Shown in pieces: positions 1 to 61,400 of a DNA stretch of 61,400 bases (the stretch's first letter is position 1; the number at the start of each line of letters is the position of its first letter). The DNA is taken from the NCBI GenBank assembly GCA_026414165.1, contig JAOAJN010000008.1, positions 1 through 61,400 on the forward strand, in the 5' to 3' direction. Both the position numbers and the translations under genes were made by a program. The notes under the pieces were generated by a model, which was not told the DNA's origin, did not search any database, and was given only the letters and a program-made list of their open reading frames with translations. The stretch comes from Candidatus Methanomethylicaceae archaeon (GTDB lineage: Archaea; Thermoproteota; Methanomethylicia; Methanomethylicales; Methanomethylicaceae).

Positions 1-79
1 AAACATAAGCTGCAGGGGTTGCGGAGGGCTCGGACGAAGGGCTAAAACCAGCTTTCAAAGTCGCACACGATAAATAAAT

Positions 80-568
80 TCAATCTAAAGTCTCTACTTT
101 CTCTAGCATCTCAACATATTCTTTTGAAAGAAAGCCCTTTCCTTTCAGAAGGTGTCCAAGGTACTCTCTCGTGGGTTTCAGCCTGTCACCTTTATCAACC
201 ATATTTTCGTTAGCAATGTAGGCTATAGCTTTACACGTGCGCATTTTGCCTCTATCATCTTTACATTCAACCGTTATTTCGCACCGTCTGTAATGGTAAG
301 GGACCCCTTCGAACTTGTCTAGTTTTTTTAGCTTTTCTTCGTCGATCTCGTATAACACTCCTTCAACGGCTCTGGAATCGTCACGGACTATGTTTGCATA
401 GCCTTCGCCTGGTTTGCCTTGGGCTTTTTTATTGAACGCCAGCCTGTATCCACGCAGAATCGCGCCCTCTATTGAATAAAATTCGCCGATCCTTTTTTCC
501 ATACGTTCTGGATCCATGTTCGAACCGTATGCAAAATAAAGTACCTTTCGTTTAGTTTGCCCAGACAT
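80..568 (-). CDS. gamma-glutamylcyclotransferase-like protein (GGCT/AIG2 family)
   Basis: A 162-aa protein of the gamma-glutamylcyclotransferase-like superfamily. The signature YFAYGSNM at residues 11-18 forms the substrate-binding loop of the fold, and LDKFEGV near residue 85 carries the acidic residue that acts as general acid/base in characterised members. Length is normal for the family. The ATG at 568 is chosen; a second ATG lies nine bases upstream but has no better ribosome site. Members cleave gamma-glutamyl or related amide bonds; the substrate here cannot be predicted. It stands alone, with no operon partner visible. Confidence 0.85.
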   Translation of the reverse strand: MSGQTKRKVLYFAYGSNMDPERMEKRIGEFYSIEGAILRGYRLAFNKKAQGKPGEGYANIVRDDSRAVEGVLYEIDEEKLKKLDKFEGVPYHYRRCEITVECKDDRGKMRTCKAIAYIANENMVDKGDRLKPTREYLGHLLKGKGFLSKEYVEMLEKVETLD

Positions 569-642
569 GTTACATAGTGCGTCTGCCCAGGAGTAAAAAT
601 ATTGCTATTTGATTGAGCAAACCATGTGCATTGAATCGATCT

Positions 643-804
643 CTACCTGAACGCCCCCAGTTCCTCCTTCAGTTCTTCTAAATTCCTTTCCTTCACTAAC
701 GCTAGAACCTCTTCAGTTACAACCCTGTACTCCTCAGCCGTCCTGCACCTCCGCATCTTCAGTAGCAGCAGCTCCAAAACGTCCTCGCACTCCCTCCAGC
801 CCAC
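643..804 (-). CDS. small hypothetical helical protein, downstream partner of the zinc-finger ORF
   Basis: A 53-aa reading frame starting at GTG (804-802), preceded by a strong Shine-Dalgarno AGGAGG at 817-812. Its sequence is Leu/Glu/Arg-rich and looks like two amphipathic helices (ELLLLKMRRC, then LVKERNLEELKEEL). The same frame stays open up to 990, but the upstream half is low-complexity Arg-rich and overlaps a better candidate in another frame, so I restrict the call to the downstream part. It would be translationally coupled to the zinc-finger frame that ends at 807. Function unknown. Confidence 0.4.
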   Translation of the reverse strand: MGWRECEDVLELLLLKMRRCRTAEEYRVVTEEVLALVKERNLEELKEELGAFR

Positions 805-806
805 CC

Positions 807-932
807 TCACACCTCCTTCACGTCTTTCCAGGACACTTCGTTGGCGGAAACCCCGTGGCACTTCCTTAGGTGCACCGCCAGACCGAGCCACGAGGTGCAA
901 AGCCTCCCGCAGCCGCGGTACCTGCACCTCAC
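807..932 (-). CDS. C2H2 zinc-finger micro-protein (start uncertain, possibly frameshifted)
   Basis: In the frame shifted by one relative to the longer open frame at 643-990, the minus strand encodes a perfect C-x4-C-x12-H-x4-H finger (Cys at 3 and 8, His at 21 and 26 of the 41-aa version starting at the GTG at 932). The core GLAVHLRKCHGVS resembles MucR/Ros-type or archaeal viral single fingers. The only in-frame start is this GTG, without good spacing. A good SD (GGAGGTG) followed by ATG at 984 lies upstream in the other frame, so a one-base shift near 960 would join MPGKLSL to the finger. Its stop overlaps the ribosome site of the next ORF. Role probably DNA binding; inferred only from the finger. 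Confidence 0.4.
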   Translation of the reverse strand: MRCRYRGCGRLCTSWLGLAVHLRKCHGVSANEVSWKDVKEV

Positions 933-1110
933 CCTCCCGCTCGGAAGAGGCGTGCCGCAGTCGAAGAGAGAGCTTTCCCGGCATAGTCACCCACCTCCCG
1001 AATAAGAGCGGGAGGTTAAAAGAACTCGCGGAAGCCGGGCGAGCGGGGTCGGAGGCGAAAGTGAAAAGCTCTAAATTTGGCTTTGCTGCGATATATCAGA
1101 AAGAGGGCAA

Positions 1111-1663
1111 ATGAAAGGCAAGATAGCGATAGCAATCGTTATAGTCTTAGTCTGGGGGGATCTACTACAGCAACCAATCGGCAACACCCACATCGGACCC
1201 TGCCGCATACGCGTCCCTCTCGAAAGAACTCCTGAGCCGGCTCAACGACGTAAGGCGCCAGTACGGGCTATCGCCCTTCGTTGAAAACTCGCTGCTAGCA
1301 CAGGCAGCCTTAGCCCACTCTTTGGACATGGCATCCCATGACTTTTTCAGCCATACCGGGTCCGACGGGAGCGATCTCACAGCTCGGCTGTTGAGGGTCG
1401 GCTACCGATATTCGATCTGCGCGGAAAACCTCATCATGACTAATACGCCGGCCTTTTCTTCAGTCGTTATGGTATGGTTCATTCCGATACCGATCCCGCA
1501 AATCCCAAAGAGCGACTCCGAACTGGCAAGAGAGATGGTGGACACGTGGATGAATAGCCCCGGACACAGGGCTAACATCCTCAACCCCGCACTCCGCGAG
1601 ATCGGGATCGCCGCCAAGGGCGCCAAGCTTTACGTCACGACCGACTTCGGAAGCCGTTGGTGA
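1111..1663 (+). CDS. secreted CAP/SCP-domain (YkwD-like) protein, frameshifted after the signal peptide
   Basis: From 1163 to the stop the frame encodes a CAP (SCP/PR-1) domain: KELLSRLNDVRRQYGLSPF, HSLDM and FSHTG, AENL, and DTWMNSPGHRANIL, which carry the conserved His/Glu residues of the cavity. No start exists in that frame before the ATG at 1322, which would cut off the first helix. The ATG at 1111 opens in another frame and encodes an apparent signal peptide (MKGKIAIAIVIVLV). The two frames meet at a run of six G (1154-1159); five G would give one continuous secreted protein. CAP proteins are extracellular; biochemical role in archaea is unknown. Either an assembly/homopolymer error or a recent pseudogene. 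Confidence 0.75.
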
Positions 1664-1684
1664 TATTTAATTTTAATACTGGGA

Positions 1685-2470
1685 TCATAGCGCAGCCTCG
1701 AAAACCTCCAGCATCCTCCTCCTTATCATCTCTGCGTACTCTGGGTCTATCTCTATCCCGACGCATTCCCTCCCGAGCTCACGGCACGCCACCATCGTGG
1801 TCCCCGAGCCCGCGAACGGGTCCAAGACGCATTCGCCCGGGAAGCTGAACGCCTTCACGAGCTTCCTTATCAGGGCCAAGGGCTTCTGGGTCGGGTGCGG
1901 GGTCCTTTCCTCCCTGGGCATGCAGGGCTTGTTCGGCGCCTCTATGACGTCGGTCATGAACCTGATCCCCGGGTTGGCCCGGCGGGCCATCTTCACGTCG
2001 TAGAAGTCGCATTGTCCGGAGGTTCCCGAGGCGTACGGCTTGCCCGGCTCGGCGGCCTCCTCCCAGTTGTACCTGAGTTTCCCTTTCCTCCAAACCGTTA
2101 TCAGCTCGTGCCTCGAGAGGGGCTTCTTCCTAGCCTGGAGGAAGTTCACCGGGACGGGCTTAACCCAGACTATGTCCGTGACGTAACCAAGACCCACGCT
2201 TTCCGCAAGGGGCGCCAGCCTGAGGAAGGAGGACAGGTGCCCGAATAGCAGGAGCGCCGAGTCCTGCCGCATCACGCGGTAAAGCTCCCTGAAGAGGCGC
2301 CCCCAGTCCAGCCCTCCGCCGTCCATCGCCCTCAGGTGCCGCCTCCTGACCCTAGGCATGCGGTCCAGGAGGTAGGGCGGATCTGCCACGAATAGACAGA
2401 AGCTACCCGCCCACATGACCTTCAGCGCCTCTAGCGCTTCACCCTCTATTAGCCTGGCGCCCGATTCCAC
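1685..2470 (-). CDS. DNA methyltransferase, amino-group, beta class
   Basis: A 261-aa SAM-dependent DNA amino-methyltransferase. The catalytic motif IV (VADPPYLL, near residue 33) comes before the SAM-binding motif I (DPFAGSGTT, near residue 218), with the target-recognition region between them; this order defines the beta class (CcrM/M.HinfI type). DPPY indicates N6-adenine or N4-cytosine methylation. The last 40 residues carry the motif-II-like EIDPEYAEM. Start taken at GTG 2470. No restriction enzyme or specificity subunit is visible on either side, so it may be a solitary regulatory or protective methylase, perhaps acquired with the GC-rich 1.7-2.5 kb segment. Confidence 0.9.
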   Translation of the reverse strand: MESGARLIEGEALEALKVMWAGSFCLFVADPPYLLDRMPRVRRRHLRAMDGGGLDWGRLFRELYRVMRQDSALLLFGHLSSFLRLAPLAESVGLGYVTDIVWVKPVPVNFLQARKKPLSRHELITVWRKGKLRYNWEEAAEPGKPYASGTSGQCDFYDVKMARRANPGIRFMTDVIEAPNKPCMPREERTPHPTQKPLALIRKLVKAFSFPGECVLDPFAGSGTTMVACRELGRECVGIEIDPEYAEMIRRRMLEVFEAAL

Positions 2471-2633
2471 GAGAGTCCTATGCGTGGCTTCTTACAAGGC
2501 GTTAAAAGAATTCCCGTAATGTCGGCAAGTAAGTGGGGCTAAAGTAATTATTCTTACAAAAAATCTGTCCGACGAAGCTAACGGTTTAAAAATTCTTACA
2601 AACCAAGTATTTGCCCATCTTATAAAGATCTAT
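2471..2633. other. AT-rich gap upstream of the GC island, with a candidate TATA box
   Basis: No credible gene. It separates the methyltransferase start from the GC-rich element. A TATA-like CTTATAAAG at 2619-2627 points rightward and would place a transcription start near 2645-2650, at the edge of the GC-rich island. Confidence 0.4.
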
Positions 2634-2768
2634 AGGTCCTCTATAATTAGTATCGTTACCTTCCGGGTTCACGGATCCCCCGCCAGCAACCCAATTATCT
2701 GCCTCAAGGTGGCTTTCTGAAAAGCGGGTCGCAGGAGTCTGAGGACAAGTGAATACTCAAAAACTTTT
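2634..2768 (+). ncRNA. candidate structured non-coding RNA (GC island)
   Basis: About 110 bases (2641-2752) are markedly GC-rich inside otherwise strongly AT-rich non-coding DNA, the classic sign of an RNA gene in an AT-rich archaeon. Possible pairings visible by eye: GGTCCTC at 2635-2641 with GAGGAC at 2741-2746, TCCG with CGGA around GGTTCA, CCCGC near 2669 with GCGGG near 2723, and a GCC/GGC hairpin at 2701-2713. An upstream TATA-like box and a downstream T-run (CTTTTT, 2764-2769) suit an independent plus-strand transcript. It could instead be the leader of the V4R gene. No known class (SRP, RNase P, THI or cobalamin element) fits. Confidence 0.35.
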
Positions 2769-2849
2769 TAATATATTTATAAAAATAAAAATTAGAATAT
2801 ACTAAATTACATAAAAAAATTTAAATAAATTGCCATCTCGATTATATTG

Positions 2850-3689
2850 ATGTCCCCTCAATTAGACTTGGCAAGGTATTTGCTAATACCTGGTAGGGAT
2901 TTATTGGTAATTGTCGGAAAAGCTAACATAAGATCAGACTCCGTAGCCCGCATTTTTTCCATACTTGAAAGCCAAAAGATCAAGATCCTTAGAATCTACG
3001 CCTCGGCTTCAGACGAAGAAGGCTTCGCCGATTTGGTCGTGTTCATGGACGTGACAGATGCTACGATACCATCCGAATCGGTCGGAAGAGTCTCAGAAAG
3101 TTTAGGTCTAATAAAGGTCGAAAAGGTTGTAATGTCGCCCATAAAGGGCTTTATCGCCGATACGGCGAGCTACCCAGTCGTAGCCGATTCTTTTAGGGCA
3201 GTGATCTTCCGAAAGCCTGGCTACAGGGAGCTTCTGGAGGGCATAAGGGAGTACTTCGGGAAGAGCGGCGATAGCTTCCTGTACCATATAGGCTACCGCA
3301 CGGGCTTAGCCTACGGAAAGAACCACAGAAAGTTTGCCGAGAGTTTAAAGATCCAAGATCCAGCCTTGATTTACAAAGATATCAGCTCTACACTATTTCA
3401 GTGGGCAGGATTTGGACGCATGAATGTTCAGGAATTAGATCAAGAGCGCGGGACCATAATCGTGTATGACTCCTTTGAGTGTGAACTCGGGAAGGGGAGG
3501 TCGATCCCCTACAGCCAGTTCGTCCGCGGGCTATTAGCAGGCGTACTGTCCGAGCTCTTCGGAAAAGGATTCAACGTCATGGAGGAGGCGTGCATAGCCA
3601 AGGGCGACCCCTCGTGCAAGTTCGTAGTTAAGGCAATGCCCAGGCGAAGCCGACCGAACCTTAACTACCAAAAGTATACAAACGCTTAA
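2850..3689 (+). CDS. V4R-domain regulatory protein with ACT-like N-terminus
   Basis: A 279-aa protein. Residues about 15-95 look like an ACT-type regulatory domain (alternating strands and helices, RDLLVIVGKANIRSDSVARI). Residues about 125-270 form a 4-vinyl-reductase (V4R/XylR-N/BchJ-like) domain, ending with EEACIAKGDPSCKFVV, which holds two of the family's metal/ligand cysteines; the usual Cys of the upstream P-x-C-x-F segment is replaced (PYSQFVRG). V4R domains bind small hydrophobic or metal-linked ligands and often sit in archaeal sensors. TTG at 2847 is also possible; ATG at 2850 is preferred. A strong TATA (TTTAATATATTTAT) lies about 80 bases upstream. Confidence 0.75.
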   Translation: MSPQLDLARYLLIPGRDLLVIVGKANIRSDSVARIFSILESQKIKILRIYASASDEEGFADLVVFMDVTDATIPSESVGRVSESLGLIKVEKVVMSPIKGFIADTASYPVVADSFRAVIFRKPGYRELLEGIREYFGKSGDSFLYHIGYRTGLAYGKNHRKFAESLKIQDPALIYKDISSTLFQWAGFGRMNVQELDQERGTIIVYDSFECELGKGRSIPYSQFVRGLLAGVLSELFGKGFNVMEEACIAKGDPSCKFVVKAMPRRSRPNLNYQKYTNA

Positions 3690-3986
3690 TTTTTCTGATC
3701 CAAATTAAGATCCCACATGCGTGCTTATGCCAAGGAAGGGCTACAAGTCCATAACAGTCCAGAGGGCCTCTCATTCAAGCTTCTATAGGCATAAGCGGTA
3801 AGGTAAGACCAGTCAAAAACTAATCGAGGACCTTCTCGAACCATCATCAAATTTTGATACGACTTTTGAAAAAAAAGGATTTCATTTAAAGGAAGGCTCA
3901 AACCCCGTCCGGTCCACAATTTTTAATGGTACTGGCAAAAAACTTAACAGGCGAGCGAGTTTTTTAACTAATCGACATAATCCGAA
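3690..3986. other. intergenic, no supported gene
   Basis: Convergent gap between the V4R gene and the response regulator. A minus-strand open frame of 64 codons (3725-3919) has no recognisable domain, no ribosome site and ordinary non-coding composition; I see nothing else in it. Confidence 0.5.
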
Positions 3987-4466
3987 TCATATATACTTTT
4001 CATATTTGATCTTCTTGAGTCCCTCCTTTAGTGTCCTCTCAACAAGCATCATTACCTTCTCCTGTACCATTACTATCTCTTGGTTCTGTTTTTCTAACTG
4101 TTCCGATATTATCTTAAGCAGATCTTCGGGAGAAACCGGCTTGGTAATGTATGCGTCCGCCCCAAAGTTCAACGCTTGAATCGCGATCTCCAGAGAAGCA
4201 TGTCCGGTGAGTATGATCTTCCTAGTTCTAGGAAACTGTCTTGGATCGAATTTCTTGAGTAACTCTATGCCGGAAACATCTGGGAGGAAGAGATCTATTA
4301 TTGCAATATCGTAGTTTCTATTTTGAATACGCTCCTCTGCCTCCTTTCCATTGCTGGCAATCTCAACACTGTATCCTTTCGCTTCCAACAATGCCTTCAT
4401 AGACTCGACGAGCTCTTTCTCATCTTCGACGATTAGAATGTACACGAAACCTGACTCCAACAACAT
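3987..4466 (-). CDS. single-domain response regulator (REC)
   Basis: A 159-aa receiver domain with a short helical tail. Visible landmarks are the acidic pair in VEDEKE near residue 16, the phospho-acceptor Asp in IAIIDLFLPDVSG near residue 58, the switch Thr in ILTGHAS and the Lys in DAYITKPV. The tail (ISEQLEKQNQEIVMVQEKV) is predicted coiled coil and lacks any DNA-binding domain, so output is probably by protein contact. The start could be ATG 4466 or the internal GTG just before YILIVEDE. No histidine kinase is encoded in the window. Confidence 0.9.
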   Translation of the reverse strand: MLLESGFVYILIVEDEKELVESMKALLEAKGYSVEIASNGKEAEERIQNRNYDIAIIDLFLPDVSGIELLKKFDPRQFPRTRKIILTGHASLEIAIQALNFGADAYITKPVSPEDLLKIISEQLEKQNQEIVMVQEKVMMLVERTLKEGLKKIKYEKYI

Positions 4467-4753
4467 TCCTCCAAGATTGCTATACTAAAGTTTAACTATT
4501 GTTATAATACTTTCCCATAAAGACTTAACATAGCTCCCGATGTTTTCACTTTCAACGAAATCTTCCATATTATGGATTTTTTAGTGCCCTATGATCACAT
4601 GTTTACGAATCTCCTAATGCTTTTTCAAGGAATTGTAGAAAAAAGTTGAATCCCCTTGGGATGCTTGCTCTGAGGAAGCTTATGGATCTGATATTGGAAA
4701 TTTTCTATACTCATTCTTAACGACTTCTACTCAATCTTATTTCTTAATCTGCT
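4467..4753. other. intergenic, AT-rich
   Basis: Lies between the nikR-like stop and the response-regulator start, both on the minus strand. It must contain the end of the importer transcript and the promoter of the response regulator, but no distinct terminator hairpin or conserved motif is obvious. Confidence 0.4.
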
Positions 4754-5152
4754 CTATTCGCGTATGTCCATCAATGAGAGATCTATCTGCTTAACAAACC
4801 TGGTTGCCTTTAGCCCGTCTATTAGCCCCCTCAGCCTTTGAGCATCTCCTCTAACCACAATCACCTCGAGACACGCATCCTCATTTACATGGAAGTGAAA
4901 GAACGCTGAGATTATGTCGCCGAACTCGTGCTGAAGCCTCAAATGCTCCTCTCCTTTCTCATTCTTGTGATAGAGCACAGTCAAAGTGGCAACAACTCTG
5001 CCCTTAAGATTCTCCACCGTCCTGTACTCCGATATATATTTTCTGAGCGCCTGCCTGAGAACCTCCGATCTGCTGGCGCACCATTCCCTGCCCAACACCT
5101 TGTCCAACTCTGCCAGCAGATCATCTGGTATGGATAAACTTATAACCACCAT
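4754..5152 (-). CDS. nikR: NikR-family nickel-responsive transcriptional regulator
   Basis: 132 aa from ATG 5152. Residues 1-45 form a ribbon-helix-helix DNA-binding domain (VISLSIPDDLLAELDKVL, then RSEVLRQALRKYI). The remainder is the ACT-like nickel-binding domain; HEFG, then HFH and later C in FFHFHVNEDACLEV correspond to the square-planar Ni site (His, His, Cys plus a His from the neighbouring subunit) of characterised NikR. It is the last gene of the metal-importer operon, two genes after the permease, so it most likely controls that operon. An ATG 15 bases upstream (5167) is less likely because the shorter form begins exactly at the family's N-terminus. Confidence 0.88.
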   Translation of the reverse strand: MVVISLSIPDDLLAELDKVLGREWCASRSEVLRQALRKYISEYRTVENLKGRVVATLTVLYHKNEKGEEHLRLQHEFGDIISAFFHFHVNEDACLEVIVVRGDAQRLRGLIDGLKATRFVKQIDLSLMDIRE

Positions 5153-5154
5153 AG

Positions 5155-5397
5155 TTAAGCCCCACATCCACTTTTTACTTTTCTAGCCTTTACTATAAAT
5201 CCTGATTTTACTTTAGACCATATTCCACAAGTGTTTCCATCCTGATTGTTAATTATCTCTACAATTTTTAGCCCCTCAAAGTATTCCCGCCTATAATCTA
5301 ATCCTGACCTCCAATCCAAACCTAAACTTGAACATAAACTAAAATCCAAATCATAATGGTCCAAATTCAAATCTAAACCTAAAACACTCTCAGTCAC
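5155..5397 (-). CDS. small protein of the metal-importer operon, repetitive N-terminus
   Basis: An 80-aa frame overlapping the permease stop (GTGTGA) and ending just before nikR, with a GGAGG ribosome site upstream. The first half is a low-complexity run of Leu/Asp/Tyr made by degenerate short repeats (GLDLNLDHYDLDF); the second half (KIVEIINNQDGNTCGIW) looks like a small beta-barrel and the tail has GCGA. No family recognised. Its tight packing between permease and nikR argues that it is translated and may handle the same metal, but the repetitive composition leaves doubt. Confidence 0.5.
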   Translation of the reverse strand: MTESVLGLDLNLDHYDLDFSLCSSLGLDWRSGLDYRREYFEGLKIVEIINNQDGNTCGIWSKVKSGFIVKARKVKSGCGA

Positions 5398-6230
5398 ACA
5401 TTCCTCCCCCTGACAAGAGCAGCTGTAGCCAAATATATCACCACCATGGTGAAGACTATAACTCCACTCGTCGCCACATTATAGAATGTAGAGATTATTA
5501 TCCCAACCACCACACTCACCAGTCCTATTAGAATTGTTGAAGCTACAGTCTTGGCAAATGACACTCTGAGCTGTAGAGCAGTCAATGCTGGTATAACTAT
5601 CAAAGCAACTACGAGTATAACCCCTATTATCTTGATGGAGAGCGTTATGGTTATGGCGACTATGAGGTTAAACATGGTGGATATCGCATTCACTGGTATG
5701 CCCATCATCCTTGCCCCTCTTTCGTCAAATGTGATCGCCAACAGCTCCTTATGTAAGACCGTGAGGAAAGCAATGATGGATATGCCGAGCATCAGGATCA
5801 TCAATAGATCGGACCTACTGATAGTGAGTATAGAACCAAAGAGGTAACTGAAGAGATCCACACTAAACCCTCCGGCGATGCTTATAATTATTAGTCCGGT
5901 CGAGAATCCAATAGCTAGCATCAGGGCTATCGCAGAATCAGACTCTGCAAGTCCCTTTCTCTTCATATGACTTATTCCAAGGACTGAGACTGTCGATATT
6001 CCAAGCGCGGTGATGAACGGGTCTATACCCATCAGCAGTCCAAGCGCCACTCCGCCGAATGCCGTGTGCGCAACTCCGTCGACTATCATGGCCTCCTTCC
6101 TTAGGACAAGAAAAAGCCCGATCCATGCACAGGCAAATCCTGCCGTTAACCCCCCCAAAATGGCATTCTGGAAGAACTGGTAGCTAACCAGTTCCATCAG
6201 CGAGACCGACGGGTATAAAAGCTCCATCAA
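5394..6230 (-). CDS. metal ABC transporter permease (ABC-3/ZnuB-TroC family)
   Basis: A 278-aa polytopic membrane protein with about eight hydrophobic segments, in the ABC-3 family of Zn/Mn/Fe importers. Typical segments are the N-terminal AWIGLFLVLRKEAMIVDGVAH (family pattern of G-x-F-L-V-L-R-x-x-x-x-x-D-x-x-x-H), the central KELLAITFDERGARMMG and the C-terminal VILVVALIVIPALTA. Start ATG 6230 overlaps the ATPase stop (6227), showing translational coupling. It forms the membrane channel of the importer encoded with the two upstream genes. Confidence 0.93.
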   Translation of the reverse strand: MMELLYPSVSLMELVSYQFFQNAILGGLTAGFACAWIGLFLVLRKEAMIVDGVAHTAFGGVALGLLMGIDPFITALGISTVSVLGISHMKRKGLAESDSAIALMLAIGFSTGLIIISIAGGFSVDLFSYLFGSILTISRSDLLMILMLGISIIAFLTVLHKELLAITFDERGARMMGIPVNAISTMFNLIVAITITLSIKIIGVILVVALIVIPALTALQLRVSFAKTVASTILIGLVSVVVGIIISTFYNVATSGVIVFTMVVIYLATAALVRGRNV

Positions 6231-7006
6231 GCCTTGAACTCTCCCTCACACTCGTGCCTATGGAATACGAAGTGGAAATGTTCGCCGTATGCCTTCCTCA
6301 AGACTCCTTCTAGGTCCACATCTGGTCTTATCTCTGCAACATTTACCTCTTTATTAACACAAATCACCTTAGACATTCTGCAGAAGACCGCTGAGAGGTC
6401 ATGAGATGCCATCATTATGGTTATCCCTCTCTTTTGGTTGAGATCGCTCATCTTTTGGTAAAACCTCTCCTGTGTCACAGCATCTATCCCCGCAACGGGC
6501 TCGTCCAGAATTATTACCTCCGGGTTTCTCACTAGTGCCATAGCAACGAACATTCTCTGCTTCTGCCCTCCTGAGAGCTCCCCTATCCTCCTATCCGCGA
6601 CCTCAGAGAGTCCCATGAACTCTAGGGCAGCATAAACCTCATCCCAGTCTCTCCTTCCCAACTTCCTCCCGATTTTGTTTCTCCCAAGCTTGCCCAATGA
6701 AACGAGCTCTCTCACCGAGAGAGGGAAGTTCACATCAAAGTTAATGGCGTCCTGTGGAACAAATGCAACCCTCTCCCACTCGTCAAAATCCATTATATCC
6801 TTACCAAACAACCTGATACTCCCGCTCATTCTGGGAATTTGTCCCAAGATTGCTAGGAGCAAGGTGGTCTTTCCACCACCATTCGGACCAACTATTCCAA
6901 CATAATCCCCCTTTAACACATCGAAGTTTGCATCCTTTAATACTAGGACTCCCGACCTACTAACACTCAGATTTCTGACTTCTATCACAACATCCCTGTT
7001 CAACAT
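6227..7006 (-). CDS. metal ABC transporter ATP-binding protein (ZnuC/TroB type)
   Basis: A 259-aa ABC ATPase: Walker A GPNGGGKTTL near residue 40, Q-loop FVPQD, signature LSGGQKQR near residue 142, Walker B VIILDEP and the switch His in MASHDLS. Close in layout to ZnuC/MntB ATPases that energise TroA-type importers. It lies between the binding protein and the permease in one operon; its C-terminus ends in His/Glu-rich HFHFVFHRHECEGE, which could bind metal. Confidence 0.95.
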   Translation of the reverse strand: MLNRDVVIEVRNLSVSRSGVLVLKDANFDVLKGDYVGIVGPNGGGKTTLLLAILGQIPRMSGSIRLFGKDIMDFDEWERVAFVPQDAINFDVNFPLSVRELVSLGKLGRNKIGRKLGRRDWDEVYAALEFMGLSEVADRRIGELSGGQKQRMFVAMALVRNPEVIILDEPVAGIDAVTQERFYQKMSDLNQKRGITIMMASHDLSAVFCRMSKVICVNKEVNVAEIRPDVDLEGVLRKAYGEHFHFVFHRHECEGEFKA

Positions 7007-7092
7007 TCAAACCCCCCAATAAAGCAAATTATATCCCCTGAGCGTTTTTGCGATGGGCTTGCTTATTTTAACTAACATTCTTCCTTCCCCAT

Positions 7093-8046
7093 TTAAGGTT
7101 CTACCAAACCCGCTTTGAGCGCCTCTAGGTTCGCCTCGATCTGCCCCATATAATCTCTCCCGTCCACTGGTCCCAGGGCAAGATAAAGCCGCATCACCCG
7201 TACTTCCCATCCAGTTCTCGCCTCGACCTCCCTCTTCAACATCATCACATAGGAATCCGAGTAAGCTGGGTCTAAATAGATCACTTTAATGTTATACTCT
7301 GTCATAACATCCACGAGATCTTTAATGACTTGCACACTCGGCTGTTGTTCTGCCGAAATACCAACGACTCCTTGCTGCCTGAAACCATACCTGGCTGCCA
7401 GATACCCGTACGCCTCATGCGCAACTATTATTATGTCCCTTGTCTTGTTCAAAAGATCCTTCTGGTATTTGGCATCCAAATCCTCCAGGCGTTTCTTTAG
7501 AGCCTCGAATCTTGCTTGGTAATATTCCCTGCCCGAAGGATCCTTCTCCGTCAGTGCAGAGAAGATCTTCTCTGCCTGCCTCGCTGCCATGTAAGGCGAT
7601 AGCCACGTGTGTGGATCATACTTGCCACGGCTTTGGGCACCGCTCATTTCATTTGCCCCATCATTTATTAGCGGTATGAGCTCAAGCCCCTTAGTGGTAT
7701 TTACAACGATTTTTCCGCTCACGTTGACAGAATTTAGGATATCTTCCATCCACCAGTCAAGCCCCCCTCCGTTGAGTATAATCATATCCGCACCGCTCAC
7801 GGCGATCATGTCTGATATGGAAGGTTGCCAAGAGTGGACCTCAGTGTTGTATGGAATTAGAGTCTTCACAGCAACACGTTCTCCGCCAATCTCCTCTGCC
7901 AAATATGCTAGTGGATAGAAAGTTGCTAGAACCTTCACTTTTGTGTTGGAGATATTTTCAGGATTCGGAGAAGGAGGGAAGATCGCTAGCACTGCCGCCC
8001 CTAAAAATGCAAAAACCAGTAAGATAGCTAACCCCTTCCTTCCCAA
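7093..8046 (-). CDS. metal ABC transporter substrate-binding protein (TroA/ZnuA family)
   Basis: 317 aa. An N-terminal hydrophobic segment (AILLVFAFLGAAVLAIF) acts as signal or membrane anchor. The cluster A-I binding-protein fold follows: metal ligands are expected at His in EVHSWQPS, His in KYDPHTWLSPY, His in IVAHEAYGYL and Asp in YLDPAYSDS, i.e. the three-His plus Asp set of Zn/Mn-type proteins. There is no long His-rich loop of the kind seen in many zinc-specific ZnuA proteins. First gene of the importer operon; metal identity is unresolved but the downstream NikR suggests nickel. Confidence 0.93.
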   Translation of the reverse strand: MGRKGLAILLVFAFLGAAVLAIFPPSPNPENISNTKVKVLATFYPLAYLAEEIGGERVAVKTLIPYNTEVHSWQPSISDMIAVSGADMIILNGGGLDWWMEDILNSVNVSGKIVVNTTKGLELIPLINDGANEMSGAQSRGKYDPHTWLSPYMAARQAEKIFSALTEKDPSGREYYQARFEALKKRLEDLDAKYQKDLLNKTRDIIIVAHEAYGYLAARYGFRQQGVVGISAEQQPSVQVIKDLVDVMTEYNIKVIYLDPAYSDSYVMMLKREVEARTGWEVRVMRLYLALGPVDGRDYMGQIEANLEALKAGLVEP

Positions 8047-8492
8047 CTAGTCCACCAAGTTTACCAATCCCTCCCTCTTTATTAATTTTTCTAGAATTTT
8101 TATTAAAAAATAATATCTCTTTATGAAGAACTTAATAATTAAGGATACCGCTCCTTAATTATACTTTGTTAAAGCCTATTCTATTGTAATAGCGACATTT
8201 TGAAAATATGCAGTTTATGCAGGTAAAAGAAAAGGTGTACTGATTTAGACTTATTCTTTTATCAATATTTTTATCGGAATTTGCAACACTTGCCTATTCC
8301 CTCAACAATAACGAAAAATAGGCTCTTGTGGTTATATGGTGCCGATTAAGTCAAAAGAACACTTATAATGTTATATAATTTACTGAAGTCTGAATCTCAC
8401 AATCATCAGCACTTCATATATGTGACATTATAGGCTGATCTTAACACAACCTTAATATCCCTGATTATCGGTCATCGACAAATTGATTAAAA
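8047..8492. promoter_or_regulatory. divergent regulatory region between metal importer and MgtA-like pump
   Basis: 446 bases without a gene, strongly AT-rich. On the minus strand, TATA-like TTTAATAAAAATT near 8095-8107 could serve the importer. The inverted repeat described separately lies just upstream of it. No magnesium riboswitch or other recognisable leader is seen ahead of the P-type ATPase. Confidence 0.5.
8135..8162. promoter_or_regulatory. candidate operator: 11-bp perfect inverted repeat
   Basis: ATAATTAAGGA (8135-8145) and TCCTTAATTAT (8152-8162) are perfect inverted repeats separated by six bases. The repeat lies about 90-115 bases upstream of the binding-protein start and immediately upstream of its likely TATA box, where a ribbon-helix-helix dimer or tetramer such as the operon's own NikR could act. 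It does not resemble the bacterial NikR half-site GTATGA. Confidence 0.5.
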
Positions 8493-11084
8493 ATGCACAA
8501 TGAAACGCAGCACTCTGCTGTGCGAACTTCAGCTTATTTTGGCACCGAGGACGCGATATCGCTCAAAGAGGAGCAACTATTCTCACAGCTCGGCTCTTCT
8601 CCCTCTGGTCTATCCTCCGAAAAAGCCAGCGAGCTCCTCGAACTTTACGGTCCTAACGAAATAACTAAGAAGAAGAGGAGATCCGCTCTATCCTCATTTT
8701 TATCACATATTAGAAACCCCCTTGTCATCATACTGCTAATAGCTGGTACCATCGCTGGATTCGTGGGCGAGGTTACAAATGCAATAATAATCTATACCAT
8801 TGTTGCATTGAGCGTCAGTTTATCATTTTATCAAGAGTCTAAGGCAGAAAAGGCTGCAGAGTCCCTGCAGAGGCTGGTTGCCACAACCGCCACAGTCATT
8901 AGGGATGACGTTCGGCAGGAGATACCTGTCAGTAAGGTTGTGCCAGGCGATGTAATACTTCTTGCAGCGGGTGACCTCGTGCCAGCTGATGCAAGGGTCC
9001 TCTCGGCTAAGGACTTCTTCGTGGATCAGTCTGCACTGACTGGGGAGTCCTTCCCAGTAGAAAAATTTTCTGAACCAATCCCTCCGACGGCTTCCATAGT
9101 GGATTGGAAGAACTTCATATTTATGGGAACATCCGTTGTGAGCGGATCCTGCACAGCCATCGTAGTAAGAACCGGAAACCGCACAGAGTTCGGAAGGATA
9201 GCGAAAACACTCCTTAAGCCTGCTCCTGATACCGAGTTTCAGAGGGGTCTTCGGAGGTTTGGCACCCTCATAATGCAGACAACATTTTCTCTGGTCATTT
9301 TTGTCTTCTTTGTTCTAGCCTTACTCAAGGAGGATCCGCTTCAATCCTTACTATTCGCCGTAGCCTTGGCAGTGGGACTCACACCAGAGCTCCTGCCAAT
9401 GATCCTTACCATCAACTTATCCCGCGGTGCCGTGGAAATGTCTAAAAAGGGCGTCATAGTGAAACGCCTAGCTTCCATACAGAACTTCGGAAACATGGAT
9501 GTCCTATGCACCGATAAAACTGGCACTCTCACGGAGAACAGGGTGACTTTAATCCTCCACGTTAACATCGATGGAGAAGATGACGAGAAGGTCTTTCTTT
9601 ACTCGTACCTGAACAGTTTGTTCCAGACTGGTCTCAGAAGTCCGCTCGACGATGCCGTATTGGCTCACAAACCCATGGATGTCTTGAGATATAAGAAGGT
9701 AGACGAGGTTCCATTCGACTTCACCAGAAGGAGGGTCTCTGTAATAGTGGACTTTGAGGGCGAGCGTCTCTTCATAACGAAGGGCGCTCCAGAGGATATC
9801 TCTGCGGTCTGCTCTTACTACGAGTCCAGAGGGCATGTCTTAGATAAAACATCCGAGGTTGAGAGAAAAATCCAACAGAAGTTCAGGGAGTTGAGCGAGG
9901 AGGGCTACCGTGTCTTGGCACTCTCATATAAGCGCCTCAAAGATGCTAAGACAAGATACTCTATCGCCGACGAGTCCGATATGGTTTTCTTGGGTTTTAT
10001 AGCGTTTCTAGACCCGCCAAAGGAGAGTGCAAGGGATTCTGTCAAGCTCCTTGAGAAGGCTGGTATCAAGCTAAAGATCTTGACTGGGGACAACGAGATC
10101 GTCACCAAAAAGATCTGCAAAGAGCTCGGAATAGAGGTCGAGGGTGTCGTACTTGGCAGCGAGCTCCCAAACATCAGCGACGAGGCCTTATCAGTCCTTG
10201 TAGAGAAAGCAAATATATTCGCTAGGCTCACCCCAGCCCAGAAGAACAGAGTAATAAACACACTGCGTTACAACGGTCATGTGGTTGGATTTCTCGGCGA
10301 CGGTATAAATGACGCCCCCTCCATGAAGGTCGCCGATGTGGGGATCTCCGTCAACAACGCCGTTGATGTTGCAAAGGAGTCTGCAGATATAATCCTCCTT
10401 AATAAGGATCTCACAGTTCTAAACGAAGGCGTAATTGAGGGCAGAAAGACCTTCGGAAACACTATGAAATACATACTTATGGCTATCAGCTCAAACTTCG
10501 GCAACATGTTTAGCGCTGCTGGCGCATCCATATTCCTTCCTTTCCTTCCAATGCTGCCTATACAGATCCTTCTTAATAACTTCCTCTACGACGTCTCAGA
10601 GTTCGCTATAACTACTGACAGGGTTGATGAGGAATATATGCAAACCCCCAAGAGGCTGAACATTACAATAATAAGGCGGTTCATGGTCTACTTCGGTGGG
10701 ATTAGCTCACTCTTTGACTTTTTGACCTTCTTCCTATTGTTGACTGTATTTGCAGCTTGGGACAAGCCTGCCCTCTTCCAGACTGCTTGGTTTATAGAGT
10801 CTCTATGCACTCAAACATTAGTAGTCTTCGTAATCAGGACAAGGCGAACTCCATTCTACAGGAGCCTGCCAAGCAGGGCACTCCTCCTCACAACATTATC
10901 CATCGTATTATTCGCCATATCTCTCCCCTTGACCATTGTTGGATCTTGGTTTGGATTTGTGGCGCCTCCTGCCATGTTTTATCCGTTCTTATTAATTATC
11001 GTCGGATCATATCTAGCTATGGTGGAGGCGGCAAAGGCTATGTTTTACCGCCGTTATAAAGAGCAAATCTCTGCTTCAGCATGA
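8493..11084 (+). CDS. mgtA: P-type ATPase, MgtA/MgtB-like (P3B magnesium import type)
   Basis: 863 aa with complete P-type architecture: N-terminal cation ATPase domain, first membrane pair, actuator loop with LTGESFPVEK, phosphorylation site NMDVLCTDKTGTLTE near residue 335, nucleotide-binding region with KGAPED, hinge GDGINDAPS near residue 605 and six C-terminal membrane segments. The wording around the phosphorylated Asp and the C-terminal LPIQILLNNFLYDVSEF are characteristic of the MgtA/MgtB group rather than Ca2+ pumps, so Mg2+ uptake is the likeliest role. Divergent from the metal importer; ATG 8493 lacks a clear ribosome site. Confidence 0.88.
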   Translation: MHNETQHSAVRTSAYFGTEDAISLKEEQLFSQLGSSPSGLSSEKASELLELYGPNEITKKKRRSALSSFLSHIRNPLVIILLIAGTIAGFVGEVTNAIIIYTIVALSVSLSFYQESKAEKAAESLQRLVATTATVIRDDVRQEIPVSKVVPGDVILLAAGDLVPADARVLSAKDFFVDQSALTGESFPVEKFSEPIPPTASIVDWKNFIFMGTSVVSGSCTAIVVRTGNRTEFGRIAKTLLKPAPDTEFQRGLRRFGTLIMQTTFSLVIFVFFVLALLKEDPLQSLLFAVALAVGLTPELLPMILTINLSRGAVEMSKKGVIVKRLASIQNFGNMDVLCTDKTGTLTENRVTLILHVNIDGEDDEKVFLYSYLNSLFQTGLRSPLDDAVLAHKPMDVLRYKKVDEVPFDFTRRRVSVIVDFEGERLFITKGAPEDISAVCSYYESRGHVLDKTSEVERKIQQKFRELSEEGYRVLALSYKRLKDAKTRYSIADESDMVFLGFIAFLDPPKESARDSVKLLEKAGIKLKILTGDNEIVTKKICKELGIEVEGVVLGSELPNISDEALSVLVEKANIFARLTPAQKNRVINTLRYNGHVVGFLGDGINDAPSMKVADVGISVNNAVDVAKESADIILLNKDLTVLNEGVIEGRKTFGNTMKYILMAISSNFGNMFSAAGASIFLPFLPMLPIQILLNNFLYDVSEFAITTDRVDEEYMQTPKRLNITIIRRFMVYFGGISSLFDFLTFFLLLTVFAAWDKPALFQTAWFIESLCTQTLVVFVIRTRRTPFYRSLPSRALLLTTLSIVLFAISLPLTIVGSWFGFVAPPAMFYPFLLIIVGSYLAMVEAAKAMFYRRYKEQISASA

Positions 11085-11624
11085 ACTATTGATAAACGAT
11101 GATCCACACTCACAAAGTCAGACCAGACTAAATCATCCCGAACTTCAATTCTATTAGTCGTGGATGGTTGAGCACCAATCACCAAATGAGCCCATTGGTT
11201 GGTCGGCAAAAAAGATCTCTGGGCGGGGCTCTATTAAATGCAATTGCATTGAAAATTTTGCTGACAGATACATATGTGGCGGTGGCGCACTAGTCCAAAG
11301 ATTAGGTAAGGCAGAAGATCGTTGTGAATGACATTAAGTGTAAAGCAAGCCAAGACGCAGACGATCGTAACTAAGACTACGATAATCTTCTTTCTTGTCA
11401 TCCTTGTCACCTTCGTCGTCAGAAAATAGACCTATCTTTAAACCCATGTCGAGTTCTGCCCCGCTTAAGTTCCATTTAATGTGGCACTAAAGCATTTACT
11501 GGGATAAAGTCTTTATTTTCACTCGATTCCCACATATCAGGGGTTATAACGGGAAGCCCACGATCCAAGTTGGAACGTAGCTACCTTAGGCACGACATAT
11601 TCATATTGATCTATTAAAATTGAG
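11085..11624. other. intergenic, one tiny membrane ORF only
   Basis: 540 bases between mgtA and tRNA-Val. Apart from the 33-codon frame at 11328 I see no gene, repeat or structured element. Confidence 0.4.
11328..11429 (+). CDS. possible 33-aa single-span membrane micro-protein
   Basis: ATG 11328 opens a 33-codon frame with a basic/polar N-terminal half (MTLSVKQAKTQTIVTK) and a clean hydrophobic helix (TIIFFLVILVTFVV) ending in RK, a positively charged cap. The layout is what a small bitopic membrane protein looks like, but there is no convincing ribosome site or neighbour to support it. Confidence 0.25.
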   Translation: MTLSVKQAKTQTIVTKTTIIFFLVILVTFVVRK

Positions 11625-11699
11625 TGGGCCGGTCCGGACTCGAACCGGAGACCACCGCCGTGTCAGGGCGGTATCCTAACCAAGCTAGACGACCGGCCC
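11625..11699 (-). tRNA. tRNA-Val (GAC)
   Basis: Read on the minus strand, a complete cloverleaf of 75 bases: acceptor GGGCCGG/CCGGCCC with discriminator A, anticodon stem CCGCC/GGCGG, loop CTGACAC giving anticodon GAC, and T arm around GGTTCGAGTCC. No intron and no encoded CCA. Confidence 0.93.
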
Positions 11700-11728
11700 T
11701 CGTGTACCGTGTACTCTACTACCGAGTT

Positions 11729-11741
11729 TGTATATTTATCT
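11729..11741 (-). promoter_or_regulatory. TATA box for tRNA-Val
   Basis: ATAAATATA on the minus strand at 11739-11731, about 32-40 bases upstream of the mature tRNA 5' end, the expected place for an archaeal TATA element. Confidence 0.5.
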
Positions 11742-11970
11742 TTTCTTCGCAAGTAGCCTTCTGGGAATAAGAGCATTTCGACTTTGCAAAACTTTGACAA
11801 TTCTGTACATCGGAAAAGATCAAAGGATCAACACACTTTACATCACTTTCCCCCTCCTTCCACATCACCCATAATTGAACTGACCATCGCTTTCGAAAGA
11901 TATTTCTCCCACCGACAGAGTTAAATAGTGAATTTTTGAAGCATACGCTTCCTTAGAGGTTGTGGTCTAG

Positions 11971-13278
11971 TTGCGATCCGATTCTATCTCTGAGTTTGCT
12001 ATGGCGATCCTCGCGTTACTCTCCATCCTCCTACTTCTAGTAGACTTTACAGTCCCATTGGAGCCAGGGTGGAGGCAACTCGTCTATTCTGCGGATCTCA
12101 TCATATGCTTGGTTTTCGCTCTTGACTTTGCATTAGATCTTAGGTCTGAAAAAGATAGGCTTGGGTACTTCAAGTGGCACTGGATCGACTTACTGGCGAT
12201 GGTGCCTGCCTACGCCTTCGCCATGCTCGAGACCTCGACGGTAATAGGTGCTGGACTTCGGTCTTTAAGACTCGTAAGACTTGCGAGGTTCTTGGCGGTT
12301 ATGCTAAGGATGAGGAGGAGTAAAATGCTGGTCGCTGGGGAGAAGCCCTCCAAGCGCGGTCTGCTGACCTACGCCTCTGCCGCGATCTTAGTCTCGGCCT
12401 TCTATTTGATATTCCTCCCGGACCTCGAGTCCATTCCTTACAGCCAATACATAATCGAGTCCATCCTGTCTTTGCTCATACTTTTAGTCGCCCTTGCCCT
12501 CTCAGAGCTTGTATACATCCTCTTGGTCTCTAAGATCGATGACCTTCATTCGAGACTCTCTGTCGGGAGACTTGTCAAGGTTGTTTTCATAATACTTGCA
12601 ATCGCCGCGATAATCTCCTTCATATTCAAGGAGTTAATCATATTCGTTACCTCCTTTGGCGTCATAGGTCTGCTGATTTCTTACTCACTCGCCCCGCTGA
12701 TATCTAACTTCTTCGCCTGGGTCTACATAAACATCAGGAAGACCTATATGATCGGCGACAGTGTTAAAATAGGCGATGTCAGGGGGATAGTCACTGACAT
12801 CGGATATATCATGACGACCCTCATCGAGATAGGTGACGAGTCTTCGTTTTGGTCGGTGACTGGGAGAGTACTCACAATTCCAAACTCGATGGTACTATCA
12901 AATATAGTGGCAGTATACGGCAGCCGCCTCTCGCCTGTCAGGGTTGGCGCGGTGACCTTTAACCTAGCATACGAGAGCGACCTCGGTGCCGTCAAGGAGA
13001 TGCTGATAAAGTGCGTCAGCGAATATATCCGTCCCGAGTTAGAGAAGATGCGCCAGGCTTGCGAGTCGGGCAATTGTGCCCCGATGTTCAAGGACGTGAT
13101 CGAGGCAGGACCAAGGGTTATATTCACACCCGAGGCGAGCTGGATCAACGTGACAGTCCTCTACCCGTACCCCCCTTCGAAGCTGGTCAGGTCAATGAGC
13201 GAACTCACCGAGATTATACTGCGCGAGATGAACAAGAACCCGGATGTTGTGAAGTTCCCAGTCGGCAGGAGCAGGTAA
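11971..13278 (+). CDS. MscS-type mechanosensitive channel with N-terminal voltage-sensor-like domain
   Basis: 435 aa from TTG 11971. Residues about 8-112 resemble the S1-S4 voltage-sensing unit of ion channels: ADLIICLVFALDFALDL (S2), WHWIDLLAMVPAY (S3) and an S4 with arginines every third position (RSLRLVRLAR). Three more membrane segments follow; the last (about 205-250) is the pore-lining helix of MscS, joined to the cytoplasmic beta domain (IGDSVKIGDVRGIVTDIG, then RVLTIPNSMVLSN) and the C-terminal alpha/beta domain. Small-conductance channels relieve osmotic stress; an attached voltage-sensor fold would allow additional gating. Alone in its transcription unit. Confidence 0.88.
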   Translation: MRSDSISEFAMAILALLSILLLLVDFTVPLEPGWRQLVYSADLIICLVFALDFALDLRSEKDRLGYFKWHWIDLLAMVPAYAFAMLETSTVIGAGLRSLRLVRLARFLAVMLRMRRSKMLVAGEKPSKRGLLTYASAAILVSAFYLIFLPDLESIPYSQYIIESILSLLILLVALALSELVYILLVSKIDDLHSRLSVGRLVKVVFIILAIAAIISFIFKELIIFVTSFGVIGLLISYSLAPLISNFFAWVYINIRKTYMIGDSVKIGDVRGIVTDIGYIMTTLIEIGDESSFWSVTGRVLTIPNSMVLSNIVAVYGSRLSPVRVGAVTFNLAYESDLGAVKEMLIKCVSEYIRPELEKMRQACESGNCAPMFKDVIEAGPRVIFTPEASWINVTVLYPYPPSKLVRSMSELTEIILREMNKNPDVVKFPVGRSR

Positions 13279-13470
13279 GCATAAACACCTACACTTACCT
13301 CCATGCCTTCCAATCCCTCACCTTATAACACAGTATTAACGCGCCACTTCTGAGTGTAATCTCTTGCCTCAAGGGCGAGCCTTGCTGAAACTTCTTTCAA
13401 TAAACATTCCCATTAGCGGTGGCTTAATTTAGTCACATTTGCCTCTTCATAAATAGAAAATCAGTAAATA

Positions 13471-13737
13471 TCAACCTTTTAGTTTAGAGGATAGTAAAGC
13501 TCGTATCTTCGACTCATCAGTCGCGTCTTCCCCAGTTAGTACCACCTCTCCGATTGTAATAGTCGGAACCTGCTCTGCATTAATCATCAAAAGCTCAGCC
13601 AACACGTCTGGGTCCTCGATGTCCATCTCATACACATGAGTTTCATATGACGCTCCGTACTCTGGCAGCACCTTTTGCAATAGTTTTTTTGCAATCTTAC
13701 AGTTTGAGCAACCTTCATGCGTAAAGAGCCTTATCAT
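13471..13737 (-). CDS. thioredoxin/glutaredoxin-like protein
   Basis: 88 aa from ATG 13737. Single thioredoxin-fold domain: beta strand MIRLFTHEG, redox motif CSNC, then VPTITIGEVVLTG with the cis-proline of the fold. The ORF could extend 18 codons upstream, but that stretch is not part of the domain. Divergent from the nitroreductase gene with about 100 bases between, so redox co-function is possible. Confidence 0.85.
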   Translation of the reverse strand: MIRLFTHEGCSNCKIAKKLLQKVLPEYGASYETHVYEMDIEDPDVLAELLMINAEQVPTITIGEVVLTGEDATDESKIRALLSSKLKG

Positions 13738-13834
13738 CGACCTGAACACCAACAGTGGGGTCAATTCTGAGCGAGGCTTAATAAACTTCACGGGAGATAA
13801 TTTTCACACATCGCACATACGAGGAGGTTCTGAA

Positions 13835-14704
13835 ATGGACGTCATAGAGGCTATAAAGGGGAGAAGGAGCGTAAGGCGCTACAAAGAGGATCCCGTCCCC
13901 GGAGAGCTTATCGAGCGAATACTGGACGCTGCAAGATGGGCGCCCACGGGTGGAAACATTCAGCCTTGGAGGTTTGTGGTCGTCAAGGACAAGATTTTGC
14001 TCGCCCTCTTAAAGAAGGTATCCCCTGGCTATCTCGGAGACGCACCATTAGCCATTGTGATCTGCTCAGAAAAGGAACGCTCATACAGGGTTGGTGGACC
14101 GCTCGCAAAGGATTACCTGACAATAGCAGACTGCTCTATGGCTGCCGCAAATATCACGCTTGCGGCACACGCGCTCGGTCTGGGAACATGCGTGGTTAAA
14201 TCTTTCTCCCACAACGCAGTCAAGGAACTTCTCAACATTCCAAGCGGCGTAGAGCCAGAGCTTATTGTGGTAGTCGGCTACCCCGCAAACACACCGAAAC
14301 CCCCACCAAGGGAGCCACTGGAGAAGGTGACATACCTAAACAGATATGGGGAGAACTTTCAAAAGTGGGAGGTAGAAACTATGGAAAAAAAGGTAGAGCA
14401 AACAGGCAACGACTATATCTTCGAGTTGATACTCTTTCTGGCTACCAGTGCCCAAGGATGCCTAAACGAGCCACCACTCTACGGTCCATTCAGACTACTC
14501 GATGCAATCAGCAGGCTGATCGACCTGCCAGACTACGGAGGAAGCCTTGCCCAGGATCCTTTCTTAAAAGAGCTTAAGAATTTCATCGACTCAAGGAAGT
14601 TCCTAGTTATGTACGATGTCGAGGGGTTCAAAAGAGCCATTGACGAGGTTGTTATGAGGCTCACGAATGAGGCAAAGAATAGGTATCTTAAAAGCCAAGG
14701 GTAA
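13835..14704 (+). CDS. nitroreductase-family flavoprotein fused to DUF6092
   Basis: 289 aa. Residues 1-165 form an FMN-dependent nitroreductase domain: RRSVRRYKEDPVP (phosphate/FMN loop), APTGGNIQPWRFVVV, and GLGTCVV with the second FMN contact. Residues about 180-289 (FELILFLATSAQGCLNEPPL) match DUF6092, a short helical domain usually found alone; the fusion links it to flavin chemistry. Substrate unknown. A ribosome site GAGGAGG lies 7-8 bases upstream of ATG 13835, and the glycosylase-like gene follows 14 bases later, probably co-transcribed. Confidence 0.85.
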   Translation: MDVIEAIKGRRSVRRYKEDPVPGELIERILDAARWAPTGGNIQPWRFVVVKDKILLALLKKVSPGYLGDAPLAIVICSEKERSYRVGGPLAKDYLTIADCSMAAANITLAAHALGLGTCVVKSFSHNAVKELLNIPSGVEPELIVVVGYPANTPKPPPREPLEKVTYLNRYGENFQKWEVETMEKKVEQTGNDYIFELILFLATSAQGCLNEPPLYGPFRLLDAISRLIDLPDYGGSLAQDPFLKELKNFIDSRKFLVMYDVEGFKRAIDEVVMRLTNEAKNRYLKSQG

Positions 14705-14718
14705 CAAAACAATAAATT

Positions 14719-15393
14719 ATGGAGGAGCTACAAAGCCCTGCCCTGAAGAATCCAAAAAGGCGTCAGAAGAGCAAACCCCCGATAGATTTTATTAAATTTG
14801 TCAAGGAGAACGGACAGCCTTATTCTGAGATGTTGTCTATAGACCTTGAGGAGGGTGACAGGGCCTACTTCGAGTGGTTTTTGGCAGCCTTCCTTTACTC
14901 AAAACCGATAAGGGAGGAGAGTGCCACCAAGACATTCCGGCTCTTCAAGAAGTACGGTCTGACCGATCCAGAATCGCTCTTAAAAGCAGGCTGGGACAGA
15001 ATAGTTGAGGTACTGGATGAGGGGGGTTACACCAGATACGACTTCAGCACGGCAGACAGACTCATCGAGATCTGCAACACCCTCCTAAAGGAATACGACG
15101 GAAGCCTAAGTACCCTCCATGAGGTGGCAGACGATAGCAAGGATTTAGAGGATAGGCTGAAGAGTCTCGGAAAAGGGATCGGCCCTGTAACGGTTTCTGT
15201 TTTCCTTCGGGATATGCGAAAAGTTTGGAAGAAGGTAGATCCCCAACCAACACCAAGAGTGATGGAGGCGATGCGCACCCTCAAAATTTCGGATCTCGAC
15301 GAATTTGCTAGGGACTTCAATCTGGATAGGGTTGAGTTGGAGACTGCCCTCCACAGGTATTCAAGATTTACAAGAGGCGATAATAAATATTGA
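14719..15393 (+). CDS. HhH-type DNA glycosylase-like protein
   Basis: 224 aa, helical. The segment LKSLGKGIGPVTVSVFLRD near residue 150 is a helix-hairpin-helix, and KKVDPQPTPRVMEAM about 20 residues later places an Asp where HhH-GPD glycosylases (EndoIII, MutY, AlkA) have the catalytic Asp. The hairpin Lys of bifunctional enzymes is absent (GIGPVT), so a monofunctional glycosylase is the best guess. No iron-sulfur cysteines. ATG 14719 follows an AT-rich 14-base gap after the nitroreductase. Could also be a DNA-binding protein without catalysis. Confidence 0.65.
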   Translation: MEELQSPALKNPKRRQKSKPPIDFIKFVKENGQPYSEMLSIDLEEGDRAYFEWFLAAFLYSKPIREESATKTFRLFKKYGLTDPESLLKAGWDRIVEVLDEGGYTRYDFSTADRLIEICNTLLKEYDGSLSTLHEVADDSKDLEDRLKSLGKGIGPVTVSVFLRDMRKVWKKVDPQPTPRVMEAMRTLKISDLDEFARDFNLDRVELETALHRYSRFTRGDNKY

Positions 15394-15686
15394 AAGATGA
15401 TCGGTATTCTTAAGATAGGGTTGATGATCCCTTGGGTCCGTCAATCTCCCACTAGATCAAAAAATTGATGGGATGGATATATTCGAAAAGCCCCTCGGTC
15501 ATAAGGCACATTATATCTTCTAAGACTGAGAACTATGCTAGACCGAGACATCATCTTTTGAATTAGCAACTCCCACAGCGGCTTGTAGCTCGCTTTTATG
15601 TTTTCTACTTTTCAATAAATGACACCTTCTGGTCAGCCAAATTTGAAATTATGTTGACTGATAAAAGGAGTCCAGGTGATGTAGAC

Positions 15687-16073
15687 TCATTTTTGGTATA
15701 CAATAAGAAGCTCTCCACTTGTACCATCACAGGGTCTGATAATTGCCTTCTTTCTATTCAGATCCTCCAAGCGCAACCCATCGATCCTTGTCCCCATCAA
15801 CGCTGGAATTGAAAACTCCCTGCTGACTATGGCGAGGTGAGATCCAGCTCCGCCCGACGTGCAGACCACGCCTGCAAGCTTTGGTAGTATGGGTCCGAGC
15901 GTCGTCACACCCGCATCTTCAACCAGTACAATCTTACCCTCGGCACCCTCCTTCCAAAGCTCTATCACGTCCTTTGGTGAACTGACAACTCGAAGCTCAC
16001 CCTCCGCTGCGCATCTCAGCGTAATCAGCCCCTCCCCGACCTTCTTCATAGAAACCATAGGCTCTCTCCTCAA
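15687..16073 (-). CDS. stand-alone phosphohistidine swivel domain (PEP-utiliser mobile domain)
   Basis: 128 aa. Residues 60-125 match the swivelling domain of PEP synthase/PPDK and rifampin phosphotransferase: CTSGGAGSHLAIVSREFSIPAL, with His79 as the phospho-acceptor. The usual ATP-binding and PEP-binding domains are missing from this protein and I do not see them in its neighbours. Transcribed divergently from the 391-aa protein with about 100 bases between. A carrier that passes phosphoryl groups between partner proteins is the inferred role. Confidence 0.8.
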   Translation of the reverse strand: MRREPMVSMKKVGEGLITLRCAAEGELRVVSSPKDVIELWKEGAEGKIVLVEDAGVTTLGPILPKLAGVVCTSGGAGSHLAIVSREFSIPALMGTRIDGLRLEDLNRKKAIIRPCDGTSGELLIVYQK

Positions 16074-16174
16074 ACCATCGAATAGTGCTATAGTATTGAA
16101 CTTAGTTTTAAATTGTTATTCACAATTCTTAAACTTTATTTATTCCAAATTAACAACTTAAGACGGGGTCATTT

Positions 16175-17350
16175 TTGGAGCTCTCAAAGATCAACGAGCA
16201 GATAGCCCACCTCAGTAGAGTATTCGCTGACATAATACTCGAGAGGGGCTTCCTCGACTCAAAGATCTTTCCAGTCAACGCCTACATATGCGTGGCATTC
16301 TACCAGACCTATGATAAACTCTATGATGTGATGAGGAGGGTCTGGGAGAGGGTCTCACCCGAGGATCTGGCAAAGCGTAGCAAGAGGCTACTATCTCCTA
16401 TAAACGCCCTGTCCATAACTTATCTCTGGCTCTACTACTCACTCGCCAGGATGGGCGTCATTTACAACAAGTGCGGCGGTGACCCCTCGAAGGAGCCAGC
16501 GGAGAAGCGAGAGCAGTGGCGCTTTATGCTCGAGCACTGGTACCGTCTTGCAACTAACTACTTCGACTCAGGAAAGCCGACAGTAGCCTCCTCTGGCAAG
16601 AAAAACATAGCCCTGAACGAAGAATCCTTAAAATGGATAACAGACCACCTCCAACCCGTGGACTTGGACCAGACCGTGAGGGCGAGACGCGCAATAGGGT
16701 CCATAGACCTGTACGCCTTCCTCGAGGAGTGCGACGCCAGAGCAAAGATCGTAAATCACGGACCTTATCCCTTTGGGAACGACGAGATTCTAGTTGTATC
16801 TGAATACATAAACCTTTACGATGGGAGAGGCAGATTGTGGCTCCCTTGGTCGGCTACGGAAGCAAAGCTTCCAACCTCTACCTTGGGTATAGCCATGACT
16901 ATAAGGGGTGCGAGGGCCACCTTCAACGATATCGGCACCATGGCGGTTGAGCCTGCAGACTACTCCAAGCTCGTTACAAAAATGGTTGCATATACTGAGA
17001 AGGGCGGTGGCATAGCTGAGGTCCCGCTGGAGGAGCTCCTTGGATACGCCGAGGCTGCGGAGAAAGCACATATGGAGTTATATATGCGGTTCTCCCAGAT
17101 GGACAGGAAGGACCTCATTATTTCTGGCGCAACCGCTTACTGGAGGGGTTTTGCCCGCTACACGGACCAAGTCGGGATCACTGACGAAGTGGATTGGAAT
17201 CTCTCCAAGACTGTATTAGATGAGTACCTGCCATACTTCTTAAACCATGATGAAGATCCCGCATTCTCCCGTATAAAAATGAAGATCATAAAGATGAAGG
17301 CTCTTCCCTTCCTTAAAGAAAAGGATCCGATCCTCTACTATCTCCCATGA
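16175..17350 (+). CDS. unknown 391-aa protein, divergent from the phosphohistidine domain
   Basis: 391 aa, soluble, no signal peptide. The N-terminal 180 residues are predicted helical (YDVMRRVWERVSPEDLAKRS); the middle is mixed alpha/beta with several Trp (GRLWLPWSATEAKLPTSTLG) and the end is helical. TTG at 16175 is the listed start. I recognise no family, ATP-grasp or other nucleotide-binding motif. It sits between the phosphohistidine domain and the AttH/DUF7064-like protein, so a shared pathway is plausible. Confidence 0.75.
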   Translation: MELSKINEQIAHLSRVFADIILERGFLDSKIFPVNAYICVAFYQTYDKLYDVMRRVWERVSPEDLAKRSKRLLSPINALSITYLWLYYSLARMGVIYNKCGGDPSKEPAEKREQWRFMLEHWYRLATNYFDSGKPTVASSGKKNIALNEESLKWITDHLQPVDLDQTVRARRAIGSIDLYAFLEECDARAKIVNHGPYPFGNDEILVVSEYINLYDGRGRLWLPWSATEAKLPTSTLGIAMTIRGARATFNDIGTMAVEPADYSKLVTKMVAYTEKGGGIAEVPLEELLGYAEAAEKAHMELYMRFSQMDRKDLIISGATAYWRGFARYTDQVGITDEVDWNLSKTVLDEYLPYFLNHDEDPAFSRIKMKIIKMKALPFLKEKDPILYYLP

Positions 17351-17487
17351 TTTACTTTATGTGCAAAAATTATCAATTTCATTATCGGCATTAGTCAACA
17401 TCATATTATAAAAATACTAATGCCTTTATAAACAAACTTTTCCTTCAACCCAATCTTGATATATGCAATGACATAAATACCGTCTCC

Positions 17488-18414
17488 ATGATAATAAGTG
17501 TGGATGCAAAAATGCCCCAACCAAGGATTAATGACGATTATCCTCATTCGCCCTCCCAGAGCCCTGACTGGCGAGAAAGTTACTATTTCAATTTTGTGGA
17601 TGCTAAAAACGGAATATCGTCCTTTTCAACAATAGGTCTCCTTCCAAACTTGGGGAGGCGTGAGTTCGTCTTTGCAATATTCTGCGGGGGGAGCCGGAAA
17701 ATCTATTACAATGAGATCTCCGGACAGTTCGATTGCGAACTAGCCTCGCTCTCAGACGGGCAACTCTCGTACGAGTTGGTAGAGCCGCTGGGTCTCTGGC
17801 GGATCAGCTTTTCAGACAGGGATGTGGGTGCCGAAATCCTATGGAAGGCTCGGTTCTCTGCCTATTCGTTCGGTAGAGGGAGTGGTACGTCATGGGCTGA
17901 GCACTTCGAGCAGTCCGGGAGCGTCTCTGGAGTCGTACGCCTTCCCGATGGAAAAAAGATTATAGTTAATGGTCTTGGTCAGAGGGACAAGAGTTGGGGT
18001 TCCAGAAGTTGGCACATTGACAGCTGGTTCGCTCTCCACGCCCAATTCGACCACATGTCCATAGGTCTGAGAAAGGATGTTGTTGGAGGCAAAAACTATG
18101 TCTCTGGAGCAGTGATGTCGGAGGGTCCACCCGATCCCCTCTCCGGCGTCGAGGTCCAAATCGAGCAAGTGGACGCTCAGGGCGCACCGATGAGCGCTAA
18201 AATTGCGATCACAACGGTTGAGGGAAATTCTTACACTCTGTCTTCGTCACTAATCTCACCAAACAGCTACGCTAGATTCTCGCGTAACTTCCCAGGAGGA
18301 GTAACCGAGCTGTTCGAAGGGATGGCATTTCATCACTGCGAAGAGCTAGGTTTGATGGGAACGGGTCTTTTGGAGTGGCTCTTCACAAAACTCCAGCCAA
18401 ACTATAAATCATAA
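17488..18414 (+). CDS. AttH/DUF7064-like lipocalin-type protein
   Basis: 308 aa. The motif VNGLGQRDKSWGSRSWH near residue 155-172 is the hallmark G-x-G-x-R-D-x-S-W-G-x-R of the DUF7064/AttH (CrtC-like, carotenoid hydratase-related) beta-barrel family, in which the two halves form a double lipocalin-like barrel. Enzymatic members act on isoprenoids; most are uncharacterised. Preceded by about 140 AT-rich bases with TATA-like ATTATAAAAATAC near 17404, so it has its own promoter. The substrate is unknown. The start could be a few codons downstream. Confidence 0.7.
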   Translation: MIISVDAKMPQPRINDDYPHSPSQSPDWRESYYFNFVDAKNGISSFSTIGLLPNLGRREFVFAIFCGGSRKIYYNEISGQFDCELASLSDGQLSYELVEPLGLWRISFSDRDVGAEILWKARFSAYSFGRGSGTSWAEHFEQSGSVSGVVRLPDGKKIIVNGLGQRDKSWGSRSWHIDSWFALHAQFDHMSIGLRKDVVGGKNYVSGAVMSEGPPDPLSGVEVQIEQVDAQGAPMSAKIAITTVEGNSYTLSSSLISPNSYARFSRNFPGGVTELFEGMAFHHCEELGLMGTGLLEWLFTKLQPNYKS

Positions 18415-18568
18415 GGATTAGGATTGGAGTAGAGCATATTTTGCTTAATAGCATTCAAGAGAAGTTTCAATGTACCATAAATGTCATGAATTTGCGCTTA
18501 ACTTACCTTCTCTTTCTTTACAGGATCTTACTGCAGCGTTGTTTTGAAAGTTTTTTCTAAAAATAAGA

Positions 18569-18970
18569 TTATGTTCCTGCCTTTGCAGCTTGCGTCTGTG
18601 TTTGCGTCTGTGTCTGAGCCTGCGCCTTTTGTGGCTTCTTGTAGTGCTGCACCATATTCGACCTCGATGTATCTGCTAGCTCGAAGTTTGTGGTCATGGT
18701 TATGGCCTTCCTCGGACATGCGTCAGCACACTCCGCACAGAATATACACTTATCAAGGTGGTACTCGATACCAGCGTCTGGTCCCTTGGGTATCATCTTT
18801 ATCGCGGCGGTGGGGCAGGCGTTCTGGCAGAGAACGCAGAGGACGCACTTCTCCATGTCCCATACTGGTCTCCCCCTAAGCCCCGGGGGCACGATTCCTG
18901 GCTCAAATGGATACTTTACAGTTGCTGGCTTTCTGAAGATCTGCTTTGCTGCCTCTCTGAATAAACTCAT
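18569..18970 (-). CDS. hydrogenase ferredoxin-like subunit (MbhN/NuoI type)
   Basis: 133 aa from ATG 18970, which has a GGAGG ribosome site overlapping the end of the H-subunit gene. Two [4Fe-4S] motifs, CVLCVLCQNACP and CIFCAECADACP, relay electrons from ferredoxin to the B subunit. The N-terminus (KPATVKYPFEPGIVP, GLRGRP) reads like MbhN of membrane-bound hydrogenases. The C-terminal tail is a simple Gln-Thr repeat (QTQTQTQTQ) made of hexanucleotide repeats. Last gene of the catalytic-arm operon. Confidence 0.93.
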   Translation of the reverse strand: MSLFREAAKQIFRKPATVKYPFEPGIVPPGLRGRPVWDMEKCVLCVLCQNACPTAAIKMIPKGPDAGIEYHLDKCIFCAECADACPRKAITMTTNFELADTSRSNMVQHYKKPQKAQAQTQTQTQTQAAKAGT

Positions 18971-18974
18971 AAAA

Positions 18975-19928
18975 TCATCCTCCGATCCCAAACTGCACGA
19001 GTAGTATCTGGACAATCATCAATGGCAGCAAATATGTCCACATCCCAGAGGTCATCTGATCGATCCTGAACCTTGCAAATAACGCCCTTACAAAAGAGAT
19101 TAGCATCAACACAACGATACTCTTCACTATGAGGATTACCACGGGAGGTATGAAGAACAGGGGCTGTGCGCCGCCGAGATAGAGCGACGCCACCAAAGTG
19201 GAAGCCATCACTAGCTCCAGGTCCTTTCCAAGACGGAAGAGCGCTAGCCTCCTCCCCCCGTATTCGGTCAGCCAACCTGCCACAATCTCTGTCTCTGCCT
19301 CGGGTATATCGAATGGTACCAGCTCAAGCTCTGCGAGGAGGCTGATCAGGACCACCGCGAAACCTATCGGCTGCAGCCACATGAACCAAGACGAGTTCGC
19401 TACCTGCCATTGAGCTATCTTTGTTAGCGAGAGCGAATGCGCGCTGATCGCTGGACCTATGAGCGCAAGACCAAAAGGTATCTCATAACTTAACATCTGC
19501 AGGGCTGACCTGATGCTCCCTATTCTGCTGAAGCTTCCCGCAGAGCTCCAGCCTGCTAGGAATACAGAGAGTGTTATGAATGCCGATATGAACATAAGAA
19601 ATATGACGTCACCTTCAAAGGCTATCAGCGCACTTCCAGTTATCGGTATGACGAAGAGTGCTATCAGTGGTAGCGTTGCATAAACGATTGGTATTACGGA
19701 GAATATGGGCTTCTCACAGCTCGCCGGCACAATGTCCTCCTTGGACAGCAGTTTGAGAAAGTCTGCCACAGGTTGCAAGATTCCGGATGGTCCTGTGTAG
19801 AGCGGACCCATTCTGTTCTGGACCCTCGCGAAGAACTTCCTGTCTATCCACTCGTACAAAAAGGCAAGCCCGAAGAGCAGTGCAATGCCTGGGTAAACAA
19901 AGACACCGAAGATCTCGTAGAGGACCAT
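18975..19928 (-). CDS. membrane anchor subunit H (NuoH/MbhM)
   Basis: 317 aa, eight hydrophobic segments; the family's conserved cytoplasmic loops are present: RVQNRMGPLYTGPSGILQP, FDIPEAETEIVAGW and ELELVPFD. This subunit joins the hydrogenase module to the membrane arm and lines the entry of the quinone-like or proton channel in related complexes. ATG 19928 follows the D gene with a 21-base gap. Confidence 0.95.
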   Translation of the reverse strand: MVLYEIFGVFVYPGIALLFGLAFLYEWIDRKFFARVQNRMGPLYTGPSGILQPVADFLKLLSKEDIVPASCEKPIFSVIPIVYATLPLIALFVIPITGSALIAFEGDVIFLMFISAFITLSVFLAGWSSAGSFSRIGSIRSALQMLSYEIPFGLALIGPAISAHSLSLTKIAQWQVANSSWFMWLQPIGFAVVLISLLAELELVPFDIPEAETEIVAGWLTEYGGRRLALFRLGKDLELVMASTLVASLYLGGAQPLFFIPPVVILIVKSIVVLMLISFVRALFARFRIDQMTSGMWTYLLPLMIVQILLVQFGIGG

Positions 19929-19949
19929 CCTTCATCACCCTCTCTAAGC

Positions 19950-21068
19950 TCAAACGCTTTTCTTTGTTATTATTACGCGATCCATGCATGAGAAGCAGGG
20001 GTCAATACCTGCCAGGATTAATGGGATGTCTGCCACATGTGCTCCGATGAGCGTCTGGCAGACAGATGCGAGGTTTCCTAATGTGGGGGCACGGACCTTG
20101 TAGCGCTCGGGCTTGTTGGTTCCGTTTGATCTAGCGTAATGTATTAGTTCGCCCCTGGGCGCCTCCACCCTCCCCACCGACTCATTGGGGGCTATAGTCC
20201 TTGGAGGAGGAACCTTTATCTTACCTTCGGGTAAGTGGTCTAAGGCATATCTGATTATGTTCGCACTCTCGATCATCTCCTCGCACCTGACGATCGTTCT
20301 AGCATAAACATCGCAACCGTCGTGGGTTATGACATTGAAAGGTATCTCACCATATGCAAGGTAAGGATCGTCCGCTCTGACGTCACTCTTTATACCGCTT
20401 GCCCTTAATGTTGGACCCACTGCGCATAGTACTATCGCATCCCTCGGCTTCAGTACCCCTACGTCCTTCGTCCTTTTTATGAAAGTCTGCTCACTCTCCA
20501 ACACCTTCGTGTACTCCTTGACGTTACTCTCGAACTTTTCCAAGAATTTCTTGATCTTTGTCGCCTGTTCGCTCGTTATGTCTCTTCTGACTCCTCCTAT
20601 GGTGTTGATTGCATGCGTCACTCTATTGCCCGAGATCTCCTCCATTAGGTCCATTATCATCTCTCTATCCCGCCATAGATACATGAAGAGTGTATCGAAG
20701 CCTGCCTCATGGGCTGCAATTCCAACCCAAAGGGAATGGCTGTGAAGACGCTCCAGCTCAGCCATTATGAGCCTTATATAGACCGCTCTTGGCGGGATCT
20801 CTAAAGGTATTAGTCCCTCTATAGTTTGTGTGTAGCATGTTGAATGCGCATGAGAACATATTCCGCAGATCCTTTCTGCCAAGTATAAGTTATGCAGATA
20901 GGTCTCTTGCTCAAAGGCCTTCTCAACACCCCTGTGGACATAACCAATTCTTGGCGTAACCTTAACCACAATATCACCGTCGACTTCAAAGAGGAAGTAC
21001 TCTGGCTCCTTTAAGGCTGGGTGTTGCGGACCGAAAGGTACCTTAATAGTAGTCCCATAACTCATCAT
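19950..21068 (-). CDS. group 4 [NiFe]-hydrogenase large subunit (NuoD/MbhL-like)
   Basis: 372 aa. It carries both nickel-binding pairs: C68 and C71 in ERICGICSHAH, and C358 and C361 in IDPCFSCMDR near the C-terminus. Complex I NuoD and F420-dehydrogenase FpoD lack this pair of CxxC motifs, so this is a true hydrogenase large subunit. GYVHRGVEK, HEAGFDTLFMYLWRDRE and NTIGGVRRDI match Mbh/Ech enzymes. It makes the Ni-Fe active site that reduces protons with electrons from reduced ferredoxin. The 11-residue tail after C361 may be removed on maturation. ATGA overlap with the C gene. Confidence 0.93.
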   Translation of the reverse strand: MMSYGTTIKVPFGPQHPALKEPEYFLFEVDGDIVVKVTPRIGYVHRGVEKAFEQETYLHNLYLAERICGICSHAHSTCYTQTIEGLIPLEIPPRAVYIRLIMAELERLHSHSLWVGIAAHEAGFDTLFMYLWRDREMIMDLMEEISGNRVTHAINTIGGVRRDITSEQATKIKKFLEKFESNVKEYTKVLESEQTFIKRTKDVGVLKPRDAIVLCAVGPTLRASGIKSDVRADDPYLAYGEIPFNVITHDGCDVYARTIVRCEEMIESANIIRYALDHLPEGKIKVPPPRTIAPNESVGRVEAPRGELIHYARSNGTNKPERYKVRAPTLGNLASVCQTLIGAHVADIPLILAGIDPCFSCMDRVIITKKSV

Positions 21069-21529
21069 TTTCCACCTCTCGCAATCCTATTCAATTCCTG
21101 AACCGTGTATTCCTTCCTGAGTGGATACACCCCTTCTGGCCAACCCTCTGGCACTATCAGCGGTCCCAGGTTAGGGTGACCTTCAAATTCTATTCCTAGT
21201 AGATCGTGTATTTCTTGCTCGTAGAAAATAGCGCCTGGAATTAGATCAGTTATTGTCGGCACTTTAGGGGAACTCTTTGGCACCTTCACACCGATTGTGA
21301 TCTCTACCGAGTATTTATAAGAGAAGTGGTAAAGGAGTTCCATCTCCTGACCAGTATCTAAGCCCGTTATAGTGGAAAGGTGTCTAAGATCCAAGTCCTC
21401 GATCAGACTTGATAAGAATTTTTTAAAATTTTCAGACTTTACTCTAATGAATATTCTTCGCTCCTTTGGCTTCTTAATATCAACTATATCCTCTTTATAT
21501 TCCTCAAGTTTTTTCATGAGTTCTTCCAA
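21065..21529 (-). CDS. hydrogenase subunit C (NuoC/MbhK-like)
   Basis: 154 aa; 30-kDa subunit family. The signature FYEQEIHDLLGIEFEGHP near residue 108-125 and PLRKEY close to the C-terminus are diagnostic. It structurally supports the D subunit. Stop overlaps the start of D by four bases. Confidence 0.93.
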   Translation of the reverse strand: MEELMKKLEEYKEDIVDIKKPKERRIFIRVKSENFKKFLSSLIEDLDLRHLSTITGLDTGQEMELLYHFSYKYSVEITIGVKVPKSSPKVPTITDLIPGAIFYEQEIHDLLGIEFEGHPNLGPLIVPEGWPEGVYPLRKEYTVQELNRIARGGK

Positions 21530-21553
21530 AAGTCATCACTTCCTCTTATGACT

Positions 21554-22057
21554 TTAATGTCCTTTAGCCTCCTTTTCCCTTCTTTCCTCCTCGCTTTCTT
21601 TGATTACTTTGCCCTCCTCTACCTTCTCCTCCCCCTCGCCTTCACTCAGTTTGTTCAGCAACTTGGCTATCCCGTAGATTATCGCCTCGGGCTTTGGAGG
21701 ACACCCAGGAATGTAAACATCAACTGGTATTACAGTATCCACGCCACCATGAACGCTATAACAGTCCTTGAATGGACCGCCACTCGTGGCACAAGTTCCT
21801 ATGGCTACTACAAACTTTGGCTCAGGCATCTGCCTGTATATGCGTAGTAGCCTCTTGGTTATCTGCATGGTTATCGGGCCTGTCACCCCTAAGACGTCCG
21901 CGTGCCTAGGGCTGCCCTGTAGCTTTATACCAAACCGCTCAACATCAAACCTAGGGGTTATGGCCGCAACGAACTCTATATCGCAGCCGTTGCAACCCCC
22001 CGTATTGAAATGGATTAACCAAGGCGACCTGATCCGCGCCCACTTGCGAACAGACAT
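21554..22057 (-). CDS. [NiFe]-hydrogenase small subunit (NuoB/MbhJ-like)
   Basis: 167 aa. Proximal [4Fe-4S] ligands are C22 and C25 (GGCNGCDIEF), C89 (GTCATSGG) and C119 (PGCPPKPE). The CxxC arrangement is that of group 4 hydrogenases, whereas NuoB has adjacent cysteines. GSPRHADVLGVTGP is conserved. The C-terminal 30 residues are a Glu/Lys-rich low-complexity tail (EGEGEEKVEEGKV). Receives electrons from the I subunit and hands them to the Ni-Fe centre. Confidence 0.93.
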   Translation of the reverse strand: MSVRKWARIRSPWLIHFNTGGCNGCDIEFVAAITPRFDVERFGIKLQGSPRHADVLGVTGPITMQITKRLLRIYRQMPEPKFVVAIGTCATSGGPFKDCYSVHGGVDTVIPVDVYIPGCPPKPEAIIYGIAKLLNKLSEGEGEEKVEEGKVIKESEEERREKEAKGH

Positions 22058-22395
22058 TACTTATGCCTCCTGGCAATTACAAGAACCATTACCGATGCCA
22101 GCGCCACCGCGGAATATATTGCTGGCATAACGCCCCTCTCAAAGAATGACACTGCCATTATAAAGGTTAAAACGTCGAAGATCAGGAAGTAGAGGGCATA
22201 TATCAGGAACCTCTCCATGTTTATTCCGTGCTCTTCGATCTGAAATTCCTCCCCACAAGCGTAGGGGGCTAATTTCTCAGGGTCATTCTTCGTCACGCTC
22301 GGGGAGATCTTGCCACCGATCCAAAATATTAGTGCAATTACAATAACTGCCGAGACTGCCGCCACGGGCAACAAAAACAATGGATCGAGGCTCAT
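22057..22395 (-). CDS. NuoA/MbhI-like membrane subunit
   Basis: 112 aa, three hydrophobic segments. PYACGEEF in the loop and LYFLIFDVLTFIM in the second helix fit the NuoA pattern (P-Y-x-C-G, F-L-I-F-D-V). First gene of the catalytic-arm operon; its ATG lies 40 bases from the divergent J gene, and its stop overlaps the B gene start. Confidence 0.88.
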   Translation of the reverse strand: MSLDPLFLLPVAAVSAVIVIALIFWIGGKISPSVTKNDPEKLAPYACGEEFQIEEHGINMERFLIYALYFLIFDVLTFIMAVSFFERGVMPAIYSAVALASVMVLVIARRHK

Positions 22396-22435
22396 TGAAT
22401 TCGCCGCTCTTAAGAGCCAACATTTAAATATATAA
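22396..22435. promoter_or_regulatory. 40-bp divergent promoter of the hydrogenase complex
   Basis: Only 40 bases separate the start codons of the two divergent operons. TTTAAATATATA at 22423-22434 lies 28-39 bases upstream of the minus-strand ATG, right for a TATA box of a leaderless catalytic-arm transcript. It is too close to the plus-strand ATG (22436) to drive that gene, whose promoter must overlap the 5' end of the A gene. Confidence 0.55.
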
Positions 22436-22735
22436 ATGGTTGATATAAGTTTTTTGTCTACTATCAGAGGGGCGATCTATACGTCTGCATTCGAAGCCTT
22501 ACAGGCTATTCTAATGATTCTGACTGTTATCTTCGCAATCGCAACCCTCGAGATCAAGAAGCTGCTTTATGCCGTATTATCTTTCTGTGGCATGTGCGTC
22601 TCTATAGGTGCCCTTTACTGGCTTCTAGACGCACACTACATAGCGGTTTACCAGCTTTTGGTATATGCCGGCGGGATTGTGACCTTGTTCATCGCCGCCC
22701 TCACACTTACAACATTAAAGGAGGAGAAGAAATAA
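22436..22735 (+). CDS. NuoJ N-terminal-half subunit (MbhD-like)
   Basis: 99 aa, three hydrophobic segments, with IAVYQLLVYAGGIVTLFIA, the NuoJ core helix including its VYAGG pi-bulge motif. Represents only the front half of NuoJ; the back half is the next gene, the arrangement seen in Mbh hydrogenases. The stop and the next ATG overlap (TAATG). Confidence 0.88.
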   Translation: MVDISFLSTIRGAIYTSAFEALQAILMILTVIFAIATLEIKKLLYAVLSFCGMCVSIGALYWLLDAHYIAVYQLLVYAGGIVTLFIAALTLTTLKEEKK

Positions 22736-23010
22736 TGTCCTTTGATAGGACCGCTGCCACAGGTGCCTTTTTGAGTGCTTTGGTTATCCTTGTATTTATT
22801 ATAATGGTCTCCCAAAACGCCTTTCCTGCCTTTGACTACGCCCTGGACACGAGTCATTACTTGAAGGTTGAGGGGGATATAGGTCCAGGATACAGCCGAT
22901 TTCTGTGGGAGAACCGCAGCATAGACGTAATCGCCCAAGCCTTTGTTATGTTTGTTGCTGCGGTATCATGTCTGGCAATATTCAGGGAGACCAGAGGTGG
23001 TGAAGAGTGA
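22735..23010 (+). CDS. NuoJ C-terminal-half subunit (MbhE-like)
   Basis: 91 aa with two membrane helices. GPGYSRFLWENRSIDVIAQ followed by a C-terminal helix ending RETRGGEE matches the MbhE/MnhB-type pattern (W-x-x-R-x-x-D). Start ATG 22735 overlaps the preceding stop; its own stop overlaps the GTG of the K gene. Confidence 0.8.
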   Translation: MSFDRTAATGAFLSALVILVFIIMVSQNAFPAFDYALDTSHYLKVEGDIGPGYSRFLWENRSIDVIAQAFVMFVAAVSCLAIFRETRGGEE

Positions 23011-23318
23011 TCGAGACGCCCCATTATCTCGCATTCTCATTTATTCTTTACATGATAGGCATCTACTGTTTAGTCACGAAGAGAAACATGATAAGGCTAC
23101 TACTTGGAATTGAGATACTAATTAATGCCGCAAACTTCAATTTCATCAGTCTGGCGCGCTCGATACCGAGCCTCATAGATCCTCTTGCTCTTTCGATAGT
23201 GACTGTCTCAATAGGTCTGGCTGCCTCTGTAAGCGCAGTCGCGGTGATAATAATAGTTTACGCCTACCGTCATTATGGGACCCTAGACGTCCGCCTACTC
23301 AAGCGCCTGAAAGGCTAG
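23007..23318 (+). CDS. NuoK/MnhC/MbhG-like subunit
   Basis: 103 aa, three hydrophobic helices. LLLGIEILINAANF carries the conserved membrane Glu of NuoK helix 2, needed for ion translocation. GTG start overlaps the previous stop (GTGA). Confidence 0.93.
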   Translation: MIETPHYLAFSFILYMIGIYCLVTKRNMIRLLLGIEILINAANFNFISLARSIPSLIDPLALSIVTVSIGLAASVSAVAVIIIVYAYRHYGTLDVRLLKRLKG

Positions 23319-23328
23319 GTGGTCATAG

Positions 23329-24780
23329 ATGTTTTCCCCACCAATCGACATTTTACTAATCTTCGCCATAACAACCCCGATAATTGGGTGGTTTGCCGAG
23401 CGAATTAAGAAGGCTCACATGTGTGGCGTTTACTCTTCTGTGGGGTTATTAATCTCACTTTGGTATATTTATGAGCTATTTAGGAAAGTGGCCTCCAACG
23501 GCACTCAGAGCTATCCTAGTTTCTTCTCATCACAGCTTAGGATCGACATGCTTGGCGTTTTTATGGCAACGATATTTGTTTTAATAGGCATTTTCGCCTC
23601 AGTGTACTCTCTGAGGTACTTGGAAAAGGACACAGGCGTCCCTCTTTTCCACTCCCTCCTATTATTGATGATAAGCGGAATGGTGGGAACGGTCTTCGCG
23701 GGCGACTTCTTCACATTCTTCGTATTCTGGGAGATGATGTGCATCTCATCCTATACGCTAGTCGCCTTCCGGAAGCAAAGGTGGGAGCCAATAGAAGCCG
23801 CTTTCAAATACCTCATAATGAGCTCTGCGGGATCAGCAACGCTTCTCTTTGGTATGTCAATCTTGTACGGAATGTGCGGAACCCTGAACTTCCAAGGACT
23901 GACCATTGCGCTTTCGAATGTGGGTTCCAACGTCTGGCTCTACGTCTCTGCTATATTCATCCTAATAGGACTAGGTGTGAAGAGCGCCATAGTCCCGCTC
24001 CACACGTGGCTCCCTGACGCCCATTCCGCAGCGCCATCTCCGATCTCCGCAATGCTATCAGGCGTGGTTGTTGAGACTGGGATCTACGCGATATGCCGGG
24101 TAGGATTCACGGTATTAATGGGCATTGAGGTTCAATGGCTGGAGGTCCTTGCCATACTGAGCCTAGTGACAATGTTTGTTGGCAACCTCACGCCCCTCCT
24201 CCAGACCGACCTTAAACGCCTCCTTGCCTACTCGAGCATAGGTCACATAGGCTATATGCTTGCTGGGCTTGCAACAGGCACCGTTCTGGGGTTGACGGGC
24301 ACGCTTATGCACATATTCAACCATGGGATCATGAAGGGGGCCGCGTTCCTCTGCGCTGGAATGATTCTTTATAGATTGGAGACCCGTGAGATGAAGGAGA
24401 TGGCTGGAATAGGGAGGAAGATGCCGGTAACAGCTGCAATATTCGCACTCTCGCTATTTGCCCTCACCGGAATGCCTCCGCTTAATGGTTTCATAAGCGA
24501 ACTGACAATTATAATGGCCACGGTTGAGGCTAACATGGCATGGCTCGGGGTTGCTGTGATCATAAACAGCGTCATCTCCGCAGCCTACTACCTTAGAACC
24601 ATTAAGGCGCTTCTCCAGCCCATAACCAAGAAAGAAGTGGAGGAGGCAAAGGAAGGTCCTTTGGTTATGTTAATCCCGCTCCTAATTATGGCGGGTTTAA
24701 TTGTTATTCTCGGCATTTATCCCGATATACTCATCAATTTTGCAAGGTCAGCCGCCATCGCTCTAATGGGAGGAGGATGA
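23329..24780 (+). CDS. Mrp-antiporter-like subunit 1 (MbhH/NuoN/M family)
   Basis: 483 aa polytopic protein. Typical antiporter landmarks are the Glu in FVFWEMMCISSY, the Lys in IGLGVKSAIVPLHTWLPDAHSAAPSPISA, and the Lys in TDLKRLLAYSSIGHIGYM. Reads closest to MnhD/MbhH. Good ribosome site AGGTGG five bases ahead of ATG 23329. One of three proton/sodium-pumping units of the complex. Confidence 0.93.
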   Translation: MFSPPIDILLIFAITTPIIGWFAERIKKAHMCGVYSSVGLLISLWYIYELFRKVASNGTQSYPSFFSSQLRIDMLGVFMATIFVLIGIFASVYSLRYLEKDTGVPLFHSLLLLMISGMVGTVFAGDFFTFFVFWEMMCISSYTLVAFRKQRWEPIEAAFKYLIMSSAGSATLLFGMSILYGMCGTLNFQGLTIALSNVGSNVWLYVSAIFILIGLGVKSAIVPLHTWLPDAHSAAPSPISAMLSGVVVETGIYAICRVGFTVLMGIEVQWLEVLAILSLVTMFVGNLTPLLQTDLKRLLAYSSIGHIGYMLAGLATGTVLGLTGTLMHIFNHGIMKGAAFLCAGMILYRLETREMKEMAGIGRKMPVTAAIFALSLFALTGMPPLNGFISELTIIMATVEANMAWLGVAVIINSVISAAYYLRTIKALLQPITKKEVEEAKEGPLVMLIPLLIMAGLIVILGIYPDILINFARSAAIALMGGG

Positions 24781-24786
24781 TGCCGA

Positions 24787-26826
24787 ATGAGTCTGTCTTT
24801 TGATTTTGCTCCTTGGCTCTGCTGGGCTATGCCGACCATAGGGTCGGTGATCCACTTTATTTTGCCCAAGGGGTTGGGAAGGGCTAGATACGCCGCCGTA
24901 GTTCTGTTCTCATTCATCGCTTGGATAATGGCGCTCTTGATGATCTTCTCTATGCCATCCCACGGGTATGAGGAGCTCAACGGTTTCTGGTTCTCCTTAC
25001 CCAAGGGTGCCAGCGTGGGCATAGGTATCCTGTTGGACTCGCTCAGCGTAATCTTGGCAAACCTTGTCGCCTTCCTCAGTTTTCTCATACTCGTCTACTC
25101 CTTCAAGTATATGGAAGGGGAGCCTGGCGAGAACAGGTATTGGTTCTTTATGTCCCTCTTCATAGGCGGAATGTTGATGCTTATCTTAGCAAACAACTTC
25201 ATATTCTTCTTTATCGGCTGGAAGATAGTTGGTCTATGCAGCTTCGGTCTCATAGGTCACTACTACAATGACGACAGGAAGTACTGGATAGGAGGTCCTC
25301 CTCCATACCCGTTCCAGAAACCTTCCAGGTGCGGACTGAAGGCTCTCCTTGTTACGACCTTCGGCGATGTAGCTCTCTTGGGAGGAATAATCATAATCTA
25401 TCTCTACTCTGGAACCTTCAATTTTGTGGAGCTCTACGAAAATGCAGGCGTCTGGCTGACCAAGATGGCTGAAACACCTGGCATCCTGACGATCACAATA
25501 CTCCTTCTACTAGCAGGACCTTTTGCCAAATCGGCCCAGTTTCCCTTCCACGAATGGCTTCCTGAGGCTATGGCTGGGCCGACACCGGTCTCTGCCCTCA
25601 TACATGCGGCAACAATGGTTAAGGCCGGTGTGTACTTAGTGGCACGCGTCCTCCCGATCTTCTACTTCGCAGCCTGGATATTGAATCCGGGCATACAGGA
25701 GGCTATGGTCTTCTTCGTAGTGGTTGCCACAATAGGAGGCTTCACGGCATTTTTGGCAGGTACCCAGGCAATGGTCGCTCTGGAGCTGAAGAAGGCTCTG
25801 GCTTACTCTACGATGAGCGTTATCGGGTATATGATGCTCAGCTTGGGTGTGGCAGGCATGAGCCCGACAGCCTTGGTCGAGGGCTACACATCTGGGATCT
25901 TTCACCTTATAAACCACGGGATCTTCAAGGCAGCCCTGTTCCTTTGCGCCGGGGTTCTGATTCATAACTCCCACTCCATATACATAACCGAGATGAACTT
26001 CTCCCGTAAGGAGATGAAGTTCACGTGGGCATTCATGTGGATTGCATCCCTCGCACTCATCGGAATCCCGCCCCTATCTGGCTTCTGGAGCAAGGATGGA
26101 ATTCTTTTATCTTGTCTTGAGAGCGGTCAGTATGCCCTCTTTGTATTAGCCGCTCTAACGGTTGCGGTCACAAGCTTCTATACCATAAGGTTCATGGGTA
26201 TAATGTTCCACAAAGGTCACTCTGAAGAAAAAGGTCATGGCGGACATGCAGGCGAGCCCTCTGTCATAATGCTGCTTCCTTACGGAATTTTGGCTGTACT
26301 GACTGTTGGAATAGGGCTAATTGGACCATGGATGAAGGAGGCACTTGCGGAACTCTTCTCGGAGCAATTCCATACAATTCACATCATCTCAACTGAGCAT
26401 ACCGTTCATGCCTCAGTTTCACCTATTGCAGAGATTATTCCGATAGCTGCATCTTTGACTATGATCGCGATCGGAGCATTCCCCGCATACCGCGCTTACA
26501 TATCACACAAGCTTAAGACCTCGGAAATTCTCAAGAGAAATGAGCTTTTGAGGGGACTTCATGTTTTCCTCTGGAACCGCTGGTACATTGACGCCTTCTT
26601 CAATAGGGTATTTGTGAGTTCTGTTCTTGCATCTAGGGAGCCTACTGCCAAGTACATAGAGGGTGGGATGGATATGGCTTTAAACGTTGGGATACCCAGG
26701 CTCTTCAGCAGCATAAACAGCAATATCCGTAAGCTCCAAACTGGAATCCTATCAGTCAACATGCTATACATTTTGGGCTTTATGATAATTCTCATAATCG
26801 CATTTATGGTGTTGGGGGTGCTCTAG
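24787..26826 (+). CDS. Mrp-antiporter-like subunit 2 (NuoL family)
   Basis: 679 aa, the longest antiporter-like subunit. FFIGWKIVGLCSF, FPFHEWLPEAMAGPTPVSA, and LKKALAYSTMSVIGYM are the family motifs; note Lys where most NuoL have the Glu (GWE to GWK), a substitution at the first channel glutamate. The extra C-terminal part (about 560-679) ends in a long helix and a final membrane helix, consistent with the NuoL lateral helix. SD GGAGGAT precedes ATG 24787. Confidence 0.93.
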   Translation: MSLSFDFAPWLCWAMPTIGSVIHFILPKGLGRARYAAVVLFSFIAWIMALLMIFSMPSHGYEELNGFWFSLPKGASVGIGILLDSLSVILANLVAFLSFLILVYSFKYMEGEPGENRYWFFMSLFIGGMLMLILANNFIFFFIGWKIVGLCSFGLIGHYYNDDRKYWIGGPPPYPFQKPSRCGLKALLVTTFGDVALLGGIIIIYLYSGTFNFVELYENAGVWLTKMAETPGILTITILLLLAGPFAKSAQFPFHEWLPEAMAGPTPVSALIHAATMVKAGVYLVARVLPIFYFAAWILNPGIQEAMVFFVVVATIGGFTAFLAGTQAMVALELKKALAYSTMSVIGYMMLSLGVAGMSPTALVEGYTSGIFHLINHGIFKAALFLCAGVLIHNSHSIYITEMNFSRKEMKFTWAFMWIASLALIGIPPLSGFWSKDGILLSCLESGQYALFVLAALTVAVTSFYTIRFMGIMFHKGHSEEKGHGGHAGEPSVIMLLPYGILAVLTVGIGLIGPWMKEALAELFSEQFHTIHIISTEHTVHASVSPIAEIIPIAASLTMIAIGAFPAYRAYISHKLKTSEILKRNELLRGLHVFLWNRWYIDAFFNRVFVSSVLASREPTAKYIEGGMDMALNVGIPRLFSSINSNIRKLQTGILSVNMLYILGFMIILIIAFMVLGVL

Positions 26827-28320
26827 ATGCAAGTTCCGTACGCCATGCTCCAGGTTATCTTGGCACCTGTGTTGGTTGCATTTTTAACAGTATTCTTTGG
26901 CAAGTATCTGGGCAAGAAATTGGGATGGGTTGCGTTCGGAGTATTGGCCTATACAAGCCTTCTCATGATTAACATAGGCATCGACCTCTGGAACGGGCTG
27001 GGTCCGTTTTACGAGGAATACCGCTGGAGCACCGCCATATTTGACATGAAATTCGGCTTCTTGGCTGATGGTCTAAGCTTGCCAGTCGCCCTCATAATGA
27101 ATATGATCTGTGCAGCCTGCGCCCTATACTCTATACATTATATGGAGCACAGGATAGAGCAGCTCTTTGGAAAGGAAGAGCGGGGGATGTACACCGTTTA
27201 CTTCTCAATTTACTTGTTATTTGCAGTAGGTCTTGTTGGGGTAGCCCTCTCCACAAACCTAATTCAAATGTATGTGTTTGTAGAGCTTGCATTAATACCC
27301 TCATACATCATGATTGATCTATTCGGATATGTTGACAGACACAGGATCGCTATGATGTACTTCATATGGAATCACATCGGCGCTGCGATGTTCCTTATCG
27401 GTATCGCCCTTGCTTTTGTGGGAACGGGTAGTTTCGAGATAACTGCTCTTGGGAATCTTACCAACGCGTCTCTTGGGTTCTGGGTTTGTCTCTTCGTCTT
27501 GATCGGATGGCTTGTGAAGATGGCAACATTTGGTTTTCATGTTTGGCTACCTTACGCCCATGGTGAGCATCCAACTTCTATCGCAGCCATAATCGCCACA
27601 ATCGTAGGTTTAGGAAACTATGTGATCGTGCGTCTCCTCTACGGCGAAATGCTCGAAGCCTTTAGAGTATTTGGCACACCTCTTTTAATTCTTGCTATCA
27701 TAACAATCGTATATGGGGGGTTCCTTACTTTAGCCCAAGACGATTTCAAACGCCTTTATGCATGCTCCACAATTAGCCAGACCGCATATTCAATCTTAGG
27801 CATAGCTACCTTAACCACCATGGGCGTTGCGGGAGGAGTCTTCTACTTCCTAAGCCACATACTCGGTAAATGTGTCCTCTTCTCCATCGCAGGCATAGTC
27901 CTGTGCCAGACTGGTATAAGGGACATGCGAAATCTAGGCGGACTAGCGAGGAAAATGCCTTTGACCGCTACGCTATGTATCTTGGGATCTATGGTCCTCT
28001 CAGCATTTCCGCCTCTCAGCGGTTTCCAAGGTGAGTGGATCATGTTTGTCGGAGTCTTCCAAGAGGCTGGTGCTTCAACAGGATTTACCGTAGCGATAGT
28101 GGCGATCTTGGCGACTTTCCTAACGGTAGTCTACACATTCTGGCCTATACTAAAGGTATTCTTTGGACCGCTGCCCCCAAGTCTTGAAAACGTAAAGGAG
28201 GCACCTCTCTCAATGGTCTTGCCGCTTTTCGTACTAATGCTGATAGCATTCATTATGGGCATATATCCTGAGTCGGTGATGCGCTTAATAGGTCCCGTAA
28301 TCTCCTCTATGGCTCCATGA
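26827..28320 (+). CDS. Mrp-antiporter-like subunit 3 (NuoM family)
   Basis: 497 aa, about 14 hydrophobic segments. MYVFVELALIPSYIMI carries the channel Glu, LVKMATFGFHVWLPYAHGEHP the Lys and His, DFKRLYACSTISQTAYSILG the second-half Lys. ATG follows directly on the stop of the L gene. Last gene of the antiporter operon. Confidence 0.94.
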   Translation: MQVPYAMLQVILAPVLVAFLTVFFGKYLGKKLGWVAFGVLAYTSLLMINIGIDLWNGLGPFYEEYRWSTAIFDMKFGFLADGLSLPVALIMNMICAACALYSIHYMEHRIEQLFGKEERGMYTVYFSIYLLFAVGLVGVALSTNLIQMYVFVELALIPSYIMIDLFGYVDRHRIAMMYFIWNHIGAAMFLIGIALAFVGTGSFEITALGNLTNASLGFWVCLFVLIGWLVKMATFGFHVWLPYAHGEHPTSIAAIIATIVGLGNYVIVRLLYGEMLEAFRVFGTPLLILAIITIVYGGFLTLAQDDFKRLYACSTISQTAYSILGIATLTTMGVAGGVFYFLSHILGKCVLFSIAGIVLCQTGIRDMRNLGGLARKMPLTATLCILGSMVLSAFPPLSGFQGEWIMFVGVFQEAGASTGFTVAIVAILATFLTVVYTFWPILKVFFGPLPPSLENVKEAPLSMVLPLFVLMLIAFIMGIYPESVMRLIGPVISSMAP

Positions 28321-28329
28321 AAGGCGAAT

Positions 28330-28344
28330 ATTTTTCCCTTTTTG
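28330..28344 (+). terminator. T-rich terminator after the antiporter operon
   Basis: Two T-runs (TTTTT and CTTTTTG) ten bases after the last stop codon, the usual form of archaeal intrinsic termination. Confidence 0.5.
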
Positions 28345-28480
28345 TTCTAGGAGTTTTATAAAACTGCTTTTTTCCTGCCCTACGAGCTAAAAATGTCTTA
28401 ATTTATGCTCTTACAAATTATATGATCATTTATTAAAATAATTTATTAACTTATAATTAAAAATAATCAATTGTAAAAAT

Positions 28481-29746
28481 TTATGAGAACTCTAGGAATT
28501 CATAAGCTGGTCCATAATCGAATGAATATTTGACTGTTCTGAACTCCCTTGCAACTTTTATCACATCTTCTCTAACCTTGGAAGGATCTTCCCTGTCTAG
28601 CAAGACCCTCTTTATCAGCCAAGCAATCTTCGCCATCTCTTCCTCGCCCATCCCGATCCTGGTGATCTCCTGTGTGCCCAATCTCACACCACTACAGTCC
28701 TCCTCCGTCTTATCTGAAGGCAGAGGCGTCTTGGTGGTCACAATGTTTGCTTCCTCAAGCCTCTTAGCCGCTCCGTCACCGTTTCCGTTTGGTGCCTTGA
28801 ATATTACTTGGTGAGACATAGTGAAACCCTTGTTAGCCCCCAGCACATCGATCCCACAATTGTAGAGTTCCTCCGCTAATTTCTTGGCATTATTAACAAC
28901 TTTCTTTGCATACTCCCTACCAAATGCTAAAAATTCTGCCAAAGCCACTGACAGGCCCGCCACGCGGTGTATGTGGTGGTTATTGACCAGTTGCCAGACA
29001 GCATTGTCTATAACCTTTGCATACTTGCCCTTGCATAATATTATGCCTCCTTGCGGTCCAAAGAATGTTTTATGTGTGCTGCCGGTCACAATCTCAGCCC
29101 CCTCTCCCAGCGGGTCCTGAAAGACCCCTCCTGCAATTAGACCGAGCACATGCGCAGCGTCATATGCAACTATGGCGCCAACCTCATCAGCTATGCCTCT
29201 GAGTTCCATAACGGGGTGAGGGAATAGAATCTCGCTGGCACCCAAAAGGACAATTTTTGGCTTAACCCTGGCAATTAATTTCTCTGCCTCCCCTACATCA
29301 ATGTTCATCTCATCCATGGAGAATGGCATGGGCACAAGACTGACCCCGTGAATCTTTGAACACTCCCTGAAGCTTGCATGTCCTCCATCTATTACACTAA
29401 GCGCCGTCACAATATCTCCTGGTGCGGTTAGCGCATTAAAAAGCACGAGATTCGCCATAGTGCCGGAGATTGGGACGTAGTTTACATGCTCAGCCGCGAA
29501 GACCTTCTTCGCCAACTCAGTAGTATAATTCTCCAGCTCGTCTATGTACTTCGTCCCAGAATAAAATCTGTTGTGGAGGAATCCGATCCCGTACCTGTTG
29601 CCGAGATCTGAGACTAACATCTCCTTGACTCTTCTACTTATAACGTTTTCACTTGCTATCAGGTTTATACAACTGCCTCTCCATTCTGTGTGCTCTCTCA
29701 CGATCTCCTTTATTGTCTTTATGTCTCTCTCGCTCAATAGTCCCAC
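28481..29746 (-). CDS. glyA: serine hydroxymethyltransferase
   Basis: 421 aa PLP enzyme, interconverts serine and glycine using a C1 carrier (tetrahydrofolate or, in many archaea, tetrahydromethanopterin). The PLP Lys lies in GSTHKTFFGPQGG near residue 226; VAYDAAHVLGLIAGG holds the Asp and His of the cofactor site. Archaeal length. Start GTG 29746, with AAGGTG just upstream. Monocistronic; 263 AT-rich bases separate it from the next gene. Confidence 0.96.
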   Translation of the reverse strand: MGLLSERDIKTIKEIVREHTEWRGSCINLIASENVISRRVKEMLVSDLGNRYGIGFLHNRFYSGTKYIDELENYTTELAKKVFAAEHVNYVPISGTMANLVLFNALTAPGDIVTALSVIDGGHASFRECSKIHGVSLVPMPFSMDEMNIDVGEAEKLIARVKPKIVLLGASEILFPHPVMELRGIADEVGAIVAYDAAHVLGLIAGGVFQDPLGEGAEIVTGSTHKTFFGPQGGIILCKGKYAKVIDNAVWQLVNNHHIHRVAGLSVALAEFLAFGREYAKKVVNNAKKLAEELYNCGIDVLGANKGFTMSHQVIFKAPNGNGDGAAKRLEEANIVTTKTPLPSDKTEEDCSGVRLGTQEITRIGMGEEEMAKIAWLIKRVLLDREDPSKVREDVIKVAREFRTVKYSFDYGPAYEFLEFS

Positions 29747-30009
29747 CTTAGACCCTTTGACAATGATAAAACCATTTTAAAAGATTTACCATTCACTTTT
29801 AACCTCCGCAAATTGAATAAAACTAAACTAAATTTGCCAGACATTGGCATTTATTTAATTGAGATGTGATTGTAATGGGGTGCCTAATTTTATTGCATCG
29901 GTCCGCTGTAACGCGTCAAAATATTTGTTAAATGACCTCCTTATGAATTGGCATAACAAATCAACTGTGCCCAATATATCTGCTCTAAAAAATTATAAAA
30001 TCATTTACA

Positions 30010-31263
30010 TCAAAATGTAAACGAGTCTCCTAGGGATGGGGCATAAGCCTCCAAACCCGTCTCCTGTCTTATATGCTCCGCAAAACTTGTGCATGAGACT
30101 GGCTCTCCGTGAACACAGAGTATCTTGGGGTTGCCCTTGATGGATTTGACAACTTTCATAAGTTCGGTCTTGCCGCAGTGAGATGAAAAGTCGATCCATT
30201 CGACCCTGCACTTGACTTTCTTCCTCTCCCCTGGCGGTCCATAGACCCCTTCGTCCAACAACAGCCTACCGGGCGTCCCTGGTATTTGGAAAGATACGAG
30301 GACAACGCAATCCCGAGACCTGTTCCTTATCTTCTCCATGTAGTACACCGAGGCGCCCCCCGTCAACATCCCTGAAGAGGTTATTACAACTCCTGGCTTG
30401 TTCAAAACCTTATCCCTGTCCTTCTGCCCTGCGACCCACTTTACCCTCGACATAGCCTTCTTTAGCAATTTTGGATCCCGCAGCGTCTCAGGTGCGCTAG
30501 CAATGAGCCTTGTAGCAACCCTGCTCATCCCGTCTATGGCAATGTCGTATTTGAAGCCGTGCTTCTGCAATACGCATAGTATCTCCTGCGATCTTCCGAC
30601 TGAGAATGCTGGAATAAGTGCAAGTCCTCCTCCCTCGACAACATCATTCAAAACCTCCACGAGCCTCCTTTCACTCTCATCCCTGGGCGGATGATCCACC
30701 GTAGCATAAGTGCTCTCAATTATCGCAAAATCCATATCCGTCTCTGGGACGGTCCCAGCTCTCAACAGCGCTGTATCTATTGTGTTGAAGTCTCCAGAAT
30801 ACCATATCTTCTTACCTTCAAGGCTTAAGAGTACATTTATGCTCCCAGGTATATGCCCTGCACTGTAAAACTCGACTTCCGCGTTTCCTATTCTCGCCTT
30901 ATTTCCAACCTCCTCAGTCCTATCTATCATGGTTCTGAGCTCAAGTGCCTCGTAAGGCAAGAAGTACGACGACAGATGAAGTAAATCCTTTACGAGAATA
31001 TCTGTCAGTTCCTTTGTAATACTTGTCATGAAGATGCGGGGGTTTTCGGTCACATAAAATATTGGTGCCCCTCCTGAATGGTCAAGATGCGCATGTGTTA
31101 TTATGACGCCATCCAAATCCCTTGCATGGGTGGAAAGCGGGAATACGGGTCTATCTTCCCTGATCATAACCCCGTAATCCAAAACAAACTTTGTACTCTC
31201 TCCTCTGATCTCAAAACCAGATCTGCCTACCTCTTTTCCTCCACCAAAAACCGTAACTTTCAA
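30010..31263 (-). CDS. beta-CASP metallo-beta-lactamase ribonuclease (aCPSF2-like)
   Basis: 417 aa. Metal motifs THAHLDHSG (motif 2), AGHIPGS (motif 3) and YSGDFN (motif 4) in the lactamase part, and beta-CASP motifs A (ESTYATVDHP), B (SGMLTGG) and C (VHGE) in the rest. No KH domains, so it is the shorter archaeal aCPSF2 class rather than the termination factor FttA. Predicted RNA endo/exonuclease for maturation or decay. Confidence 0.92.
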   Translation of the reverse strand: MKVTVFGGGKEVGRSGFEIRGESTKFVLDYGVMIREDRPVFPLSTHARDLDGVIITHAHLDHSGGAPIFYVTENPRIFMTSITKELTDILVKDLLHLSSYFLPYEALELRTMIDRTEEVGNKARIGNAEVEFYSAGHIPGSINVLLSLEGKKIWYSGDFNTIDTALLRAGTVPETDMDFAIIESTYATVDHPPRDESERRLVEVLNDVVEGGGLALIPAFSVGRSQEILCVLQKHGFKYDIAIDGMSRVATRLIASAPETLRDPKLLKKAMSRVKWVAGQKDRDKVLNKPGVVITSSGMLTGGASVYYMEKIRNRSRDCVVLVSFQIPGTPGRLLLDEGVYGPPGERKKVKCRVEWIDFSSHCGKTELMKVVKSIKGNPKILCVHGEPVSCTSFAEHIRQETGLEAYAPSLGDSFTF

Positions 31264-31472
31264 ACATTAATCCTCCAAACCAAACTTCAAAAAGTCGCCT
31301 CTTATACTTAAGTGTATTTAATCACTTTTAGATTAATGTTGTCATAAACAAAACGAAAAGTTATTAATGTAGCCTCCTCATGGCATGTGCACCCCAAAGT
31401 GATTCCCGTCCCCAAAATTCGCGGCTCACATTTATTAATCCGCTTTTAATACCAGAATTGGAGTGAGTGGAG

Positions 31473-32186
31473 ATGCCAATAGACTTCTACGTTAAGAAAG
31501 TTCCCCTGAAGAACTCAATCTTGATAACTGGCTTCCATGGCTTGGGAGCCACGGGCTATATCACGGTAAAACATGCTGTAACCTCTCTAAATGCCGAGTT
31601 AATTGGATATATTGATAGCGAAAGGATCCCTCCATTTGTTTCGATGGACGAGGGTCGACTATCCCTTCCGTTTGAGATCTACAGGCACGATAGATACGTG
31701 TTCGTGCTGACAAATGTCCCTCCCCACACAAAGGAGCGGCAAGAGTTCTCGAGATCCCTTGCAGAATGGGCCATAAAGGAGCACTTCAGTGCCTCCTATC
31801 TCATAGGAGGTCTCGACAGCAGACTCAGGCCCTCAGAAAATGAAAAGATAAGGTGTGCAGTCACTAAGAATTTTAAAGGTTTAAGCGACCTCGGGGCTCC
31901 ACTGTTGGAAAAAGGGCTTTTCGTCGTAGGCCCCTTAGCAATCATGTTGACTCATTTCGAGATCAATAACTTCCCCGCCATCGCCCTACTTCCATACGCA
32001 AATCCTGCTAGACCAGATCCCATGGCTGCCGCCGTAGCAATCGAGTACATCAACAAGCTCACCAACTTAAATATTGACTCCTCCCAACTGATCAGCGATG
32101 CTCGCAGGATAGAGGCAGAGATACAAGAGCTCATGAAGCAGAGGCAAGAGCGCGTAAAGACTGATCACAGGACGCTTTACATCTAG
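31473..32186 (+). CDS. PAC2-family proteasome assembly chaperone-like protein
   Basis: 237 aa from ATG 31473 (GTG 31467 also possible). ILITGFHGLGATGYITVKHA and SYLIGGLDSR are typical for the PAC2/PbaB family of archaeal ATP-independent chaperones related to proteasome assembly factors. Monocistronic, with an AT-rich promoter region upstream. Confidence 0.87.
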   Translation: MPIDFYVKKVPLKNSILITGFHGLGATGYITVKHAVTSLNAELIGYIDSERIPPFVSMDEGRLSLPFEIYRHDRYVFVLTNVPPHTKERQEFSRSLAEWAIKEHFSASYLIGGLDSRLRPSENEKIRCAVTKNFKGLSDLGAPLLEKGLFVVGPLAIMLTHFEINNFPAIALLPYANPARPDPMAAAVAIEYINKLTNLNIDSSQLISDARRIEAEIQELMKQRQERVKTDHRTLYI

Positions 32187-32202
32187 AATACAATACAAAC
32201 AT

Positions 32203-32826
32203 CTAAACCCTAAAGCGCCGATCCCCGCCGCACCCTTGCTTTTTCCTTACGACTACCTTCCCTCCTTTCTTTAAACCCATTAAGACACCTTCTATGGTCT
32301 TCTCACACTCCAGCACATTCACGACACTTCCTATCTCCTCCTTCTGGTGTGCGTCGCTCCCCCCAACGGCGGGCAAGCCTAGGGCGCCCGCAAACTCTCT
32401 TGCCTCCCTGTTGGCATCCGCGTCACATCTACCATTGAAAACCTCCATAATGTCGATGCCCAACTTACCGCAAAGCGTTCCCACGGACCTCCGGAAGCTG
32501 TCGAACGGATGTGGTGCTAATATGAGCCCGCCAGCCCTGTGGACGCTCTCTACTAGCATAATTGGGTCGCGGAAAACTGGCGGGTCTTCCAGCCCCAAGA
32601 CAATTAGGTCTCCAGCCTCTGTGGATACCTCTATTCCTGGCACTATCAGGAGGTCTCTAAAGGCGCTGTTATGCTTTATCCTTCTATATCCCTCCATTGT
32701 GTCGTGGTCGGTGATAGCTACCGCATTTATGCCAGCCGCGTGCAGACCTGCCAAGAGCTGATTAGGTGTTATTGAACTGTCGGGCGAGCTATTTGTATGA
32801 ATGTGAGGATCGAAGACAACCTTCAT
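32203..32826 (-). CDS. PHP-domain phosphoesterase
   Basis: 207 aa. Metal-binding motifs of the PHP fold are all present: DPHIHTNSSPDS, ITDHDTMEGY, VPGIEVST, LAPHPFDSFRRS and GGSDAHQ. The protein is a stand-alone PHP, likely a metal-dependent phosphatase or nuclease; substrate unknown. Ends convergently with the PAC2 gene (16-base gap). Confidence 0.9.
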   Translation of the reverse strand: MKVVFDPHIHTNSSPDSSITPNQLLAGLHAAGINAVAITDHDTMEGYRRIKHNSAFRDLLIVPGIEVSTEAGDLIVLGLEDPPVFRDPIMLVESVHRAGGLILAPHPFDSFRRSVGTLCGKLGIDIMEVFNGRCDADANREAREFAGALGLPAVGGSDAHQKEEIGSVVNVLECEKTIEGVLMGLKKGGKVVVRKKQGCGGDRRFRV

Positions 32827-32970
32827 ATTCGCCCCTCCAATGAAACCTCCTAAAGATGCTGTACGACAATTTGGCTCTTTAATGCCCCTTCATCAAAGCT
32901 CAGTAAAGTTCTATATTTGCAAAATGCCTGCTCCTCTCTCTCCATTGTTAAGAACATCCCCGCCATTTAA

Positions 32971-34506
32971 TTACCCTCCGCCCTCATTCCGTTCCTCCAA
33001 GAAATCCGAAAGCCTCTCGAGCTCTTCTATGGAATCTATAGTCTTTGCCCCCTTGACCCTCTCTCCCAAAATAAAAGCCTCCCTATATCCCTTAGATGCC
33101 AAAAAAGCCTCTACACTCTCCCTCCAGCCTCTACCCAGCCCGATCGCACTCTCGAACTGTGAGAGCGGGAAGGTCTCGGAAAGCTCGGAAGGCACAACAC
33201 CAAAAGGATCCCCGTAGAAGCATATGTGCATGTCATCCCTATTTTCTAAGGTTTTTTTCAAAAGCTTATATATCTTGGACCTATTGAAAGGCTTCTCGTC
33301 CGGCATGGGCATCAGAATTAAAATATCCTTTCCTTTTGGTCTACTGTACCTGCTGAAGATTCTCTCTTTATACCTGTAGACCTCTGGTCTGAACATTGAG
33401 ACCTCATCGTAAAAAAATAACCCCCTCAAGGTCTTGTTGATAATCGGATCGTTGTACTCCAAATACTCTTTATACTCAGACAACCTCTTCATACCCTCGT
33501 AAAGCTTGGGGTGAGTTCTACACCTGCTCTCAAGATGCTCCCAGAGTGTCCCCTCCCTTATGGACTCCCTTATGCTCCTCAGCTCCTCCACCACAATGTA
33601 AAGGTTATGTCTTGCCAAGAGTCCGACCCTCTCCTCCTTAGGCACTTCAACAAGGTCCTCCACATTCCGCTTTACGCATATTGGGCAGCTACACGGCAAC
33701 TCCTCCAACTCATCAACCCTCATCGTGCCAACCTGCGTCATGTACCTCCCGTCCTTTGCGAACAGGGCGTAAGCGGCTGAGTCGAAGAGGTCACAGCCCA
33801 ACGCAACTGCCAACGAAAGCATCATTGGATGTCCAGCGCCAAAGAGGTGGAGCGGTCTCTCTGGAGGAAGAACTCTCTTTGCGGTAACTATCATATCCAC
33901 AAGGGTCTGGTAATCGTATCCCTCCATTATCTGCGTCGGGCTTCCTAGAGGGTGGATCTGGAAGTCCAAATCTCCCATAGCCCTTGCACATTCCTCCACA
34001 AGGTCCAAATACCTGCCCCCTTGAATCGGTCCTGCCCACAACATTGTGCCGTCTTCCCTCCAGGAGATGCTCTCCTTAGCCCTGCGAATAGTCTCTCTAA
34101 CCGTCTGCTCCGCCTCCTCCCTATTTGCGAAACCTCCTGTGGGCACATCGAGTATAACACCGATATCACTGTGTATCCTTTCTTGGAATCGCACGATCTC
34201 TTCGGGAGTGGTGTCAATTCCACCATAGATCAGTAACTGATACGCTCCTGAGTCTGTCATAATGGTTCCATCAAAACCCGTTATTTCGTGAACGTCCTTG
34301 GCATCCTTGCCGTAGTGCTTTAAGATAATGTACGCATTTGTGATTATCAGATTGAAACCAAACTCTTCCTTCAACTCCGAGGGACTTATGGTATTCTTCA
34401 CCGGATTTACAACAGGCATGAGGGTGGGGGTCTCTAAGACGCCTCTCCTTGTTCTGAGCAATCCTATCCTACCTGCTAGATCCCTCTCTTTCACCTCAAA
34501 ACACAT
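32971..34506 (-). CDS. tgtA: archaeosine tRNA-guanine transglycosylase
   Basis: 511 aa. N-terminal 350 residues are the TGT barrel: MTDSGAYQ with the catalytic Asp, ILDVPTGG with the nucleophilic Asp, GPIQGG, and zinc-site CSCPICV. It exchanges guanine-15 of tRNA for preQ0, first step of archaeosine. The C-terminal 150 residues (RGLFFYDEVSMFRPEVYRYK onwards) are a DUF5591-like module as in the ArcS/TGT family; the PUA domain of long TGTs is missing, shortening the enzyme. Co-oriented with the Lsm gene 37 bases upstream. Confidence 0.92.
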   Translation of the reverse strand: MCFEVKERDLAGRIGLLRTRRGVLETPTLMPVVNPVKNTISPSELKEEFGFNLIITNAYIILKHYGKDAKDVHEITGFDGTIMTDSGAYQLLIYGGIDTTPEEIVRFQERIHSDIGVILDVPTGGFANREEAEQTVRETIRRAKESISWREDGTMLWAGPIQGGRYLDLVEECARAMGDLDFQIHPLGSPTQIMEGYDYQTLVDMIVTAKRVLPPERPLHLFGAGHPMMLSLAVALGCDLFDSAAYALFAKDGRYMTQVGTMRVDELEELPCSCPICVKRNVEDLVEVPKEERVGLLARHNLYIVVEELRSIRESIREGTLWEHLESRCRTHPKLYEGMKRLSEYKEYLEYNDPIINKTLRGLFFYDEVSMFRPEVYRYKERIFSRYSRPKGKDILILMPMPDEKPFNRSKIYKLLKKTLENRDDMHICFYGDPFGVVPSELSETFPLSQFESAIGLGRGWRESVEAFLASKGYREAFILGERVKGAKTIDSIEELERLSDFLEERNEGGG

Positions 34507-34543
34507 GTGCCCTCAAACCCCAGACCAAATAAAAAAATAGGTT

Positions 34544-34972
34544 TTATGCAACTTTCTGCTCGATAAGATACTGATCATATACCTTCTTAACCCTCTCGAA
34601 CATGGGGCCGGTACCTTCAACGCCCTCTGCGGTCACCCTAATTCTGTCCATGACTGTTATGAAACCTGCGTCTTCATAGTATTTTACCATGTTGGGGAAG
34701 AGTTTGGCTAGTCTCTCAGACAACCCCTTAAGATCGAAAGGCTTCTCCTTCAAAAGGATCTCTGATATTGACTCTCCACGAATTATGACTCTTGGGTATT
34801 TCTCGCCACTATAAGATGCGTCCTCCAGACAAACACTCAGCGTGGCAGGATCAAACCCAAGGAGCTTCCCCTCATAGATCGCCCCCCTTGTAGTTATGAT
34901 CTTTACATTCTTTTCAACAAACCCTCCGAGTTCGCTGAGGTATCTCCGGCCACCTGATGCAGTCACACTCAC
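34544..34972 (-). CDS. Lsm/SmAP-type RNA-binding protein (SmAP3-like)
   Basis: 142 aa. Residues about 12-75 form an Sm fold (Sm1-like VKIITTRGAIYEGKLLGFDP and VCLEDAS, Sm2-like VIIRGESISEI); an additional C-terminal alpha/beta domain (residues 80-142) is typical for the longer SmAP3 group. Likely ring-forming and RNA-binding. Begins about 470 codons upstream of the tgtA end and probably shares its transcript. Confidence 0.8.
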   Translation of the reverse strand: MSVTASGGRRYLSELGGFVEKNVKIITTRGAIYEGKLLGFDPATLSVCLEDASYSGEKYPRVIIRGESISEILLKEKPFDLKGLSERLAKLFPNMVKYYEDAGFITVMDRIRVTAEGVEGTGPMFERVKKVYDQYLIEQKVA

Positions 34973-35769
34973 TCCTTATCACCCTTAACAACTCTTAAAT
35001 CACATACCATTATAAAAATACCGATTTAAAACTCTTTAAACCAAATCATATAGTGCCCTATACCAAGACCTCCCAAAGTTCAGTAATAACTATGAAATTA
35101 ACGACTACCTGCGCTAGCTTCGACTGGTATCGTTATATCTAGTAGCGCTACTGAGACAAATTACTATAGAAACCTCGCGTTATCTTTACCACTAAAAAAT
35201 TATGCAAGGTGCCAGAAATCGTCAGCTTGAGCAAAAAGACACTCAACATTACAAAACAGAACACTCCGCTCACTCTCGCAATCAATTATAGAGATCTTGC
35301 GATTAACAAAAGGAATAACGCACCCAATTCTAATTTACAAAGACAACGCCTTATCAGTAGTTATAAATTCAGTTATCCTAATTAGATCAAAACGATGTAC
35401 AACCATTTTATCGCCCTTGGGTCATGCACATAAATTTTGCAAGATTGTGAAAAATCTGACATTTAGGACTTACAACAGGTCTAAACACATGCATTATAGT
35501 ATGTGCCTTGATAGCATGTACCGAACGATCTTCAAGCAATAAGCCCAAACTAGCTATTTAGATTAAGGAGAAAACAAGTCCTAAAGTGAACATCAAAGGA
35601 TCCCGATATAGTGGCAAGCTACTCAATTTCGCCCCTCCCCCTCCCTTATTAATGCCTGTTCCATTACTGTGCAAGTGCTTAGAAAACTATGAGAATGCCT
35701 TTCTTTCTAAACCTAAACTCTTTCTTGAAAATAGTTTTATTCCCTTCTGGGAAAGGCACTTTTTAAAAG
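34973..35769. other. 797-bp intergenic region, no supported gene
   Basis: Longest non-coding stretch between the Lsm gene and the TFB-like gene. It contains a 12-base perfect palindrome (AGTAGCGCTACT, 35141-35152), and short open frames without domain or ribosome-site support. The last 150 bases must hold the promoter of the TFB-like gene. Nothing resembling a tRNA or transposon. Confidence 0.4.
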
Positions 35770-35778
35770 GTGTTTAAA

Positions 35779-36756
35779 ATGTCCTCCAAGTGCACTGAAT
35801 GTAGTGGGGTCTTAATCTTTGATGATAGAAGTGGTCTTGTCTGCACCTCTTGCGGCCTCATACATGAAACAGAAGAGTTGATGCCCTCTTGTCCTTCGCC
35901 CTCTAAACAAAGACTAGGTAGCACCATCGCTAAGAAGTTTTATGTCTTTAAGGACGCTGAGGAACGTTCTCTCCCAGAACACCTGCAATTAAAATTTGAT
36001 AGACTCAAAGAACTTCAGGACTCGTTTTATAGGGGCTCATACTTAGACTTATTCCGACTATATAAGGATCTTGAGTATATCGGGGATTTCCTCATATTAT
36101 CTGACGAAGTTTTGGACAGATGTAAGGCGATATTTGAGGACTTTATCTCGAAAGTAAGAAACCCCTACAATAACTACGCCTTGCTCTTGGCAGTCTGCCT
36201 CCTGATCGCGAGCAGGGAGTTGGGGGAGAAGTCCGCCGTAAAGATCTCCGAGCTCGTCGAAGCCTTCAAGATGAGAGGTTACTCCTTCTCCAAGAAGGTT
36301 CTCGTAAGGACTCTGAGCTACGCTTCGAATATTGTCCCTATCACCAAAAAATTTAGATCCTGTGAAGAATATGTTCCTAAGGTCGTCTCAAAACTCCGCA
36401 CCGCCCCTTACATATCCGTTAGGATCAGGGTCGCAGGCATGGATCCTGATGACTACTTCAACATGCTAACCAAGATTTCTAAAGATCTGTTGTCCTCAAT
36501 CTCCCCAATACATCGGTCCGGGAAAAACCCATTTCTATTGGCTGCCTCGGCAGTTTACGTGGCAAGCACCATTTTGTCGGGTCAACCAGGTCAGTGCACA
36601 CTCTTCACAAAGGTCCAGTATTCGAAGGATGTGGGCATCGCTGAGTACACTTTAAGGTGCCACATCCGTACAATATTCGAACCCATTATTGCCGAGAGGC
36701 GCCTAACCATAGCCCCCTCCTTTAATGAGGCTACTATACTGCTACACAGATCCTGA
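35779..36756 (+). CDS. divergent TFB (TFIIB-like) paralogue beside the pilus locus
   Basis: 325 aa from ATG 35779 (GTG 35770 possible). N-terminal zinc ribbon with C-x2-C (KCTECSG) and C-x2-C (CTSCG), a short reader-like linker (RLGSTIAKKF) and two poorly conserved cyclin repeats (about 80-195 with LLLAVCLLIASRELG, and 200-310 with FLLAASAVYVAS). General TFB would keep RLG-S-P-L-T; here the reader loop is truncated and altered. Divergent TFBs can replace or assist the general factor at chosen promoters. It is next to the pilus and HerA genes, so these are the likely targets. Confidence 0.8.
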   Translation: MSSKCTECSGVLIFDDRSGLVCTSCGLIHETEELMPSCPSPSKQRLGSTIAKKFYVFKDAEERSLPEHLQLKFDRLKELQDSFYRGSYLDLFRLYKDLEYIGDFLILSDEVLDRCKAIFEDFISKVRNPYNNYALLLAVCLLIASRELGEKSAVKISELVEAFKMRGYSFSKKVLVRTLSYASNIVPITKKFRSCEEYVPKVVSKLRTAPYISVRIRVAGMDPDDYFNMLTKISKDLLSSISPIHRSGKNPFLLAASAVYVASTILSGQPGQCTLFTKVQYSKDVGIAEYTLRCHIRTIFEPIIAERRLTIAPSFNEATILLHRS

Positions 36757-37207
36757 ACTCCCTGTGCAGCTTGACAAATAACCACTCAAAACGCACCGAG
36801 AGCGCCCCTGAGATGTACTTTCCCGAATGATTCTCATTTCCAAGGAAAGCCATCTGGATCGAGTCGCATGGCTGACCTTTATACTCTTCCATCCGAAGAT
36901 CGTTTATTTCCAATTCCAAGTTTCCTTCATTCTTAAAGAGCTCCTTTACACTGTTAATCCAGCCTGTTAACTTTACTTCAAGTACCTCAGGATCTGCACC
37001 CGCCCCAAGTTCTGGAGCCCATTTTTTCAAGTTATAGCATAAGTCAAGCATTATGTTGTACGAGAACATCTCAAAGTCCTTCATCTTTTCCACAGTCTCC
37101 AGCTCAGCCAAGTGTCTACCTACATTCGCATTGATGAAGACTACACTCTGCAATATCATTAAGGCTATAACTACTTGGCTGGCTGTCAGCATCACTCCCC
37201 TTTGCAT
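36734..37207 (-). CDS. pilin-like membrane protein with large extracellular domain
   Basis: 157 aa from ATG 37207. MQRGVMLTASQVVIALMILQ is a basic leader followed by a hydrophobic helix, resembling archaeal type IV pilin precursors; the rest is a soluble domain with two Cys. The stop region overlaps the 3' end of the TFB-like gene by about 20 bases (convergent). Last gene in a run of four pilin-like genes with overlapping ends. Confidence 0.65.
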   Translation of the reverse strand: MQRGVMLTASQVVIALMILQSVVFINANVGRHLAELETVEKMKDFEMFSYNIMLDLCYNLKKWAPELGAGADPEVLEVKLTGWINSVKELFKNEGNLELEINDLRMEEYKGQPCDSIQMAFLGNENHSGKYISGALSVRFEWLFVKLHREFRICVAV

Positions 37208-37509
37208 ATAAAGTACACCTTCATGCCCCAATCATGACTAAGAAAGAACTTTAAACTACCCTCATGTGGTGGCGTTTCGGCTACAATTAGACCATTTGGC
37301 AACAAACCATTATCAGAAAAATCTGACCATTGAACTCTGCCCAAAAAGAGCTCTTGATAGAATAGCGCCCTTGCCTCCTCCCTTTCAATATAATTCCTCA
37401 TAATTTTTCTATAATCGACACCGTACTGCCCAACAAGGCTGAAAATGGTCAGCACTATGATTAATGCAGCCAACGCGTCTATCAGCGGAATGTTCCCCCT
37501 CAATTCCAT
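37192..37509 (-). CDS. pilin-like membrane protein
   Basis: 105 aa. MELRGNIPLIDALAALIIVL shows the short charged leader plus hydrophobic helix of class III pilin-like proteins; the remainder is a soluble domain ending in CKGE. It overlaps the next gene by 16 bases and follows the upstream gene after three bases. No homologue recognised. Confidence 0.6.
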   Translation of the reverse strand: MELRGNIPLIDALAALIIVLTIFSLVGQYGVDYRKIMRNYIEREEARALFYQELFLGRVQWSDFSDNGLLPNGLIVAETPPHEGSLKFFLSHDWGMKVYFICKGE

Positions 37510-37512
37510 CCC

Positions 37513-37740
37513 TCACTTTGGTGGGGTGTGATTTGCCACCATTGGATATTGATTACCGCTCACCGGGTCAGCAAAGTAATAGTAACCAAAAGCCAAATCC
37601 TCGAATTCCTTACTGAGATCCTGCAGAGCTGCTATCTGACCATACAAAAATTCCACTATTGTAGAGTTCAGCAGTACCACACAGAACAACAGCGGTACTA
37701 TCAGGGCTATTTCTGCCTGTCCTCGATTGAGCCTACCCAT
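37513..37740 (-). CDS. pilin-like small membrane protein
   Basis: 75 aa. MGRLNRGQAEIALIVPLLFC fits the archaeal class III prepilin signature (basic leader, Gly-Gln just before a hydrophobic helix with Glu three residues in), suggesting processing by a prepilin peptidase. Overlaps the upstream gene by 34 bases. Confidence 0.65.
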   Translation of the reverse strand: MGRLNRGQAEIALIVPLLFCVVLLNSTIVEFLYGQIAALQDLSKEFEDLAFGYYYFADPVSGNQYPMVANHTPPK

Positions 37741-37952
37741 TCTTTAAACCCCTCCAAGTCCACATAAACCCCCTGCAAACCTCCATTAAGAGCCTTCTCC
37801 AAAACTCCGCCGCCTTCGTCCTTCATCGACTGGCACAACCATTCAACCTTTGAGATCATTACATAGCCTATCGTCCCTGAGAGAAGCAACCAACCTACGA
37901 GGATGCTCTTGTAAACTATGATTCTAGACGGCATACTCCCAAAATCATCCAC
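37707..37952 (-). CDS. small single-span membrane protein of the pilus locus
   Basis: 81 aa with one hydrophobic helix (ILVGWLLLSGTIGYVMI) near the N-terminus, then a charged helical tail. The start could be ATG 37952 or the internal ATG at 37934. First gene of the four-gene minus-strand cluster. Could be a minor pilin or an assembly factor. Confidence 0.55.
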   Translation of the reverse strand: MDDFGSMPSRIIVYKSILVGWLLLSGTIGYVMISKVEWLCQSMKDEGGGVLEKALNGGLQGVYVDLEGFKEWVGSIEDRQK

Positions 37953-38056
37953 AATTTAAAAACTCAACCTTTTAACTCCGACCATTTATTTGGCACAGAC
38001 TATGTCCGCCTTACAATCAAAATATAAAATTATCAACACAGGGAGGCTTTCTTGTT
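37953..38056. promoter_or_regulatory. divergent promoter region of the pilus locus
   Basis: 104 AT-rich bases separating the minus-strand pilin-like genes from the plus-strand ATPase operon. TATA-like AAATATAAAATTAT near 38018-38031 suits the rightward unit; AATTTAAAAAC near 37951-37962 is close to the leftward start. Confidence 0.4.
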
Positions 38057-39766
38057 TTGAAGATTAAGGCATATAAAACTCCCTACAGAACATTTTCTAT
38101 CGAAACTTTTGAAATACTTCTCTCGGATCCGCCTCCTGAGAATCACTCCGTAATAATTAGCGGCAAGGACTCTTGGTTTTTCCGTCACGACCAAATAACT
38201 ATTATCCTCAAATTCCTTGAGGTCGTGAGGGATCTGATCCAAAAAGAAAGTCTTCCAAGATGCTACACATTTGAAATGATTCGATCCTCTTTGAGACACT
38301 CCCTCCCCTCGCTAATTAAGGCACTTTTGGATATTCCTGGGCGTAGGTGCAGGAGGCTATGGCACTCATGCGATCTGTGTGGGCAGATCTCCTCAAGCAT
38401 TCTGACCCATTTTCTGGACAAAGGCTGCGGGATTAGAGAAATTTTCTCATCCCTCGCACCACAGAGGTTACCAAACTCAAAATTGAATTTTGCCAGTCCC
38501 GCCTACTACCTTTTTCCGTTCTCGGTATACATATTCAGCGAGGGCGATGCGACAACTTACGCACCAATATTAGAGGGGATCGATCTCGTCAACCTCATCA
38601 AGGTCAGGAGTATAGTGAAAAAAATTAAAAATTATGAGAAGAACCATCTTGAAGAGCCCTCCTTGGAGCTCCAGAACATAATTGAATATAGGAAAAAATT
38701 GGCAAGCGAGACCTTCAAACTCGATAAAAAACTCTTAACATATGCGGCATACCTTTCCGTAGGTCTTGCGAAAATACTCCCTCTACTAATCGATGATGAT
38801 ATTAGCGACTTTTATTTCGACAGGGAGGAGACCTTTGCCTACATAGACCATAGGGACTACGGTCGATGCCTCACAACAACATTTTTGGACAGAAAGTCCA
38901 TGAAAAGCCTCCTAACCTTCGTAAGGATATCAGCAGACAGGGCACTGGACCGCTCATCTCCCTCCATAAGGGCGACCATAAAGACCCGCGAGTTCCATAT
39001 AAGAGTCTCCGCCGACATCCCTCCTCTCTCGATGGAAGGTACTTCGCTATGTGTCAGAAAGTTCTTCAAGAAGCCGTTGACCCTAAACAGTTTGATCTCG
39101 AACGCCACCATAACCTACGACGCTGCCCTTTACTGTATGGAACGCATCAGGGAGCGACGGAACTTCACAATATATGGGGAGAGTGGTTCGGGGAAGACAA
39201 CTTTAGCGGTAGCTTTGGATCTACTTACACCCAAAGCTTGGCGAAAGATCTCCATAGAGACGGAGATTTTAGAGAATATCTCTCAGCTCAAGTTTGGTTC
39301 TCATCAAGTTAGGCTTTTGGTCGGGGCGTCGTCTGCTGATGAACGAGATAGTCGAATATCGGTTCTCAACAGCCTTCTCCAAAAGTCTCCTGACTATGTG
39401 TTCTTCGGCGAGGTTCTTTCCAAAGAGGACAGTCTGGCCCTCTTCCAACTGCTTTCTGCAGGAATAAAGTGCATACACACCATTCACGCGGACTCCGCCG
39501 AGTCCCTTCTTCTGCGTTGGGTCTACCAGCACCAGATCCCCGTCCAACTCCTCGGAGAGCTAAATGTCCTCATACATATGCGGAAGTTTGTCAAGGGTGG
39601 ACGGCTTTTCAGAAGGATCAATAGGATCTCCGAAGTCTCCATATCTGATCCTAACGATCTACCCAAAGTCGTGGACATATTCCTATGGGACGAAGCCTCC
39701 GAGAGGCTCCTGCCAGTCTTTAAAAAGATTTGCGGAGGTAGAGCTCTTGAAGACGAATCCCCTTAA
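38057..39766 (+). CDS. type IV pilus/archaellum-like secretion ATPase (GspE/TadA superfamily)
   Basis: 569 aa, TTG start. The N-terminal half is unusual and contains a Cys/His cluster (CRRLWHSCDLCG near residue 100). The ATPase core has Walker A GESGSGKTT near residue 373, an Asp-box-like region, Walker B-like DYVFFGEVLSKED near residue 447 and the His box CIHTIHADSAESL. The normal GEVRG/GE-x-R-D arginine is Leu-Ser here. Such ATPases drive polymerisation of pilins through the TadC-type membrane protein; here both TadC halves follow directly. Confidence 0.85.
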   Translation: MKIKAYKTPYRTFSIETFEILLSDPPPENHSVIISGKDSWFFRHDQITIILKFLEVVRDLIQKESLPRCYTFEMIRSSLRHSLPSLIKALLDIPGRRCRRLWHSCDLCGQISSSILTHFLDKGCGIREIFSSLAPQRLPNSKLNFASPAYYLFPFSVYIFSEGDATTYAPILEGIDLVNLIKVRSIVKKIKNYEKNHLEEPSLELQNIIEYRKKLASETFKLDKKLLTYAAYLSVGLAKILPLLIDDDISDFYFDREETFAYIDHRDYGRCLTTTFLDRKSMKSLLTFVRISADRALDRSSPSIRATIKTREFHIRVSADIPPLSMEGTSLCVRKFFKKPLTLNSLISNATITYDAALYCMERIRERRNFTIYGESGSGKTTLAVALDLLTPKAWRKISIETEILENISQLKFGSHQVRLLVGASSADERDSRISVLNSLLQKSPDYVFFGEVLSKEDSLALFQLLSAGIKCIHTIHADSAESLLLRWVYQHQIPVQLLGELNVLIHMRKFVKGGRLFRRINRISEVSISDPNDLPKVVDIFLWDEASERLLPVFKKICGGRALEDESP

Positions 39767-40391
39767 AATATTGGCACTTTTCTTAACTTTAACCGCCTCA
39801 CTTGTCGTGTTTTTATACACTTACAATATGGCAATATCTGCGATCATAGTTGCAGTCCTTTTCCTCCTTCTCTTCTATCTGTTCTATGTTAGGTGCGGTC
39901 GAAAGTTCACTACATATGAACTCATTCTCTTTACGCATACTATGGAACTCTTTGTAGCCGTCTACACCCTGAGCGGCTCTATAAAACAATCCATTCAGTA
40001 CCTATGCCGAAGAGAATACCCGTTCTCAGAGCGCTTCAGGGCGGCTCTCCTCAGGATCAGGAACGGCTCAGATCTGACAGAGTCGCTAAGGTGGGTGTTC
40101 AGGGGAAACGCTCGGTATAATGAGTGGTTTACATCATTGGCTAGTGGCTCGATCAGCGATGCCCAGGATCTATTCTCAATGTGGGAAAGTAGTGCGGAAG
40201 AGGCTATACTGAAAGTTGACGATCTTCTTTCATTCGTTATAGTATTCTCCACACTCTTGCCCGTGGTAATCGTCATAATGCTAATGGTCTTCGGTGCAAA
40301 ACCGCCTTTTCTTTATCTACTGGTCATTTTCCAAATACTGCTATTTCAGGGGGTATACCGTTGGATAAGAGATCTGTTCTCTTTATTATAA
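39747..40391 (+). CDS. TadC-type pilus assembly membrane protein, first half
   Basis: 214 aa from TTG 39747, placed by the strong ribosome site GGAGGT at 39734-39739; overlaps the ATPase end by 20 bases. Two hydrophobic helices at the N-terminus, a cytoplasmic helical T2SSF-like domain (YELILFTHTMELFVAVYTLS) and two C-terminal membrane helices. Length is half of a full archaeal TadC/FlaJ; the next gene supplies the other half. Confidence 0.7.
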   Translation: MKTNPLKILALFLTLTASLVVFLYTYNMAISAIIVAVLFLLLFYLFYVRCGRKFTTYELILFTHTMELFVAVYTLSGSIKQSIQYLCRREYPFSERFRAALLRIRNGSDLTESLRWVFRGNARYNEWFTSLASGSISDAQDLFSMWESSAEEAILKVDDLLSFVIVFSTLLPVVIVIMLMVFGAKPPFLYLLVIFQILLFQGVYRWIRDLFSLL

Positions 40392-41281
40392 TGAGACCTA
40401 ACCCGCTCGGGACGATCCTAACGGTGGCGCTGATCTTAACAATCCAAAGTCACTACGAATACTTGCAGACGATTGCTTTGGGCACGGCATACTTCCTCCT
40501 CCTTAACAGCACTTTTAACCTCGAAAAGGTAAACCTCAGAGAGAAGGAGATATTGACGTCGTCATTCTTACTCTCCTTCGCGAAAGCCCTGCGAAGATCC
40601 TCTCCGGAGACTGCCTTTATGAGGGCACTGTCCTCAGAAACAATATTAGAATCGAGATCAGAAATTTTACCGAAATCAGGCTCAGAATCAAGATCAAATT
40701 TAAGGTCATGCTCAGAATCAAAATTAGAATCAAAAACAAACTTTAATACTCCACAACTGGTGAGCCTAATTGGAAGGATAAGGAACGGTGTGCCACTCTC
40801 TGAGGCGTTGAAGCGGATAAAAGGCATGAATGATACGGGCTCTCTTTTACCCTATCTGCTCTCTGACCTCCTATCATTTAGCTCCGAAGAGGCGTCAAAG
40901 AGAATTCGCAACTATGCGAGGTATCGCAAAGAAAAGGAAAAGATAAAGTCTGCACTATCTGTGAAGTTGGCGGTCGTCTCCCTAAGATTCAGGGTGTTAA
41001 GCCTCATCTGCTCGTCATCATTGGCGGTCATCGCCTTTGCCTCCCCGATCCTTTATTCCATAGCAGGTCTGAATTGGATAGGGACCTCCTTAGGCGCCTA
41101 CAAGGCATTATCATTCGACAACGAAATCATTGCTCCATGCCTTTCATCAGTGATCTTCTCAACATATGCCTACTCTAAGCTCCTGCCCGATGTGAATGGA
41201 CTCAAGCTCTCAATAGCATCTGCCCTCGTATTTTTGGCTACCGAAGTTGCTCTGCTCCTCATCATCGGTTGGCGCATTTAA
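40391..41281 (+). CDS. TadC-type pilus assembly membrane protein, second half, with repetitive insert
   Basis: 296 aa from ATG 40391, which overlaps the preceding stop (TAATG). Two membrane helices, then a helical cytoplasmic part (REKEILTSSFLLSFAKALRR) interrupted near residues 85-125 by a Ser/Glu/Lys-rich insert encoded by degenerate GAATCA-like repeats (40620-40745), then a second T2SSF-like stretch and three membrane helices. The pair of proteins replaces the single FlaJ/TadC of other systems. Confidence 0.65.
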   Translation: MRPNPLGTILTVALILTIQSHYEYLQTIALGTAYFLLLNSTFNLEKVNLREKEILTSSFLLSFAKALRRSSPETAFMRALSSETILESRSEILPKSGSESRSNLRSCSESKLESKTNFNTPQLVSLIGRIRNGVPLSEALKRIKGMNDTGSLLPYLLSDLLSFSSEEASKRIRNYARYRKEKEKIKSALSVKLAVVSLRFRVLSLICSSSLAVIAFASPILYSIAGLNWIGTSLGAYKALSFDNEIIAPCLSSVIFSTYAYSKLLPDVNGLKLSIASALVFLATEVALLLIIGWRI

Positions 41282-41309
41282 ATACCGTCCATTTATTTCC
41301 GGGTGAAAA

Positions 41310-41525
41310 ATGAAACGAAAGAGCATTAGGGGGTCCCCTCTTGTAGAGGAGGGGCTGCTTCTTGGTTTATCTATAATCACCCTGACCGTAGTTCTCTCAA
41401 TCATAGTGGGCTTACTCTCCGGCGTAAAAGATACCTTTGACCTTTCAATATTTAGGGGTGAGGAGTTCATGAGCCAGCTCCAGCAATCTATACAGAGAAT
41501 ATTACAGTACTTTAGGATAGGGTGA
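41310..41525 (+). CDS. pilin-like small membrane protein in the ATPase operon
   Basis: 71 aa. MKRKSIRGSPLVEEGLLLGL followed by a hydrophobic helix (ITLTVVLSIIVGLLSG): short basic leader, Gly, a Glu inside the helix start, all typical for class III prepilins. Then an amphipathic tail. Its stop overlaps the HerA-like start (GTGA). Confidence 0.65.
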   Translation: MKRKSIRGSPLVEEGLLLGLSIITLTVVLSIIVGLLSGVKDTFDLSIFRGEEFMSQLQQSIQRILQYFRIG

Positions 41526-43321
41526 AGATGCCTATCCTCCCTTCCCTACTCTTACTGTTGATAATACTGATTTTTCTTTATGATTTCTTGGACTCTAAAG
41601 TTTTGATTACTGTTGTATGCTCCTCCATTCTGGGCATTGCTGTTGTGGCTCTAAGGTCTCACACTATCGCTCCTCTAAGGGCGCTGAGCATAAAGAGGCA
41701 CTTGATAAATGTAAACAATAGAGATAGTTGCACTGCCTCGGCGATAGTGCTTACCTCACCTTCAGACGATGGCTGGAATGGAAGTAAGCTCAGTTACGAG
41801 CGCCTCTCAAACTTTTCTGAGACTTTGGCATCGCTGGGAGTGCCCGTGGCATATGTGTCTTTTTTCTACCCGTCTAACACATTCGGCTCCCGGGGACCTT
41901 CAATAAGCCGTGCCTTCCTTATGGTCTGGTCCAACGGAAAAGAGAGGGGCAATCGTCGCCCCGCCGATTATATGTCTCAACTGGAGGGCATTTGCGAGAT
42001 CGCCCTCCCAGGTGTAAACGCAAAGAAGATGAATGATCGTGATCTTTCCTGCCTCCTAAACTACCCCCTTCATATCGCGGTGACCAAACTTGTAAAACCA
42101 TTAGATCACATAAAGAATCGTGTAGAACCGGCACCCCTCTTACCTCCCCCTCAGTCCAAAGATCCTTCTGATGTTTTTCCTTTCCCTGAACCCGATGCCA
42201 TAAGTGGCGACGGTCCTCTCTTGGGAATGGTTCAGTCTAATGGTAAGGATGTTGCCCCACTCGCATTATACTTGAAAGACATACAGCGCCACGTCTCAAT
42301 ATTTGGGACAACAGGTAGTGGGAAGTCTACGACCGCGATCTCATTGGCGCTCCGCCTCTTTTCTATGGGCATCTCCATCCTGATCTTAGACTGGCATGGC
42401 GAGCACACGAGGGTAGTCAGGGCCGCAGGTGGAAAGGTCTACTCCCCAGGGTCAGCAGAAAATGGTCTGACAATCAATCCCATGTATTGCCCAAATATGA
42501 AGGAAATGGACTTTCAAATAGAGTTTGTCACCGACATATTCTCGCAGATCTTCCAGTTTACGCCTCCTCAGGCGTATATGTTTCGAGAGGCACTAAGGTC
42601 CTCGCTTAAACTGAAGGCAAACCCGGCGATATCTGATTTGATAAGGGAACTCTCTCTCATTCCCATACGTTCGAGTTGGGATCATGAGACCCGGATGGCC
42701 CTGATGAGGCGGCTTAAGATATTTACTGAGGGCACTTGTGGCATGGCTCTCGACGGAAAAGACTCCTTCTTCAGGGAAGAGATCTTCAGGGGTCTGGTTT
42801 CTATAGATCTTAGCAATCTAAAGGACGTGAATAGCCGCACCATTTTCTCCAACTTTGTCCTGAAGATCGTCTACGACCATGCAGTGAACAATGAAGCCCA
42901 AGAGCGACTTAAGCACGTTTTGATAATAGAGGAGGCTCAGAACATCATACCTCCTAGGAGGCCAGATGCGCCCAGAACAGTGGGCGAGCGAATACTTGGA
43001 GAGCTTCGGAAGTTCGGCGAGGGGGTTGTGGTTATTTCACAGTTCCCATCGTCTATATCCAACGAAGTCATAAAGAATACCTCCATAAGGATAATCCATA
43101 CCGTAAGGTCCGGCGAGGACTTGGAGGTTCTTGTCAACTCCATGTCATTGGACGATCGGCAGAGGGAGGCACTAACCCTCCTTTCCACGGGCGAGGCTGT
43201 TGTGAACCTCCCCTACAGATCATCCAACCTCCTCGTAAAGATCTCACCTGACCCTATACTCTCTGACTTTGATTCTAAGACAGTAGCTCCATTATCTTAC
43301 CTTCCCTCTCCAGCGTCTTGA
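41522..43321 (+). CDS. membrane-anchored HerA/VirB4-like (CedB-like) DNA-translocating ATPase
   Basis: 599 aa. Two N-terminal hydrophobic helices (SLLLLLIILIFLYDFLD, ITVVCSSILGIAVVAL) anchor it. Walker A IFGTTGSGKSTTA near residue 262 is followed by LILDWHGEHTRVVRAAGG; Walker B LIIEEAQNIIPPRR near residue 468 and a downstream Arg-rich HTVRSGEDLEVL complete the HerA/DUF87 core. The DWHGE motif is typical for HerA/VirB4. Membrane anchoring plus pilus context recalls CedB, the ATPase for DNA import in Crenarchaeota. Start GTG overlaps the pilin-like stop; it converges with the AK6-like gene (47-base overlap). Confidence 0.85.
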   Translation: MKMPILPSLLLLLIILIFLYDFLDSKVLITVVCSSILGIAVVALRSHTIAPLRALSIKRHLINVNNRDSCTASAIVLTSPSDDGWNGSKLSYERLSNFSETLASLGVPVAYVSFFYPSNTFGSRGPSISRAFLMVWSNGKERGNRRPADYMSQLEGICEIALPGVNAKKMNDRDLSCLLNYPLHIAVTKLVKPLDHIKNRVEPAPLLPPPQSKDPSDVFPFPEPDAISGDGPLLGMVQSNGKDVAPLALYLKDIQRHVSIFGTTGSGKSTTAISLALRLFSMGISILILDWHGEHTRVVRAAGGKVYSPGSAENGLTINPMYCPNMKEMDFQIEFVTDIFSQIFQFTPPQAYMFREALRSSLKLKANPAISDLIRELSLIPIRSSWDHETRMALMRRLKIFTEGTCGMALDGKDSFFREEIFRGLVSIDLSNLKDVNSRTIFSNFVLKIVYDHAVNNEAQERLKHVLIIEEAQNIIPPRRPDAPRTVGERILGELRKFGEGVVVISQFPSSISNEVIKNTSIRIIHTVRSGEDLEVLVNSMSLDDRQREALTLLSTGEAVVNLPYRSSNLLVKISPDPILSDFDSKTVAPLSYLPSPAS

Positions 43322-43847
43322 TCCAGTTTATACTGCCCGCTCTCTTGCCCTTCCCCTCTTTTACTACATTCAAGACCTCTTCAATAACGGCATTTACATC
43401 GCCACTGGTACTATCCACTTCGAATACTCTATCTTCACCAAACTCCTCCACCGCCTTAATGAGGCAGTAGTCCAGAAGCTCAGCTTGGGCATTCTCCTTT
43501 ACCTTCTCCTTTTTGTATCCCTTCTTCTTCAGCCTTTCCATCAGAACCAAAGGGTTAGTCCTGAGGACTATGGCGCACCTTACGTACTCTTCTGGGACCA
43601 AATCTCCCCAATGCCCCTCTATTACGAATCCTACCCCCTCCCCTAGAATCTCATATAGTTTTTCCCTGATCTTTTCTTCCTTTATTCTCCATGTGTCCCT
43701 TTTGGCATCATAGTCTCCAATCCCACCGATCTCTTCTGCCAACTTGTTCAGATCTAACAATTTGAAACCTAGGATTTCTGCTAGTTTTTTCGCAATAGTG
43801 GTCTTTCCCACACCTGGCGTGCCAGTTATAACAATCGAATTCTTAAT
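43275..43847 (-). CDS. AK6/Fap7-like adenylate kinase, start codon non-canonical
   Basis: P-loop NMP kinase, about 190 aa. Walker A GTPGVGKTT at the N-terminus, GHWGDL after FVIEG (the NMP-binding part) and LRTNPLVLMERLKKKGY (LID/base) identify the AK6/Fap7-type group that helps 18S/16S rRNA maturation. The only canonical start in frame lies inside the P-loop (43811); the sequence IKNSIVIT before it must belong to the protein, so ATT at 43847, or an ATG at 43854 displaced by a single extra T, is the real start. Confidence 0.8.
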   Translation of the reverse strand: MKNSIVITGTPGVGKTTIAKKLAEILGFKLLDLNKLAEEIGGIGDYDAKRDTWRIKEEKIREKLYEILGEGVGFVIEGHWGDLVPEEYVRCAIVLRTNPLVLMERLKKKGYKKEKVKENAQAELLDYCLIKAVEEFGEDRVFEVDSTSGDVNAVIEEVLNVVKEGKGKRAGSINWIKTLEREGKIMELLS

Positions 43848-43984
43848 TTTACATCCCCGATCTTCCTAACAGCTACCCTCATATATAGATGAATTGCGCC
43901 TGCCGCCTTAATTTATTTTAAAAACCATCAGTCAAAAACGCATTTGATATAGTCAAACTTCAAAAAATGAAAATTACAAATGGA

Positions 43985-44026
43985 AAATATGAGATGTAAA
44001 ATATAATATAAAATAAAAAAGGAGTT
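43985..44026 (-). terminator. T-rich terminator downstream of the chaperonin gene
   Basis: Minus strand reads CTCCTTTTTTATTTTATATT just after the stop at 44038, a T-rich stretch of the archaeal terminator type. Confidence 0.45.
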
Positions 44027-44037
44027 TTAGCCTACTA

Positions 44038-45684
44038 TTAGTCGAACTCGCCAGCTCCGCTCTCGCCTGGCTTCTCTGGCATCTTTGGCGCTCCTGCGGT
44101 CTTTGCAGCGGCGATGACATCGTCTATCCTCAATATCATGGAGCTTGCCTCGGTGGCAGATTTGATCGCCTGTAGCTTCACAGCCAAAGGCTCTACAACA
44201 CCGACCTCAAACATGTTTGCGGTCTTGCCCTCTAGGACGTTTACGCCAGCCCATATCTCGCCTCTCTCGTGCAGCGATCTCAACTCTACGAGTATGTCGA
44301 TTGGATCAAGTCCACCATTCTCTGCCAAAGTCCTTGGTATCGCCTCTAGGCTATCGGCGAAAGCCTCTATTGCCAACTGCTCCCTGCCGCCAACGCTTGC
44401 AGCGTACTCTCTGAGTGACTTTGCTGCCTCCAGCTCCGGGGCTCCTCCGCCCGCCACTATCCTCCCATCCTCAACGACGTCCGCGACCGCGCAGAGCGCA
44501 TCATGCAAGGTCCTCTCCGCCTCATCAACGACGCGCTGTAACCCTCCCCTTATAAGTATGCTCACTGCCTTCGGGTTCTTGCAACCTTCCACGAAGGTAA
44601 GCTTGTCCTCTCCATACTTCTTCTCTTCAACGATCTTTGCAGATCCTAGGTCCGATGGAGTTAGGTCGTCAAGGTTGGTAACGATCCTTGCACCAGTCGC
44701 CCTTGCGAGTTTTTCCATGTCTGACTTCTTCACCCTTCTAAGTGCTACTATGCCCTCCTTTGCCAGGTAGTGCTGTGCTATGTCGTCAATGCCCTTCTGA
44801 CAGAATACGACGTTTGCACCCGTCGCCTTTATCTTGTTCACCATTTCCTTTAGCATTCTGCCTTCTTCTTCTATGAATGCCTTCATCTGGGTCGGGTCTG
44901 TTATCCTGATCTCGGCGTCGAACTCAGTCTTCTCTATCTCGAGCGGCGCATCGATGAGTGCTATCTTGGCATTCTCTACTTTCTTCGGCATCGCTGGGTG
45001 GACTATCTCCTTGTCGACTATCACTCCATACACTAGCGTACTGTCTGTCACGCTACCTCCCTGCTTCTTCACCACTTGGATGTAGTCGATGTCCGCGACG
45101 TACTTGTCGCCGCGCTTCTCGGCGACCTGCTTCACAGCCTTAACTGCCATCTCCGCGAAGTAGTCCTGTATCCCCACGGAAGCCTTGCTGTTCATGGCAG
45201 TGAATGCTATCTTCTTGAGAGTCTTATCGTCGTCTATACTTATGGGGATGGCTATCTTAGATAGCGTCTCTACAGCTTTCTCTGTTGCCTTCTTGTATCC
45301 TTGAACTATGAGGGTTGGGTGTATGTTCTTCTCAATAAGTTCCTCAGCTCTCTTCAGGAGCTCACCAGTCAGAACAACCGATGTAGTGGTTCCGTCGCCG
45401 ACTTCTTCGTCTTGGGTCTTGGAGACCTCGACCATCATCTTTGCGGCAGGGTGCTGCACCTCGATCTCTCCGAGGATTGTAGCACCATCGTTGGTTACGG
45501 TCACGTCTCCTAGAGTATCTACCAGCATCTTGTCCATACCTTTTGGCCCGAGGGTGGTCCTAACAGCCTCGGCGACCGCCCTCGCCGCCATCATATTCAC
45601 TCTCTGCGCGTCTCTTCCTTGCGTACGCTGAGTCCCTTCTTTCAATATTAAAACTGGAACACCACCAAGTTGAGCAGCTGCCAT
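44038..45684 (-). CDS. thermosome subunit (group II chaperonin)
   Basis: 548 aa from ATG 45684. ATPase motifs of group II chaperonins: [30 protein letters not shown] and [10 protein letters not shown]. Lacks the long C-terminal GGM tail of many subunits, ending GESGAGEFD. Forms the ATP-driven double-ring folding machine. Own promoter upstream with CTATATATA. Confidence 0.97.
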
Positions 45685-45727
45685 AGAATTCACCACAACT
45701 AAATTTCAAAAAGAAAGAATTACCACT

Positions 45728-45740
45728 TCTATATATAGAT
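45728..45740 (-). promoter_or_regulatory. TATA box of the thermosome gene
   Basis: Minus-strand CTATATATA at 45738-45730 is about 46-54 bases upstream of ATG 45684, so the transcript would begin near 45708 with a leader of about 24 bases. Confidence 0.5.
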
Positions 45741-45774
45741 TTCTATCATGGAACTGGAGGTATTTTCTATGAAA

Positions 45775-46005
45775 TCAGACGCCGAGTTTCGTAAGCGCGA
45801 GCAACTTTCGGCTCGCCAGCTTTATATCCTCCGCATTGACGGTCTTCCTACCCGCATGTTTTGCGAGGGCTATAGCCTCTCGCGAGATGTCGAGCGCGAG
45901 GGTTTCTAGAACTTCCCTGAGGGTTGTGGCACCCTCCTCGCTGACCCTCTCAGCTCCCGCCTTCCTCATTATCCTATCTATTGCCGATATTGATATGTCT
46001 GCCAT
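45775..46005 (-). CDS. archaeal histone (HMf-like)
   Basis: 76 aa single histone fold, all three helices and no tail beyond: IDRIMRKAGAERVSEEGA (helix 1 plus loop), TLREVLETLALDISREAI (helix 2), KHAGRKTVNAEDIKLASR (loop RKT and helix 3). Binds and wraps DNA as dimers or longer stacks. Divergent from S17e. Confidence 0.97.
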   Translation of the reverse strand: MADISISAIDRIMRKAGAERVSEEGATTLREVLETLALDISREAIALAKHAGRKTVNAEDIKLASRKLLALTKLGV

Positions 46006-46155
46006 AAACCTCTCCCCTCAAGTATTTTTAATTACAATATAAAATCTTTGCCTCTCCAACCTCATAGAGGCATATTTAATGATGGCATAAAAAGCTAAAA
46101 ATCAAAAATCTTAAATTGTCGTTTTTATATCGGTTCTCTAAACGTGGTGTGCGAC

Positions 46156-46518
46156 ATGGGTAAAGTCAGGATCGGCAAAGTGAAAGCAATAGCAGTTGAG
46201 CTAACCGAACGATACCCTAACGTCTTTACGACAGATTTCGAGACAAACAAGAAGCTCATTTACCAATATTCCAGCATCAGGAGCAAGCACCTCGGGAACA
46301 GGGTTGCCGGATACATAACAAGGCTATTGGTATCGAAGAAGAAGAGGGAAGAGACTATTGCGGCTGAAGAGGCAGAACTAGCAAAGATGGCGGAGGCTAA
46401 GGAAGGGGCTACAGAAGGGACTACTGAAGGGACTACAGAAACGACTTCTGAGCATGTCGCTCAAGAGACCCGCTCCCCAGAGGAGACTGCCGCCGAGAAA
46501 GAAAAACCTTCCAGCTAA
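46156..46518 (+). CDS. ribosomal protein S17e with acidic low-complexity tail
   Basis: 120 aa from ATG 46156. Residues 1-65 are S17e (MGKVRIGKVKAIAVELTERY, SIRSKHLGNRVAGYITRL). The remaining 55 residues are Glu/Thr/Ala-rich (EGTTEGTTETTSE) made of 12-base repeats; ordinary S17e has at most a very short tail. The GTG 12 bases upstream is also possible. Confidence 0.94.
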   Translation: MGKVRIGKVKAIAVELTERYPNVFTTDFETNKKLIYQYSSIRSKHLGNRVAGYITRLLVSKKKREETIAAEEAELAKMAEAKEGATEGTTEGTTETTSEHVAQETRSPEETAAEKEKPSS

Positions 46519-46662
46519 AAGATTATCTGAATCGAGTTTTTGGGAAATAGCACTCTTTTTATATCATAACCTCATACACTATATTGGGATGAGGAGGTTG
46601 ACCTGCCCTGAGGCTACTATGAAGAGCAAGCACCTCCACTGACCAAAAAAGCGGGGAAGTTT

Positions 46663-47529
46663 ATGTCCAACCAAATTCCTCGCATTGTTATTCTGCCAAT
46701 AGACGATATTCGTCCACACGAAGAATACGACCGCTGGATACTTTTAAGGATCGTCGGCTCCCTAAGGCTAGAAGGCGCCGTACACGATCCAATACTAGTC
46801 GACGAACGGACGCTCACAATACTTGATGGCACTCACCGCTACTGGGCTCTTAAGAAGCTCGGCTGTAGCTCAGTCCCAGCGGCTCTTTACAACTACCAGT
46901 CCCAGAACATCCGGGTGGGCTGCTGGTACAGATGCCTAAGCAAGCCTCCACCACTAGACCTCTTCCGCCTGATGAAGCCCAAAGCCACGAGTAGTGAAGA
47001 GGCCCTTAGACTACTTAATGGGCGAGAGGCCTGCCTCTCAATAATCACGAAGGACAAATCCTACGTATTCAATTGGGAACCTGACATGAATATCGATGTT
47101 TATGACGCCTACCAATTCATGGCATTCCTTGAGGGCGGTTTCAAGAGCAGGGGTTACGGCGTGACCTACGCCACCGAAATGGACGCGATGGAAATGCTCT
47201 CGTCAGGAGAGACGTGCGCTGTCATGGCTCCGCCTTCCATAACAAAAGACGAGGTCATCTTGACCATAAAATACAACAAGCTCTTCCCAAAAAAATCCAC
47301 TCGCCATGTATTGCCTTACAGACCAATGGGCATAAACGTACCTATCTCATGGCTCCAAGGAAGCTCCGAAGAAGCATCAAATAAGCTACAGGGGCTGCTC
47401 TCAAGGGGCACTTTTCAAAGGATGCGGGGCGGCATCGTCATAGGTGGGAGGCGGTACGAGGAGGAAGTTTATATCTTTGAACTAAGAACCTCTGGTGGGG
47501 GTTTCAGCGATACCAGCGGTCAGGCTTAG
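46663..47529 (+). CDS. SerK-like/ParB-fold kinase
   Basis: 288 aa. ParB-N fold in residues 1-95: IVILPIDDIRPHEEYD (with the Glu pair at the position of the catalytic Glu of archaeal free-serine kinase) and ILDGTHRYWALKKLG. The C-terminal part LFPKKSTRHVLPYRP is specific to the SerK family that phosphorylates free serine in cysteine or phosphoserine metabolism. The usual DGHHR is DGTHR here, so catalysis is not assured. Starts a compact plus-strand set with the MoaD, PRTase and Cgi121 genes. Confidence 0.78.
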   Translation: MSNQIPRIVILPIDDIRPHEEYDRWILLRIVGSLRLEGAVHDPILVDERTLTILDGTHRYWALKKLGCSSVPAALYNYQSQNIRVGCWYRCLSKPPPLDLFRLMKPKATSSEEALRLLNGREACLSIITKDKSYVFNWEPDMNIDVYDAYQFMAFLEGGFKSRGYGVTYATEMDAMEMLSSGETCAVMAPPSITKDEVILTIKYNKLFPKKSTRHVLPYRPMGINVPISWLQGSSEEASNKLQGLLSRGTFQRMRGGIVIGGRRYEEEVYIFELRTSGGGFSDTSGQA

Positions 47530-47794
47530 ATACCTTGCCGTCCTGAAGGGTCTATCAGAGGAGCCAACTAGAGAGGTCACTATAAATGGTAGTACCTTGG
47601 GCGACCTCTTCGACTACCTGAGAGAGGTCGAGTCTCCTCAACTGAAGTCAAGGCTGTTCGAACAAGACGGCAGCCTAAGACCAGACATTGTGGTCTTCAT
47701 AAACGGCGCCGACGCATCACTACTAGACGGAATGAACGCCCAGCTGAAAGATGGTGACGAAATAACAGTCCTACCTACTGTTCACGGAGGGTAG
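47495..47794 (+). CDS. MoaD/ThiS-like ubiquitin-fold protein
   Basis: 99 aa ending in HGG, the C-terminal Gly-Gly needed for adenylation and sulfur transfer or conjugation. Beta-grasp fold features: VRLRYLAVLKGL, DIVVFINGADASLLDGMNAQ, LKDGDEITVLP. May supply sulfur for molybdopterin or tRNA thiolation, or act as a SAMP modifier. GTG start lies within the SerK end (35-base overlap). Confidence 0.88.
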   Translation: MGVSAIPAVRLRYLAVLKGLSEEPTREVTINGSTLGDLFDYLREVESPQLKSRLFEQDGSLRPDIVVFINGADASLLDGMNAQLKDGDEITVLPTVHGG

Positions 47795-48391
47795 GGGGTT
47801 TTATCTACGAAAATAGTCGCACTGACTTGGGACGACATTCACTCTTCCCTTCTCACACTCGCGAACAAGATCTCTGAGAGTAACTTCACTCCCGAGATGA
47901 TAGTTGGGATCGCAAGGGGTGGGTGGGTAGTTGCACGGATCCTGTCAGATCTTCTCAATGTGAGGGATCTGGCTTCACTCAAGATAGAGTTCTATAAGGC
48001 GATAGGCGAAAAGGACCGGAAACCCCGGATAACTCAACCAGTCTCAGAATCGCCTGCAGGCAAACTTGTACTAATCGCGGACGATGTTGCCGACACTGGC
48101 GAGAGCCTGATGCTGGCAAAGGAGCACATATCCTCACAAGGCGCCAAAGAGACTAAGGTGGCAACCATACACTACAAGCCTTGGTCCAAGATGAAGCCTG
48201 ACTACTACGCGAGCCTCACAGATGCTTGGATAATATACCCTTGGGAGATCAGGGAGACTATAGAAAACCTCATAAAGATATGGCGCGAGGAGACAAAGGA
48301 CCCATTGGAACTCAGATCCAGACTCGCCTCCACAGGTCTCCCCCTAGAACTCATAGATCGGTACTTCTTCCAAAAGAACGCCCAGAGGTAG
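47795..48391 (+). CDS. purine phosphoribosyltransferase-like protein (start unresolved)
   Basis: PRTase type I fold: VGIARGGWVVARILSDLL, PRPP motif LIADDVADTGESLMLA near the middle and a PYHYKPWSKMKPDYY-like C-terminal hood. The homologous N-terminus TWDDIHSSLLTLANKI begins before ATG 47897, but no ATG, GTG or TTG occurs in frame after the TAG at 47792; CTG 47822 or another rare codon may be used. Sits between MoaD-like and Cgi121 genes (six-base gap after it). Likely hypoxanthine/xanthine-guanine or a related substrate. Confidence 0.8.
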   Translation, partial: GVLSTKIVALTWDDIHSSLLTLANKISESNFTPEMIVGIARGGWVVARILSDLLNVRDLASLKIEFYKAIGEKDRKPRITQPVSESPAGKLVLIADDVADTGESLMLAKEHISSQGAKETKVATIHYKPWSKMKPDYYASLTDAWIIYPWEIRETIENLIKIWREETKDPLELRSRLASTGLPLELIDRYFFQKNAQR

Positions 48392-48397
48392 ACCTAC

Positions 48398-48946
48398 TTG
48401 CGTATGGGTTTCCATGAGGGAATACACTTCGCAATAATCCCAATGCGACTTTACGATCCTTCAAAAATCCAAGAGATCCTGTCTCTTATGCCAAAGGATG
48501 GCTTTGGGCTTCAGTTAATGGACGCAGACCTCGTCGCCGGCTACGAGCATTTAATCTTGGCTATATCTATGGCTATCAGGGCTTGGAAGGAGGACAGAAG
48601 AATCGCCAGATCTTTAGCCATGGAGGTTCTACTCTACGCCTCAGCAAAAAGACAGATAAAGGAAGCGATAGAGAGCATCGGCTCTTCCACCTCGGGGAGG
48701 TGCGTGATCTTGATTCTCTCGGACTCCAAAGAACGCCTAGAATCCATATTGCCCCGCCTTAAAGGTTATGGCGCTGAGGACGATTCGTTAATAGAGCTCA
48801 CCGAGGAGAAGATCCCCAAGATAATGCGTGCCTTTGGAATAGGCGAACCCGAGCTCTCCATTGCAAAAACCCTTCACTTTTCAGATGCGTCTGCGGTTCA
48901 GTCACTGATCTTAGAGAGGATCTCAATATCTGACCTGAACCGCTAG
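48398..48946 (+). CDS. cgi121: Cgi121, KEOPS complex subunit
   Basis: 182 aa. LQLMDADLVAGYEHLILAIS and SLAMEVLLYASAKRQIKEAI are diagnostic for Cgi121, the tRNA-recruiting subunit of the KEOPS complex that makes N6-threonylcarbamoyl-A37. Sua5, which makes the threonylcarbamoyl-AMP substrate, is encoded 0.6 kb away on the other strand. TTG or GTG-type start region; listed at 48398. Confidence 0.9.
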   Translation: MRMGFHEGIHFAIIPMRLYDPSKIQEILSLMPKDGFGLQLMDADLVAGYEHLILAISMAIRAWKEDRRIARSLAMEVLLYASAKRQIKEAIESIGSSTSGRCVILILSDSKERLESILPRLKGYGAEDDSLIELTEEKIPKIMRAFGIGEPELSIAKTLHFSDASAVQSLILERISISDLNR

Positions 48947-48995
48947 GCAAGAGCCTTATCGCGGCAGTCAATTGCATATCATTGACTATTTTGAA

Positions 48996-49529
48996 CTAAC
49001 CTTCTAGCGACTTTTCCTGAAGCTTCGTAATTGAGATCACATCATCCTCTGATAATAAAGAGATGCCTGCCTCATCCTCAATAATCTCTATCTGCAGTAC
49101 TACATCAGGTCTCTCCAGATCTACCCTCCTCTCTATCAGTGATGCGATCTCTCTTATGATATCCTCCCTCTTCAGCGAACTCCCTCTCTTGTTCACCACG
49201 ACCTTAAAAGACGATTCATTAGGTATCTTGTCTGCGATCTCCTTGACTGCTTCCTTCATCGCCGAGATCTCCGCTTGGCAGACCCTCTGCACTGGAACGA
49301 TCCTCTGAATGTACTTGAAAGTCCACGGATCCTTCTCTATAATGCCTCTGGCTCTCCTCACGAACTCCAAAGGGTCCCCCTCGAGTCTACCGACCAACAA
49401 CCCCGGGAACTTGGTCCTCCTAAAGTCTACGTCCTCCACTCCCAAATTTCTTGCCAAGACCATGGTCTCCTTAGCACACCTCGTCTCGTTCCCCCTCTGG
49501 GTCGTTATTATCAGGTTGAAATCCCTCAA
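48996..49529 (-). CDS. THUMP-domain RNA-binding protein (Tan1-like)
   Basis: 177 aa with a complete THUMP domain: RGNETRCAKETMVLARNLGV, FRRTKFPGLLVGRLEG, and KVVVNKRGSSLKREDIIREI. No methylase attached. Eukaryotic Tan1 helps acetylate tRNA C12; archaeal relatives are presumably tRNA adaptors. Its start overlaps the Sua5 stop (ATGA). Confidence 0.9.
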   Translation of the reverse strand: MRDFNLIITTQRGNETRCAKETMVLARNLGVEDVDFRRTKFPGLLVGRLEGDPLEFVRRARGIIEKDPWTFKYIQRIVPVQRVCQAEISAMKEAVKEIADKIPNESSFKVVVNKRGSSLKREDIIREIASLIERRVDLERPDVVLQIEIIEDEAGISLLSEDDVISITKLQEKSLEG

Positions 49530-50176
49530 GGTGCTGCTCCCCTCAGCGCCCTTATCACATCATCTGCCTTTATGGCGCCCTCCCTAATTACCTTAATTCC
49601 TGCAAATGGTTCTACGACATTCTGGACCAGCTCTACAACTGTGGAAGCAATTCCAACTTCTGTTCTTCCTCCGTCTACGATTAGATCCGCCTCTCTTTCT
49701 ATTTCAGGATCAATCTCTTCGGCATTTCTCGGCGGAGGTCTCCCAGATATGTTTGCACTGGTTCCTATCAAGGCTCCGCCCGACGCCTCTATGATCTTCA
49801 GAGTCAGCCCATGCTTCGGCACCCTAACCCCTAGCATATCTTTTCCCGCGGTCAACTCCTCTGGTAGTTTAACCCTCATCTTTAAAACCAGCGTCAAGGG
49901 ACCCGGCCAGAAGAGGCGTGCCAAAGTCAAGGCCCTATCGTCGAACTCCACAAGCTCCTTCGCCTTCTCCAGACTAGAAACCAGTATCGGCATCTCCTTC
50001 TCTCTCCTGCGCTTGATCTGGAAGACCCTTCTTACGACAGCCCCGCTGAGCGGATCGCCGCCTATCCCGTAAACCGTATCTGTGGGGAATACTATGATTC
50101 CTCCCCTCCTCACGAGTTCTCCTATCTCCATTATCTTGCCCTCATCAGCCTCAGTAACCTTGATCCTTAACCCCAA
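49526..50176 (-). CDS. sua5: threonylcarbamoyl-AMP synthase (Sua5/YrdC)
   Basis: 216 aa YrdC fold: IIVFPTDTVYGIGGDP, QIKRRREKEMPILV, GALIGTSANISGRPPP. Makes threonylcarbamoyl-AMP from threonine, bicarbonate and ATP for t6A37 of tRNA. It lacks the long C-terminal Sua5 domain, so it is the short YrdC form. Coupled to the THUMP gene. Confidence 0.94.
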   Translation of the reverse strand: MGLRIKVTEADEGKIMEIGELVRRGGIIVFPTDTVYGIGGDPLSGAVVRRVFQIKRRREKEMPILVSSLEKAKELVEFDDRALTLARLFWPGPLTLVLKMRVKLPEELTAGKDMLGVRVPKHGLTLKIIEASGGALIGTSANISGRPPPRNAEEIDPEIEREADLIVDGGRTEVGIASTVVELVQNVVEPFAGIKVIREGAIKADDVIRALRGAAP

Positions 50177-50406
50177 CCCTGTCCCTTCCCCTAATTATTC
50201 AATACACAAACCATTTTAAAAGCGCATACTCTAAGGGGCTTCTGGCGATAATATGAGTTACCAAAACCTTCAAAATCAACATTTCAATCTTTGGCTTTTG
50301 CAGAATGCGGATCCAAACCAACACATCTAAACATAGGGATAAAATCGGTAGACTTAAATACCACAACCCTGCCAAAATCTCATCGCGTTCTCGGAGGTTA
50401 GAAAAG

Positions 50407-50541
50407 ATGTACCACCTAGAACTTGACGAAGACTTTGAGGAGGACTGGACCGAGGAAGAATTTGAGGAAGAAGAATGGCCTGAAGAAGAGGAAGAAGAAT
50501 GGCCTGAAGAAGAGGAAGACTTTGAGGAAGAGGAATGGTAA
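50407..50541 (+). CDS. 44-aa extremely acidic micro-protein
   Basis: ATG 50407 is preceded by a perfect ribosome site GGAGGT at 50393-50398. The product starts MYHLELDEDFEEDW and continues as a Glu/Asp/Trp/Pro repeat (EEEEWPEEEEEEWPEEEEDF), with estimated net charge below minus 25. It is 29 bases upstream of the RPB9-like zinc ribbon gene, which also ends acidic. Possibly a nucleic-acid mimic or partner for RNA polymerase or the ribosome; function inferred only from composition. Confidence 0.6.
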   Translation: MYHLELDEDFEEDWTEEEFEEEEWPEEEEEEWPEEEEDFEEEEW

Positions 50542-50570
50542 TCCTCTCTCCCATTTTTAGGTGAATAATC

Positions 50571-50876
50571 TTGGAATTTTGTCCAAAATGTGGAAAACTC
50601 CTCATACCGGACAGAAGGGGCGAAAAGACATATCTCATATGCAAGTCGTGTGGTTTTGAGAAACTCGCGAGCGAATCTAAGGGTTACAAGATAGTCCAGA
50701 CCGTTGAGGAAGGTAAGAGAAGGAAGACTTTGGTCGTGGAAGAGCCTACAAAGATAGTGAAGAAAAGGAAGGAAGAAGAGCGGGAGCTGATGGCCGATTA
50801 CTACGAGCTCTTCCTTGAGAACTATGAAGAGGGCAGCGAGGAAGAGGGCGCCTCCGAAGAGACCGAATTCGAGTAG
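50571..50876 (+). CDS. RPB9/TFS N-terminal zinc-ribbon protein with acidic tail
   Basis: 101 aa, TTG start with AGGTGA ribosome site. Zinc ribbon MEFCPKCGKLL and LICKSCGFE (C4, C7, C24, C27) matches the N-domain of RPB9, RPA12 and archaeal TFS. The second (TFIIS-C) ribbon with the catalytic Asp-Glu, needed for transcript cleavage, is absent; it is replaced by a Lys-rich linker and an acidic tail (YEEGSEEEGASEE). So it is unlikely to act as a cleavage factor. Confidence 0.8.
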   Translation: MEFCPKCGKLLIPDRRGEKTYLICKSCGFEKLASESKGYKIVQTVEEGKRRKTLVVEEPTKIVKKRKEEERELMADYYELFLENYEEGSEEEGASEETEFE

Positions 50877-50906
50877 AACAGCAATGGTCAATGATCGGTG
50901 GTCTCC

Positions 50907-52706
50907 TTGGTCAGAGTTGCAGTCCTCGATCCGGACTTTTGCAAACCTGGCGACTGCACCAAGGAGTGCATAAGGTTCTGCCCTATTGTAAGGACTGGGG
51001 CAGAGGCCATCAAATACGAACCCGAGATGAACCGCCCGATAATCGCCGAGACCCTCTGCACTGGTTGTGGGATATGCGTCAAGAAATGCCCATTCGGCGC
51101 ATTAAAGATAGTAAACCTCCCCGACGAGCTCGAGGAGTTATGCGTCCACCGCTACGGGCCCAACACATTCAAGCTCTACCGCCTTCCTGTACCCAAAGAG
51201 GGCATGGTCGTCGGTCTCTTGGGTCCTAACGGCGCGGGTAAGTCCACATCTCTCAAGATATTAGGAGGAGAGATCAAGCCCAACCTGGGATTATATGACT
51301 GCCCCCCCGATTGGAAGTCACTGCTGAGGTTCTTCAGGGGCTCTGAGCTCCACGACTACTTCAAGAAACTCTCCGAGAAGAAGCTAAGGGTCGTAACCAA
51401 GCCCCAGTACATAGACGAGGCGCCCAAGAGGATCACTGGAACCGTCAAGGAGATTCTGACCAAGATTGACGAACGCGGCGCGCTCAGCGAGGTCTCAGAA
51501 TACCTCTCTTTGGGCTCAATCATGGAGAAGGACATACACTCACTGAGCGGTGGCGAGCTCCAGAGAGTTGCCATAGCCGCCGTGGCTCTGAGGGATGCCG
51601 ACGTCTATATCTTTGACGAGCCCTCGAGCTACTTAGATGTGTATCAGCGACTCAGGATGGCATCGCTCATCAGGAGCCTGGCGAAGGAGTCCAAGTACGT
51701 CTTGGTCGCAGAGCACGACCTTGCAGTTTTGGACTATTTATCAGACCACGTTTGCCTCTTCTATGGAAAGGCAGGTGTCTATGGGATAGTCTCGAAGCCC
51801 CACGGCGTGAGGGTGGGAATAAACCTATACATAGGCGGTTACATCCCTGACGAGAACATTCGATTCAGACCATACCCAATCAAGTTTAACCTATCCCCAG
51901 TGCCGAGCGAATGGCGCTCAGAGGAAACTCTTGTCAAGTGGCCCGCCTTTAAAAAATCACTTGGCGACTTTAAACTCAGCGCCTTGCCTGGCTCGATCCA
52001 CAAAGGGGAGGTCGTGGGCATCGTTGGCGCAAACGGCACTGGCAAGACAACCTTCGTAAAAGTAATCGCTGGCGTCACAAAGCCGACTGAGGGCTACGTG
52101 GACGACTTTGGGATAACCATAAGCTACAAGCCCCAGTACGTCGTCCCTAATACTGACAAGACCATCAGAGAGATCCTGCAGTCCATCAATCAGATCGTCC
52201 TCGAAGATCCTTGGTTTAGAGAGGAGATCTATGGTCCCCTCGACATAGAACCGCTCCTCGATAGGAGGGCAGACTCATTGAGCGGTGGAGAACTCCAGCG
52301 TTCTGCGGTAGCCGCCTGCCTATCAAGGGACGCAAAGCTATACCTATTAGACGAACCCACCGCCCACCTCGATGTGGAGCACCGCCTCGCAGTCTCCCGT
52401 TGCATAAGGAGGGTCGCAGAGAAGCGAGGGGCAGCAGCCTTGGTTGTCGAGCACGACATCGTCGCAATAGACTTGATAGCCGACAGCATAATGGTCTTCT
52501 CTGGCGAGCCTAGCGTCTACGGCATAGCCAACCCTCCTACTTCTCTAAGGAAGGGCATGAACCAGTTCCTGAGGGGGCTAGGGATCACTTTCAGGAGAGA
52601 CCCTGAGACCGGCAGACCCCGCGTCAATAAGCAAGGATCATGGCTCGATAGGTACCAAAAGGAGATCAACGAATATTATTACACCGAGATCGTCGCTGAG
52701 AAGTGA
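50907..52706 (+). CDS. rli1: ABCE1/Rli1 ribosome-recycling ATPase
   Basis: About 599 aa. N-terminal [4Fe-4S] domain (DPDFCKPGDCTKECIRFC, CTGCGICVKKCPFGAL), then two ABC cassettes: GPNGAGKST and LSGGELQR near residues 105 and 215, GANGTGKTT and LSGGELQR near 375 and 460. Splits 70S ribosomes after termination. The start could be TTG 50907, which has a GGTGGT site close upstream, or GTG 50898. Confidence 0.96.
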   Translation: MVRVAVLDPDFCKPGDCTKECIRFCPIVRTGAEAIKYEPEMNRPIIAETLCTGCGICVKKCPFGALKIVNLPDELEELCVHRYGPNTFKLYRLPVPKEGMVVGLLGPNGAGKSTSLKILGGEIKPNLGLYDCPPDWKSLLRFFRGSELHDYFKKLSEKKLRVVTKPQYIDEAPKRITGTVKEILTKIDERGALSEVSEYLSLGSIMEKDIHSLSGGELQRVAIAAVALRDADVYIFDEPSSYLDVYQRLRMASLIRSLAKESKYVLVAEHDLAVLDYLSDHVCLFYGKAGVYGIVSKPHGVRVGINLYIGGYIPDENIRFRPYPIKFNLSPVPSEWRSEETLVKWPAFKKSLGDFKLSALPGSIHKGEVVGIVGANGTGKTTFVKVIAGVTKPTEGYVDDFGITISYKPQYVVPNTDKTIREILQSINQIVLEDPWFREEIYGPLDIEPLLDRRADSLSGGELQRSAVAACLSRDAKLYLLDEPTAHLDVEHRLAVSRCIRRVAEKRGAAALVVEHDIVAIDLIADSIMVFSGEPSVYGIANPPTSLRKGMNQFLRGLGITFRRDPETGRPRVNKQGSWLDRYQKEINEYYYTEIVAEK

Positions 52707-52802
52707 TGATCTAAAACCTGTTTTTCTTTACCCGCAGGCCTTAAAATCAAGACCCTCAAAATTTATAAGCGTTTCAGCAATACTTCCTAATTGGTGGTCA
52801 TC

Positions 52803-53669
52803 ATGTTGCGTCTTGGATTAATGATGACTGTGCTCACAGCAATCTTTGTCGTACTTGGATATGTGATAGGGTTTTTCTTGGGCTCTCCTGAGCTAGTATC
52901 CCTTGGAGCATTGGTGCTGGCTGGGATAATGAACCTTGTCTCCTACCTCTACAGCGACAAGATCGTCCTCTCAATGTCACGCGCAAAGATCGTTAACGAG
53001 AGCGAGTATCCTGAATTGCACCGCATGGTCGCCTCATTGGCAACCAGCGCAGGAATTCCGAAGCCAAAGGTTGCCATTATAAAATCCAGAGTCCCTAATG
53101 CCTTCGCCACCGGCAGAGGTCCAAAGAATTCCGTTGTGGCAGTCACCACGGGTCTAATGGAGATGCTTAACGAGAACGAGCTAGAGGGTGTACTGAGCCA
53201 CGAGATCTCCCACATAAAACACAGAGATGTTCTCGTGGCTTCTGTCGCCGCTACAATTGCGGGGGCCATCAGCTACCTCGCACTCATCGGTAGGTACAGC
53301 GTCTTCTTTGGCGGGAGCAACGAGAGGAACCGCAACGCTGGGGCGCTCACACTCCTTTTGAGTCTATTGGCTCCACTGGCGGCCTTTCTCATCCAAATGG
53401 CGATATCTAGGGGTAGGGAATACGATGCAGACAAGGAGGGTGCCCTCCTGAGCCGCAAGCCCATCTCGCTGGCAAGCGCCCTCGAGAAGATAGAGCGGAC
53501 AGCCCGCTCAGGGGCCACACTAAATGTTAACCCTTCCACAAGTCCGCTATGGATTGTCAACCCCTTCAGGGGAGACTCCCTGTTGGAGATGTTCTCCACA
53601 CACCCGTCCACTTGGAAGAGGATCGAGCGCCTAAAGGCTATGGCAGTCAGCATAGGTAGCATGCGCTGA
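52803..53669 (+). CDS. htpX: HtpX-type M48 membrane metalloprotease
   Basis: 288 aa from ATG 52803. Two N-terminal membrane helices, zinc motif HEISHIKHRD (HExxH) near residue 134, then two membrane helices and the third zinc Glu in REYDADKEG. Degrades misfolded membrane proteins. Preceded by AT-rich ATTTATAAGC promoter element near 52761. Confidence 0.94.
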   Translation: MLRLGLMMTVLTAIFVVLGYVIGFFLGSPELVSLGALVLAGIMNLVSYLYSDKIVLSMSRAKIVNESEYPELHRMVASLATSAGIPKPKVAIIKSRVPNAFATGRGPKNSVVAVTTGLMEMLNENELEGVLSHEISHIKHRDVLVASVAATIAGAISYLALIGRYSVFFGGSNERNRNAGALTLLLSLLAPLAAFLIQMAISRGREYDADKEGALLSRKPISLASALEKIERTARSGATLNVNPSTSPLWIVNPFRGDSLLEMFSTHPSTWKRIERLKAMAVSIGSMR

Positions 53670-53702
53670 GTGCAATACCTGCTATAATTCGGAGGAAGAC
53701 AA

Positions 53703-53951
53703 TTGGAAGAAAAAACAGTAACTGCGGAGAAACGCAGACCCTACATCTACCCCCACAGGCACTGCGTCTATTGCGGCAGGATGATCGAGGTCAAGGGCAG
53801 GGATTACTGCCTAAAATGTAAGCCCGAATACCAGAAGGAGATCTCTAAGAGGAGCAGATCCCAAAAGTTCCAGAAACTCCTGAAGTACTATATAATAGCC
53901 ATTATTATAATGCTGGTCGGAGTGGTCCTTTACTCGCGTCTTAAACACTGA
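53703..53951 (+). CDS. DUF2116-like zinc-ribbon tail-anchored membrane protein
   Basis: 82 aa, TTG start with GGAGGAAG site. Zinc ribbon HCVYCGRM and YCLKCKPE (two CxxC), a basic linker (KEISKRSRSQKFQKLLK) and one C-terminal membrane helix (YYIIAIIIMLVGVVLYS). Matches the archaeal DUF2116 pattern. Located 33 bases after htpX and likely co-transcribed. Confidence 0.8.
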   Translation: MEEKTVTAEKRRPYIYPHRHCVYCGRMIEVKGRDYCLKCKPEYQKEISKRSRSQKFQKLLKYYIIAIIIMLVGVVLYSRLKH

Positions 53952-54281
53952 AATCTCAGTCTCATAAAATCCATTAAAGAATAGACAATAATTAATAAAC
54001 ATAAAATATGTTAATATTATTAATATTTTTTGATATCTTGTTTTTAAAATATTTAAAAACTTAGTAATTCTGACTGACTTAAGTCCTTATGGATCTTGCT
54101 ACTTTTACAGGTCAAATAATTACCTTAAAAAGCTTCTAGCCTCAGCTCACTAATTTTCCAAATTCTTGCTATAGTATTTTTGACTACGCCTACTTTACCA
54201 TAAATGATTATTTTGATTTAGAAATAAGATCTAAACCAAATAGCCCGCCTCAATAAGGAATAATTTCCAAAAAAAGTTGTG
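53952..54281. other. AT-rich intergenic region, nothing recognised
   Basis: 330 bases between the DUF2116 gene and the broken TspO-like gene; includes TTAATATTATTAATATTTTT, too simple to interpret. No gene seen. Confidence 0.4.
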
Positions 54282-55077
54282 CTAATTTTCAGGATGGGGA
54301 TCTACTACTGGCTGATTTCTTATTTTTGAAATGAGGATCGCAATTAAAGTTATTGCTATTATTAGTATGCTTACCTCAGTTGCCGCTACTATTGCCTGAT
54401 TTGTGCTTTGTTTAACTGAAATGCCCGCGAGAGCCCATATGATTACCAGTCCATAGAATACATCCTTCCTTTTTATAATAACAGTTAATGAAATTGCCAG
54501 AGCGATTACCACTACTAAGGTAGCCCACGTATCAGGTGTCATTCCAAAACCATCCCAGTCAAAAGAGACTAATGTCGTAGCCACATTTGCTATTGATGCA
54601 ATGGTAATCCATCCGAGATAAACACTAAAAGGTATATGGAAAGCTATTTTGTTACGCAATGAAACTTTAGATTTTCCAACCTCTAGGCGAAGATAGATCA
54701 TTATTAATGTACATAGAAGAAGAAAAATAACAACAACTGATGAAATTAGATATTCAAACTGCCATAGAAAAAGCCAAACGACGTTTAATATGCTATTTAA
54801 TATAAACAGATAGCCGACTTTTTCCCTAAAACCTCTTACCTATTGATTGGAAAAAGCCTGAGCAAAAACGAAGATCCCAAGCAATAGGTAAATTACCTCC
54901 CCATATGGCGAAAACATAACCCGCTGGAGTTATTAAAGTTGGATTTTCATCAGAAATTTGAGCAGTATTTTTGCCCCCAATAATCGCTGTGCTCCCCGCT
55001 AAAACGTTCACAATGACCATAAAAAAGAATGCAACAACATTCAACCATTTTAAAATGCTAGAATTATTTATGAACAC
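54282..55077 (-). pseudogene. TspO-related tryptophan-rich membrane protein, broken by a frameshift and a stop
   Basis: The first 50 codons from ATG 55077 encode LNVVAFFFMVIVNVLAGST and ISDENPTLITPAGYVFAIWG, typical for tryptophan-rich sensory (TspO/MBR-related) proteins. After the C-run at 54899-54902 the homologous sequence (EVIYLLLGIFVFAQAF) continues in another frame, then meets TAG at 54840-54842. Beyond it the same frame continues with GYLFILNSILNVVWLF and the C-terminal helices from 54701 on. Two disruptions in about 260 codons, very AT-rich DNA unlike neighbouring genes: probably an acquired gene now decayed. Confidence 0.75.
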
Positions 55078-55446
55078 TCAACTCACTCAATTTATTTATA
55101 TGGCTTAGCCATTTAAATTAAATTGTCTGAATTTAATAATTAAACTGAAAAATTTTCCGCTCGCCTAAGCAGAACCCGACTTCAGTTTCATCTTTTGGCT
55201 TAAATGGGTCTTACCCCACCAAAGCTAATTTTTAAATTTTATTAATTTTAAATCTTTTTTTGCGCACCATAGTTACTTTTCCTTAGCTTGCCAAAAATTG
55301 TCTTTCGTAATAGCTTTGTAATGGTCCGCTCAAACTTTAGGGCTACAGAATTAAAAAATTAAAACATTAATTTCTTTAACTCTAAATCTAAAAAATAATA
55401 AATAATAAAATCCTGTTCTCTTAAAAATCGATTTTTGACTTTTGAA
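55078..55446. other. AT-rich intergenic region, nothing recognised
   Basis: 369 bases, very AT-rich; includes long A/T runs near 55225-55260 and 55380-55410. No gene, repeat family or structured element seen. Confidence 0.4.
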
Positions 55447-56070
55447 CTAGTAAACCAACACTAGTCCGTAGAGAGCGGCGCAGGGTATTAAAGATAAATC
55501 TTTCGTGGGGCTTATGGTGTGTATCTCCCAGCCCACCTTCTTTACCGTGGCGAAAACGTCTATCCCCGCCGCCTCCATTGCGGGTCTTGCCTTCAGCGGG
55601 TACCTGCATCTGCTGGTCTTGAGCGCCTCACACTCTATGTTCTGCGAGAGGCATAGCGAACACTCGCCAGCGGCAAACCCCATGGCGAAGTAATAACCCA
55701 TGTTATGTGCTTCGCTCTCCACGAGGCTGACAACCTCCCTCAGCTTGAGTTCGTGTGGCACATGCCTTTTGGTCCACTCAGGTCCGGCAAGGTCCTCGAC
55801 TGGGATCCCTAACCTGATCAGAACTGCAAATCTGTACATCTTCACTATCCTTCTGGTGACTCTCGGGACGAGTTTGAGGTGAGGCGGGCACATAATGCTA
55901 CTCCCATGCCAGCGGCAGGGAGGGTACATGCATTTCAGCCTTGCTCTCTCGTCAACAACGATATCCCTTGTGTCTATAACCTTGGCCTCGCCCCCGTGCC
56001 TTTCAACCAACCTCACAAGTTCGCCTAGGTCTCTCCTCAACTTCTCCTCATCAGAAATGGATCTAGACAA
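55447..56070 (-). CDS. DUF2284 predicted metal-binding protein
   Basis: 207 aa with many cysteines: LKCMYPPCRWHGSSIMCPPH, GECSLCLSQNIECEALKTSRCRYP, LIPCAAL. These cysteine groups are the DUF2284 signature, suggested to bind a metal or iron-sulfur cluster; many occur in anaerobes. Divergent from the ThiW transporter operon. Confidence 0.87.
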   Translation of the reverse strand: MSRSISDEEKLRRDLGELVRLVERHGGEAKVIDTRDIVVDERARLKCMYPPCRWHGSSIMCPPHLKLVPRVTRRIVKMYRFAVLIRLGIPVEDLAGPEWTKRHVPHELKLREVVSLVESEAHNMGYYFAMGFAAGECSLCLSQNIECEALKTSRCRYPLKARPAMEAAGIDVFATVKKVGWEIHTISPTKDLSLIPCAALYGLVLVY

Positions 56071-56174
56071 TATCGCCCCCTCACCTGAATTTTAGGCAAA
56101 TCTACATAATTTCTTTTCTATAATTCAGTTATGTATAGTTTATATAATCCCTTTATTTTAAACTTACTTGCGTG

Positions 56175-56717
56175 ATAATTATGACCATGGCTAATAAGGT
56201 CCCACTAACAAGAATGATCGCCATGACGATCGGTTTGGCAGGCTTAGGCGTAGCGCTTTCTCCATTCTTCATCCCTATAGGTCCAATCAAGGCCTACCCG
56301 TTCCAGCACATGATCAACATAATCGCCGGAATCCTGCTAGGTCCCTTCTGGGCTGTGGGTGCCGCCACACTGACTGGCATACTCCGCAATATGCTAGGTC
56401 TCGGCACACTATTTGCTTTCCCTGGGGGGATTCCGGGCGGATTAATAGTAGGACTCATCTACCATTACCTGAAGGTAAAGAGGGACCTTGTGGCATTTAC
56501 CGAGAACATAGGGACCACCGTCATAGGTGCCACCTTAGCTTACTACCTGCTTGTTCCCGCCATAGGAGCCAAAATCCCCCCAATTATGGGCGTGTCCGGC
56601 GTTTGGGCGCTCTGGCTAATGTTCGAGGTAAGCTGCGGTCCTGGTGCGATCATCGGCTACTTGGTGATAAAGGCTCTAAGAAAAGCAGGGGTCACTGAAT
56701 ACTTCGCGTCTGATTAA
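56175..56717 (+). CDS. thiW: ECF transporter S component, ThiW-like
   Basis: About 180 aa membrane protein, six hydrophobic segments. GPIKAYPFQHMINIIAGILLGPFWA and GLGTLFAFPGGIPGGLIVG are characteristic for ThiW, the S subunit presumed to bind the thiazole precursor of thiamin. Start within 56172-56184. No THI-box (TPP riboswitch) is visible in the 100 bases upstream. First gene of a complete S-A-A-T operon. Confidence 0.87.
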   Translation: MIMTMANKVPLTRMIAMTIGLAGLGVALSPFFIPIGPIKAYPFQHMINIIAGILLGPFWAVGAATLTGILRNMLGLGTLFAFPGGIPGGLIVGLIYHYLKVKRDLVAFTENIGTTVIGATLAYYLLVPAIGAKIPPIMGVSGVWALWLMFEVSCGPGAIIGYLVIKALRKAGVTEYFASD

Positions 56718-56730
56718 TTGGTGCTCAACC

Positions 56731-57582
56731 TTGAGGGCAATATCGGTGGAGGAACTCACCTACTACTACCCCAGGAGGAGAGAGCCAGCACTTTTTAATG
56801 TAAACCTTGAGATAGAAATTGGTGAGTTTGTCTTAATCACAGGACCCTCGGGCGGCGGAAAGTCCACGTTCTGCAGGTGTCTCAACGGGCTCGTCCCTAA
56901 TTTTTACGGCGGAAAGCTTTCCGGAAGAGTTAATGTGATGGGAAAGGATGTAGCATCCTCCAGCACTAGCGAGCTATCACAATATGTTGGCATGGTATTT
57001 CAAAACCCCGAGGACCAGATAACGAGGATGTCGGTTGAGGCTGAGATGGCTTTCGGTTTGGAGAACCTCGGGGTGGAGAGAGAGGAGATCTCGAGGAGAA
57101 TCCAAGAGGTGGCAGAACTCCTAGGAATAAGTCATCTATTGAAAAGACCCGTCGAGACTCTCTCTAGCGGTCAGCAGCAGAAGGTCGCTATCGGGTCGGT
57201 ACTGGTGATGCGCCCCAAGATCTTGGTCTTGGACGAGCCCACCTCTGAACTCGACCCGAAAAGTGCAGGAGACCTTATAGATCTGATAGTCTGGCTGAAC
57301 AGGGAACTGGGCATGACTGTGATTATAGTGGAGCACCGCCTCAACTTCATCCTAGACAAAGTGGACAGGATCGTCATCATCAACGGTGGCAGGGTCTTGG
57401 TGGATGGAAATCCACAAGAGGTTTTGAGAAGTGGGGAGGTAGGGCGGCTTGGCGTATCGCTTCCGAAGGTAGTGCAGCTCTACCATATGCTTGCAGAGAT
57501 GGGTCTTACGCTTCGTACCGTCCCGCTTTCTGTCGAAGATTTAGAGAACGAACTTAGAGGCGCATCAAAATGGGCACGTTAA
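56731..57582 (+). CDS. ecfA1: ECF transporter ATPase A1
   Basis: 283 aa ABC ATPase, TTG start. Walker A GPSGGGKSTF, Q-loop MVFQNPEDQ, signature LSSGQQQKV and Walker B ILVLDEPTSELD. The DPPEDQ-like wording after the Q-loop is typical for energy-coupling-factor ATPases. Pairs with the next gene. Confidence 0.93.
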   Translation: MRAISVEELTYYYPRRREPALFNVNLEIEIGEFVLITGPSGGGKSTFCRCLNGLVPNFYGGKLSGRVNVMGKDVASSSTSELSQYVGMVFQNPEDQITRMSVEAEMAFGLENLGVEREEISRRIQEVAELLGISHLLKRPVETLSSGQQQKVAIGSVLVMRPKILVLDEPTSELDPKSAGDLIDLIVWLNRELGMTVIIVEHRLNFILDKVDRIVIINGGRVLVDGNPQEVLRSGEVGRLGVSLPKVVQLYHMLAEMGLTLRTVPLSVEDLENELRGASKWAR

Positions 57583-58409
57583 TAGAATTCATTGACGTCT
57601 GCTACACCTACCCTAATGGAAACGAGGCCCTCAGAGACGTAAACTTGAAGATAAACCTCGGCGAATCCGTAGCAATAATGGGGGAGAACGGGGCAGGAAA
57701 GACAACCATGGCTAAGCTAATGCTCGGCCTCATCCGCCCGACGAGCGGCAGGGTATTGGTTGACGGCATCGACACCAGAAAGACCACAACCGCAAAGATC
57801 GCAAGGAAAATCGGCTACATATTCCAGAACCCTCTTTACCAGCTCTTCTCTGACACCGTCGAGAAGGAGGTCTCGCTAGGTCCGAAGGCTTCAGGAATGG
57901 GCGAAAAAGCCGTTTCTGAGAGGGTTGACTCCGTCCTCCGCGAGATGGGTCTCGAGCACCTAAGAGGCTTGCCTCCGTTGTCGTTGAGTGAAGGTGAGCG
58001 GAAGAGGGTCGCCATCGCCTCTGTACTAAGCATGGATCCCTTAGCTCTTATCATAGACGAGCCCACACTGGGTCAGGACGAGATAGAGCGACTGAGGCTT
58101 ATGCAGATATTAAGGGGACAACTGAACAAGGGAAAGTCCGTCATAATAATCTCTCACGATGTGGACTTTGCGTACGATGTGGCGGAGAGATTTATCATAA
58201 TGAAGAGTGGGCGGATTATAGGGGACCTGACAAAGCGAGATCTGCTCGAGAAAAGGGAGACTCTAGCAGAAGCAAATCTAGTAATGCCTCAGCTACTCGA
58301 GATCGCCGAGATGATGAAGAGAAATGGGATACTTAGGAACAATCCTGTCCGCGAATTGCGAGAGCTAGCTGAGGCGATAATCAGCTCGGTGAGGGATGGC
58401 TTAAGGTGA
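57570..58409 (+). CDS. ecfA2: ECF transporter ATPase A2
   Basis: 279 aa. Walker A GENGAGKTT, Q-loop YIFQNPLYQLF, signature LSEGERKRV and Walker B ALIIDEPTLGQD. Overlaps the A1 end by 13 bases and the T gene by four. Forms a heterodimer with A1 and couples to EcfT. Confidence 0.93.
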   Translation: MGTLIEFIDVCYTYPNGNEALRDVNLKINLGESVAIMGENGAGKTTMAKLMLGLIRPTSGRVLVDGIDTRKTTTAKIARKIGYIFQNPLYQLFSDTVEKEVSLGPKASGMGEKAVSERVDSVLREMGLEHLRGLPPLSLSEGERKRVAIASVLSMDPLALIIDEPTLGQDEIERLRLMQILRGQLNKGKSVIIISHDVDFAYDVAERFIIMKSGRIIGDLTKRDLLEKRETLAEANLVMPQLLEIAEMMKRNGILRNNPVRELRELAEAIISSVRDGLR

Positions 58410-59143
58410 GTAGCTTCTTGCAGGCTCTCCAGTGGCAGAGGGGAGAGACGCTCGTCCACAGGCTTGATCCAAGGACAAAGATCGCTTGGTGCCTCCTAAC
58501 CATCGCTTTCTCCGTATACTTCTTGACAATAGAGGCACAGCTGGCGCTCTTGTTAACAATAGTGATCTACATGGTTGTCGCAAGAAGCCTAGGGAGATTC
58601 TTGGGGGCTCTATGGTCGATCCTCCTTTTGGTCATTCTAATCGCCGCCCTCAACTATCTCTACATGGGGCTTTACTACACAGTAACGACTTCTCTGCGGC
58701 TGATAAACATCTTGACCGCCTTCTCTGCATTCTCTCTCACAACGCACCCAGACGACCTAAGCGCTGCGCTTATCAAGCTAAGACTTCCGTACAGCTTCGC
58801 TTACATGCTCGTCGCGTCAGCCCGTTATGCCGTGGTGATAAGCAGGGAGTTCTCGAACATCGTCGACGCTTACAAGGCTAGGGGCATAGAGTTTGAAGGG
58901 ATTAGGCTGAAGAAAGTGAGGCAGTACGCCATGATATTGGTTCCGCTGATAATGTGCACCATAAGGAGGTCCTTCAGGCTAGCCGAGGCTATGGAGGCTA
59001 GGGCATTTGGCGTTAAGTGCAAGAAGACCTATTACAGGGAGCTCTCCTTCAGGAGTACCGATCTGGCGTTCTTGATCATAACTCTCTTTTACCTTTCAAT
59101 GATATTCATGCTCTCCCAGACTCTAATCGTCTTTCCGATGTGA
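58406..59143 (+). CDS. ecfT: ECF transporter T component
   Basis: 245 aa membrane protein: LHRLDPRTKIAWCL N-terminal segment and the two Ala-Arg-Gly coupling helices (AYKARGIEFEG and AMEARAFG) that dock on the two ATPases. GTG start overlaps the A2 stop. Last gene of the operon. Confidence 0.92.
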   Translation: MSSFLQALQWQRGETLVHRLDPRTKIAWCLLTIAFSVYFLTIEAQLALLLTIVIYMVVARSLGRFLGALWSILLLVILIAALNYLYMGLYYTVTTSLRLINILTAFSAFSLTTHPDDLSAALIKLRLPYSFAYMLVASARYAVVISREFSNIVDAYKARGIEFEGIRLKKVRQYAMILVPLIMCTIRRSFRLAEAMEARAFGVKCKKTYYRELSFRSTDLAFLIITLFYLSMIFMLSQTLIVFPM

Positions 59144-59214
59144 CCGATAACGAGATGCTAGAGGGCTTTCAACATAAAGTCGAGTAATCTATAACCAAAT
59201 TGCAGATTTAACAA

Positions 59215-59227
59215 TATAAAATATATT
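59215..59227 (+). promoter_or_regulatory. TATA box of tRNA-Arg
   Basis: TATAAAATATATT about 30-40 bases ahead of the tRNA 5' end. Confidence 0.5.
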
Positions 59228-59255
59228 CAACCGGTTTTAATGTGTTATCGTGAAC

Positions 59256-59344
59256 GGGCCCGTGGCCTAGCATGGATTAGGGCGTCGGCCTCCGGTGACC
59301 TCGGGGATAGTCGATGGTCGAGGGTTCAAATCCCTCCGGGCCCG
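59256..59344 (+). tRNA. tRNA-Arg (CCG) with a 13-nt intron
   Basis: Acceptor GGGCCCG pairs with CGGGCCC, discriminator G, T arm GAGGGTTCAAATCCCTC. Anticodon stem TCGGC pairs with GTCGA (one G-T). Between them are 20 bases where 7 are expected, so a 13-base intron lies 3' of the anticodon at the canonical 37/38 position. The anticodon is CCG. CTCCG of the loop can pair with CGGGG in the intron, giving a small bulge-helix-like splice structure. Confidence 0.9.
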
Positions 59345-60383
59345 CTTGAGGTCAAGTAAATCTAAAATATGTCTTCCCTTTAATGACGAGTAGCAAGTTT
59401 AGATGCCCACAGATTCCAAATGAGATTAAGCGTCATCATGAAAATTTAATGGGCGGGTCGTAGAACTACTAAGACTTATAATTACTAATATTTGGAGTGA
59501 CATATTATTTTCCACTCAAATTTAGTAGATATAATCTCAAGAAAGTTATTAATGGTGTCGGAGGAAGCTTTCTGAAAATTAGAAATCAGAGATCATGATA
59601 AACCTCAATACTTCAATAAATTCATCAATGTCTTATTTCTGTCTTTTAGCAACACAATTCTTACTTAAAAGTCAACCTTCTACCCATAATAAAATGGGGA
59701 GGTTGAGTAAAAACTTTTTTGATAATGTTTGTCCTTTCATTGCTCGCATCTACCGCCTTTATAACCTTTAAGATAGAACCTGAGGCTAGACGTCAACAAA
59801 GAATCATTTTATATTTCCAAGGGATGTTGCCCATAGTTTTGGATGGATCGGACTCTGCAACCACTACCTCCTCCGCCCTTAAGAGGGGTCTCCCAGAAAA
59901 ACAATAAAGCTTGGTCGTCGATATACCATATAAATGGAGCTCAATAATCTTGGTCGCCTTTCGCATAATCAACAAAATAAACTCCTATTTCAGGATACTT
60001 CTTAAGCTTCCTTATCTTTTATCTCATGATTGTAATGATTGTAATCGGAATATTGGGCAAACACTTAAAAGCCAAAATAAAGATTATTGAAAAAAGCTAA
60101 TATGCCATTAACAACAATCTTTCTATTTTACATGAACCTTCCAAACACTCGAAAAATGAATACATTATGATACGACTCGTACAAAGTTGTTGTTCTCTTA
60201 TATAATATCTCAAGTCGACTCAATCTGAAGTAATTGTTGAAAGTTTTGAAGACGGTTTTCTTATACAAAAGGTTGAATTTCTGGATTTGCCTCCACTCAT
60301 TTTAAGATCGGCATCATGTATTCAAGGTTAAATTTAAAATTTAATGTTTCCATCAGCAATAAAAACGATGCAATTACATTGCC
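59345..60383. other. 1-kb intergenic region, no supported gene
   Basis: AT-rich sequence between tRNA-Arg and argS. Short open frames of about 60 codons (for example 59719-59907) show no domain, ribosome site or codon bias. Nothing recognised. Confidence 0.45.
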
Positions 60384-61400
60384 CTACATCCTTGTTGGTG
60401 CATTTATTCCAATCAGGTGTAATACATTCGATAGAACTGTCTTCACACTCTCTACGAGCCTAAGTCTTGCCTTTCTCAAACTCTCGTCTTCGGTCTTGAG
60501 CACTGGAACGTTGTCATAGAAGAGGTTGAATGCTGATGATAGATCGTTGGCATACTCTGCAAGCAATTCAGGTCTGAGACTCTCCGCCGCCTCCTTCACA
60601 ACCTCGGGTAGCATGGAAAGCTTCACCACCAGCTCCTTTTCATACTTAGTACTCAAACCCGCATAATTCGCCTCGCTATGTTCAACGCCCTGTCCCGCCT
60701 TTGCCAGTATGTTGCTCGCTCTGGCATGAGCATATTGAATGAATGGCGCGCTGTTCTGCTCAAAGTTTAGCACTCTCTCCCAAGTGAATGTTATCGGCTT
60801 GTTTGGGTCCACCGCCACCAGCGCATACCTTACAGCCCCAACACCCACTAACTCCGATATCTTCCTCCTCTCCTCCTCGCTGAGGTTGGGCGATCTCTTA
60901 GACACCTCCTCATAAGCCCTCTGCACCGCCTCGTCCATCACTTCATCAAACGTGACGTACCTGCCCCTCCTCCCCGACATCTTCTTGCCCGGAAGGTGCA
61001 CCAACTCGTAGCTGAAGTGCACCAGATTCTCCGCCAAACTTCCCAATTCGAGCGCGTACAGTGCAAGCTTCAGCTGCAGCTGTGGCAGCTTCTGCTCCAG
61101 CGATATCACATTTATAACCCTCTCAGCCCTGTCGAACTTCCATAGCGTATAAGCTATGTCCCTAGTTGTATACAGCGTCGTGCCGTCAGACCTCTTCAGC
61201 GTGAGGGGCGGCACCTCGCCCTTGATCCCGTACCTCTCCTTAAGCCCGTACCTCCTTGCCACCCCCTCGCAGTCCAGTATCGCAGTCCCCTCTTCCATCC
61301 TCCCGAACCCTGTCTTCAACAACCATTCTACGACTGTTTCGGCGCCACCGTTCCAAGATGCCAACTCGCTCTCCCAGTCCCAACTGTCAAACTCTATATC
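60384..61400 (-). CDS. argS: arginyl-tRNA synthetase, C-terminal two thirds (runs off the right edge)
   Basis: The frame is open to the window end (DIEFDSWDWESELASWNGG just inside it), so this is a partial gene. It has the class I catalytic region TLYTTRDIAYTLWKFDRAE, the KMSK-loop KKMSGRRGRYVTFDEVMDE, and the C-terminal DALR anticodon-binding domain (FIQYAHARASNIL, LRPELLAEYANDLSSAFNLFYD). Ends LHLIGINAPTRM, the family's usual end. Located 1 kb from tRNA-Arg, its substrate. Confidence 0.95.
   Translation of the reverse strand, partial: DIEFDSWDWESELASWNGGAETVVEWLLKTGFGRMEEGTAILDCEGVARRYGLKERYGIKGEVPPLTLKRSDGTTLYTTRDIAYTLWKFDRAERVINVISLEQKLPQLQLKLALYALELGSLAENLVHFSYELVHLPGKKMSGRRGRYVTFDEVMDEAVQRAYEEVSKRSPNLSEEERRKISELVGVGAVRYALVAVDPNKPITFTWERVLNFEQNSAPFIQYAHARASNILAKAGQGVEHSEANYAGLSTKYEKELVVKLSMLPEVVKEAAESLRPELLAEYANDLSSAFNLFYDNVPVLKTEDESLRKARLRLVESVKTVLSNVLHLIGINAPTRM

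Follow-up and report, generated by a model that had tools for sequence, protein, structure and literature searches.

Does this archaeal locus, in which a TFB-like factor stands beside pilin-like proteins, a secretion ATPase and a HerA-like ATPase, encode a single machine for pilus formation and DNA translocation, or a set of neighbors with separate functions? The window analyzed is a stretch of 61,400 nucleotides from a Methanomethylicota MAG, and all open reading frames listed by the initial annotation between positions 35779 and 43321 were recovered at their coordinates. The host belongs to a group of methane-making archaea about which little is known. Our preferred reading, with a probability of about one half, is that the genes form one chromosomal island for a surface machine, in which a pilus and a CedD-like DNA pump are controlled by the TFB paralogue TFBx.

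Gene content and layout

The island is bordered on the left by the gene for an Lsm protein (34544–34972, minus strand) and on the right by that for an AAA_18 P-loop kinase (43275–43811, minus strand). Both borders are conserved, with arcTGT-Lsm on one side and kinase-thermosome on the other throughout the order.

TFBx (35779–36756, plus strand) consists of a Zn ribbon, a shortened linker with a B-linker remnant (RLGS), and two cyclin-like repeats. Matches to the Pfam and NCBIfam TFB models were weak; the family profile of TFBx matched solved TFB/TFIIB cores with an E-value of 1.7e-10. The B-reader (EWRAFD...RSRxG) is absent between Zn ribbon and B-linker; the two other TFBs of this genome contain it. 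The divergent TFB-like factor perceived initially is thus a TFB paralogue that has the Zn ribbon and both cyclin repeats as hallmarks and lacks the B-reader. The objection that it might be the only, essential TFB of the genome fails, because the two other TFBs are canonical and some relatives lack the TFB-like gene altogether.

The minus-strand small genes and the plus-strand operon are separated by a divergent intergenic/promoter region (37953–38056) with a TATA-like element, AATATAAAAT, 5' of the ATPase gene. The latter (38057–39769, plus strand) encodes a divergent T4P assembly ATPase of 569 amino acids with an N-terminal four-Cys motif. The protein matched T2SSE (PF00437) with an E-value of 9e-15 (54.6 bits; Pfam cut-off 24.9), contains a P-loop (GESGSGKT) and the Walker B glutamate (GEV), and is homologous to a solved archaeal secretion ATPase, FlaI and CpaF. 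As the initial annotation had noticed, the arginine of GE-x-R is missing (GEVL in FFGEVLSKEDS), and this is invariant in the family: members of the clade have GE[VIL][LQ] (SEIQ in three), in contrast to GE-x-R in canonical archaeal T4P ATPases. In a tree calculated without the loci L282–L284, the locus-type ATPases formed a separate deep clade, distinct from the canonical enzymes. The island shares with canonical archaeal T4P/Tad-type pili an ATPase of FlaI/CpaF-type homology, two putative T2SSF-type proteins and a class III pilin, and differs from them in the motif and deep separation of its ATPase and in having TFBx as a fixed partner.

Two half-size TadB/TadC-like membrane proteins are encoded downstream on the plus strand, TadCa (39766–40391, start approximate) and TadCb (40361–41281, ends approximate). 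Neither matched Pfam itself. TadCa was provisionally assigned to T2SSF through a relative that reached the Pfam cut-off (25.2 bits). TadCb, linked to T2SSF by iterated profile search only, is a candidate for this fold; its predicted structure (pTM 0.51) gave no usable PDB fold match. Note that the widened profiles of both proteins took in canonical T2SSF rows, and only this pull-in counts as evidence; the hhalign values are partly circular because the profiles had already absorbed these rows. The division of TadC into two proteins, initially taken as a sign of novelty, is ordinary, since a second locus of the same genome also combines an ATPase with two T2SSF proteins and two TadC-like genes have been described for clade 4B systems (PMC4858521).

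An R-G cleavage-type motif ahead of a hydrophobic stretch was found in three of the four small minus-strand genes, all of which had been described as pilin-like. These are minor pilin-like A (36734–37231, 165 amino acids, MQRG|VMLTAS), which is convergent with TFBx and overlaps its end by 23 bases, minor pilin-like B (37192–37509, 105 amino acids, MELRG|NIPLID), and minor pilin-like C (37513–37740, 75 amino acids, NRG|QAEIALIVPLL), with a TadE-like N-terminus. The fourth, D (37707–37952), is a small membrane protein of 81 amino acids without a clear prepilin motif. The fifth pilin-like protein, pilE71 (41310–41525, plus strand, 71 amino acids), proved to be a class III (archaeal type IV) pilin that is short and highly conserved. 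It has a short positive N-terminus, a G|xxxxE-type cleavage region (RG|SPLVEEGLLLG) and a hydrophobic helix, with a conserved core, and is probably the major pilus subunit.

The last gene of the operon (41522–43321, plus strand) overlaps the pilE71 gene by four bases and encodes a predicted membrane-anchored DNA translocase with an N-terminal hydrophobic helix and a C-terminal ATPase domain of the HerA/VirB4 type. Its predicted fold matched HerA and also the VirB4 ATPase domain (TM 0.76 by target). The protein had been labeled CedB-like. This label is wrong: the best family match was CedD (NF053655) with 237 bits, compared to 31 for CedB and 67 for HerA. Because the score lies below the curated equivalog cut-off of 600, as does that of a Desulfurococcales copy (228 bits), we call the protein CedD-like rather than CedD. 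No CedB match above cut-off was obtained in 23 genomes of the order, where the CedD gene itself, along with weak HerA-like genes, gave the only cross-matches. ComEC was likewise not detected in the 23 genomes, and bacterial-type competence via ComEC was discarded as a candidate.

Distribution and joint loss of the island

The gene order was looked for in related genomes and recurs at the same chromosomal site elsewhere in the order, and many further families of Thermoproteota have it as well. Thus, the grouping of the genes is more than chance. Five genomes of the same family have an empty site at the position of the island and a sixth relative contains a decayed copy, with at least two independent losses in Methanomethylicales. 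The island genes therefore go as a single module, in agreement with the original idea that pilus, HerA-like and TFB genes constitute one conserved unit. Loss as a unit from a fixed chromosomal place suggests an old pilus-plus-DNA-exchange system.

The initial annotation had also stated that HerA-like homologues located away from pilins in relatives would speak against a combined machine. This was observed in part. Desulfurococcales-type genomes and Sulfolobaceae contain CedD without pilus genes at the site, and in several families the island comprises TFBx-ATPase-pilE without CedD; for some of these, a genome-wide search (E 1e-40) also revealed no CedD. Hence, the pilus is able to exist without CedD. 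Such occurrences of either part alone are in line with a pilus for adhesion or aggregation under TFBx, with CedD as an old positional neighbor beside the thermosome gene that belongs to a DNA-import complex of its own. A comparable division exists in Sulfolobales, where Ups pili aggregate cells and Ced moves DNA (PMC9905601). However, pilE and CedD are adjacent in 38 genomes from 13 families (hand count) and overlap in the window, and the order has no detectable CedB as a partner for CedD. The joint disappearance of the genes argues in the same direction, although one deletion could take unlinked neighbors as well. We consider separate functions possible but doubtful.

In the preferred reading of a combined machine, a thin pilus, with a shaft of the 71-amino acid class III pilin and the minor pilins on top, would be extended and perhaps also retracted by the ATPase together with the TadB/TadC-like pair. 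CedD, hexameric by analogy with HerA, would serve as a membrane-anchored pump located at the pilus base or close to it, and would carry DNA across the membrane in cell-to-cell exchange and recombinational repair. TFBx, lacking the B-reader, may turn on the module together with a canonical TFB, as TFB3 switches on the ups genes in Sulfolobales.

The direction of transfer could also be the opposite, or the cargo another. In T4SS, and likewise in Thermus transjugation, export is driven by HerA/VirB4-type motors (PMC11868833), consistent with a conjugation-like DNA-export or a protein-secretion device. In contrast, CedD of Saccharolobus islandicus (SiRe_1715) is essential for DNA import and required for import only (PMC11868833), and the genes examined in the island and at its borders included no recognizable relaxase or mobile-element gene, making such a device very unlikely.

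Relation to the 4D, Ced and TFB3 systems

The Thermoproteales subclade 4D (arCOG05558, arCOG05559) is an ATPase system with TFIIB and RPB8 and without pilins, for which Makarova et al. (2016) proposed a transcription-linked role (PMC4858521). It shares with the island the position, the divergent ATPase with N-terminal cysteines, the TFB gene and RpoG. The island differs in the two cyclin repeats of its TFB and in the presence of pilins, the TadB/TadC pair and CedD. Thermoproteus-type genomes retain TFB and ATPase at the island site, corresponding to the 4D system, and L282–L284 have a locus-type ATPase at the same site (2e-14 to 2e-20, compared to 1e-8 to 4e-11 with the canonical query). Extended to the island, the proposal of Makarova et al. 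would assign the ATPase/TadC/TFB core to transcription and not to a pilus, in keeping with the adjacency of the RpoG/Rpb8 and TFB genes to the ATPase (PMC4858521). However, RpoG belongs to the housekeeping border and is kept even at sites where the pilus is missing, complete copies of the locus contain minor pilins along with a pilin that is strongly conserved, and Thermoproteus- and Vulcanisaeta-type genomes encode pilE-like pilins elsewhere. A transcription-linked core is therefore highly improbable.

The likeness to CedD of the Ced system extends from the HerA/VirB4-type ATPase with its N-terminal membrane anchor to the chromosomal site, arcTGT-Lsm-(RpoG)...CedD-kinase-thermosome, which is that of crenarchaeal cedD. 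Here, in contrast, the CedD-like gene is embedded in a pilus operon and the order is without detectable CedB. Desulfurococcales are counted among the CedD-bearing orders (PMC11868833).

With Ups pili and TFB3 of Sulfolobales the island has in common the combination of pilus, Ced-type motor and degenerate TFB, with damage-controlled DNA exchange as the model. The parts themselves differ. Two Metallosphaera T4P ATPases matched a canonical query much more strongly than they did the locus profile, and fall in the canonical group, outside the locus clade; we therefore dropped Ups orthology of the locus ATPase. TFBx and TFB3 share no sequence similarity past the Zn ribbon (hhalign probability of 0.5%, core versus core), and orthology by sequence is unsupported beyond this domain. 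The Sulfolobales site is without a T4P operon. The comparison to TFB3 and Ced made initially is nevertheless strengthened by position, because tfb3 and cedD adjoin the thermosome gene in Sulfolobaceae. TFB3 lies within the CedD/thermosome/RpoG/Lsm/arcTGT neighborhood at 14 Sulfolobaceae loci (one set a few kb apart), and both TFB3 and CedD are induced by DNA damage in S. islandicus (PMC10470591; PMC11868833).

A plausible though tentative reading is that the Thermoproteota ancestor had a single TFB-pilus-CedD island for DNA exchange beside the thermosome gene. Today's separate systems would then be its remnants: TFB3 and CedD in Sulfolobaceae, CedD in Desulfurococcales-type genomes, TFB and ATPase (4D) in Thermoproteales, and the whole machine in Methanomethylicota and others. 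The island connects three subjects so far treated apart, namely TFB3 as a factor of the DNA-damage response, CedD as a translocase, and the unexplained ATPase/TFIIB/RPB8 system of Thermoproteales. The pilin-less 4D system gains a pilus context, and archaea in which neither CedB nor ComEC was detected have, in the island, a candidate for a DNA-exchange machine encoded at one locus. It also becomes testable whether a pilus operon that included its TFB gave rise to the DNA-damage response of archaea. The UV hexamer of Sulfolobales, ANTTTC, has no copy in the divergent promoter (37953–38056), which is uninformative, and occurs once per strand upstream of TFBx.

Layout and conservation of the island

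The island (window 35779-43321) comprises ten genes, flanked by an arcTGT-Lsm pair on one side and a kinase-thermosome-histone run on the other. All ten were located, confirming the initial annotation in its observation that a TFB-like gene, pilins, an ATPase, two half-size membrane proteins and a HerA-like gene lie together. Four small membrane/pilin-like genes occupy the minus strand. Divergent to these are the genes for the ATPase, the two half-size membrane proteins, a 71-aa pilin (pilE) and a HerA-type ATPase, with a four-base overlap between the last two in the window. Note that the MAG carrying the window (contig C41) is 85.7% complete. Loci in named Candidatus Methanomethylicota or Methanomethylicales records are 82-84% identical to the window locus, which assigns the window's organism to this group.

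Within the Methanomethylicales, copies of the island share gene order and site wherever the contig spans the site. In a phylum sample of 398 genomes, 76 carried pilE and 125 gave CedD-wide matches; by hand count of the match tables, both are adjacent in 38 genomes from 13 families. In fetched neighbourhoods from these families, the interval from Lsm to kinase/thermosome contains the TFB paralogue (TFBx), the ATPase, pilE and TadB/C-like proteins; many also contain CedD.

In other genera and distant relatives, the gap separating the ATPase gene from the last pilin gene contains a small coiled-coil-like ORF (loci L054 ~12530-12690, L060 5395-5577 and L075 4971-5231); the window's genus lacks it (window 37953-38056). 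In genome G005, a kinase and thermosome gene fragment is duplicated next to the island (L053:9093-9585). Outside the island, ARAGORN reported a tRNA-like gene with a two-base anticodon and no assigned identity (window 59256-59345).

Components of the predicted machine

The locus ATPase is a T2SSE protein whose relatives include FlaI, CpaF and the archaeal secretion ATPase of solved structure 2oap. A quick ML tree built from 61 ATPases placed the 39 from the locus together, and a long branch (SH-aLRT 100, length 1.26) set them apart from canonical archaeal T4P ATPases. The 6 group changes counted on this tree arose because five canonical rows had been labelled 'locus' in error, and do not reflect an intermingling of the two groups. 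The Walker B motif reads GE[VIL][LQ] throughout the locus clade (SEIQ in three), whereas canonical ATPases have GE-x-R. Thus, the missing arginine, taken initially as an oddity, is indeed absent but is a mark of the clade and not a local defect. Conserved N-terminal cysteines in the locus ATPase (window 38057-39769; C69, C98, C105, C108) form a possible metal site and resemble arCOG05558 as described in PMC4858521.

The first half-size membrane protein was assigned to T2SSF via a relative reaching the Pfam cut-off. The second reached T2SSF by iterated profiles only, and its predicted model had no match in the PDB. The 71-aa pilin (RG|SPLVEEGLLLG) is 48-96% identical across the order.

The HerA-like protein scored 237 bits with the CedD profile, against 67 for HerA and 31 for CedB, and its predicted model matches HerA and the VirB4 ATPase domain. 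The former label "CedB-like" is therefore replaced by "CedD-like". In two genomes of family f36, CedD is present as two ORFs, an N-terminal part and an ATPase part (L210:5736-7558, L261:8481-10312).

TFBx and joint loss of the island

TFBx is a weak Pfam match, but the profile of its family matches TFIIB cores from archaea and human, and its core of two repeats can be aligned to canonical TFBs of the window's genome (E 7e-23). Only a short stretch separates Zn ribbon and B-linker; the EWRAFD...RSRxG B-reader, present in both other TFBs of that genome, is missing from it.

In five genomes of the same family (G002, G003, G004, G021, G022), the kinase directly follows Lsm and the entire island is missing, TFBx together with the pilus/CedD machine; the thermosome follows the kinase where the contig extends that far. 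The thermosome tree requires at least two losses to explain these empty sites. G008 (L061 983-2707) retains TFBx with a pilin remnant behind it and, of CedD, just a C-terminal piece, reflecting either internal decay or an assembly fault. TFBx is non-essential in the family and not the sole TFB of the window's genome, which removes the objection foreseen initially, that of a single, essential TFB.

We infer pilus assembly, DNA cargo, transfer direction and TFBx control from the observed genes. The ATPase and TadB/C-like platform would polymerise the short pilin, with minor pilins priming or capping the pilus. CedD would pump DNA at the pilus base, and TFBx would aid a canonical TFB in switching on the island genes. 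CedD without pilus and pilus without CedD are each kept in several families, and CedD may therefore be an optional partner. The earlier interpretation is partly supported: the TFB/pilus/HerA-type module stands, as a conserved and jointly lost unit; the CedB identity does not.

Relation to known systems

The island encodes a predicted T4P plus Ced-type translocase, a variant of that known kind. TFIIB homologues are common neighbours of archaeal T4P loci (Makarova et al., PMC4858521), and the TFB-T4P link is therefore already known. In the open-access library searched, we found no report of CedD linked to a TFB-T4P locus of this type. The interest lies in one conserved chromosomal site connecting TFB3, CedD and the Thermoproteales 4D system.

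TFB3, thermosome and CedD occur together without pilus genes at 14 loci of Sulfolobaceae, adjoined by RpoG, Lsm and arcTGT where the fetched stretch extends to them. This closeness agrees with SiRe_1715 being CedD (PMC11868833) and SiRe_1717 Tfb3 (PMC10470591). One Desulfurococcales locus and other lineages have CedD at the same site without TFB or pilus.

Three presumed Thermoproteus-type genomes have RpoG, a locus-type ATPase, a membrane protein and a TFB with one repeat at this site, an arrangement that fits the 4D system, described by Makarova et al. as pilin-less and of unassigned function (PMC4858521). Short pilE-like pilins lie away from the 4D-type locus in presumed Thermoproteus and Vulcanisaeta types (L288:7013-7207 and L223:9457-9693) and are candidate pilins for the 4D ATPase. 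In the window's own genome, two ArnR-like regulator matches (C2:9958-10635 and C2:20648-21229; L280, L281) share a contig with a canonical T4P ATPase locus.
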